Assembly (NCBI GenBank): GCA_021793215.1
Contig: JAJYTE010000027.1
Span: 1-35,745 of the forward strand
DNA length: 35,745 nt
Origin: Bacillota bacterium
Lineage (GTDB): Bacteria; Bacillota; Sulfobacillia; JAJZYS01; JAJYTV01
Direction of reading: 5' to 3'
How positions within the stretch are numbered: position 1 is the first letter of the stretch; each line of letters opens with the position of its first letter. Under the pieces are notes generated by a model. It did no database searches. It worked only from the letters and a program-made list of their open reading frames with translations, and had not been told where the DNA came from. The translations under genes were made by a program, and so were the position numbers. Positions 1 through 35,745 of the stretch are shown piece by piece.

Positions 1-141
1 AGGCGACGATTCCTTACCTTCTGGTTGGCCGAGAAGATCGTCGTACAGGACAACGGCACTGTGACGATAGCCTTCCGAACCTCGAAGGAAGGACGTGAAG
101 CAGGATATAAACTGAAGTCCCCACTAAGACGGGGACCTTGA
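1..141 (+). CDS. C-terminal tail of a probable serine recombinase (partial, continues left of window)
   Basis: The first forward frame is open from base 1 to a TGA at 139-141 (46 residues). It reads as a hydrophobic/charged segment (FLTFWLAEKIVVQDNG) followed by TVTIAF and a basic tail. The pattern 'aromatic-leu-x-x-lys-ile-val-val-x-asp-asn-gly-x-(beta strand)' resembles the extreme C-terminus of large serine recombinases/integrases of Bacillota mobile elements. By hand count the first 120 bases are about 52% GC, against about 72% for 181-300, so this is compositionally foreign to its neighbours. The last codons of the frame run through host ATPase sequence (from about 126), which would happen if an integrase gene sits at the very end of an integrated element. 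The catalytic domain lies outside the window, so the family call rests on a short tail and is tentative. Confidence 0.45.
   Translation, partial: RRRFLTFWLAEKIVVQDNGTVTIAFRTSKEGREAGYKLKSPLRRGP
117..136. other. Putative element/chromosome junction (att-like site)
   Basis: The ATPase frame can be read from AAG at 126 (Lys-Thr-Gly-Thr-Leu-Thr). The codon before it is ACT rather than the obligatory Asp codon, and an in-frame TAA lies at 108-110, so homology to the ATPase stops sharply at about 123-126. The junction lies inside an inverted repeat: GTCCCC at 117-122 and GGGGAC at 131-136, separated by 8 bases. Recombination sites of serine integrases commonly have such dyads around a short crossover core. 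The crossover would be near 123-130. This is inference from one end only. Confidence 0.35.
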
Positions 142-1820
142 CGCGAAACGAGATGACGGTTCGGCGCCTGCTCACCCCCGATGGCGAGTACCTTTTGACG
201 GGCGACGGCTACGACGGGGCGGGACGCGTGCTGTCGGCATCCGGCGCGAAGGCGGACCAGGTGGACGTGCGCGAGGCGCTCGGCGCCCTCGCACTCTGCC
301 AGAACGCCCGCGTGCAGCGCCACCAAAAGCGCGTCGCCGTAGAGGGGGATCCGCTCGAGGCAGCCTTGATCGTCGCCGCCCGCAAGGCGGGCCTGGACGT
401 CGATCGGCTCGCGCAACGTAGCCCACGCGTCCTCGAGGTGCCGTTCAGTTCCGAGCTGCAGCGCATGACGGTCGTCGTGCGCGAGGGCCCTTGGCTCAGG
501 CAGATCACCAAGGGCGCGCCTGAAACGGTCCTCGCGCGCTGCTCCCACGAACGTCTGGATGGACGTCCGCAGCCCCTCACGCAGCAGCGGCGGGCCGAGT
601 GGCTGAGGCGCACGGCGGCGCTCGGGCAGGAGAGCCTGCGAGCGATCGCGGTGGCCCAGGCGGAGGTGAAACGCGCCGAGGAGGGGGCGGGACTCTGCCT
701 GCTCGGCATCGCCGGGCTGTTCGACCCACCGCGCGCCGAGGTCCCTGACGCCGTTCGCCGCTGCCGAAGCGCGGGCATCCGCACGCTGATGGTCACGGGC
801 GACCACCCCGACACCGCTGCGTCGATCGCCCGCCAGCTCGGTATCCTGCGAGAGGGCGAGCAGGTCGCCCACGGGCGAGAACTTGAGGAGATGGGTGACG
901 CGGAGCTGGCGCGGCGCGTCCGCGAGACGTCCGTTTTCGCCCGTGTCTCCCCGCAGTTCAAGCTCCGGCTCGTGGACGCGCTGCGCCAAGGCGGCGAGGT
1001 CGTCGCGATGACCGGCGACGGTCTCAACGACGCACCAGCCCTCAAGGCCGCCGACATCGGAGTCGCGATGGGCGTGACGGGTTGTGACGTGACCAAGGAA
1101 GCCGCCGACATGGTCCTCTCCGATGACAACTTCGCCACGATCGTCGCGGCGATCGAGGAAGGCCGCGGCATCTACGACAACATCCGCAAGTTCGTCCGCT
1201 ACCTCCTCACGTGCAACGTCGGCGAAGTGCTTGTGATGTTCCTCTCCGCGCTGATCGGCTCTCCGCTGCCGCTCCTGCCGATCCAGATCCTCTGGGTGAA
1301 CCTGGCGACCGATGGGCTGCCCGCGCTGGCGCTGGGTCTCGAGCCGGTGGAGCGCGACGTGCTCGGTCGCCCCCCGCGCCCGCCGCGCGAAGGCATCTTC
1401 GCGCGGCGCCTCGGCTGGCGAATCACCTCGCGCGGCGCGGTGATCGGTCTCACGACGCTCGGCGTGTTCCTCGCAGCCCGGGCGCTCGGTCGCCCAATGG
1501 TCGAGGCCCGTACGATGACCTTCGCCACCCTCGTCCTCAGTCAGCTCTTCCACGCCTTCGACTGCCGCTCCGAGACGCGCTCGATCTCTGAACTGGGCCT
1601 CACGACGAACCCCTACCTCCTGGCGGCCGTAGCCTCCTCCGTCGGCCTCCTGCTGCTCGCGATCTACCCGCCGTTCGCCCAGGCGATGTTTCAGACCGTG
1701 CCCCTGCACCTTGCGGATTGGCTGGTGATCGTGGCAGTCTCAGGTATGGGATCGTTCGCGATCGCCATTCGCCGTCGGTGGCTCCGGCGGCGCCTCGTGG
1801 CGAAGTCCTTTCGGGGGTAG
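126..1820 (+). pseudogene. C-terminal part of a P2A-type Ca2+-transporting ATPase (YloB-like), 5' half missing
   Basis: The encoded protein begins inside the phosphorylation motif: KTGTLT is present but the phosphorylated Asp is gone. The actuator domain and membrane helices M1-M4 are absent. What follows is intact: the nucleotide-binding KGAPE (510-524), the DPPR-type and VTGDHP motifs, TGDGLNDAP (1011-1037), and a C-terminal membrane block M5-M10. M5 carries NVGE (from 1215) and M6 carries NLATDGLP (from 1299). These are the calcium-ligand signatures of SERCA/YloB-type pumps, so the intact enzyme would export Ca2+. TTG 138 or ATG 153 could start a 560- or 555-residue product, but neither has a Shine-Dalgarno sequence, and a product without the Asp could not cycle. 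In B. subtilis yloB lies at the same place in this cluster. The gene is either a relic or the 3' exon of a gene split by an excisable element. Confidence 0.8.
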
Positions 1821-1825
1821 ACGGC

Positions 1826-2686
1826 GTGGAAGTACCGTTTCTGAAGATGCACGGCCTCGGCAACGACTACGTGTTCTTGGACCTGATCCGATACCCGGAC
1901 CTCTCCTCGCTCGACTTCGCGCACGTGAGCCGGGTGGTATCCGACCGCCATCGCGGCGTCGGCGGCGACGGCGTCATCCTCATCGAGCCCGGCGACGCGC
2001 AGCATGACCTCGGGATGCGGATCTTCAACGCGGACGGGTCCGAGGGCGAGATGTGCGGCAACGGCGTGCGCTGCGTGATGCGCCACGCGGCGGCCGAGGG
2101 CTACGCCCCGCGCCGCCAGCGCGTGCGCACGCGCGCGGGTGCGGTGGAAGGCGAGGTGCTCGAGGACGGCCTCGTGTCCGTCGACATGGGCACCCCACGC
2201 CTGACGCGGGGCGAGATCGGCTTCACGGGCGCGGGGGAGATGCGCGAGGAGACCGTCGAGGTCGGCGGCAGGCGGCTCGCCCTCACCGCGGTCTCGATGG
2301 GCAACCCCCATGTGGTGAGTTTCTGGCCGGCCGAGCCGGACCTCGTCGAACTCGCGCTCTCGCTCGGGCCGGCGATCGAGCGGGCGGCGTTCGCGCCAGA
2401 GCGCACGAACGTCGAGTTCGTCCACGCCCTTGCGCCCGACCGGCTGCGCATGGAGGTGTGGGAACGGGGATCGGGCCGCACCCAGGCCTGCGGAACCGGC
2501 GCCTGCGCGGCGCTGGTCGCGGCCGTCGTGACGGGTCGCAGCGCCCGTACCGCCACCCTCATGCTGAGCGGCGGAGAACTCAGGGTCTCCTGGCGGGAGG
2601 ACGGACACGTGATCATGCGCGGGACCGCCGCAGTGAGTTTCCGAGGCTCCTTTGATTGGCCTTGGGGGAATGAAGCAGCATGGTGA
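1826..2686 (+). CDS. dapF: Diaminopimelate epimerase
   Basis: DapF converts LL- to meso-diaminopimelate for lysine and peptidoglycan synthesis, using two cysteines without a cofactor. The 286-residue protein begins FLKMHGLGNDYVF, has the first catalytic Cys at C77 in MCGNGVRC and the second at C222 in ACGTGACA. Both are in their expected contexts and the length is normal for the family. GTG 1826 is chosen because a GGGGG stretch lies about 8 bases upstream and family homology begins there; the open frame extending further upstream overlaps the ATPase and has no homology. It starts 5 bases after the ATPase stop and overlaps the next gene by 7 bases. If the ATPase is interrupted, dapF must be transcribed from the element or from a promoter inside the ATPase remnant. 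No strong promoter was recognised there. Confidence 0.95.
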   Translation: MEVPFLKMHGLGNDYVFLDLIRYPDLSSLDFAHVSRVVSDRHRGVGGDGVILIEPGDAQHDLGMRIFNADGSEGEMCGNGVRCVMRHAAAEGYAPRRQRVRTRAGAVEGEVLEDGLVSVDMGTPRLTRGEIGFTGAGEMREETVEVGGRRLALTAVSMGNPHVVSFWPAEPDLVELALSLGPAIERAAFAPERTNVEFVHALAPDRLRMEVWERGSGRTQACGTGACAALVAAVVTGRSARTATLMLSGGELRVSWREDGHVIMRGTAAVSFRGSFDWPWGNEAAW

Positions 2687-3855
2687 AACTTGCCCGGCGG
2701 ATGGATACCCTGCCGCCATACCTCTTTGCCGCGCTCGACGAGCGCCGGCGCGCCATCGAGGCGCGCGGCGTAGAAGTGATCTCGCTCGGCATCGGGGACC
2801 CGGACCTTCCCAGCATTCCGTCCGCCATCGAGGCGGTGCAGCGCGAGGCCGCGCGCGCCGAGAACCACCGCTACCCGCGCTACGACGGGTTGCCCGCGTT
2901 CCGCGAAGCGCTCTCGGCCCACTACGCGCGGCGCTTCGGGGTAACGCTCGACCCGGAGCGCGAGACGCTCACCGTGATCGGCTCGAAGGAGGGGCTCGCC
3001 CACCTGATCTGGGCGTACGTCGAGCCCGGCGACGTCGTGCTCTCCCCAGACCCGTCCTACCCCGTGTACGCAGCGCACACGGGCCTCGCCGGTGGAGAGG
3101 TGTACTCCCTGCCGCTGCGGGCCGAGCGGGGCTTCCTGCCGGACCTCGACTCGATTCCCGAGAACGTCGCGGACCGCGCGAAGCTCCTGTTCCTCAACTA
3201 CCCGAACAACCCGACCGGCGCGACCTGCGACCTCGACTTCCTGCGCGATGCGGTGGAGTGGTGCCGGTGTCGCGGCATCCTCCTGGTGCACGACGCGGCG
3301 TACGTGGAGATGACGCTCGAGGGCGAACCGGCGCACAGTGTGCTCGAGGTCGACGGGGCGAAGGACGTGGCGATCGAGTTCTACTCGCTCTCGAAGCCCT
3401 TCAACATGACGGGCTGGCGCCTTGGTGCGGCAGTCGGCAACGCGCAGGCGATCGCAGCGCTCGGCCGCATCAAGAACAACACCGACTCGGGGCAGTGGCA
3501 CGCGATCCAATACGCGGGCGCTGCTGCGTTGAACAACGGACCTGAAGCCTTCTTCGCCGAGATGAATGGGATCTACCGCTCGCGCCGCGACCGCCTGTCC
3601 GCCGGGTTTGACCGGTTGGGCTGGGAGGTCGAGCCGCCCAAGGCGACGTTCTACGTCTGGGCGCCTGTGCCGGGCGGCGATGACCGGGCCTTCGCGGCCA
3701 GGCTGCTCGACGCCGGTGTCGTCGTGGTGCCCGGCTCGGGCTACGGCGAGCACGGGAAGGGGTACGTCCGGCTCTGCCTCACGGTCAGTGAACGCGACAT
3801 CGACCGCGCGATCGAGCGCATCGCGGCGCTCACGCCCTCGCCGTTCGCGCGTTGA
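2680..3855 (+). CDS. dapL: LL-diaminopimelate aminotransferase (fold-type I PLP enzyme)
   Basis: This is a 391-residue class I/II aminotransferase. It has [10 protein letters not shown] near residue 36, the NYPNNPTGA substrate/cofactor loop, and the PLP-binding lysine K239 in [12 protein letters not shown]. That last form is typical of the DapL family rather than of aspartate aminotransferases. DapL makes LL-diaminopimelate directly from tetrahydrodipicolinate and glutamate, bypassing DapC/D/E. The gene begins inside the end of dapF (ATG 2680, dapF stop 2684-2686), so the two are translationally coupled and encode successive steps, which supports this call over a generic AlaC-type transaminase. 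Substrate specificity cannot be proved from sequence alone. The stop codon overlaps a promoter-like -35 for remA. Confidence 0.85.
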
Positions 3856-3880
3856 CAAGCTGACCCCCGTAGAATATGTT
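3852..3880 (+). promoter_or_regulatory. Sigma-A-type promoter upstream of remA
   Basis: TTGACA at 3852-3857 and TATGTT at 3875-3880 are separated by 17 bases. The -35 overlaps the dapL stop codon. Transcription would begin near 3887, leaving a leader of about 85 bases before remA. It probably drives remA, rpoZ, coaBC and the genes downstream. Confidence 0.55.
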
Positions 3881-3973
3881 GAAAGATATCGGCTCAGTGG
3901 TTCTGCGCGGGCGCAGGGACGGCTGTCCGATCGGCGTCGCTCCGCGGCCGCGTCGGCTGGAGAGGAGATCCTC

Positions 3974-4270
3974 GTGGAGATCAAGCTGGTCAACATTGGC
4001 TTCGGCAACATCGTCTCTGCGAACCGGATCGTAGCCATCGTCAGCCCGGAGTCTGCGCCCATAAAGCGCATCATCTCCGAGGCGCGCGACCGCTCGACCC
4101 TGATCGACGCCACCTACGGTCGGCGCACGCGCGCCGTGATCATCACCGACTCCGAGCACGTCGTCCTGTCTGCTGTCCAACCGGAGACGGTCGCGAACCG
4201 CCTCGCGCAGCGTGCGAGCGACGACGCGGCCGCGGAGGAAGAGGAAGAGGCGGCAGAGCCGTCGGAATGA
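3974..4270 (+). CDS. remA: Extracellular matrix/biofilm regulator RemA (DUF370)
   Basis: RemA is a small DNA-binding protein that activates matrix and osmoprotection genes in B. subtilis. The 98-residue product opens [20 protein letters not shown] and contains [11 protein letters not shown] and [12 protein letters not shown], the conserved DUF370 blocks. The core of about 85 residues is followed by an extra acidic tail rich in Glu and Ala (about 82-98) not typical of the B. subtilis protein. GTG 3974 is selected because GAGAGGAG lies just upstream and homology begins at the first residue. In B. subtilis gmk follows remA; here rpoZ follows directly after 34 bases. Confidence 0.93.
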
Positions 4271-4304
4271 CGGACGCCGCGCCGCCGGAGGGAGGGTACA
4301 CGCG

Positions 4305-4508
4305 ATGATGCAGCCGCCGCTCGAGCAGCTCACGGTCAACCTCGACTCCAAGTACTCGCTCGTCGTTGTCGCCGCCAAGCGCGCGCGCAAGCTCCTCGAC
4401 GAGGGCGCAGAAGACGAGCCCGGGCGTCCGAAGCCCGTGACGCAGGCGCTGTGGGAGATGGCCCACGGGCAGTTGACCTTCGAGCGCCAGAAGACCGGCG
4501 TAAAGTGA
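4305..4508 (+). CDS. rpoZ: DNA-directed RNA polymerase omega subunit
   Basis: Omega binds the beta-prime subunit and aids RNA polymerase assembly. The 67-residue protein contains SKYSLVVVAAKRARKL and KPVTQALWEMAHGQL, the two conserved omega blocks, at normal length. Two consecutive ATG codons (4305, 4308) are available. A purine-rich GGAGGGAGGG at 4287-4296 gives good spacing to the first. Its stop overlaps the GTG start of coaBC (GTGA), giving translational coupling. Confidence 0.93.
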   Translation: MMQPPLEQLTVNLDSKYSLVVVAAKRARKLLDEGAEDEPGRPKPVTQALWEMAHGQLTFERQKTGVK

Positions 4509-5692
4509 GCAGGATCGTCCTCGGCGTCACCGGGGGCGTGGCAGCCTACAAAGCGGTGATGCTCGCGAGCCGCCTCCGTCAGTCGGGACACGACGTGGAT
4601 GTCGTGCTGACCCCGGCGGCGGAGGCGTTCTTGGCTCCCCTCAGCTTCTCGGCTGTGACGAACCGGCGTGCCTACACGGACGAGGGCCGCTTCGCGGCCG
4701 ACGGCCAGATCGTGCACGTCGCGCTGGCCCAGGGGGCCGACCTCGTCGTGGTCGCACCGGCGACGGCGGACTTCCTAGCGAAGGCCGCGCACGGCATCGC
4801 CGACGGACTCCTCTCGACACTCTTGCTCGCAGCCACCTGCCCGGTCCTGCTCTGCCCGGCGATGGAGGACGACATGTGGGCGCACCCCGCGACGCAGCGG
4901 GCGGTCGCCCTGCTGCGCGCGGACGGCCGCGCGTTGATGCAGCCCGCCGAAGGACACCTCGCGTCGGGCCGCCGGGGCGCCGGGCGGCTGCCGGAGCCCG
5001 ACGCGATCGCGGCGGAGATCGAACGGATGCTCCATCCACACGACCTTTCTGGGGTGCGGCTGCTGGTCACGGCCGGCCCGACCCGCGAACACATCGATCC
5101 GGTTCGTTTCGTCTCGAACGGCTCCACCGGCCGCATGGGCATCGCCGTCGCCCAGGCGGCCCGTCGCGCCGGCGCCGAGGTGACGCTGGTGATCGGCCCG
5201 ACCGAACTTTCAGTGCCGGACGGCGTCGAGCGGGTCGCCGTCACCTCTGCCGCAGAGATGCTGGATGCGGTGCAGCGCCGCTTCCTAGAGGCGCACGCCT
5301 TCGTCGCGACGGCGGCCGTCGCCGACCTCCGCCCGCGCGAGCAGTTCGGGAGAAAGGTCAAGAAGGCGGAGATCGGCCTTGAGGTCGCGATGGAGAGGAC
5401 CGAGGACATTCTCGCCTGGGCGGGCGCGAACCGCGCGCCTGGCCAGGTCCTGGTAGGTTTCGCGGCCGAGACGGGGGACGTCGCGTCTGAGGCGCGGCGC
5501 AAGCTCCTCGAGAAGCACTGCGACCTGATCGTCGCGAACGACATCGGCGAGCCGGGCTCTGGATTCGCCGTCGACACGAACCGCTGCCTCTTCGTGTCCC
5601 GGGAAGGGGAGCGTCAGGTCGGGCCCACCAGCAAGCGCGAGGTAGGGGAGGAGATCGTCGCCTTTGTCGCAGGCAGACTCGGCAAGCGGTGA
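4505..5692 (+). CDS. coaBC: Bifunctional phosphopantothenoylcysteine decarboxylase / phosphopantothenate-cysteine ligase
   Basis: CoaBC makes 4'-phosphopantothenoylcysteine and decarboxylates it to 4'-phosphopantetheine in coenzyme A synthesis. The protein has 395 residues. The N-terminal flavin domain (about 1-180) has GVTGGVAAYK, the VHVALA segment with the active-site His, and APATADFLAKAAHG. The C-terminal ligase domain has TAGPTREHIDPVRFVSNGSTGRMG and a KVKK element. The decarboxylase motif normally written PxMNxxMW reads PAMEDDMW, with Glu121 in place of the usual Asn. This is the one departure from the family and might affect the decarboxylation step. GTG 4505 overlaps the rpoZ stop. 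The final bases overlap the start of priA by 29 bases. Confidence 0.94.
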   Translation: MSRIVLGVTGGVAAYKAVMLASRLRQSGHDVDVVLTPAAEAFLAPLSFSAVTNRRAYTDEGRFAADGQIVHVALAQGADLVVVAPATADFLAKAAHGIADGLLSTLLLAATCPVLLCPAMEDDMWAHPATQRAVALLRADGRALMQPAEGHLASGRRGAGRLPEPDAIAAEIERMLHPHDLSGVRLLVTAGPTREHIDPVRFVSNGSTGRMGIAVAQAARRAGAEVTLVIGPTELSVPDGVERVAVTSAAEMLDAVQRRFLEAHAFVATAAVADLRPREQFGRKVKKAEIGLEVAMERTEDILAWAGANRAPGQVLVGFAAETGDVASEARRKLLEKHCDLIVANDIGEPGSGFAVDTNRCLFVSREGERQVGPTSKREVGEEIVAFVAGRLGKR

Positions 5693-7787
5693 CCTGCGCG
5701 TCGTCCAGGTGGTGCTTGAGCGCGGCCCGACGGTGCCGCTCGACTACCTATGCCCTGACGGCATGGATGTGTCCGCCGGCATGCTCGTGCGCGTGCCGTT
5801 CCGGCGCAAGGTCGCGCTCGGCATCGTCGTCTCGCACGATCCGCCAGAGGTCGAGGCGGCCCGGCTGCGCCCGATCGCGGAGCTGATCGGACCGACGTTG
5901 CCGGACCCCGAGGAGGCCGCGCAGCTGGTGCGGTTCCTGCGCCAGCGCTACCTCGCCACGTGGCCGCAGGCTGCCCAACCGCTTCTGCCGAGCGCGCGGG
6001 GCTACATACCGGACGCGGTGCGGTGGGAGATCGCCGCTGCGCAGGAGCAGGACGCTCCAAGGCTCCTGCAGCGCGCTCCTCGCCAGCGCGACGCGTACGA
6101 ATCGCTGCGCGCCGGCCCACGTACGCTCGCGGCGACGCTCTGGCGCCCGCTCCTGCAGAAGGGCCTCATCGTGCGCCACCGTCCGCAGCGCCCGGCGCGC
6201 CCATCGGCCGACGGACCCACGCCGACGCCGGCGCAGGCACAGGCGCTGCGGGTGCTGCGCGCCTCGCCAGGCGGCGTGCACCTCCTGCACGGAGTCACCG
6301 GCAGCGGCAAGACGGAGATCTACTTCCGACTGATCGAGGATGCGTTGGGGGCGGGACGCGGCGCCATCCTGCTGGTGCCGGAGATCGCGCTCTCGGCGCA
6401 ACTCGTCGCACTCGTGCAGGAGCGCTTCGGCCGACGGGCCGCCGTGCTGCACTCCGCCGTCGGTGAGGCGGCACGCCGACGCGCGCTGCAGCGGCTGCGC
6501 CACGGCGTGGCCGACGTGGTGGTCGGACCCCGCTCCGCGATCTTCGCGCCGGTCGACGCAGGCGTCGTGATCGTCGATGAGCAGCACGAGTCGAGCTACC
6601 AGCAGGACGAGGCCCCGCGCTACCATGCGCAGGAGGTCGCCCTCTGGCGCGCCGCCCGCGCCGGCGCGACCCTCGTCCTCGGATCCGCGACTCCCGACCT
6701 CTCGACCTACCGCCAGGCGATCTCCGGGGAGATCGAGCTGGTGCGCCTTCCGGAGCGGATCGGCGGCCGTCCGCTTCCGACCGTCCGGGTTGCGGACCTG
6801 CGCCGCACCCCCGGCCGCATCTTCAGCCCGGAGCTCGTTTCGCTGGTCTCGGAGAGCGTCTCGCGCGGCCAGCAGGCGATCCTGCTGCTGAACCGCAGGG
6901 GCTTTCACCCGAGCATGGTCTGCCAGAGCTGCGGCCAGGTGCCGACGTGCCCTGATTGCTCCGTGGCGCTCGCGTACCATGAGAGCGGAGAGGCGGTCTG
7001 CCACCTTTGCGGGCACCGGCGCAAGGCGCCGGGCTCCTGCCCTGCCTGCGGCGGCCGCCTGCGCCTACTGGGCACCGGCACGCAGCGGGTGGCGCAGGCG
7101 GCGGCCGAGGCGTGGCCCGGCGCCCGCATCCTGCGCCTCGACCGCGACGCGGTGCGCGGCGTCGGCTCTGCGGACGAGGTCTACCGCGCCTTCCGCGACG
7201 GCGAGGCGGACATCCTCGTCGGAACGCAGATGGTCGCGAAGGGGTTCGACTTCCCGCGCGTGACGGCCGTCGGGGTCGTCGTCGCGGACATCGGCCTTGG
7301 GCAGCCGGACTTCCGGGCGTCGGAGCGCACCTTCCAGCTGCTGATGCAGGTCTCGGGTAGGGCAGGGCGAGCCGATGCGCCGGGCCAGGCGGTGATCCAG
7401 ACGTTCGATCCGGAGCATCCCGCGATCCGCTTCGCCGTCCGCCACGACTACGAGGGCTACGCGGCACAGGAGCTGCAGGAGCGCGAGCGCGGAGGCTACC
7501 CTCCGTTTGGCGAGTTGCTCCTGATCGGATACTCTGGCAAGGAGGAGTCCGAGGTGGCGGGGCTCGCGGAGCAGCGCACGGCGCAGATGCGAGCACGCGC
7601 GCCCGAGGGCGTGCGCGTGCTCGGGCCGGTGCCGGCACCGATCTACCGAGCGCAGGGCCGCTACCGCTGGCAGACGCTGCTGCTCGCCTCGCGGCGGGAG
7701 CAGCTGCGCCGCCTGGCGGCGGATCTGCCCGCGGGAGACGGCGATCCTCGCGAGACTCCGCTTTTCGACCCGCGGCAACTTCGCTAG
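5664..7787 (+). CDS. priA: Primosomal replication-restart helicase PriA
   Basis: PriA recognises stalled forks and reloads the replicative helicase. The 707-residue protein has an N-terminal fork-binding domain, Walker A GVTGSGKT at 210-217, a DExH box DEQH at 305-308, and a zinc-binding cysteine cluster from C420 to C462 (paired CxxC motifs). A C-terminal helicase domain carries GTQMVAKGFDFP and QVSGRAGR. The start is TTG 5664, inside the end of coaBC. AGGGGAGG at 5644-5651 is 12 bases away, longer than ideal, but no other in-frame start upstream of the conserved region fits. Length is slightly below the roughly 730-800 residues usual in the family. Confidence 0.95.
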   Translation: MSQADSASGDLRVVQVVLERGPTVPLDYLCPDGMDVSAGMLVRVPFRRKVALGIVVSHDPPEVEAARLRPIAELIGPTLPDPEEAAQLVRFLRQRYLATWPQAAQPLLPSARGYIPDAVRWEIAAAQEQDAPRLLQRAPRQRDAYESLRAGPRTLAATLWRPLLQKGLIVRHRPQRPARPSADGPTPTPAQAQALRVLRASPGGVHLLHGVTGSGKTEIYFRLIEDALGAGRGAILLVPEIALSAQLVALVQERFGRRAAVLHSAVGEAARRRALQRLRHGVADVVVGPRSAIFAPVDAGVVIVDEQHESSYQQDEAPRYHAQEVALWRAARAGATLVLGSATPDLSTYRQAISGEIELVRLPERIGGRPLPTVRVADLRRTPGRIFSPELVSLVSESVSRGQQAILLLNRRGFHPSMVCQSCGQVPTCPDCSVALAYHESGEAVCHLCGHRRKAPGSCPACGGRLRLLGTGTQRVAQAAAEAWPGARILRLDRDAVRGVGSADEVYRAFRDGEADILVGTQMVAKGFDFPRVTAVGVVVADIGLGQPDFRASERTFQLLMQVSGRAGRADAPGQAVIQTFDPEHPAIRFAVRHDYEGYAAQELQERERGGYPPFGELLLIGYSGKEESEVAGLAEQRTAQMRARAPEGVRVLGPVPAPIYRAQGRYRWQTLLLASRREQLRRLAADLPAGDGDPRETPLFDPRQLR

Positions 7788-7815
7788 CAATTCGCTCCGG
7801 GGAGAGATTCCATCT

Positions 7816-8346
7816 ATGGCCATCATGGAGATCGTGAAGCACCCGGCGGAGGTGCTGCGCCGTAAGGCGGAGCCGGTTCGCAAGGTGAACGCCTCGATCC
7901 GCCGCATCCTCACGGACATGGCGGAGACGATGTACGACGCGCGTGGCGTCGGTCTCGCCGGCAACCAGGTGGGCATCGCCAAGCGCCTCGTGGTGATCGA
8001 TACCGGCGACGGACTCTTACAGTTGATCAATCCGGAGATCGTGAAGCGCAGCGGCGAGATCGTCGAGGAGACGGAGGGCTGCCTCTCGATCCCCGGTTGG
8101 CAGGGCGAGGTGCCGCGCGACAGAGAACTGCAGCTCAAGGCGACGCTGCCGAACGGCAGGACGGCTTGGTTCGACGCGTCCGATCTCTTCGCGCGGGCCA
8201 TCCAGCACGAGATCGACCACCTGGACGGCGTACTGTTCCTCGACCGCGCGACCCGGGTCTTCGAGGTCACCGACGATGCGGGCGAAGCGGGGGACGAGTC
8301 GGCGCAGGCCGAGCCGTCCGAAGCCACTGCGCCCAAGGAAGCGTAG
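7816..8346 (+). CDS. def: Peptide deformylase
   Basis: Def removes the N-formyl group from nascent proteins, using a metal held by one Cys and two His. In this 176-residue protein the three motifs are GVGLAGNQ (44-51; the commonest form is GVGLAAPQ), EGCLS (87-91, metal Cys C89) and QHEIDH (130-135, metal His 131 and 135, catalytic Glu 132). After about residue 155 there is an acidic/Ala-rich tail (DDAGEAGDESAQAEPSEA) of no recognised function. The next gene, fmt, adds the formyl group to initiator tRNA; its ATG follows the def stop with no gap. Confidence 0.96.
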   Translation: MAIMEIVKHPAEVLRRKAEPVRKVNASIRRILTDMAETMYDARGVGLAGNQVGIAKRLVVIDTGDGLLQLINPEIVKRSGEIVEETEGCLSIPGWQGEVPRDRELQLKATLPNGRTAWFDASDLFARAIQHEIDHLDGVLFLDRATRVFEVTDDAGEAGDESAQAEPSEATAPKEA

Positions 8347-9258
8347 ATGCGCGTCGCCTTCCTCGGAACGCCGGAGTTCGCGCTGCCGGCGCTACAGGCC
8401 GTGCATGCGCACCACGAGGTCGCGCTCGTCATGACGGCTCCGCCGAAGCCGCGCGGCCGGGGGCACCACGAGCAGGTGACCCCGCTCCACGCGGCCGCGC
8501 TGGAACTCTCCCTGCCGGTCGGGACGCCGTCGCGACTCGATGCGGCGGCCGTCGAGCGGATCGCGCAGGCGAGGCCTGACGCCGTCTGCGTCGTCGCCTA
8601 CGGCAAGATCCTCCCGGAGAGCCTGTTCAGTCGCTTCCCCTGCCTCAACGTGCATCCCTCGCTGCTGCCGCGCCACCGTGGCGCGGCACCAGTGCCGTGG
8701 ACGATCTGGTCCGGCGACCAGACGGCCGGCGTCACGATCATGCGCATCGTGCGCGATCTCGACGCGGGCCCGATCTTCCTTCAGGAGGACTTCGCGCTCA
8801 CGGGGGAGGAGACGGCGGGCGAACTTCTCGAGACGACATCCCGCCGCGGTGCCGATCTGCTGGTCACGGCGCTCGACGCCTTGGCGCGCTCCGACCTGCA
8901 GGAACGGCCGCAGGAGGGCGAGCCGACCTACGCGCGCATGCTGCGCCGCGAGGACGAGCGGCTCGACTTCGATCTGTCCGCGACCCTCTTGGCCCGCCAG
9001 GTGCGGGCGCTATCGCCGCGGCCCGGCGTGAGGGTGACCTCTGAGGAGCGCGGGCTCGAGCTTCGCCTGCTGCGCGCCCGCCCGGGCGAGGGCCGCGCTC
9101 CGCTCGGTGAACTCAGGGCGGCGGGCGACCATCTCGCGATCGGCTGCGGCGAGGGTGTGCTGCTCGTCTCCGAACTGCAGCCCGCCGGCGGCAGACCGCA
9201 GCGTGCCGCGGAGTTCCTGCGCGGCAGACCCTACGCCGTCGGGCTGCGCGTCCGGTGA
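8347..9258 (+). CDS. fmt: Methionyl-tRNA formyltransferase
   Basis: Fmt transfers a formyl group from 10-formyl-tetrahydrofolate to Met-tRNA(fMet). The 303-residue protein has the N-terminal FLGTPEFALP segment and the folate-site motif NVHPSLLPRHRGAAP (101-115) with the conserved Asn and His. The C-terminal tRNA-binding domain follows (about 205-303). ATG 8347 abuts the def TAG, and the TGA overlaps the GTG of rsmB. The def-fmt-rsmB order is the classical translation-related cluster. Confidence 0.96.
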   Translation: MRVAFLGTPEFALPALQAVHAHHEVALVMTAPPKPRGRGHHEQVTPLHAAALELSLPVGTPSRLDAAAVERIAQARPDAVCVVAYGKILPESLFSRFPCLNVHPSLLPRHRGAAPVPWTIWSGDQTAGVTIMRIVRDLDAGPIFLQEDFALTGEETAGELLETTSRRGADLLVTALDALARSDLQERPQEGEPTYARMLRREDERLDFDLSATLLARQVRALSPRPGVRVTSEERGLELRLLRARPGEGRAPLGELRAAGDHLAIGCGEGVLLVSELQPAGGRPQRAAEFLRGRPYAVGLRVR

Positions 9259-10523
9259 GCGGCAGCGGCGCACCCGCGCGGGCCGCTGCGGCGCGCGCCG
9301 GCATCAAGGTCGAGGCGGGACTCCACCTGCCGCAGGCGGTCGACGAGGCGCTACGCCAGAGCGGCATGCCGCTCAGGGACCGCGGACTCGCGACCGAGAT
9401 CGCGTACGGCACCGAGCGCTGGCGCTCGTACCTCGACCACGCCATCTCCCCGCACCTGCGGCGTCCGATCGCGGCGCTGGAGTCGCCCGTGCGGACGCTC
9501 CTGCGCCAAGGCGCCTACCAGCTCCTGCGCCTCTCGCTCCCAGCCTACGCCGTCGTCGACAGCGAGACAGAGGCGGCGCAGCGCATCGGTGCGGGCAGGG
9601 CCCGCGGCCTCGTGAACGCCGTGCTTCGCCGCGTCGCGGAGCACGGCGCGGCGCCCGAGCCCGCGGACCCCACGCTCGCGCTCGCGCTGCACTATGCGCA
9701 TCCGGCGTGGCTCGTGCGGCGCTGGGTGCAGCGCCTCGGTATGGAGGGGGCGGAAGCGCTGCTGCGCGAGAACCAGGAGACGCCGCCGCTCGTGCTGCGG
9801 GTCAACCGGCGCAAGGCGACGCGGCAGGAAGTTGCGGCGAGGCTTGGCTCCGCCATCGAGGTTGCAGGGCTCGAGTACGCCGTGCAGCTGCGATCTGCGG
9901 GTGACGTGCAGGCGCTCGACGGGTGGCGCGAGGGGCTTTTCCAGGTGCAGGACATCGGTGCCCAGGCCGTCGGAGAGGCGATCGCACCCTCGGGGAGGTT
10001 CCTGGAGATCGCCTGCGGGCGCGGCACCAAGACGCTGCAGCAGGCGGAGCGGCAGGACGGCCTGGTGCTAGGGATCGATCTCGACGCGCGGCGGATCGCA
10101 GAGGCGGAGCGCGAGCGGCAGCGACTGCAGCTCGATGCGCACTTCGCCCAAGGTGACGCGCGAGAACTGCCCGAGGATGCGAAGGGGCAGGACGACGTGC
10201 TTCTGGACGCGCCCTGCTCCGCACTCGGCGTACTTCGGCGGCGCCCAGACGTCAAGTGGCGGCGCCAGGAGAAGGACCTCCAGGCGAACGGCCGCCTGCA
10301 AGCGCAGCTCCTGCGCGCGGCGCTCGGCGCTTGCCGCGAGGGCGGCGTCGTCACCTACAGCGTCTGCTCGCAGGAGCCGGAGGAGACGTGGGCGCCCGTG
10401 CGGGAAGTCCTCGCCGAGGGTGGTGCGTCGGCGCTTTCCGAGCCGCCGCCGCTCGTGACCGGCGAGGCGCCCGTGGGGTTCCTCCTGCCGGGCATGTACC
10501 TCGCGCAGCTGCGCAGACACTAG
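9255..10523 (+). CDS. rsmB: 16S rRNA (cytosine-967-C5)-methyltransferase
   Basis: RsmB methylates C967 of 16S rRNA using S-adenosylmethionine. The 422-residue protein has an N-terminal NusB-like helical RNA-binding domain (about 15-145) and a C-terminal Rossmann methyltransferase domain. The SAM motif reads FLEIACGRGTKT. DAPCSALGVLRRRPDVKW carries motif IV Cys C321, and YSVCSQEPEE carries the catalytic motif VI Cys C371. Motif VI has Val where most homologues have Thr, and the SAM loop departs from the usual DxCAAPGGK, but both cysteines are kept. GTG 9255 overlaps the fmt stop. Confidence 0.92.
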   Translation: MSGSGAPARAAAARAGIKVEAGLHLPQAVDEALRQSGMPLRDRGLATEIAYGTERWRSYLDHAISPHLRRPIAALESPVRTLLRQGAYQLLRLSLPAYAVVDSETEAAQRIGAGRARGLVNAVLRRVAEHGAAPEPADPTLALALHYAHPAWLVRRWVQRLGMEGAEALLRENQETPPLVLRVNRRKATRQEVAARLGSAIEVAGLEYAVQLRSAGDVQALDGWREGLFQVQDIGAQAVGEAIAPSGRFLEIACGRGTKTLQQAERQDGLVLGIDLDARRIAEAERERQRLQLDAHFAQGDARELPEDAKGQDDVLLDAPCSALGVLRRRPDVKWRRQEKDLQANGRLQAQLLRAALGACREGGVVTYSVCSQEPEETWAPVREVLAEGGASALSEPPPLVTGEAPVGFLLPGMYLAQLRRH

Positions 10524-10589
10524 GGCGCGGGGGGCAAGTGTACGACGCGCGGGAGCGATCGCGTACGAGACGACAGGGGGGATTCCGGC

Positions 10590-11132
10590 ATGGAGACGGC
10601 GACATTCGCGGGCGGCTGCTTCTGGTGCATCGAACCGATCTTCTCCGGCCTGCGCGGCGTCGAGCGCGCGATTCCGGGCTACACTGGGGGGCACCTCGCC
10701 GACCCGAGCTACGAGCAGGTCTGCAGCGGCCGAACGGGCCACGCCGAGGCGGTGGAAGTGACGTTCGACCCACAGGAGATCTCCTACGAAGACCTCCTCG
10801 AGGTGCTCTTCGCGATGCATGACCCGACGACCGAGAACCGCCAGGGGGCAGACGTCGGCACACAGTATCGCTCGGCTGTCTTCTACCACACGCCGGAGCA
10901 GAGGGCCGCCGCCGAGCGGGCGGTCTCGGATCTCGCGCGGGAAGCGTGGTGGGAGGGAGAGAAGGTGGTGACGCAGGTCGTCCCGGCGGATACGTTCTAC
11001 CCGGCCGAGGAGTACCACCACGAGTACTTCGCGCGCAACCCGGAGCGCGGCTACTGCCGCGCCGTGATCGCACCGAAGATGGCGAAGCTCCGAAAGCGCT
11101 TCGCGCCGAGGCTCACGTCACAGGGGCGGTAG
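10590..11132 (+). CDS. msrA: Peptide methionine-S-sulfoxide reductase
   Basis: MsrA reduces the S-epimer of methionine sulfoxide in oxidised proteins. The 180-residue protein begins METATFAGGCFWC, giving catalytic Cys10 in the invariant GCFWC. It continues with PGYTGG, the D-V-G-T-Q-Y-R-S segment and the AEEYHHEYF block. ATG 10590 has a strong GGGGGGAT ribosome binding site. A second Cys lies in GYCRAV near the C-terminus and may act as resolving cysteine. It sits between rsmB and rlmN, a place where B. subtilis has no gene. A weak hairpin (GCACCG at 11161-11166, CGGTGC at 11178-11183) follows it. Confidence 0.95.
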   Translation: METATFAGGCFWCIEPIFSGLRGVERAIPGYTGGHLADPSYEQVCSGRTGHAEAVEVTFDPQEISYEDLLEVLFAMHDPTTENRQGADVGTQYRSAVFYHTPEQRAAAERAVSDLAREAWWEGEKVVTQVVPADTFYPAEEYHHEYFARNPERGYCRAVIAPKMAKLRKRFAPRLTSQGR

Positions 11133-11241
11133 GGCATGGCCGGAGCGTCGGCTGCACGATGCACCGTGTGGCCGCGGCGGTGCAAAGGGGAATCTACTCC
11201 GTAGAGCGAATGTTCGCATCCGATCGCATTAGAGCAGGTGG

Positions 11242-12342
11242 TTGTCGCTGACACTCTTCGACCTTGAGCCCAAGGAACTTGAGACATGGATGACCGCGCA
11301 CGGGCAGCCCGCCTTTCGCGCCGGTCAGATTCTGCATTGGGCGTACCGACGCCTCGCGCGCAGCTACGATGAGATGACTGACCTGCCGAAGGGGCTGCGC
11401 GCCGAGCTGCGCGAGGAGTTGCCGCTCGGCGAGGCCGTCGTCGCGATGGAGCAGGAGGCGGAGGGCGGTGTGCGCAAGGCGCTGCTGGTCTACCCGGACC
11501 ACGGATCCGCCGAGACGGTCGTTCTGCCCTACCGCTTCGGACCGAGCACCTGCATCTCGTCGCAGGTGGGCTGCCGGCAGGGATGCCGCTTCTGCGCGAC
11601 GGGGGCCTCCGGCTTCACCCGATCGCTCAGGGCAGGCGAGATCGTCGAGCAGTTCCTTTGGGCAGCGCGGGCAGCGTTGCCGCAGGAGCTGCGCCGCCTC
11701 GTCATGATGGGCGCGGGCGAGCCGCTCGACAACTACGACGCGGTGCTCGCCTTCCTGCGCCGCCTGCACCACGAGGATACGGTCGGGCTCTCCTACCGTC
11801 ACATGACCGTCTCGACAGTCGGGCTCGTGCCCGAGATCCGGCGCCTTGCCGGCGAGGGACTGCCGATCAACCTCGCGCTCTCGCTGCACGCCACGACGGA
11901 CGAACTGCGCTCTCGCATCATGCCGGAGAACCGTCGCTACCCGATCGCCGACGTGCTCTCCGCCACCGACGAGTACTTCGCGCGCACGGGCCGGCGCATC
12001 ACCTACGAGTTCCTGCTGATCGGCGGGCTGAACGACGGTGACGACGAGGCGGCGCGCCTCGCGGACCTCGTGGCCGCCCACCCGGGGCACGTCAACCTGA
12101 TCCCCCTGAACCCGGTGGAGGAGTTCCCCTACGACGCGCCTGAACGCGAGCGCGTCGCATCATTTCAGCGGGCCCTGCACGCGCGCGGCGTCAACGCCAC
12201 CGTGCGGCGCACGATGGGCCAGGAGGTCGATGCCGCCTGCGGACAGCTGCGTCGTCGCTACGACAAGCACGGAGCTCCGATCGCGTTCCGCGGACCGCGT
12301 CCGCTCCTGCGCGGCGATTCGCAGCCACCGGCGTCCCACTGA
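11242..12342 (+). CDS. rlmN: Dual-specificity 23S rRNA/tRNA adenine-C2 methyltransferase (radical SAM)
   Basis: RlmN methylates A2503 of 23S rRNA and A37 of some tRNAs. The protein has about 366 residues. The radical-SAM cluster is C111-x3-C115-x2-C118 (CRQGCRFC), followed by GAGEPLDNYD, and the methyl-carrying Cys is C333 in DAACGQL. The N-terminal helical RNA-binding domain starts almost at the first residue (LFDLEPKELETWM). The start is uncertain. TTG 11242 touches the only Shine-Dalgarno sequence (AGGTGG, 11236-11241), whereas CTG 11248 lies 6 bases from it. An in-frame TAG at 11230-11232 excludes anything further upstream, and the next ATG is inside conserved sequence. Confidence 0.95.
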   Translation: MSLTLFDLEPKELETWMTAHGQPAFRAGQILHWAYRRLARSYDEMTDLPKGLRAELREELPLGEAVVAMEQEAEGGVRKALLVYPDHGSAETVVLPYRFGPSTCISSQVGCRQGCRFCATGASGFTRSLRAGEIVEQFLWAARAALPQELRRLVMMGAGEPLDNYDAVLAFLRRLHHEDTVGLSYRHMTVSTVGLVPEIRRLAGEGLPINLALSLHATTDELRSRIMPENRRYPIADVLSATDEYFARTGRRITYEFLLIGGLNDGDDEAARLADLVAAHPGHVNLIPLNPVEEFPYDAPERERVASFQRALHARGVNATVRRTMGQEVDAACGQLRRRYDKHGAPIAFRGPRPLLRGDSQPPASH

Positions 12343-12362
12343 GGCGGGGCAGCGCTTGTGAG

Positions 12363-13109
12363 GTGAACCAGTTGGAGTTCTCCGCGGCATCGGACGTAGG
12401 GCTCGTGCGCCGCCACAACGAGGACAGCTTTGCCCTCGTGCCGCTTGCGCACGGAGCGCTCCTAGCCGTCGCGGACGGCGTCGGTGGCTCGCGCGCGGGA
12501 GAGGTGGCGAGTGAGATCGCCACCTCCACGTTCGTAGAGCTGCTCGCGGGCTCCGGGCGGGGCGACGACATGGGCGCCGCCGAGTTGTGCCAGGCGCTCG
12601 AGGCAGCGAACGAGGGGATCCTCGCGCGCAGCCGCTCGCAGGATCTCGAGGGCATGGGCACCACCATGACGGCCGCCTTCGTGTCGGACAACCTGCTCGT
12701 CTACGCCCACGCCGGGGACTCCAGGCTGTACGTCTGCCGTGACGGGAAGCTCGTGCGCGTGACGCACGATCATTCGGTGGCGGAGGAACTGGTGCGCCGC
12801 GGCAGCCTGCAGCCGGAGGAGGCGCGCACGCATCCGCAGCGCCACGTGCTGACGCGCTACCTCGGGCTGCGGCCGTTCACGTGCGACGAGGGCTCCTGGG
12901 AGCTTGCGCGGGGGGACATCGTGCTGCTCTGCACTGACGGGCTCACGGACGCCATCACCGAGGCGCAGATCGAGCGCGAGATCGAGGCGGGGTTCGATGG
13001 CTTGGCGCTACGGCTTGTCGAGGCCGCCAACACGGCAGGCGGGCCGGACAACACGACCGTTGTCGCCGCGCGGATCGGTTCGCAGGAGACGGGGGGGACT
13101 GCCGCGTGA
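12363..13109 (+). CDS. prpC: PP2C-family protein serine/threonine phosphatase
   Basis: PrpC dephosphorylates substrates of the adjacent kinase PrkC using two metal ions. The 248-residue protein carries the PP2C motifs in order: DVGLVRRHNEDS (11-22), VADGVGG (36-42, metal Asp38), GMGTT, AGDSRLYV, CTDGLTD and GGPDNTTVV. No membrane segment or additional domain is seen. GTG 12363 follows rlmN by 20 bases. The stop overlaps the GTG of prkC, so phosphatase and kinase are translationally coupled as in B. subtilis. Confidence 0.95.
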   Translation: MNQLEFSAASDVGLVRRHNEDSFALVPLAHGALLAVADGVGGSRAGEVASEIATSTFVELLAGSGRGDDMGAAELCQALEAANEGILARSRSQDLEGMGTTMTAAFVSDNLLVYAHAGDSRLYVCRDGKLVRVTHDHSVAEELVRRGSLQPEEARTHPQRHVLTRYLGLRPFTCDEGSWELARGDIVLLCTDGLTDAITEAQIEREIEAGFDGLALRLVEAANTAGGPDNTTVVAARIGSQETGGTAA

Positions 13110-14965
13110 AGGGCGAGGTGCTAGGCGGTCGGTACCGCCTCGAGGACCGGATCGGCGGCGGCGGGATGGCCTGGGTGTGGAAGGCGGAGGACACGCTCTT
13201 GCACCGCCCGGTCGCGATCAAGGTGCTGCGCGAGGAGTTCGTGTCGGACGAGGCGTTCGTACGCCGCTTCCGCCAGGAGGCCGAGTCGGCGGCGAGCCTC
13301 GTGCATCCGAACGTCGTTCACGTCTACGACGTCGGCGAGGAGCGCGGCGAGCATTACATCGTCATGGAGCTCGTCGAGGGAGAAACGCTCAAGGAGTACA
13401 TCCAGCGCCATGGTCCCCTGCCGGTGGGGCGGGCACTGCAGATCGCGACATCGGTGGCGCGCGCGCTGCAGGCCGCCCATCGCAAGGGGATCGTGCACCG
13501 AGACATCAAGCCGCAGAACATCCTTCTCACGGCGGAGGGCCGCGTCAAGGTCGCCGACTTCGGCATCGCCCGCGCCGCGACCGGGACGACGATCGTGCAC
13601 ACCAACACGGTGCTCGGCTCCGCGCACTACTTCGCGCCGGAGCAGGCGCGCGGCGGATTCACCGACGAGAAGTCGGACCTTTACTCCCTGGGCGCGGTGC
13701 TCTACGAGATGCTGACGGGCAGCCCGCCGTTCGAGGCGGCGACTCCCGTGGCGGTGGCGCTGAAGCACCTGCAGGAGCAACCGGTGACGCCGCGCAAGCA
13801 GCGCCAGGAGATCCCGCGCAGCGTCGAGGCGATCGTGCTGCGCCTTCTGGAGAAGGATCCCGCGAAGCGCTACACCAGCGCCGACGCGCTGCTGGCGGAC
13901 CTGCACCGCGCCCTCGAGGAGATCGGGGAACCGATGGGTGAAGAGCCGATCCCGGCAGGCGCCACGCCGCCAAGGGCTTCGGCGAAGAGACAGCGCCGCG
14001 GCCCGTGGCGCCGCGCCTGGCCCTGGGCCATTGTGCTCGTGGCGCTGATCGCTCTCGGGTACGGCGGTGCGCGGGCCTTCTCGGCCTGGATCACGGTGCC
14101 GAACGTCAAGGTGGCGAAGGTCGAGGGCATGTCGCTGACCGGAGCCCAGGCGAAGCTGAAAGCCCAGGGCCTCGGCAGCCTCGTGGTCGCACACGAGCAC
14201 GTGGCGGCGAAGAAGAACACCGTCGTTCGCCAGGACCCGGCGCCGGGGGACGTCGTGAAGAAGGGGCGCGTCGTCGACCTGATCGTCTCGAGCGGTCCGC
14301 GGATGGTCGCCGTACCAAACGTCGTCAACCAGACGGTTGGGCAGGCGGAGGCGGCGCTCTCGGACTTCGTCCCGCGGGTGGTGCAGGTGCAGTCGAACCA
14401 GCCGCAGGGCAACGTCGTGCGGCAGCACCCGAGCGGCGGGACCCTGGCCGCCGGCAGCACGGTAGTGCTCTACGTGAGTTCCGGTCCGGGCAACGTGCAG
14501 CAGACGATCCCCGACCTGACGGGCGAGACGCTCTCGCAGGCGGAGACGTCCCTCTCGGCGCTGGGCGTGACGGTGACGTACGTCCAGTACCAATACTCGT
14601 CCACGCCGTCGGGCACGGTGCTCCAGCAGTCGGTTCCCGCGGGCACGCAGGTCACGAAGGGCATGACGATCATCCCGACGGTCAGCGAGGGTCCGCCGCC
14701 GGCGGGCGGGAGCGGGCCCATCGGAGGACCCGAGCAGATCCCGATCACCTACGCGGGCACGGAGAGCGGTGCAGACGTCGAGGCGTGGCTGGTGGACGCC
14801 ACGGGCGTGAACCCCGTGTTCAACCAGACGATGCAGCCGAACCAGCAGACCCAGCTGAGCGATGTCACCTGGCAGGGAGACGGCCGGATCGAGGTCTTCG
14901 TCGACGGCCACCTCGTCTACTCGCAGCCTCTGCCCGTCCCGCAAGCCGGAATCACGGTCAAGTGA
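13106..14965 (+). CDS. prkC: Membrane serine/threonine kinase with PASTA repeats
   Basis: PrkC is a Hanks-type kinase whose external PASTA repeats bind peptidoglycan fragments. In B. subtilis it triggers spore germination in response to muropeptides and phosphorylates translation factors. The 619-residue protein has a kinase domain at about 9-270 (glycine loop GGGGMAWV, ATP Lys K39, catalytic Asp D133 in HRDIKPQN, DFG and APE). A basic linker follows, then one membrane helix at about 306-328. Three PASTA repeats begin near 330, 398 and 465, and a C-terminal beta-rich domain runs from about 535 to 619. This matches the usual PrkC architecture. GTG 13106 overlaps the prpC stop, and the TGA overlaps rsgA. 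Confidence 0.96.
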   Translation: MKGEVLGGRYRLEDRIGGGGMAWVWKAEDTLLHRPVAIKVLREEFVSDEAFVRRFRQEAESAASLVHPNVVHVYDVGEERGEHYIVMELVEGETLKEYIQRHGPLPVGRALQIATSVARALQAAHRKGIVHRDIKPQNILLTAEGRVKVADFGIARAATGTTIVHTNTVLGSAHYFAPEQARGGFTDEKSDLYSLGAVLYEMLTGSPPFEAATPVAVALKHLQEQPVTPRKQRQEIPRSVEAIVLRLLEKDPAKRYTSADALLADLHRALEEIGEPMGEEPIPAGATPPRASAKRQRRGPWRRAWPWAIVLVALIALGYGGARAFSAWITVPNVKVAKVEGMSLTGAQAKLKAQGLGSLVVAHEHVAAKKNTVVRQDPAPGDVVKKGRVVDLIVSSGPRMVAVPNVVNQTVGQAEAALSDFVPRVVQVQSNQPQGNVVRQHPSGGTLAAGSTVVLYVSSGPGNVQQTIPDLTGETLSQAETSLSALGVTVTYVQYQYSSTPSGTVLQQSVPAGTQVTKGMTIIPTVSEGPPPAGGSGPIGGPEQIPITYAGTESGADVEAWLVDATGVNPVFNQTMQPNQQTQLSDVTWQGDGRIEVFVDGHLVYSQPLPVPQAGITVK

Positions 14966-15810
14966 AATCCGGCGTGGTGCTGCGCGTCTACGGAGACCGA
15001 GCGCTCGTCCGCTGCGGCCAGGAACTCGCTGAACTCCGCCCCAAGGGATCGCTGCGCAAGGAGGGCCTGCTCGCGGGTGACGCGGTGGAGGTCCTTGGCG
15101 AGCACATCGTCACGGTCCGTCCGCGCGAGAACGAACTCGGGCGGCCGCCAGTGGCGAACGCGAGCATTCTGCTCGCGATCGCAGCGGTGCGCGAACCCGC
15201 CGTCTCTCAAGGCGACCTCGACCGCATGCTGCTGCAATCCGAGGCGCAGCAGCTCGCGCCGCTCGTCGTGCTGAACAAGTGCGACCTCTCGACGGAGGAC
15301 GAACTCGCGGCGTACTCCAGGCCCTATGCAGCCGCAGGCTACCCCGTCGTGCGCGTCTCGACGCGGAGCGGCGACGGCATCGAGGAACTGCGTCACGCGC
15401 TCCCCGAGGGGATCGCCGTCCTGGCCGGTCCGAGCGGCGTCGGCAAGTCGAGCATCCTGCGCGCGCTGACCGGAGAGGACGTCGAGATCGGCCGGATGAC
15501 GCACAAGCTGCAGCGCGGTCGCCACACGACGCGCGCCGCGACCCTCTACGAAGTCAGTCCGGGCAGGATGATCGCCGACACGCCGGGCTTCTCCGACCTC
15601 GACCTGCCCGGCGTCGCGCCCGAGCGACTCGCGCAGTTCTACCCGGAGATGGAGGATCTCGGTTGCCGCTTCGCCGACTGCTGGCACCGCGCGGAGCCCG
15701 ACTGCGCGGTGATCCGAGCCGTCGCAGAGGGTAGACTGGACGTGGGACGCTACCGTCGCTACCTGGAGTTCCTCACCGAGTTGGAAGGGAGGCCACGGCG
15801 TTGGCGTTGA
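14962..15810 (+). CDS. rsgA: Ribosome small-subunit biogenesis GTPase RsgA
   Basis: RsgA is a late 30S assembly factor and a circularly permuted GTPase. The 282-residue protein has an N-terminal OB fold (about 1-65), then the permuted GTPase motifs: NKCD (G4, 105-108) before GPSGVGKSS (G1, 156-164), RHTTR (G2 region) and DTPGF (G3). A zinc knuckle (C..C.H...C) follows at the C-terminus. GTG 14962 overlaps the prkC stop; the open frame upstream of this point is a shadow of prkC. In B. subtilis the orthologue (CpgA/YloQ) is also the next gene and is a PrkC substrate. Confidence 0.95.
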   Translation: MKSGVVLRVYGDRALVRCGQELAELRPKGSLRKEGLLAGDAVEVLGEHIVTVRPRENELGRPPVANASILLAIAAVREPAVSQGDLDRMLLQSEAQQLAPLVVLNKCDLSTEDELAAYSRPYAAAGYPVVRVSTRSGDGIEELRHALPEGIAVLAGPSGVGKSSILRALTGEDVEIGRMTHKLQRGRHTTRAATLYEVSPGRMIADTPGFSDLDLPGVAPERLAQFYPEMEDLGCRFADCWHRAEPDCAVIRAVAEGRLDVGRYRRYLEFLTELEGRPRRWR

Positions 15811-16442
15811 TCGCTCCATCGATCCTGACGGCGGACTGGCTGGACCTCAGAAGTGCGCTCGCCGCGGCGCGCGGCGCAGACATCATCCACCTCGACGTCA
15901 TGGACGGACACTTCGTACCGAACCTCACCTTCGGCCCGCCGCTCGTCGGTGCCATCTGCCGCGAGGCCGCACTGCCTGTGGAGTGCCACCTCATGGTCGA
16001 GCGCCCGTCGGACCTCCTCGCGCGCTACGTCGAGGCGGGCGCGTTCCGCGTGATCGTCCACGCAGAGGCGACGGCGCACCTGCACAGGGTGCTCGCGGAG
16101 ATCCGCCGCCTCGGGGTGGAATGCGGCGTGGCGCTCAACCCCGGCTCGCCGCTCGGCCTCGTCGAGGAGGTGGCGGCCGACGCCGACCTGCTGCTCCTCA
16201 TGACCGTGGACCCCGGGTTCGGCGGGCAGGCCCTGCTCGCGGGCCAGATCGCGAAGATCCGGGAGGCGAAACGGCGCTTCCCCGCCCTGCGCATCGAGGC
16301 GGACGGCGGCATCCACCGGGAGAACGCGCGCAGCGTTGCCGAGGCGGGCGCCGACATCCTGGTCACCGGTTCGAGCGTCTTCAGCGAGGGAGTGGACCCC
16401 GCGGACAGCATCGCGCAGCTGCGAGCGGCATCGGCGATCTGA
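15801..16442 (+). CDS. rpe: Ribulose-phosphate 3-epimerase
   Basis: Rpe interconverts ribulose-5-phosphate and xylulose-5-phosphate in the pentose phosphate pathway. The 213-residue (beta/alpha)8 protein has PSILTADW, DVMDGHFVPN with metal Asp35, ECHLMV, VDPGFGGQ (136-143), the catalytic Asp168 in EADGGI, and the phosphate-binding VTGSSVF. The TTG start at 15801 lies 8 bases after GGAAGGGAGG and overlaps the rsgA end by 10 bases. In B. subtilis thiN separates rpe from spoVM; here spoVM follows directly after 50 bases. Confidence 0.95.
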   Translation: MALIAPSILTADWLDLRSALAAARGADIIHLDVMDGHFVPNLTFGPPLVGAICREAALPVECHLMVERPSDLLARYVEAGAFRVIVHAEATAHLHRVLAEIRRLGVECGVALNPGSPLGLVEEVAADADLLLLMTVDPGFGGQALLAGQIAKIREAKRRFPALRIEADGGIHRENARSVAEAGADILVTGSSVFSEGVDPADSIAQLRAASAI

Positions 16443-16492
16443 GGAACATCGCGCCGCGCTTGCCGATATGCTAATACCGGGGGTGGAATGCG

Positions 16493-16615
16493 GTGCGGGT
16501 ACATGTCGTCCGGGTGCCGAAGTTCGTCGGGGCGCTGCTTCTCGGCCTGATCTCCCTGTTCGGCGGGCGCGGCGAGCGACACGAGCCGATGCCGACAGAG
16601 AGCGACGAGCCTTGA
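16493..16615 (+). CDS. spoVM: Small spore-coat morphogenetic peptide SpoVM (40 codons)
   Basis: SpoVM is an amphipathic peptide that recognises the positive curvature of the forespore surface and anchors SpoIVA at the start of coat assembly. This 40-residue frame begins MRVHVVRVPKFVGALLLGLI. Against the 26-residue B. subtilis SpoVM it keeps basic residues at 2 and 7, the helix-breaking Pro9, Lys10, Phe11 and Gly13, and a hydrophobic helix after them. Position (after rpe, convergent with rpmB) is the same as in B. subtilis. GTG 16493 has GGGGGTGG at 16479-16486, six bases away. The hydrophilic tail of about 16 residues (from GGRGERHEP on) is additional, and Arg17 of the B. subtilis peptide is Leu here. 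An AT-rich patch at 16466-16476 could be part of a promoter but does not match sigma-E well. Confidence 0.85.
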   Translation: MRVHVVRVPKFVGALLLGLISLFGGRGERHEPMPTESDEP

Positions 16616-16622
16616 CAAGAAC

Positions 16623-16664
16623 GCCGGGCGGCGCGCCTCCCCTCTCGGAGGCGCGCCGCCCGGC
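16623..16664. terminator. Bidirectional GC-only hairpin between spoVM and rpmB
   Basis: Two 18-base arms (16623-16640 and 16647-16664) are perfectly complementary around a 6-base loop. The stem lies 8 bases after the spoVM stop and 12 bases after the rpmB stop on the other strand. Neither side has a T-tract, so it may act as a transcription barrier for both convergent units or need a factor. Confidence 0.7.
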
Positions 16665-16675
16665 CCGGGTCGATC

Positions 16676-16867
16676 CTAGAGCGCCCGCTTCACCTTGCCG
16701 GAGCGCAGGCAGCGCGTGCAGACGTTCAGTCGCTGCGGCCGGCCGTTGACGATGGCGCGCACCGTCTGGACGTTCGGCAGCCAGGTCCGCGACGTCTTGA
16801 TGTTCGAGTGCGAGACAAGGTTTCCGAACGTCGCGCTCTTGCCGCACACCTCACAAGACTTGGCCAT
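16676..16867 (-). CDS. rpmB: 50S ribosomal protein L28 (zinc-binding form)
   Basis: L28 is a structural protein of the large ribosomal subunit. The 63-residue protein begins MAKSCEVCGKSATFGN and has VSHSNIKT, WLPNVQTVRA and VCTRCLRSGKV. The two CxxC pairs (CEVC and CTRC) mark the zinc-containing form. On the minus strand GGGAGGT precedes the ATG at good spacing. It is transcribed alone, convergent with spoVM, as in B. subtilis. Confidence 0.97.
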   Translation of the reverse strand: MAKSCEVCGKSATFGNLVSHSNIKTSRTWLPNVQTVRAIVNGRPQRLNVCTRCLRSGKVKRAL

Positions 16868-16918
16868 CAGAAAAACCTCCCAAGATCACGGCCCCGAAAA
16901 GAGGCGCAAACTTAAAAA

Positions 16919-16947
16919 AGAATAACATGTTCACCGTGACTGCGCAA
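16919..16947 (-). promoter_or_regulatory. Promoter of rpmB
   Basis: Read on the minus strand, TTGCGC (16947-16942) and TATTCT (16924-16919) are separated by exactly 17 bases. Transcription would start near 16911, giving a leader of about 45 bases that contains the strong ribosome binding site of rpmB. Confidence 0.5.
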
Positions 16948-16967
16948 TCGAACTCACTGCCCACTAC

Positions 16968-16994
16968 GGCGCAAGGCGCAAGGCGCAAGGCGCA
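16968..16994. repeat. Short tandem repeat of GGCGCAA
   Basis: Nearly four perfect copies of a 7-base unit (16968, 16975, 16982, 16989) lie directly upstream of the lipL ribosome binding site. Copy number changes would alter leader length but not the reading frame of lipL. Confidence 0.8.
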
Positions 16995-17010
16995 CGAAGG
17001 AGACAAGCCG

Positions 17011-17811
17011 ATGCGGCTTCTGGACGCAACGCGCACCGAGCGACTCGTGGAGCTGTCGCCCGCGCTCGCCGAGGCGGTCGCGAGCGCCGTTGCCGCCGGC
17101 GAGGCGGCGCCGACGTTCGGGTTGCGGTGCCAGCGGCCGTACGTGCTGCTCGGGCCGCAGGACCTTCGGCTGCCAGGGGTCGCAGCCGGTGCCGCCTGGC
17201 TCGAGGCGCGGGGACTGCCCGTGCATGTGCGCGTCGGCGGCGGCGCCGCGGTGCTCCTCGACGGCGGATGCCTCAGTTTCTTCGCAGCGATTCCGAGCCG
17301 CGACGTCGGCCGGATCGACGAGAACTTCCGCAGCCTGACCCAGCCGGTGCGCGCGGCGTTCGAGGCTCTCGGAGCCCCGGTGCGGTTCGGCCGCGCCGAG
17401 GGATCCTTCTGCGAGGGGCCGCAGGACCTCGTCACCGGCGGCGGCCGGAAGGTCGCTGGGGTGTCGCAGGCGCTGCGGCGCGGCTACGCACTTGTCAGCG
17501 GGATGCTGATCATCCGGCAGGATCCCGTTGCGACGACGGCTCTTCTGCAGGAGTTCTACCGCCGCAGCGGCAGCGATCGCGAGCTGCGTGCGGGGGCCGT
17601 GACGTCGCTGCAGGAGGAACTGGGACGAGAGGTGCCGCTCTCGGAGGTGCACGACGCGATCCTAAGGGCGCTCTCTCAGCTGGGCTGGGGCAGGCTGCGC
17701 ACGATCTCTCGCCGCGAGGAGGCACACGCGGCCTCGCTCCTCGCTGCGCGCCGTTTCCCTGCGGGACCTGCCAATTCCGGAAGTGCTTGCGAAGTGTCGG
17801 GCGATCGGTGA
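17011..17811 (+). CDS. LipL-like octanoyl/lipoyl amidotransferase (LplA/LipB superfamily)
   Basis: This enzyme probably moves an octanoyl or lipoyl group between carrier proteins during lipoate attachment. The 266-residue protein has the superfamily motif VRVGGGAAVLLDGG. GSFCEGPQDL then GGGRKVAGVSQALRRG follow, placing a Cys (C134) and a Lys (K147) as in LipL of B. subtilis (octanoyl-GcvH:E2 transferase), where a Cys and a nearby Lys are catalytic. A simple ATP-using LplA is less likely because the Cys motif is present. ATG 17011 is chosen for its GAAGGAGA site; the upstream in-frame ATG at 16927 has none. GcvH and E2 genes are not in the window. The assignment within LipL/LipM/LplA is moderately secure. 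Confidence 0.75.
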   Translation: MRLLDATRTERLVELSPALAEAVASAVAAGEAAPTFGLRCQRPYVLLGPQDLRLPGVAAGAAWLEARGLPVHVRVGGGAAVLLDGGCLSFFAAIPSRDVGRIDENFRSLTQPVRAAFEALGAPVRFGRAEGSFCEGPQDLVTGGGRKVAGVSQALRRGYALVSGMLIIRQDPVATTALLQEFYRRSGSDRELRAGAVTSLQEELGREVPLSEVHDAILRALSQLGWGRLRTISRREEAHAASLLAARRFPAGPANSGSACEVSGDR

Positions 17812-17815
17812 AGAT
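17787..17815 (+). promoter_or_regulatory. Possible promoter of the cobalamin riboswitch transcript
   Basis: TTGCGA (17787-17792) and a poor -10, GAAGAT (17810-17815), have 17-base spacing at the end of lipL. A start near 17822 would lie just before riboswitch stem P1. The -10 match is weak. Confidence 0.3.
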
Positions 17816-17839
17816 GAACGGGACAACCGAATAGCGCAA

Positions 17840-17993
17840 GGTGCGCGGTGCCCCCACGTGGGGCGAAGAGGGAATCAGGTGAGAAGCCTGAGCGGTCCCG
17901 CCACTGTATGCGGTGAATGAGCGCCGAAACGCCACTGTCCTCGGACGGGAAGGCGGCGCAACAATGCCGCGAGCCAGGAGACCTGCCCGCACC
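17840..17993 (+). ncRNA. Cobalamin (B12) riboswitch aptamer
   Basis: The conserved elements appear in order: GGTGCCC near 17847, GGGAATCAGGTG at about 17870-17881, GCGGTCCCGCCACTGTA at about 17892-17908, a variable arm region, then the B12 box AGCCAGGAGACCTGCC ending near 17987. Closing stem P1 is formed by GGTGCG (17840-17845) and CGCACC (17988-17993). The RNA binds adenosylcobalamin or a related cobalamin and should shut off the downstream importer btuF-btuC-btuD when B12 is plentiful. Confidence 0.95.
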
Positions 17994-18007
17994 ATGCCCG
18001 GCGATCC

Positions 18008-18102
18008 TCCGATGGAGAGGCCAGCCGGAAGGCGGCGCATGCCTGCCTTCCCCGCACCTTGGCCGACCCGGAGCATCGGACTCCAGGTCGTTTCTATTTC
18101 TC
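18008..18102 (+). promoter_or_regulatory. Riboswitch expression platform with terminator-like hairpin
   Basis: A hairpin of GACC-GGAG (within 18065-18073) and CTCC-GGTC (within 18081-18089), with one internal mismatch, is followed by the T-rich run GTTTCTATTTCTC (18090-18102). Its loop CATCGGA (18074-18080) is complementary to TCCGATG at 18008-18014, just after the aptamer. The two structures would interfere with one another. This fits transcriptional control, though the hairpin is short and translational control of the nearby GGGGAGGGG site is also possible. Confidence 0.45.
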
Positions 18103-18118
18103 GGGGAGGGGATGGAAC

Positions 18119-19045
18119 ATGCGACGCCGTTACGTATCGCTCGCTCTGGCGCTGCTCGCCTCGGTCGGCCTCGCTGGCTGCGGCACCAAGGCCGCCGCGG
18201 TGCAGGTCCCGATCCGTCTCAAGGACGACGCCGGACACACGATCACCCTGAAGCACCCAGCCCTGCGCATCGTATCGCTCGGACCGTCGAACACGGAGAC
18301 TCTCCTCGCGCTTGGACTGCGAAAGGACATCGTCGGCATCGACGACGAGAGCGTCCAGTACATGCCGGCGCCCTACGCCAGCGAGGTGAAGGGCCTCACG
18401 GTCGTCGGCGACTCCTACTCCGGGCTGAACGTGGAGAAGATCACCCGGCTGCACCCACAGCTGATCCTGGGCATCCCCGGCGTCGCGGACCTGAAGGAAC
18501 TGGAGGCGCTCGGCGTGCCGATCGCCACGCTTGAGCCGGCGAGCCTCGCCGGCATCGAGCGCGACATCTCGTTCATCGCCGATGCGGCAGGTGCCGCTCC
18601 GGCGGGCGCAACGGCGGTCGCGAAGATGCACTCGCAGGTGTCGGCGATCCGGAACGCGGTGGCGCACGCGAGCGGACGGCCCTCCGTCTACCTCGAGATC
18701 GACCCGACCTACTACTCCGCAGGTCCCGGCAGCTTCCTCGACGCGCTCGTGAAGATCGCCGGCGGCCGCAACATCGCTGACAATGTCGCGAAGACGGCCT
18801 ACCCGCAGCTCTCGGCGGAGTCGATCATCCAGCAGGATCCTCAGGTGATCGTGCTCCTCGACGCACCGTCCGCCACCCGAGCGAAGGTCGAGGTCCGTGC
18901 GGGCTGGTCCAGCATCCAGGCCGTGAAGGACGGGCGGATCTACGCGAACATCAACGCGGACCTCCTGTCCCAGCCCGCTCCGGCGATCGTCCAGGGCCTC
19001 CGGCTGCTCGCGGAGGATCTGCATCCGGGACTGCGCATCCCGTGA
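18119..19045 (+). CDS. btuF: Cobalamin ABC transporter, substrate-binding lipoprotein
   Basis: This is the extracellular binding protein that delivers cobalamin to the BtuC-type permease. The 308-residue protein has a lipoprotein signal: positive MRRR, a hydrophobic stretch, and lipobox LAGC with the lipidated Cys at C21. A periplasmic-binding (TroA/BtuF-like) fold follows, with RIVSLGPSNTETLLALGL and the typical long helix between lobes. ATG 18119 is chosen for GGGGAGGGG just upstream; a longer frame beginning at 18059 would destroy the signal peptide. Family members also bind siderophores, but the riboswitch upstream makes cobalamin or a cobinamide-type corrinoid the likely ligand. Confidence 0.88.
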   Translation: MRRRYVSLALALLASVGLAGCGTKAAAVQVPIRLKDDAGHTITLKHPALRIVSLGPSNTETLLALGLRKDIVGIDDESVQYMPAPYASEVKGLTVVGDSYSGLNVEKITRLHPQLILGIPGVADLKELEALGVPIATLEPASLAGIERDISFIADAAGAAPAGATAVAKMHSQVSAIRNAVAHASGRPSVYLEIDPTYYSAGPGSFLDALVKIAGGRNIADNVAKTAYPQLSAESIIQQDPQVIVLLDAPSATRAKVEVRAGWSSIQAVKDGRIYANINADLLSQPAPAIVQGLRLLAEDLHPGLRIP

Positions 19046-20028
19046 CCTCGCGGTGGGGGGCCGGCGCCCTTTGGATGATGCTCTCGGTGCTATTTGCCGA
19101 GATGCTGGGTGCCCTGCTGATCGGACCGACTGGCATCGCGCCCGGCCGCGTCCTCTCCGCGCTGTTCCAGCCCGGCGGCCACGGAGTCATCTCCGAGATC
19201 GTCTGGCAGATCCGTCTGCCGCGCGTGATCGGCGCGGCGCTCGTGGGCGCTGCCCTCGGCCTGGCGGGCGCGATCATGCAGGCCCTCCTGCGCAACCCGC
19301 TGGCGGACCCCTACCTGATCGGCACCAGTTCGGGTGCGAGCCTCGGCGCGACCGTTGCGCAGATTGCCGCGCCCGCGCTCGCGCTCATGCCGCTCGGCGC
19401 CTTCCTCGGCGCCGCCGGCGCCGTGCTGGTCGCGTCCGCTGCGACCCGCGCGCGCGGAGCGGGCAGCGTGACGATCGTGCTCGTGGGCTACGCCCTCTCG
19501 GTGATCCTCGGCGCAGTCTCCTCGCTTCTCCTGACCTTCAACCACAGCGGTCTCGTCGCGATCTACTTCTGGTTCCTCGGCGGACTCGGGAACGTCGGCT
19601 GGCCGCAGGCGGCGTTGCTCGCGGCCGTACTCGCGCTGGGATTCGTTCTCTCGCTCGTCTACCGCCGCGAGCTCGACGCGCTGGCGCTCGGGGAGCGGGA
19701 GGCGCAGTACTTCGGCGTCGACGTCGGTCGGACGCGCCTTGTGCTGTTGCTCCTCGCCGGTCTCGTGACCGCCGTCGCCGTCTCGGCAGCCGGCCTGATC
19801 GGCTTCGTCGGTCTCGTGGCGCCCCATGTCGCGCGGCGCGTCGGAGGAGCTCAGCACGGGCGGACGCTCGTGCTGAGCGTCGTGTTCGGAGGGGCGTTTC
19901 TTGTGCTCGCGGACACGGTGGCGCGGTCACTGCCGGTCGGGGAGATCCCGGTCGGGATCGTCACCGCGATCCTTGGGGGACCCTTTTTCATCTGGCTTCT
20001 GCTGCGAAGGCGGGGGGCGCTGCTGTGA
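19042..20028 (+). CDS. btuC: Cobalamin ABC transporter permease (FecCD family)
   Basis: This membrane subunit of the importer has 328 residues with about nine to ten hydrophobic helices. Conserved family stretches are RLPRVIGAALVGAALGLAG, RNPLADPYLIGTSSGAS, GFVGLVAPHVAR (the coupling-helix region contacting the ATPase) and GEIPVGIVTAILGGPFF. GTG 19042 overlaps the btuF TGA, and its own TGA overlaps the GTG of btuD. FecCD permeases also move iron siderophores; the cobalamin assignment rests on the riboswitch. Confidence 0.9.
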   Translation: MTSRWGAGALWMMLSVLFAEMLGALLIGPTGIAPGRVLSALFQPGGHGVISEIVWQIRLPRVIGAALVGAALGLAGAIMQALLRNPLADPYLIGTSSGASLGATVAQIAAPALALMPLGAFLGAAGAVLVASAATRARGAGSVTIVLVGYALSVILGAVSSLLLTFNHSGLVAIYFWFLGGLGNVGWPQAALLAAVLALGFVLSLVYRRELDALALGEREAQYFGVDVGRTRLVLLLLAGLVTAVAVSAAGLIGFVGLVAPHVARRVGGAQHGRTLVLSVVFGGAFLVLADTVARSLPVGEIPVGIVTAILGGPFFIWLLLRRRGALL

Positions 20029-20837
20029 GCATCGTGGCGGAGCATGTGCACTTCGGCTACGGCGAGTCGGAGGTGCTGCACGGCGTCTCGCTCGCCGTCG
20101 ACCAACCGGAGATCCTGGCGCTGTGCGGGCCGAACGGCGCAGGCAAAAGCACGTTCCTGCACCTCCTGGGCGGACTGAGAAGGCCGACGGCCGGCGCCGT
20201 TTTCCTCGACGGGCGTCCGCTCGCGCAGGTGCGCCCGGCGACGCGCGCCGCGCGCGTGGCCGTTGTGGCGCAGTCGCTCGAGACGGCGTTCGATGTCACC
20301 GTCGAGGACCTCGTGGCCCTCGGCCGGCTGCATCGGCTGCCGCTGCGCGACCGCCTGCTGCTGCAGCCGCTGCACGGAGAGGACCGCAGCGCCGTCGAGG
20401 GTGCCCTTGACGAACTGGGACTCGCCCCGCTGCGCGGCAGGGTGATCCGGGAGCTCTCAGGCGGGGAGAGGGCGCGGGCGCTGATCGCCGCCGCACTCGC
20501 GCAGGGGGCCGACCACATGCTGCTCGACGAACCGACGGCGCACCTCGATCCGGCCTACCGCCAGGAGATCCTCGAGATCCTGCGCCGGCTGGCAGCGCAG
20601 GGCAAGCGCATCCTGATCGTGCTGCACGACTTGACGCTCGCCGGGCTCTACGCGGACCGCGTCGCGCTACTGGCGAGGGGTCGACTCTGCGCGCTGGGCG
20701 CGGTGGACGAGGTGCTGCGCGAAGACGTACTGCGCGACGTGTTCCGCTCCCCCTTGCGGGTGCTGCACCACCCCGAAGGCGGCAGGCCAGTCGTCCTGCC
20801 GGCACCGCCGGGTGAAGACGCGCCCTGGCGCGCGTAG
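20025..20837 (+). CDS. btuD: Cobalamin ABC transporter ATP-binding protein
   Basis: This cytoplasmic ATPase powers the importer. The 270-residue protein has Walker A GPNGAGKST with K41, a Q-loop in VVAQS, the signature LSGGE (144-148), Walker B LLDEP with D168/E169, and the H-loop His H201. The C-terminal tail of about 20 residues is proline- and glycine-rich and not part of the domain. GTG 20025 overlaps the btuC stop. Helicobacter/Bacillus siderophore ATPases are similar, so specificity again comes from context. Confidence 0.92.
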   Translation: MSIVAEHVHFGYGESEVLHGVSLAVDQPEILALCGPNGAGKSTFLHLLGGLRRPTAGAVFLDGRPLAQVRPATRAARVAVVAQSLETAFDVTVEDLVALGRLHRLPLRDRLLLQPLHGEDRSAVEGALDELGLAPLRGRVIRELSGGERARALIAAALAQGADHMLLDEPTAHLDPAYRQEILEILRRLAAQGKRILIVLHDLTLAGLYADRVALLARGRLCALGAVDEVLREDVLRDVFRSPLRVLHHPEGGRPVVLPAPPGEDAPWRA

Positions 20838-20881
20838 CGCGGGACGGCGCGGGTTTCGGCCGGGTCCGCGACGGAGGACAG

Positions 20882-20909
20882 TTGACAGTGCGTCACCAAA
20901 CGGTATCAT
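20882..20909 (+). promoter_or_regulatory. Promoter of the winged-helix regulator gene
   Basis: TTGACA (20882-20887), 16 bases, then TATCAT (20904-20909). It lies 45 bases after btuD and directs the regulator and hydrolase pair. The -10 overlaps the palindrome at 20906-20921. Confidence 0.65.
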
Positions 20910-20921
20910 TATCGATAATGA
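20906..20921. promoter_or_regulatory. 16-bp perfect palindromic operator
   Basis: TCATTATCGATAATGA reads the same on both strands. It covers the end of the -10 box and the expected transcription start, and ends 19 bases before the regulator's start codon. It is strikingly AT-rich in a GC-rich surrounding. The placement suggests binding of a dimeric repressor, most simply the product of the following gene. Confidence 0.6.
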
Positions 20922-20940
20922 AAGCGGTGGAGTGAACGCC

Positions 20941-21513
20941 GTGCGATCCAAGGCTGACCTGATACTGCACCCCGTCCGGCTGCGCATCATCCAGGTGCTG
21001 CTCGGGCGCGAGATGACGACCGGGGAGATCGCGCGGAGGATGCCGGACGTGCCGCACGCCACGCTCTACCGCCACTTGCGGCGGCTCACGCAGGGCAACA
21101 TCGTGTCCGTCGTCGCGGAGAGCCGCGTGCGCGGCGCGATCGAGCGGACGTACGCCGTCGCCCTCGACCAGACCGTTGTCACCGAGGATGAGGTCCGACG
21201 CCTCGACCGCGAGGACCACATGCGGCTATTCATGGCGTTCATCGCGTCGGTGACGGGCAGCTTCGAGCGCTACCTGGCGCAGGTAGACCTCGATTTCGTG
21301 GCGGACGGGGCGAGCTACAGCCAGGTCACCCTGCACCTAAACGACGACGAACTGCGCAAGCTTCGCGCGGAGTCGGCGGCCATGGTGCAGAGGGCACTGG
21401 CGCTGGGCCCTGGCCCGGGTCGGCGCGCGAGGACCTTGAGCAGCATCGTCATCCCTGAGCCTGTCGCCGGCGACGACGGCCGGTCTCCGGGGAAGAAGGG
21501 GGAGTCCGAGTGA
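20941..21513 (+). CDS. Winged-helix (ArsR/HTH_20-like) transcriptional regulator
   Basis: The 190-residue protein has a clear N-terminal winged helix (about 8-75): HPVRLRIIQVLLGREMTTGEIARRM followed by the recognition-helix segment VPHATLYRHLRRL and a wing. A helical C-terminal part of unknown role (about 85-160) and a basic, disordered tail follow. No metal-binding Cys motif typical of ArsR is seen, so the signal is unknown. GTG 20941 is preferred because GGTGGAG lies 8 bases upstream; GTG 20932 is in frame but overlaps that site. It is coupled to the alpha/beta hydrolase (TGATG overlap) and preceded by a palindrome suited to autoregulation. Confidence 0.8.
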   Translation: MRSKADLILHPVRLRIIQVLLGREMTTGEIARRMPDVPHATLYRHLRRLTQGNIVSVVAESRVRGAIERTYAVALDQTVVTEDEVRRLDREDHMRLFMAFIASVTGSFERYLAQVDLDFVADGASYSQVTLHLNDDELRKLRAESAAMVQRALALGPGPGRRARTLSSIVIPEPVAGDDGRSPGKKGESE

Positions 21514-22487
21514 TGTCGACGGCGCAAGTGCCCTTCCATGAGGAGCTGGTTACGCTCCAAGGGCCGGCGGGAACGCTGGCGGGAACGCTCGCGGTACCGG
21601 ACGGCGCCGTCCGCGGCTTCGTCCTGATCATTCCCGGGAGCGGCCGCGCCAACCGCGACGGCGACCTTCGGCAACTGCGCATTGGCATCTACCGAGACTT
21701 GGCCCGTGCCGTGAGCGCAGAGGGCTTCGTCACACTTCGGTACGACAAGCGCGGCGTCGGACGAAGCGTGCGGGCACACTCCGCGACGGGGCTGTGGGAT
21801 CTCGTGGACGACGCCGCGGCCGCCGTTTCATTCCTGCGGCAGTCCGCGGGAGACTCCGGCACGATCATCCTGCTCGGCCACAGCGAGGGGTGCATCATCG
21901 CACCCGCGGTCAACGCGCGGACGCCCGTCCAAGGTCTCATACTGCTGTCGGGTGCCTGCGAGTCCCTCTCGGTCACGTCGCCCCGCCAGCAGGAACGGGG
22001 GATCGAGGATCTGCGGAGGATGCGCGGCCTGATGGGAGTGATCGTGCGGGCGCTGCGCGTGCCCGAGAGCCAGCGCCGCAAGTCGAGGGCCCTGCTGGAG
22101 AGGATCATGGCATCGGACCGGCCCTGGATTCGGGTCTCTGGATTGAAGCTCAACGCGAAATGGATCCGCGAGCATTTCAGGTACGACGTGACGTCCGACC
22201 TTCCCGGCGTCCACTGCCCGACGCTGGCGATCACGGGAGAGAAGGACATTCAGGTGCTCCCGGAGCACGCGCGGCAGATCGCCGACACGGTCGGCGGCCC
22301 GGCGGAGTGGCACATCATCCCGCACATGACCCACATCCTTCGCAGGACGGATGAGCCGGTGAACATGGTGACGCTGCTCAAGCTCTACAAGCGCCAAGTC
22401 CGGCAGCCGATCGACCCGGAACTGCTCGACATCCTCCGCATATGGCTGGACGCGCAGTTCCCGCGCGGGAGTCACGCGGCTTCCTGA
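21513..22487 (+). CDS. Alpha/beta-hydrolase family protein
   Basis: This is a probable serine esterase/acyl hydrolase, substrate unknown. The 324-residue protein has FVLIIPGSG (oxyanion-hole strand), RYDKRGVGRS, the nucleophile elbow GHSEG, a helical lid segment at about 150-215, a candidate acid in TGEKDIQV, and a candidate His in HIIPHMTHILRR. There is no signal peptide, so it should be cytoplasmic. ATG 21513 shares a base with the regulator's stop and has GGGAAGAAGGGGG upstream; GTG 21510 is one codon earlier. Coupling to the regulator suggests it is the regulator's main target, perhaps a detoxifying or signal-cleaving enzyme. Confidence 0.82.
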   Translation: MSTAQVPFHEELVTLQGPAGTLAGTLAVPDGAVRGFVLIIPGSGRANRDGDLRQLRIGIYRDLARAVSAEGFVTLRYDKRGVGRSVRAHSATGLWDLVDDAAAAVSFLRQSAGDSGTIILLGHSEGCIIAPAVNARTPVQGLILLSGACESLSVTSPRQQERGIEDLRRMRGLMGVIVRALRVPESQRRKSRALLERIMASDRPWIRVSGLKLNAKWIREHFRYDVTSDLPGVHCPTLAITGEKDIQVLPEHARQIADTVGGPAEWHIIPHMTHILRRTDEPVNMVTLLKLYKRQVRQPIDPELLDILRIWLDAQFPRGSHAAS

Positions 22488-22508
22488 CGGGGCGCGGCTC
22501 CGGTTCGC

Positions 22509-22528
22509 GCACGCCCTCGAGGGCGCGC
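22509..22528. terminator. Possible terminator hairpin after the hydrolase gene
   Basis: CGCCC (22512-22516) pairs with GGGCG (22521-22525) around a TCGA tetraloop. Two further pairs follow beyond one mismatch. There is no T-tract. Confidence 0.3.
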
Positions 22529-22563
22529 TCTGAAGGGTGCGCCGCGTTCCAGCGAAGTTGCCG

Positions 22564-22592
22564 TTGACACGGCGACGAGCGCACGGTACGAT
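22564..22592 (+). promoter_or_regulatory. Promoter of the trp operon
   Basis: TTGACA (22564-22569) and TACGAT (22587-22592) with 17-base spacing. Transcription would start near 22599, shortly before stem I of the T-box leader. Confidence 0.75.
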
Positions 22593-22598
22593 TGGCGC

Positions 22599-22871
22599 CA
22601 TACAGAACGGCGATGCGCAAGCGGAGTACCGTCGGAACGCTGCCTAGAGAGCCGGCGAGGGTGTGAATCCGGCCAGCGGGAAGCACGGGAATGGGCTTGC
22701 AAGCTGCGGACCGAATGACCTTCGGGTCGAGTAGGCTCCGCCGGGACCTCCCCGTTATCCGGAGGGCGGCATCGGAGGGTTTCCTCCCGTGTCGGCAAAG
22801 TGGGCCTCGGCCAATTTGGGTGGCACCGCGGAAGTTCGCTTCCGTCCCAGCGTGGACGGAGGCTTTTTTTG
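22599..22871 (+). ncRNA. T-box leader sensing uncharged tRNA-Trp
   Basis: The leader of about 270 bases has the canonical T-box order. The base of stem I can pair GCAAGC (22617-22622) with GCTTGC (22695-22700). The AG-bulge region AGAGAGCCGG and distal GGTGTGAATCCGGC follow. A specifier loop has TGG at 22692-22694, the tryptophan codon. CCGTTATCC lies in the stem III area, and the T-box sequence GGGTGGCACCGCGG is at 22818-22831, where the unpaired tRNA 3' end binds. Uncharged tRNA-Trp should stabilise the antiterminator and allow transcription of trpE onward. B. subtilis instead controls this operon with TRAP; no GAG/TAG triplet series is seen here. Confidence 0.93.
22838..22870 (+). terminator. 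Intrinsic terminator of the T-box leader
   Basis: A 10-bp stem (22838-22847 with 22854-22863, one G-T pair) and a 6-base loop are followed by seven T residues (22864-22870). It directly follows the T-box sequence and is the structure competed by the antiterminator. Confidence 0.93.
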
Positions 22872-22892
22872 TATTGCTTAGGAGGTTGCGCC

Positions 22893-24320
22893 ATGGCCGT
22901 GACACAGACCGGAGGGATCGTCCTGCACCGCCGCAGGCGGATCACGGATCTCTCGCCGATCTCGATCTACCAGCGTGTCGCAGGGCGTCCCGGCGCGTTC
23001 CTGCTGGAGAGCGCCCCGACGCGCGAGACGGTTGGCCGTTACTCGTACATCGGCTGGGACCCGATCTGGCGCCTGCAGGCGCGGGGGGGCAGCATCCGCC
23101 TCGAGCACGGCGGGCGCACGGCCCGCTTCGCGGGAGAGCCCTGGGAGGAACTCCGCCGGTTGCACGAGCGCACCGCCTGTCCGCCGCCCGGCCCGGACTC
23201 GCCGCCCCTCTACGCCGGGGTCGTCGGCTACCTTGGCTACGACCTCGCGCGCCGACTCGAGCGCCTCGGGGCGCAGCCCCCGGACGACCGCGGGCTGCCG
23301 GAGATGCACTTCGTCGTGCCGCGCCACCTGATCGCCTACGATCATGTGACGCGCCAGATTGACCTGATCGTTGCGCGCGAGCACTCCGACGCCGCGCAGG
23401 AGGCGGAGGTGCGCCTCGACCAGACGGAGCGGCTGCTCGCGCGCGCGACGCGCACGCCCCGCCGCGCGCCGCCCGGGCCGCCGACCTTGCTTTCGCGCTC
23501 GCTATCCTCAGACGTGTACGCTGCGGCGGTGCGGCGGGCCAAGGAGGCGATCGCCCAGGGGGAAGTGTTTCAGGTGGTCGTCTCGCAGCGACACGACTAC
23601 CGCACGCAGGCGGCTCCGCTCGACGTGTACCGCGCCCTGCGTGCACTCGACCCCTCGCCGTACCTCTTTCACCTGCGCGGACCGAACTTCCACTTCTATG
23701 GCTCCTCGCCGGAGACGCTCGTGCAGGTGCGCAAGGGGCGGGTCACCCTGCGGCCGATCGCGGGGACGCGCGGTCGGCCCTTGGATCCGAACCAGCTCTC
23801 CACGGTGGCGGCGGAGCTTCTCGCGGACCCGAAGGAGCGCGCGGAACACCTGATGCTTCTGGACCTTGGACGCAACGACGTCGGGCGCGTCGCGACGCCG
23901 GGCAGCGTCGAGGTGGTGCGCCAGTTCTCCGTCGAGGAGTACGCGCGGGTCATCCACCTCGTCTCCGAAGTCGAGGGCGAGCTCGCACCGGGCAAGGACA
24001 GCATCGACGCCCTGGCGGCGGCCTTCCCCGCCGGCACCCTGACGGGTGCGCCGAAGATCCGGGCGATGCAGCTGATCGACGAGCTGGAGCCCCTTGCGCG
24101 CGGCCCCTACGGCGGAGCACTGGGGTACCTCGCCGCCGATGGCGACCTCGACTTCGCGATCGCAATCCGCTGCATCGTGCAGCGGGGCGACGTCGTGCAC
24201 CTGCAGGCAGGCGCGGGCATCGTGGCCGACTCCTCGCCGGAGAACGAGGAGCAGGAGTGTCAGCACAAGCTCGCCGCGCTGCGGCGCGCGCTGGAGAGCG
24301 CAGGAGGTGGCGCGGCATGA
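22893..24320 (+). CDS. trpE: Anthranilate synthase component I
   Basis: TrpE makes anthranilate from chorismate with ammonia supplied by TrpG. The 475-residue protein has the tryptophan feedback-site motif LLES (37-40) and GRYSYIGWDP in the N-terminal domain. The chorismate-binding domain has PIAGTRGR, LLDLGRNDVGRV, FPAGTLTGAPKIRAM, and GGALGYLAADGDLDFAIAIR. ATG 22893 follows a strong AGGAGG 7 bases away, just after the T-box terminator; the frame upstream is leader RNA. Retention of LLES indicates feedback inhibition by tryptophan. The PabB alternative is less likely in a complete trp operon. Confidence 0.95.
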   Translation: MAVTQTGGIVLHRRRRITDLSPISIYQRVAGRPGAFLLESAPTRETVGRYSYIGWDPIWRLQARGGSIRLEHGGRTARFAGEPWEELRRLHERTACPPPGPDSPPLYAGVVGYLGYDLARRLERLGAQPPDDRGLPEMHFVVPRHLIAYDHVTRQIDLIVAREHSDAAQEAEVRLDQTERLLARATRTPRRAPPGPPTLLSRSLSSDVYAAAVRRAKEAIAQGEVFQVVVSQRHDYRTQAAPLDVYRALRALDPSPYLFHLRGPNFHFYGSSPETLVQVRKGRVTLRPIAGTRGRPLDPNQLSTVAAELLADPKERAEHLMLLDLGRNDVGRVATPGSVEVVRQFSVEEYARVIHLVSEVEGELAPGKDSIDALAAAFPAGTLTGAPKIRAMQLIDELEPLARGPYGGALGYLAADGDLDFAIAIRCIVQRGDVVHLQAGAGIVADSSPENEEQECQHKLAALRRALESAGGGAA

Positions 24321-24880
24321 TCGCCGTCGTGGACAACTACGACTCGTTCACCTTCAACCTCGTGCAGCTGCTCGCGCCGCGCACCGAGGTCGAGGTGCGG
24401 CGCAACGACGATGCGGACCTGCTCGCGTTCCTCGCGCGCGCCGACGGCATCGTCATCTCGCCTGGGCCGGGCAGGCCGGAGGCGACCGGTGAGCTGCCGG
24501 CGGTTCTGCGCTCGCTCACGCGTCGCCCGCCGCTGCTTGGGGTCTGCCTCGGTCACCAACTGCTCGGGCAGATCGCCGGCGCCCAGGTGATCCAGGTGAC
24601 GCCGCGCCACGGCAAGACATCGCGGGTGCACCACGACGGGCAGGGGCTGTTCGAGGGGCTCTCGCAGGACTTCGAAGCCGCCCGCTACCACTCCCTGGCG
24701 CTCGCGGAGTCGACGGTGCATCCGCCATGGCGGATCACCGCGCGCGCGGACGACGGCACGGTGATGGGCATCCGCTCGCCGGATGGGCGGTGGGAAGGCG
24801 TTCAGTTCCATCCCGAGTCCATCGCGACGCCAGAGGGACCCGCCCTGATCGAGAACTTCGTGAGGAGGTGCAGCGCATGA
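24317..24880 (+). CDS. trpG: Anthranilate synthase glutaminase component
   Basis: This class I glutamine amidotransferase (187 residues) supplies ammonia to TrpE. It has DNYDSFTFNL at the start, the oxyanion segment SPGPGRPE, the nucleophile C77 in GVCLGHQ, and the catalytic His165/Glu167 in HPES. ATG 24317 overlaps the trpE stop (ATGA). No pabB or pabC is nearby, but in many Bacillota the same subunit also serves PabB, so it may be dual-use. Confidence 0.94.
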   Translation: MIAVVDNYDSFTFNLVQLLAPRTEVEVRRNDDADLLAFLARADGIVISPGPGRPEATGELPAVLRSLTRRPPLLGVCLGHQLLGQIAGAQVIQVTPRHGKTSRVHHDGQGLFEGLSQDFEAARYHSLALAESTVHPPWRITARADDGTVMGIRSPDGRWEGVQFHPESIATPEGPALIENFVRRCSA

Positions 24881-25899
24881 TCCAGGAGGCGATCTCCGTC
24901 ATCCTGCAGGGAGGTCGGCTGACGTCGGAGCAGGCTGAGTCCGCCATCGACCAGATCATGTCGGGTCAGGCGACGTCGGCGCAGATCGCTGGCTTCGCGA
25001 TCGCGCTGGCGGTGCGCGGCGAGACGGCCGAGGAACTGGCCGGCTGCGCGCGGGCGATGCGTCGGCACGCGACGCGCGTCGAGGTCCACCACGAGGGCGC
25101 GGTGGACAACTGCGGCACCGGCGGCGACGGCCTCGGAACCTTCAACATCTCGACGACGGCGGCGTTCGTCGCCGCGGGCGCAGGATGCGTCGTCGCGAAG
25201 CACGGCAACCGCGCCGCCTCAAGCCGCTGCGGCTCCGCGGAGGTCCTGGAGGCGGCCGGTGTCTCCCTGAGTGCGTCGCCAGAGCTCGTCGGTCGGGCCA
25301 TCGACGAGATCGGCATCGGCTTCCTCTTCGCTGCGCAGCTGCACGGCGCGCTCCGCCACGCGGCGGCGCCGCGCAAGGAGCTCGGGGTGCGCACGGTGTT
25401 CAACCTGCTGGGGCCACTGGCGAATCCGGCGGGCGTCCGCCGCCAGGTGATCGGCGTCGCGCGCCCGGAGCACGTCGACCTCGTGGCGCAAGCACTGATG
25501 TTGCTCGGCGTCGACCACGCGCTCGTCGTGCACGGCGCAGGTGGGGCGGACGAGCTGACACTCTCCGGGAGAAACACGGTGCGGGAGGTGCGCGGCCAAG
25601 AGGTGCGCAACGTGCGGGTGGACGCCGAATCCTTAGGGCTCAAGCCGTGCGACAACGAGGTGCTTCGCGGCGGCGATGCGGCGGAGAACGTGCAGATCCT
25701 CGAGGCGGTCCTCGGCGGCGCCCCCGGCCCGCAGCGCGAGATCGTGCTGATGAACGCCGCGGCCACGATCTACGTCTCCGGCAGGGCGCCGAGCATCGAG
25801 GCGGCGCTCGCCCTCGGGGCGCAGTCCATCGACTCGGGCGCGGCGCGCGGCAAGCTTAGGTCGCTCGTGGCGTTCACCCAGGCGGAGCTGGCCGGATGA
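24877..25899 (+). CDS. trpD: Anthranilate phosphoribosyltransferase
   Basis: TrpD joins anthranilate to phosphoribosyl pyrophosphate. The 340-residue protein has the PRPP loop CGTGGDGLGTFNIST (79-93), KHGNRAASSRCGSAEVLE (from K108) for anthranilate and phosphate contacts, FNLLGPLANPA, and HGAGGADEL. ATG 24877 overlaps the trpG stop (ATGA) with GAGGAGG about 7 bases before. Length is typical. Confidence 0.95.
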   Translation: MIQEAISVILQGGRLTSEQAESAIDQIMSGQATSAQIAGFAIALAVRGETAEELAGCARAMRRHATRVEVHHEGAVDNCGTGGDGLGTFNISTTAAFVAAGAGCVVAKHGNRAASSRCGSAEVLEAAGVSLSASPELVGRAIDEIGIGFLFAAQLHGALRHAAAPRKELGVRTVFNLLGPLANPAGVRRQVIGVARPEHVDLVAQALMLLGVDHALVVHGAGGADELTLSGRNTVREVRGQEVRNVRVDAESLGLKPCDNEVLRGGDAAENVQILEAVLGGAPGPQREIVLMNAAATIYVSGRAPSIEAALALGAQSIDSGAARGKLRSLVAFTQAELAG

Positions 25900-26645
25900 A
25901 CCACCTGGAGCGGCTGGCAGCGGCGCAGTCCGCGCACTTCGCGCAGCGCCGGGGATCGCTGCCCGAGCGCGGGGATGGCGTCAGGGCCTTTCCGGTGCAG
26001 GCCTGGGGACCGCCGGTGCTGATCGCGGAGTTCAAGCGGTCCTCGCCGAGCCACGGTGCGTTCGACGCGCCGGACCTTGCGGAGCAGCTGCGCCGCTACG
26101 AGGAGATCGGGGCGGCGGCCGTATCCGTGCTCGTGGCGGGAGAGGGGTTCGGCGGCGATCCGAGCGATCTCGCAAAGGCGCGCCGGCTGACGCACCTACC
26201 GCTCCTCTACAAGGGGTTCGTCAGCTGCCTGGGGCAGGTGGACGAGGCCTACGCCTACGGGGCGGATGCGGTGCTGCTGATCGCCGCCCTGCTGAAGGAG
26301 GAGATGGGGGCATTTCTCGCCCGCGCCGAGCAGCTGGGGCTCGCCGCGCTCTGCGAGGTGCACGATGCGGCGGAGATGCGCGCCGCCGCAGCGCTCGGTG
26401 CGGGCCTCATCGGCGTCAACAACCGCGATCTCCGAACGCTCGAGGTGGACACGCGGCGCTTCCTCTCGATCGCGCCGCAGGCGCCGAAGGAAGTTCTACT
26501 GGTCGCGGAGAGCGGCTACCGAAGCCGCGCCAGCGTGCGTGAGGCGGCGGCGGCCGGCGCGCGAGGGCTCCTCATCGGGGAGGCCCTACTCTCTGGCAGC
26601 GAGCTCTGCGGCCCATGGGGCGAGGTGCTCCTCGATGTGGGTTAA
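25896..26645 (+). CDS. trpC: Indole-3-glycerol-phosphate synthase
   Basis: TrpC closes the indole ring from carboxyphenylamino-deoxyribulose phosphate. The 249-residue (beta/alpha)8 protein has IAEFKRSSPSHG with Lys47, LYKGF with Lys106, CEVHD, GVNNRDLRTLEVD and VAESG, covering the catalytic Lys, Glu and Asn positions. Some motif residues differ from the common forms (EFK for EVK, KGF for KDF), so it is a somewhat divergent member but apparently functional. ATG 25896 overlaps the trpD stop (ATGA). Confidence 0.93.
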   Translation: MNHLERLAAAQSAHFAQRRGSLPERGDGVRAFPVQAWGPPVLIAEFKRSSPSHGAFDAPDLAEQLRRYEEIGAAAVSVLVAGEGFGGDPSDLAKARRLTHLPLLYKGFVSCLGQVDEAYAYGADAVLLIAALLKEEMGAFLARAEQLGLAALCEVHDAAEMRAAAALGAGLIGVNNRDLRTLEVDTRRFLSIAPQAPKEVLLVAESGYRSRASVREAAAAGARGLLIGEALLSGSELCGPWGEVLLDVG

Positions 26646-27240
26646 GGTCTGCGGCTGCCGCACGGCGGACGGGGTGGACGCCGCGGTGCAGGCTGGAGCA
26701 GATGCGATCGGGCTGATTTTCGCCGAGAGCAGGCGGAGCGTGACGCCCGATCAGGCGCGCCGCCTGGCCGAGCGGGTGCCCTCGAGCGTAGCGATCGTTG
26801 GAGTTCTGCGCTCGCCGTCTGCCCTGCTCGTGCGCGATCTCGTGCAGACGGTCCCGCTCGATCTCGTGCAGCTGAGCGGTATCATGCCGCGCGGCGCGCG
26901 ACGCCTCGTCCCCTTCCTGCGCACGGTCTACCTGGGACCGGAGGAGCGGCTGCCGGCAGGGCGGATGCCCCACGCCTACGCGCTGCATATCGACCGGCGC
27001 AGCGCGCGCCACGGTGGGACGGGTGAGCGGGTCAACGTGCGCGCCGCCCGTCGGATCGTGGAGATGGGCCGGCGCGTGGTGCTCGCCGGCGGACTGACGC
27101 CCCAGAACGTCGCGCAGGCGATCCGCGAGGTGATGCCCTACGGGGTGGACGTCGCGTCTGGAGTCGAGAAGAACGGGCAGCAGAATCCTGAGGCGATCTT
27201 CCGCTTCGTGCAGGCGGCGAGAGGGGTGGAAGAGCGATGA
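26635..27240 (+). CDS. trpF: Phosphoribosylanthranilate isomerase
   Basis: TrpF performs the Amadori rearrangement before TrpC. The 201-residue protein begins [10 protein letters not shown] with the catalytic Cys6 and has [15 protein letters not shown] candidate general acid lies in HIDRRS, just before the phosphate-binding GGTG, and [10 protein letters not shown] and GVDVASGVE follow. The usual VQLHG reads VQLSG, and the segment after GGTG is unlike the common FDW. ATG 26635 overlaps the trpC end by 11 bases; GAGGTG at 26622-26627 supports it. Confidence 0.9.
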
Positions 27241-28403
27241 GTGGTCGCTTCGGAGCATTCGGCGGACAGTTCGTTCCGGAAACGTTGATGGCGGCACTCC
27301 TCGAACTCGAGACGGCGTACCGCGAGGCGATGGCGGATCGCGCCTTCGTGGACGAGTACGAGGGGCTCCTTCGCGACTACGTCGGTCGCCCGACGCCCCT
27401 GACGCACGCGCGCCGCCTGACGGAGCTTTGGGGCGGCGCAGAGGTCTACCTCAAGCGAGAGGACCTGGCGCACACCGGTGCCCACAAGATCAACAACACG
27501 CTGGGGCAGGCGTTGCTCTGCCGGCGCATGGGCAAGGGCAGGATCATCGCCGAGACGGGCGCCGGTCAGCACGGCGTCGCCGCCGCGACGGCGGCGGCGC
27601 TTCTGGGGCTCGAGTGCGAGGTGTTCATGGGCGCGGTGGACGTCGAGCGGCAGGCGCCGAACGTCTACCGCATGGAGCTGTTGGGTACGCGCGTGCGGCC
27701 GGTCGACAGCGGCAGCCGCACGCTCAAGGACGCGACGAACGCGGCGCTGCGCGAATGGGTGCGCAGCGTCGAGGGCACGCACTACGCGATCGGGTCCGTC
27801 GTGGGACCGCACCCCTTCCCGACGATCGTGCGGGACCTGCAGTCGGTGATCGGCCGCGAGGTGCTGCGTCAGTGCGAGGCGGCACTCGGGGGCGTGCCGC
27901 AGGCGGCGGTCGCCTGCGTCGGCGGCGGCTCGAACGCCGCAGGGCTGTTCGCCCCCCTGGCCCCGACGGAAGTGGCGCTCTACGGCGTCGAGGCGGCAGG
28001 AGAGGGCTTGCACGGCAGGCACGCCGCGACGCTGACGCTTGGCCGTCCCGGCGTGCTGCACGGCGCCTACAGCTACCTCCTGCAGGACGATGACGGGCAG
28101 GTGCAGGAGGCGCACTCGATCTCCGCGGGACTCGACTACCCCGGGGTCGGGCCGGAGCACTCGCACTGGCGGGAGAGCGGGCGCGTCCAGTATCTGAGCG
28201 CGACGGACGACGAGGCGCTCGAGGCGCTCCACCTCCTGTCGCGCAGCGAGGGCATCATCCCCGCGCTGGAGAGCGCGCACGCGCTGGCCCGCGCCAGCCA
28301 GATCGCGCGCCAGTTGCCGCGCAGCGCGGCGATCGTCGTCGTCGTCTCCGGACGCGGCGACAAGGATCTCGAATCGATCCGCCAGCGGGAGGCGAGCGTA
28401 TGA
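27237..28403 (+). CDS. trpB: Tryptophan synthase beta subunit
   Basis: TrpB condenses indole with serine using PLP. The 388-residue protein has [11 protein letters not shown] at the start, the PLP-binding Lys84 in [32 protein letters not shown] (phosphate loop), and a C-terminal SGRGDKD. This is the TrpB1 type that partners TrpA. ATG 27237 overlaps the trpF stop (ATGA). Confidence 0.97.
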
Positions 28404-29188
28404 CGCGGCTCAAGGACAGCCTTCAGCAGATCAGGGAAGCGCGACGCGCGTCCCTGATGGCCTACCTTTGCGCTGGAGATCCGAGCATCGAGCGAAGCGT
28501 CGAGGGGCTCGCGGCGGCGGCGGCGGCCGGCGCCGACCTCCTCGAGATCGGCTGGCCGTTCAGCGACCCGGTCGCGGATGGACCGGTGATCCAGGCGGCG
28601 TCCGAGCGGGCGCTGCACCACGCGCGCCGCGCGGACGTGATACGGGCTGTCGCCGCGCTGCGCGCACGCGTGCAGCAGCCGATCGTCGTGCTGAGCTACC
28701 TGAACCCGCTCCTCGCCGGCGGCAGAGACGAGACGCTTCGAGAGCTCTCGGATGCGGGCGCCGACGCCCTGGTGATCCCGGACCTCTCCCTCGAGGAGTC
28801 GGCGCCTTGGCGCGAAGCGGCGGCGGCGCACGGCCTCTCGCTTACGCCATTCATCGCGCCGACGACCGGAGCCGGCCGCCTGCCGCAGATCGCGCAGGCG
28901 GCGGACGGGTTCGTCTACGCGGTTGCGCTCCTCGGCGTCACCGGATCCGCGGCGGACGAGGCGGAGTCGATCCTGCCGGTGGTGGAGGCGCTGCGCGCCC
29001 ACACCAAGGCGCCTGTGCTCGCCGGCTTCGGCATCGGTGATGCCCAGGCGGCGGCGCGATGGCGCAGCCGGGGTCTCGACGGCGTGATCGTGGGATCGGC
29101 GCTCGTCGCGGCGATGGCCAAGGACGGTCCGCCCGGAGTGGGAAGGCTTGTCGCCGAGATCCGTGCCGGCCTTGACAGCGTGGGGTAG
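28400..29188 (+). CDS. trpA: Tryptophan synthase alpha subunit
   Basis: TrpA splits indole-3-glycerol phosphate and passes indole to TrpB. The 262-residue (beta/alpha)8 protein has [19 protein letters not shown] with catalytic Glu49 and Asp60, [10 protein letters not shown], and ALLGVTGS for phosphate binding. The usual APTS is replaced by APTTG. ATG 28400 overlaps the trpB stop (ATGA). The last codons contain a promoter-like TTGACA (29172-29177). Confidence 0.96.
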
Positions 29189-29201
29189 TCTTAATTATCG
29201 A
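29172..29201 (+). promoter_or_regulatory. Possible internal promoter for aroF-aroA
   Basis: A perfect TTGACA (29172-29177) near the end of trpA is followed after 18 bases by TATCGA (29196-29201) in an AT-rich patch. The -10 is weak. It would let aroF and aroA be made when the T-box keeps the trp genes off. Confidence 0.4.
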
Positions 29202-29216
29202 ACGGAGTGGATCGCC

Positions 29217-30242
29217 GTGGTTGTCGTACTCAAGCAAGGTTCCAGCCCAGAGGCGGTCGCGGAGGTCGCGCGAACGATCCGCGAGCTCGGCTTCTCCGCG
29301 CACGTCTCGGAGGGACTCGAGCGGACGGTCGTCGGGGTCGTCGGCAGCGCGTCCGGGCGCGACGAGGTGATGCAGGCGCTGCTCGCCCTCGAGGCGGTCG
29401 AGCGCGTCGTGCCGGTCACGTCCCCCTACAAGCTCGCCAGCCGCGCGCACCGCACCCATGGCACCAAGGTGCGCATCTCCGCGGACTGCGAGTTCGGCGA
29501 GGGCGCGTTCCACGTGATCGCGGGACCCTGCAGCGTGGAGAGCGAGGAGCAGATCGTCCAGACGGCCCTCGCCGTGCGCGCCGAAGGCGCAAGCGCCCTG
29601 CGCGGCGGCGCCTACAAGCCGCGCACGAGCCCCTACAGCTTCCAGGGGCTGCAGGAGGAGGGACTGCGCCACCTTGCGGCCGCTCGCGAGGCGTCGGGCC
29701 TTCCGATCGTGACGGAACTGCTGGACCCGCGCCACCTGGATACGGTCGACCGCTACGCGGACATGTTCCAGATCGGTGCGCGCAACATGCAGAACTTCGA
29801 GCTCCTCAAGGAGGTCGGGCGCTCCCGCAAACCGGTCCTTCTGAAGCGCGGCATGTCCGCGACGATCGAGGAGTGGCTGATGGCCGCGGAGTACGTGCTC
29901 TCGGAGGGCAACGACCAGGTCGTGCTCTGCGAACGGGGCATCCGTACCTTTGAGCCCGCGACGCGCTCGACGCTCGACCTCTCGGCCGTCGCGATGGCGA
30001 AGCAGCTCTCGCACCTGCCGGTGATCGCCGACCCGTCGCAGGCCGCCGGCCGCGCGGCGCTCGTGGCGCCGCTATCGCGCGCCGCCTGCGCCGTCGGTGC
30101 GGAAGGGCTGATCATCGAGGTGCACCCCGACCCGCCGCATGCCCGCTCGGACGCGGCGCAACAGCTGCGCTTCGACCAGTTCGCCGACCTGATGCGGGAT
30201 CTGCAGCACATCGCGCAGACGCTGCACAGGATGCCGCGGTGA
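29217..30242 (+). CDS. aroF: 3-deoxy-7-phosphoheptulonate (DAHP) synthase, type I-beta with N-terminal regulatory domain
   Basis: This enzyme condenses phosphoenolpyruvate and erythrose-4-phosphate, the first shikimate step. The 341-residue protein has an N-terminal ferredoxin-like/ACT-type regulatory domain (about 1-75, MVVVLKQG start), as in the Thermotoga maritima enzyme. The catalytic barrel has AGPCSVES with metal Cys105, LRGGAYKPRTSPYSFQGL, QIGARNMQNFELL, LLKRGMSATIEEW, and IIEVHPDP. The DPSH segment, whose His is a metal ligand in the characterised enzymes, reads ADPSQ here (Gln275). GTG 29217 has GGAGTGG 6 bases upstream. It follows trpA by 28 bases and overlaps aroA. Confidence 0.93.
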   Translation: MVVVLKQGSSPEAVAEVARTIRELGFSAHVSEGLERTVVGVVGSASGRDEVMQALLALEAVERVVPVTSPYKLASRAHRTHGTKVRISADCEFGEGAFHVIAGPCSVESEEQIVQTALAVRAEGASALRGGAYKPRTSPYSFQGLQEEGLRHLAAAREASGLPIVTELLDPRHLDTVDRYADMFQIGARNMQNFELLKEVGRSRKPVLLKRGMSATIEEWLMAAEYVLSEGNDQVVLCERGIRTFEPATRSTLDLSAVAMAKQLSHLPVIADPSQAAGRAALVAPLSRAACAVGAEGLIIEVHPDPPHARSDAAQQLRFDQFADLMRDLQHIAQTLHRMPR

Positions 30243-31531
30243 GCGACGTTTCCCTGGCTCCGGCGAGCAGGTTTTGCTTCGTCGGCCGCGTGCCAGGCGA
30301 CAAGTCGATCACGCACCGCGCGTACCTGCTCGCGATGCGGGCCGAGGGTGAGACGCGGATCGACGGCGCCCTGCGCGCGCGGGACACCGACGCGACGCTG
30401 GGCCTGTGCCAGGCGCTCGGCGCGACGGTTCGGGCGGACGGCGACCGCATCGTGATCACCGGCCAAGGCCAGGTTCAGGAGCCCTCGGCACCGCTCGACT
30501 GTATGAACGCCGGCACGCTGATGCGCCTCGCCTCGGGCATGCTGGCGGGAGCTGGGGTACTGGCTGTACTGAGCGGCGACGAGTCGTTGAACGCGCGCCC
30601 GATGGGCCGCGTCGTGCAACCTCTGCGCTCACTCGGCGCGCGCATCGAGGGACGGGACGGCGGCCGCTTCGCGCCGCTCGCGGTGCTGCCGGCGCGCCTC
30701 ACGGGCGCACGTGTGCCGCTTCCGTTGCCCTCGGCGCAGGTGAAGTCATCGCTGCTGCTCGCGGCGCTCGACGCGGACGGCGAGACAGCGCTGACAGAAC
30801 TCGCCAAGACACGCGACCATACGGAGCGGCTTCTGCCGTACTTCGGTGCGAAGCTCCACATCGGATCGGGGGAGATTCGGCTTTCCGGCGGACAGCGGCT
30901 GCGCAGCCCCGGACACCTCCGGGTGCCGGGCGACTCGTCGCATGCCGCGTTCCTACTTGCCGCCGCGGCGCTCGCCCAGAACGGCGAGGCGGAGATCCTG
31001 GACCTCGGGCTCAACCCCGGGCGCACTGGCTTTCTCGACGTGCTGCGGAAGATGGGTGCGGAGGTCGAGGTGACCGTGCTGGCGCAGGACCCGGAACCCG
31101 TGGGCACGGTGCGACTGCGCGCGGCACCCCTGCACGGCGTCACGCTCGGTGAAGGCGAGGTCCCCGCCCTCATCGACGAGCTGCCGGTGCTGGCGGCGCT
31201 CGCGCTGTGCGCCGAGGGGCGGACGGAGGTGCGCGGCGCGGCGGAGCTGCGCGTCAAGGAGACGGATCGCATCAGTGCGCTGCGCGCGATGGCCCACGCC
31301 GTCGGCGGGTCGTTCGAGGAACTGCCGGACGGCTTCGTGATCGAGGGCAGCGGCGGACGCCTGCGCGGTGGAGCCGTCGAGAGCTTCGGGGACCACCGCA
31401 TCGCGATGGCCGCGGCAGTCCTCAGCCTGCGCTCTCGCGAGCCCGTAGAGATCCTCGGCGCGGAGTCGGTGGCCGTTTCGTTCCCGGAGTTTTTCGAGAT
31501 CTTTCGTGCGGCGGGCGGGGGAGCTGCCTGA
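30239..31531 (+). CDS. aroA: 3-phosphoshikimate 1-carboxyvinyltransferase (EPSP synthase)
   Basis: EPSP synthase transfers the enolpyruvyl group of PEP to shikimate-3-phosphate. The 430-residue protein has VPGDKSITHRAYLLA with Lys22, RPMGRVVQPL, RVKETDRI-type VKETDRISAL, and ESFGDHRIAM. The PEP/glyphosate-site loop normally containing GN(A/S)GT reads DCMNAGTLMRL: Met89 replaces the Gly before Asn90, while the Gly corresponding to E. coli Gly96 is kept. GTG 30239 overlaps the aroF stop (GTGA). It is the last gene of the supraoperon and is followed by an inverted repeat. Chorismate synthase and the other shikimate genes are not in the window. Confidence 0.94.
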   Translation: MSDVSLAPASRFCFVGRVPGDKSITHRAYLLAMRAEGETRIDGALRARDTDATLGLCQALGATVRADGDRIVITGQGQVQEPSAPLDCMNAGTLMRLASGMLAGAGVLAVLSGDESLNARPMGRVVQPLRSLGARIEGRDGGRFAPLAVLPARLTGARVPLPLPSAQVKSSLLLAALDADGETALTELAKTRDHTERLLPYFGAKLHIGSGEIRLSGGQRLRSPGHLRVPGDSSHAAFLLAAAALAQNGEAEILDLGLNPGRTGFLDVLRKMGAEVEVTVLAQDPEPVGTVRLRAAPLHGVTLGEGEVPALIDELPVLAALALCAEGRTEVRGAAELRVKETDRISALRAMAHAVGGSFEELPDGFVIEGSGGRLRGGAVESFGDHRIAMAAAVLSLRSREPVEILGAESVAVSFPEFFEIFRAAGGGAA

Positions 31532-31544
31532 GCACTGGTCCAAG

Positions 31545-31593
31545 AGAACGAGGCGGAGGACGTCACCTCAGGTGGCGACCTCCGCCTCGTTCT
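31545..31593. terminator. Bidirectional terminator-like inverted repeat between aroA and the Nudix gene
   Basis: Fifteen-base arms AGAACGAGGCGGAGG (31545-31559) and its complement (31579-31593) enclose a 19-base loop. The right arm lies inside the last codons of the convergent Nudix gene, so that gene's end is part of the structure. There is no T-tract on either side. Confidence 0.55.
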
Positions 31594-31984
31594 GCACGCG
31601 CAGGTGGAGCCCACCTGCTGAGAGCGCGTCGCGCAGGCGCTCTCGCGTGAAGGGGGAGATCGGGTCGGGCAGCTCGTCGGGCCCGAAGTATCCGCAGTCG
31701 TCGATCTCCCGATGGTCGGGCGCAGGCGTGCCGCGCAGTTCGCCGACGCGGAAGATCAAGACGTAGGCGTCGCGCTTCGGCAGGAAGTACATGCCGCAGA
31801 GTGCGAGTCCCTCGGGCTCGGCGCCGATCTCTTCGCGACACTCGCGTGCCGCGGCGTCCCATGCGGATTCGCCGGGTTCCACGATTCCGCCCGGCACCTC
31901 CCATAGGCGCTCACCGTAGGTCTGGTGAACCAGGAGGATCTCGCCGCGCGCGTTTACGATTGCGCAGCCGGCCGCATCGGCCAT
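31568..31984 (-). CDS. Nudix-family hydrolase
   Basis: This is a small pyrophosphohydrolase of unknown substrate (nucleoside-diphosphate derivative). The 138-residue protein has a complete Nudix box at 33-55 (G33, E39, R47-E48, E51-E52, G54), preceded by LWEVPGG. The end of the protein, HLRVQNEAEV, is encoded within a terminator-like inverted repeat. It lies 33 bases after the M20 peptidase on the minus strand, with only a weak AAGG close to the ATG, and is probably the last gene of a three-gene operon. Confidence 0.88.
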   Translation of the reverse strand: MADAAGCAIVNARGEILLVHQTYGERLWEVPGGIVEPGESAWDAAARECREEIGAEPEGLALCGMYFLPKRDAYVLIFRVGELRGTPAPDHREIDDCGYFGPDELPDPISPFTRERLRDALSAGGLHLRVQNEAEVAT

Positions 31985-32017
31985 CCTTGCCGTGGTCGCA
32001 CTTCCTCTCGCTTGAAG

Positions 32018-33139
32018 TCAGGAGGGAAGAGGCGATGCGAGGCGCGTCAGAAGCTCGGCGCAGAACTGCAGGCCGGGCACGAGGGAGGATTCCTCGAGCC
32101 ACTCGTCGGGCGTATGCGCGAGCGCGCCGCGTCCAACGCCGCAGCAGATGCCGGCCACACCCGCGCCGAGCGCTGCGTTGGCGTCGGTGCTGCCGGTCGC
32201 GAAGCTGACGTGCTCGCCGACCGCGGCGAGCGCATCGGCGGCGGCCATGACGAGTGGGTGGCTGCGCGCAAGTTTGCCGCCTGGGCGGTCTCCAATGGCG
32301 CGAATGTCGCAGCGGGCCGGTGGCTGCACCTCGGCGGCGAACGTGTCGCGCACGCGCTGCTCGAGGCGCGAGAGCTCTGCGGAGTCCTCGGAGCGCAGGT
32401 CGATGAGACAGGACGCCTCCGCTGCGATCGCGTTGACGGCCGTGCCGCCCTGCATGACCCCTACGTTCAGGGTCGTGCGCGGTGCCTTGGGCAGGCGCAA
32501 CCCGTCGAGCCGCTCGATGATCCGCCCCATCAGGTGGACGGAGGAAGGACTGCCGTAGTCGCTCCAGCTGTGGCCGCCCGGTGTCCTCAGGACGGCTTCC
32601 AGCCTCCTGGACGCGATTCCCTCGTGCACGATGTCCCCGAGACGCCCGTCGAGGGCGACGACGCCAGCGAGCTCCTCGCAGTGCTCCGCGACGAAGGCGC
32701 GGGCACCGCGCAGGTCACCGAGGCCCTCCTCGCCGACGTTGGCGACGAAGTACACCGGATGGCGCGGCTTCGCCGCACTCTTCAGCGCCCGTGCAGCGAT
32801 CGCCGTCAACACGGCGAGTCCGCTGCCGTCATCCGCGCTGCCGTGGCAGTAGAGGCGGCCGCCTTCGCGGCGCGGCGCGACCCGCCCCACCTCGAGCGCG
32901 GTGTCGAGGTGGGCGAGGAAGGCGTAGGCGCCCGGACCGGGGTTCCCCCAGCGCACGATCACGTTGCCGACGCTGTCCTGGTACGGGTGAAGGCCCAGGC
33001 CGTCCAGCCGCTGTGAGAGCTTCGCCGCGCGGGGCGCCTCACCGAACGGAGGCGCGGGGGTTGCGAGCAGATCCATCAGATCCGTCAGGAGCTCGTCGAG
33101 CGTGGGAGGCTGCGGGAGCCACGCGGGCCAGGGCACCAT
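32018..33139 (-). CDS. M20-family zinc peptidase/deacylase (PepT-like)
   Basis: This is a metal-dependent amino- or dipeptidase, or N-acyl amino acid deacylase. The 373-residue protein has AHLDT with metal ligands H77 and D79, SADDGSG with the bridging D104, GEEG with catalytic E137 and metal E138, a dimerisation (lid) domain at about 180-290 with GGHSWSDYG, and a terminal HTPDEW with the last metal His. A strong AAGGAGGAG precedes the ATG. It lies 21 bases downstream of an amino-acid-type permease, suggesting uptake followed by hydrolysis. The substrate cannot be told. Confidence 0.88.
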   Translation of the reverse strand: MVPWPAWLPQPPTLDELLTDLMDLLATPAPPFGEAPRAAKLSQRLDGLGLHPYQDSVGNVIVRWGNPGPGAYAFLAHLDTALEVGRVAPRREGGRLYCHGSADDGSGLAVLTAIAARALKSAAKPRHPVYFVANVGEEGLGDLRGARAFVAEHCEELAGVVALDGRLGDIVHEGIASRRLEAVLRTPGGHSWSDYGSPSSVHLMGRIIERLDGLRLPKAPRTTLNVGVMQGGTAVNAIAAEASCLIDLRSEDSAELSRLEQRVRDTFAAEVQPPARCDIRAIGDRPGGKLARSHPLVMAAADALAAVGEHVSFATGSTDANAALGAGVAGICCGVGRGALAHTPDEWLEESSLVPGLQFCAELLTRLASPLPS

Positions 33140-33160
33140 CGACTCCTCCTTGCGCCCGCG

Positions 33161-34504
33161 CTACGCCTTGCGGCGCTGCGCTGCGGCCTTGAGGCGCGGT
33201 ACGTAGAGGCGGACGTAGAGGAAGCTCAGCAGGCCGACGATGACGAGCAGAACGAGCACCCAGGGCACCGGCCCGGGCAGGCCCGACGACGACGTCGCGG
33301 CGCCGACCGCGAGGACGAGGAAGATGACGGCGGTGAGCCACGGAATGACCGTGCCGAAGGGCAGCTTGAAGCTGCGTTCGTCGTCTGGGCGCCTGCGCCG
33401 AAGCCCGATCACCGCGATGGCTGCCACGACGTACATGATCGCCTCGAGCGCTGCCCCGGCGTTGATCAGGAGCTTGTACGCGTTCGCCGTCTGGAAGACG
33501 ATGACGGCGAGCACGACCGAGGCGCCGAAGAGCAGGTAGAGCGCGCGGTGCGGCACGAAGCGGTCGTTGAGGGACGCGAACCAGGCTGGCAGCGAGCGCT
33601 CCCGCGCCAGGGCGTAGAGGAGCCGCGACGCGGAAACGAAGCTGCCGTTGAACGTCGTTCCGGCCGTGATCACGGTGACGAGGAGCATCCACCAGTAGCC
33701 GAACTCGCCGAACGCCGCGTGGCCGATCAACAGCTGCGGCACCAGCGTCTTCGTCAGGGAGCCCGCCGGGAGGAGGTGGGTCATCGCCAGCGTGAAGAGG
33801 CCGAAGGTGATGGCGATCAACCCGATCGCAATGAACATGCCCTTCGGGATCAAGCGCGAGTCGGTGACCTCCTCGGCGAGTGGCGTGACCCACTCGAATC
33901 CGACGAAGACGAATACCCCGACCGCCACCGCCTGCAGGTAGCCGCCTCCGGGCGAGAAGGGAGTATGCCACTGCATGTGGCTGTGGGCGATCGCCGCGAT
34001 CGCGATCAGGAGGAGCGAGCCGAGCAGGACGTACGTCGTGGCGTCCTGCACACGACCGGCCATCTTCACGCCCCGCAGGTTGGCGAAGAGGGCGGCTGCG
34101 AGGAAGAGAATGATCCAGATGAGTCCGGGGATCCCTGGGATGCCGGCTTCGATGGCCTGGGCGAGGATGAAGCTGTCCGCCGCGATCACCGCGAGGATCG
34201 TCGTGAGGTAGAGCAGCGTGAAGGTCAGCGAGAAGCCATCCGAGATACCCTGACGGGTCCATAGGCGGATTCCGGCAGCCGATGGCATGATCGCGTTCAG
34301 CTCGCCGAACACTCCGGCGGCGAGCAGGCAGAGCACGCCGGCCGTGATGATCGCGAGCCAAGCGGAGTCGCCCGCCATCAGCGCGGCGACCTGGACCAGG
34401 GCAAGGAAGTTGATCGCTGCGAACGCGAGCCCGGCGCTCGTCGAAACAATCGTCGGCAGACGCAGGACGCGTCGAAGTTGGGACAGGGGCCACACACCTC
34501 CCAA
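33161..34504 (-). CDS. APC-superfamily amino acid permease
   Basis: This is a membrane transporter of amino acids or related amines. The protein of about 447 residues has roughly 12 hydrophobic helices, an early STSAGLAFAAINFLAL segment (first-helix substrate-binding glycine region), FVFVGFEWVTPLAEEVTDSRLIPKG, and SRLLYALARERSLPAWFA, all typical of the family. The start is uncertain. TTG 34504 is within the Shine-Dalgarno sequence GGGAGGTG (34502-34495), while CTG 34486, seven codons in, is 8 bases after it. It is the first gene of a minus-strand operon with an M20 peptidase and a Nudix hydrolase. No convincing promoter was found in the 75-base gap to the divergent MOSC gene. Confidence 0.88.
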   Translation of the reverse strand: MGGVWPLSQLRRVLRLPTIVSTSAGLAFAAINFLALVQVAALMAGDSAWLAIITAGVLCLLAAGVFGELNAIMPSAAGIRLWTRQGISDGFSLTFTLLYLTTILAVIAADSFILAQAIEAGIPGIPGLIWIILFLAAALFANLRGVKMAGRVQDATTYVLLGSLLLIAIAAIAHSHMQWHTPFSPGGGYLQAVAVGVFVFVGFEWVTPLAEEVTDSRLIPKGMFIAIGLIAITFGLFTLAMTHLLPAGSLTKTLVPQLLIGHAAFGEFGYWWMLLVTVITAGTTFNGSFVSASRLLYALARERSLPAWFASLNDRFVPHRALYLLFGASVVLAVIVFQTANAYKLLINAGAALEAIMYVVAAIAVIGLRRRRPDDERSFKLPFGTVIPWLTAVIFLVLAVGAATSSSGLPGPVPWVLVLLVIVGLLSFLYVRLYVPRLKAAAQRRKA

Positions 34505-34579
34505 GCCTCATCGCTTCGCCAGATGGATAGTACATCCTGCCGCGCCGGGGAGAGGTATCATGTCGTCGAGGTGGCTCAG

Positions 34580-35227
34580 ATGCGTATTCTCTCGCTGCAG
34601 ACGGGACGCGTTCGGCGCATGGAGGATGGCCCGCGCGGGCAGGCACCCCACGCATGGCGCAGCGCAACGCTGAAGGAGCCGCAGGAAGGAGCGCGCTTGC
34701 TCTCCTTCCTCGGCGTTGACGGCGACGAGCAGGCCGATCGGGAGAACCACGGCGGCGAAGAGAAGGCGGTGCTGCTCTACTCCGGCAGCCACTACGCGCG
34801 ATGGAACGAGGAGTTCCCCGGGGCCGGGTTCGGCGGCGGCGGCTTTGGGGAGAACCTGACGGTGGACTTCATAGAGGAGGACATCGCGATCGGCGATGTC
34901 CTAAGGATCGGCGGGGCGACCGTCGAGATCAGCCAGCCGCGCGTGCCGTGCTGGAAGCAGGCGTGGCGCTGGGGGATCGAAGACCTCGTGGAACGCATGC
35001 AAGGCACCGGGCGCACCGGCTTCTACGCACGGGTACTCGAGCCTGGCGACGTACGCAAGGGTGATGAGGTGCTGGTGCTTTCGAATCCGTATCCGGACGT
35101 AACGGTCGCGCGGCTGAATCGCGTGCGCTACGGCCGAGCGGAACCCGGAACGCTCCAGGCGCTCGCCGACTGCCCAGCGCTCGCGGAGGAATGGCGGCGC
35201 TGGTTGCGGCGGCAGGCGGGAGCGTGA
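34580..35227 (+). CDS. MOSC-domain protein (YiiM-like)
   Basis: MOSC proteins handle sulfur or molybdenum cofactor; YiiM-type members detoxify N-hydroxylated compounds using Moco. The 215-residue protein begins MRILSLQTG and has DGDEQADRENHGGEEKAVLLYSG-type metal/cofactor segments, FGENLTVDF, and the conserved Cys124 in QPRVPCWK. A short helical C-terminal region (about 165-215) follows, as in YiiM. ATG 34580 is chosen for the upstream GAGGTGG and because the family start coincides; the frame before it overlaps the divergent gene's control region. Confidence 0.9.
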   Translation: MRILSLQTGRVRRMEDGPRGQAPHAWRSATLKEPQEGARLLSFLGVDGDEQADRENHGGEEKAVLLYSGSHYARWNEEFPGAGFGGGGFGENLTVDFIEEDIAIGDVLRIGGATVEISQPRVPCWKQAWRWGIEDLVERMQGTGRTGFYARVLEPGDVRKGDEVLVLSNPYPDVTVARLNRVRYGRAEPGTLQALADCPALAEEWRRWLRRQAGA

Positions 35228-35260
35228 TCACTGAGCCGGCATTCATGGCGTAGAAAGGCG

Positions 35261-35285
35261 GCGCCACACCGCGGCGGTGTGGCGC
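35261..35285. terminator. Bidirectional hairpin between MOSC and VOC genes
   Basis: GCGCCACACC (35261-35270) pairs perfectly with GGTGTGGCGC (35276-35285) around a 5-base loop between two convergent stop codons. No T-tract follows on either side. Confidence 0.6.
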
Positions 35286-35312
35286 GCGGCATGTTCCCGT
35301 GCGGAACGGCGC

Positions 35313-35720
35313 CTAGGCTTCTCCGGTATGGCAGACAACCTCGAAGTGGTTTCCGTCTGGATCGTCGAAGAACACGGCGTAGTAGCTTGTGTGGTACTCG
35401 GTGCACAACTCCGGGCCCTCGACCGCCTTTGCTCCCGCGGCGGACACGGCCCTGGCCACGCGGTCGACCTCTTCCCGAGAGCCCGCAGCGAAGGCGATGC
35501 GACTCGCGTCTGGCCGGTGGTCTGGTGCCGGCAACAGGCCGAAGAATGGGAACGGCATCGGCTCGGCGTCTTCGTACGCGTAGCCGGCCCACGATTCGAG
35601 GCCGTCGGGTGTGATCCTGTGCAAGCCGAGCGCGCCCATGAACACGTCGTAGAACGGCGTCGACGCAGTGCAGTCGCGTACTCGCAGGTCGATGTGGTCG
35701 ATGAAGCGGTTGGTCTCCAT
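35313..35720 (-). CDS. VOC-superfamily (glyoxalase/dioxygenase-like) protein
   Basis: The 135-residue protein shows the two beta-alpha-beta-beta-beta units of the vicinal-oxygen-chelate fold. It opens with FIDHIDLRVRD (candidate metal His in HID) and ends with SYYAVFFDDPDGNHFEVVC, the usual metal Glu region. Metal-dependent lyases, dioxygenases and resistance proteins share this fold, so the reaction is unknown. The minus-strand ATG at 35720 has GGAGGTTGCC upstream. The gene lies wholly inside the window, but its promoter lies to the right. Confidence 0.85.
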   Translation of the reverse strand: METNRFIDHIDLRVRDCTASTPFYDVFMGALGLHRITPDGLESWAGYAYEDAEPMPFPFFGLLPAPDHRPDASRIAFAAGSREEVDRVARAVSAAGAKAVEGPELCTEYHTSYYAVFFDDPDGNHFEVVCHTGEA

Positions 35721-35745
35721 GGCAACCTCCTCCGGATCGGTTCGA

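Follow-up and report, generated by a model that had tools for sequence, protein, structure and literature searches.

A Ca2+-ATPase gene split at its catalytic aspartate motif by a putative prophage-like element with a serine integrase frame that runs across attP

The split Ca2+-ATPase gene and the ends of the element

The window, a stretch of 35,745 nucleotides, is contig C21 of the genome under study (G000) read from base 1. Positions 126 to 1820 of its forward strand carry the 3' half of a predicted type IIA Ca2+-ATPase gene, coding for residues 330-893 of the 893-residue rejoined protein and devoid of the catalytic Asp. Homology starts at base 126 with the Lys-Thr-Gly-Thr of the DKTGT motif, the codon before it being ACT (Thr) and not GAC (Asp). 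In the ATPase frame, stop codons at 108-110 and 96-98 of the forward strand lie inside the inserted element, and the one at 108-110 makes the 3' half unreadable from upstream in the window configuration. A sequence-only reading of the same DNA had described the start of homology, the replaced Asp codon and the stop at 108-110, all of which were seen again in the frames of the window. It had also reported a G+C drop before the junction, which exists (52.8% for bases 1-123 vs 69.7% for bases 124-1820) but amounts to 17 points and not to about 20.

The 5' half of the gene, predicted by that reading to end at Ser-Asp, is found in the same assembly on contig C53 (3,341 bases), where it begins at base 1748 (L015:1748-2736) and does end in Ser-Asp. 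The sequence TGCTCCGACAAGACGGGGACC is uninterrupted there (attB) and is followed by 108 bases identical to the window. Past a 10-N scaffold gap, AAGACAGGACACTCAGTTTATATC opens a segment of 489 non-host bases corresponding to the left end of the element. The host parts of C53 and of the window, once joined, code for 893 residues with no stop, and the junction on C53 restores the frame. The split (window) and unsplit (C53) pump gene coexist in one assembly, so that the split looks reversible. The unsplit junction may stem from uninfected cells of the same population or from excision.

The rejoined protein has the Pfam cation-ATPase domains and scores 760 bits with model TIGR01522 (cut-off 798), 697 with TIGR01116 (cut-off 703) and 526 with TIGR01517 (cut-off 507). 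Its closest solved structures are human SPCA1 and Listeria lmo0841, and the split gene is predicted from its sequence to encode a Ca2+-ATPase of type IIA. In the split state the N-terminal half runs, after DKTG, into about 20 foreign residues and the C-terminal half is without the catalytic Asp. The pump therefore cannot function while split. The gene order upstream of the ATPase is unlike that of Bacillus yloB, with an apparent transposase remnant (L015:850-1747) between a MerA-like reductase gene and the ATPase gene. A leader, CTCTTCCCAG...AAGGGGAGAG, precedes the ATPase start (L015:1713-1747); it is conserved there and in eight relatives and could pair with the ribosome-binding site.

Bases 1 to 127 of the window (forward strand) are the right end of the element and the 3' end of a large serine recombinase (LSR) gene in frame 1, with no stop before the crossover. 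Frame 1 reads RRRFLTFWLAEKIVVQDNGTVTIAFRTSKEGREAGYKLKSPLRRGP, a 46-residue tail closed by a host-supplied TGA at 139-141 (forward strand), inside the ATPase sequence. Of the LSR itself the window holds the C-terminal 42 residues, and the tail alone gives no Pfam LSR match. It aligns, however, with residues 484-534 of the complete LSR of a genome of the same genus, G003 (86% identity, E 8e-22), and the terminal 127 bases of the window are identical to the element end of G003 at 121 of 127 positions and to that of G006 at all 127. These matches to the G003 element make the tail, taken by the earlier reading for recombinase-like, an LSR C-terminus and not a chance resemblance.

A complete recombinase gene at the element end, which the same reading had called for, is present in two relatives. 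G003 has a whole LSR adjoining the same junction, a single protein of about 500 residues that combines resolvase, recombinase and zinc-ribbon parts and matches the PHROG 95 integrases over residues 3-516 (E 5e-107); a whole LSR, 60% identical, stands at the same element end in G005. The LSR body of the window's own element copy is absent from the G000 bin. The LSR at the end of contig C84 was rejected as the missing body, being 30% identical to the element LSR, and so were recombinase fragments on C30 and C71. The C84 gene is a third, unrelated LSR gene that runs off its contig (L016:18846-20000); an M23 peptidase gene, SpoIIQ-like as judged by eye, precedes it by about 0.8 kb. IMG/VR, searched with the LSR, an LSR alignment, the extension described below and the right-end DNA pattern, gave no relative; its match to the left-end DNA pattern, a terminase-like gene, was set aside as a chance match.

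The crossover dinucleotide AA of attR is at 126-127 (forward strand), the first two bases of the DKTGT Lys codon. The left arm of attP, GATATAAACTGA, occupies positions 104 to 115 of the same strand and has an inverted copy, TCAGTTTATATC, at the left end of the element on C53. The attP of this family was joined from two element ends and is not one contiguous sequence: rejoining gives TATAAACTGAAGTCCCCACT-AAGAC-AGGACACTCAGTTTATA, in which these two arms form a perfect 12-bp inverted pair. AAGAC is common to all four att sites of G000. The host Lys codon of G006 is AAA and not AAG, and its attL (GAC-AA-GACAGG) differs from its attR (ACT-AA-AACAGG) in a way that leaves AA alone as the exchanged dinucleotide. 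The element thus shows the 2-bp crossover without target duplication and the inverted attP arms of LSR systems, together with two traits of sporulation gene-intervening elements, the split host gene and a frame that precise excision would restore, as it reads at the C53 junction. The junctions, the C53 5' half, the left end and the LSRs of relatives all support the earlier interpretation as an LSR gene-intervening element.

The integrase frame across attP

The same crossover that splits the pump gene splits the integrase gene, a feature that had gone unnoticed. In four genomes (G000, G003, G005 and G006) the LSR frame stays open up to the crossover, and its stop is supplied by host DNA. With the ends in attP order, the LSR frame and no other enters an ORF of 117-123 codons with two helix-turn-helix units, in all five pairings of right and left ends drawn from these four genomes. 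Where the gene is whole, the open frame through attP measures 661-667 codons. The LSR of a different element of G000, inserted in sigK, provides an internal control, with a stop of its own 54 bases before its junction.

Comparison of the extension in G000 and G005 gives 22 synonymous and 6 nonsynonymous changes, and the differences between G000 and copy G003A distribute over codon positions as 7/7/21, concentrated at the third. On these counts the double helix-turn-helix extension is under purifying selection. A terminator-like hairpin with a T-rich tail follows the extension stop in all five copies, so that the extension would be the last part of the unit in the circular form.

We privilege the hypothesis, quite probable as a whole, that a prophage-like element with a large serine integrase would enter the DKTGT codons through conservative recombination over 2 bp (AA), splitting the pump and truncating the integrase, and that excision would reverse both. 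In the integrated form the pump is split at its catalytic Asp, leaving no complete pump, and the integrase frame ends on a host stop, for an LSR some 530 residues long. In the circle released by excision it would continue via attP into the double helix-turn-helix extension, for about 650 residues in all. Integration and excision would in this way switch the integrase between short and long while switching the pump off and on. The long integrase is probably made from the circular form, and a short, catalytically complete one from the integrated form; the two forms probably act differently.

The same architecture is found in SPbeta-like phages. In a tblastn search, phages Goe14, SPR and BUCT082 align with 99% of the fused protein in a single piece, and the extension is present in five free phage records (Goe14, SPR, BUCT082, BUCT083 and SPbetaL2). 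These free phages carry LSR and extension as one CDS of 693 residues. The integrase CDS of Goe14 spans 67-2148 and its annotated attachment site, at 1742-1744, falls within it. Profiles of the extension from the family and from the phages align over 89 columns (hhalign, probability 96, E 4e-9), and this link is by profile only, the extension alone matching no SPbeta-like phage in tblastn. The element resembles the Goe14/SPR/BUCT082 type of Spbetavirus in an LSR gene that crosses the attachment site and ends in a double helix-turn-helix extension, in the palindromic AGTTTATAAACT near the site and in its spore-forming hosts. It differs from that type by an identity of about 22% over the full length, by a site in a Ca2+-ATPase gene, by integrated products that can be read here in four genomes, and by the rest of the element, in which no SPbeta relation was identified. 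Since the architecture occurs in only a subset of Spbetavirus (the five records), it is shared and not defining, and the element is not filed as Spbetavirus. We found no paper on the integrase of Goe14. Phages of this type grow in Bacillus subtilis, and control of recombination direction by the tail is therefore testable in a laboratory strain.

Suicidal SSV-type archaeal integrases also have attP inside the integrase gene, which is divided on integration, an arrangement said to be exclusive to archaea (PMC8371274). Those are tyrosine recombinases with inactive halves, whereas the integrase described here is of the serine type, keeps its catalytic, recombinase and zinc-ribbon parts undivided and loses only the extension. 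In the integration-dependent immunity of mycobacteriophages attP lies inside the repressor gene, whose product is truncated on integration (PMC9262239). The integrase of those phages is encoded by a separate gene and is of the tyrosine type; here the serine integrase itself would be truncated. A bacterial serine integrase gene containing its own attachment site, with the self-truncation that this would entail, is the more unusual feature of the system. Serine integrases are widely used as genome tools, and a length switch occurring in nature would have practical interest. The other novelty is what is hit: among spore-former genes split by recombinase-borne elements, a P-type pump cut at its catalytic aspartate motif would be a new kind of target. 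We found no paper in which a calcium or P-type ATPase gene is the target of LSR insertion.

Spread and nature of the element

The ATPase was searched in 61 genomes, yielding eight scorable family members; G002 and G009 were uninformative, the G002 contig (L030) stopping 20 residues past the motif. The gene is split at the same motif in five of the eight, from two genera (G000, G001, G003, G005 and G006). The relatives with an intact gene that the sequence-only reading proposed for comparison exist: they are the other three (G004, G007 and G008). A DNA search with the joined element ends detected the element in four of ten family genomes. The left end of the G001 element is divergent and its extension is 43% identical. 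Element ends that are near-identical (127/127 and 121/127), against 70-88% identity for the ATPases of their hosts, point to recent horizontal movement.

On the minus strand of C28:1-8000 (L133), G003 carries the ATPase 5' half twice in tandem, at a spacing of about 6 kb and with an element left end after each copy. The first copy has neither LSR nor 3' half; it may be a remnant, or it may serve as an alternative 5' half to the only 3' half, which lies on C2.

In G005, the 14 kb adjoining the LSR on the element side hold 32 tRNA calls (one of uncertain type) and genes for MazG-like, RecE/Cas4-like exonuclease and RNA-ligase-like proteins. Such tRNA arrays are typical of large phages. The element sequence reached has no capsid, portal or terminase genes, so the designation as phage rests on these accessory genes; the element is probably a temperate phage. 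Searched by tblastn, phage records gave no match to the exonuclease of the G005 side, and the only matches to the RNA ligase were in Flavobacterium phages. Among the IMG/VR relatives of this ligase only one LSR was found, unrelated and at a contig end.

Excision, sporulation and competing readings

Prophages SPbeta and phi3T of Bacillus subtilis are similar LSR elements that split a host gene, restored in frame on excision. According to the available text of two reports, SPbeta leaves spsM and phi3T leaves kamA in the mother cell during sporulation; that text describes int and rdf (sprA, sprB) as separate genes flanking attP and makes no mention of a split integrase (PMC8270828, PMC6957869). 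The target gene is different here, and the sporulation-dependent excision known of SPbeta and phi3T is for the present element a proposal. Skin-type elements in sigK and gin in gerE are likewise LSR-borne gene-intervening elements of spore-formers (PMC5595907, PMC5025042), and G000 has one of its own in sigK. The gene is cut there after about codon 71 by a second, unrelated, skin-like LSR element (C22:21507-21771, L191), and at the same site in G008; G001 has a matching 5' piece of sigK close to an LSR. No 3' half of sigK turned up in the G000 assembly. Unlike the pump element, this one has a separate LSR (about 30% identity) that stops within its own element. In G007, whose ATPase is intact, an intact sigK lies near a copy of the element's second left-end gene, of the winged-helix type (C56:2108-4606, L187).

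The G000 host carries sporulation genes, and a GTG-started ORF at 16493-16615 of the window (VRVHVVRVPKFVGALLLGLISLFGG...) is, judged by eye, probably SpoVM. All nine family ATPase genes have the motif TAC-N15-CATAGGCT some 35 bases upstream of the start, with a variable spacer, and the motif block continues into the conserved leader. Both sigma E and sigma K have CATA as their -10 signature. A CATA-type motif is absent before the spoVM-like gene. The genome-wide search for the promoter motif gave 3 hits vs 4 in the control, the motif being too rare for a regulon test, and its result was dropped, one hit also lying too close to the start codon. It is possible, though we propose it tentatively, that excision is set off during sporulation in the mother cell, in which the pump would be expressed. 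We think it rather unlikely that, beyond this, one event toggles both genes, with the helix-turn-helix tail setting the direction or timing of recombination and the mother cell throwing the toggle to supply spore calcium transport. Were this true, the integrase gene would carry part of its own directionality control.

The only part of the favoured explanation opposed by the next reading, which we hold about evenly balanced, is the sporulation step: the element would be a temperate phage or island of an ordinary kind, its insertion inactivating the pump, with no developmental role. The intact junction would then come from excision on induction or by chance, or from never-infected cells. The near-identical ends in hosts with 70-88% identical ATPases indicate recent horizontal spread and not a long-kept developmental element, and three of eight scorable relatives are without the element. 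No directionality factor was recognised and no sporulation promoter was found on the element; the candidate promoter motif before the ATPase gave 3 hits in the genome vs 4 for the control. Against it, the gene is split at identical codons, with both halves still open, in five of eight relatives, SPbeta and phi3T are both excised in sporulation according to the reports cited above, and another LSR element splits sigK in G000.

The reversible prophage-like insertion that we favour also includes the long integrase, for which there is an improbable alternative: the helix-turn-helix ORF would be a separate gene, coding for a regulator or directionality factor, and the open frame through attP a by-product of the overlap of att and coding sequence. 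Most copies do have an in-frame TTG at codon 14, with an ATG at 35 or 46, and Goe14 also has a 'hypothetical protein' annotated from an internal ATG. However, the first 33 extension codons, which precede the first ATG in every copy, differ between G000 and G005 by 9 synonymous and 0 nonsynonymous changes. The LSR without stop inside the element in four genomes and the single 693-residue CDS of the free SPbeta-like phages also argue for one gene.

A dead remnant, unable to excise and with decaying ATPase halves, is very improbable. Remnants do form, as indicated by the extra 5' half with an element left end and no LSR in G003, but none of the halves of the five split ATPase genes has a stop or frameshift, the LSR ORFs of G003 and G005 are intact, and G000 has the intact junction.

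The chance of an assembly or binning chimera, suggested by the window beginning at a contig end and by the 10-N gap in C53, is negligible, since the right junction recurs in G003 and G006 (with a related one in G005) and the left one in G003, G005 and G006 (with a divergent one in G001), which excludes the junction artefact that the sequence-only reading had allowed for. The contig start is itself accounted for. G000 and G006 belong to different genera. Their right ends share 127 identical bases before diverging at base 128 (G vs A), and both contigs start exactly 127 bases before the divergence point, as explained by a de Bruijn graph with k = 127 in which one element end forks into two hosts. 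G000 and G006 probably derive from one metagenome, with recent transfer of the element.
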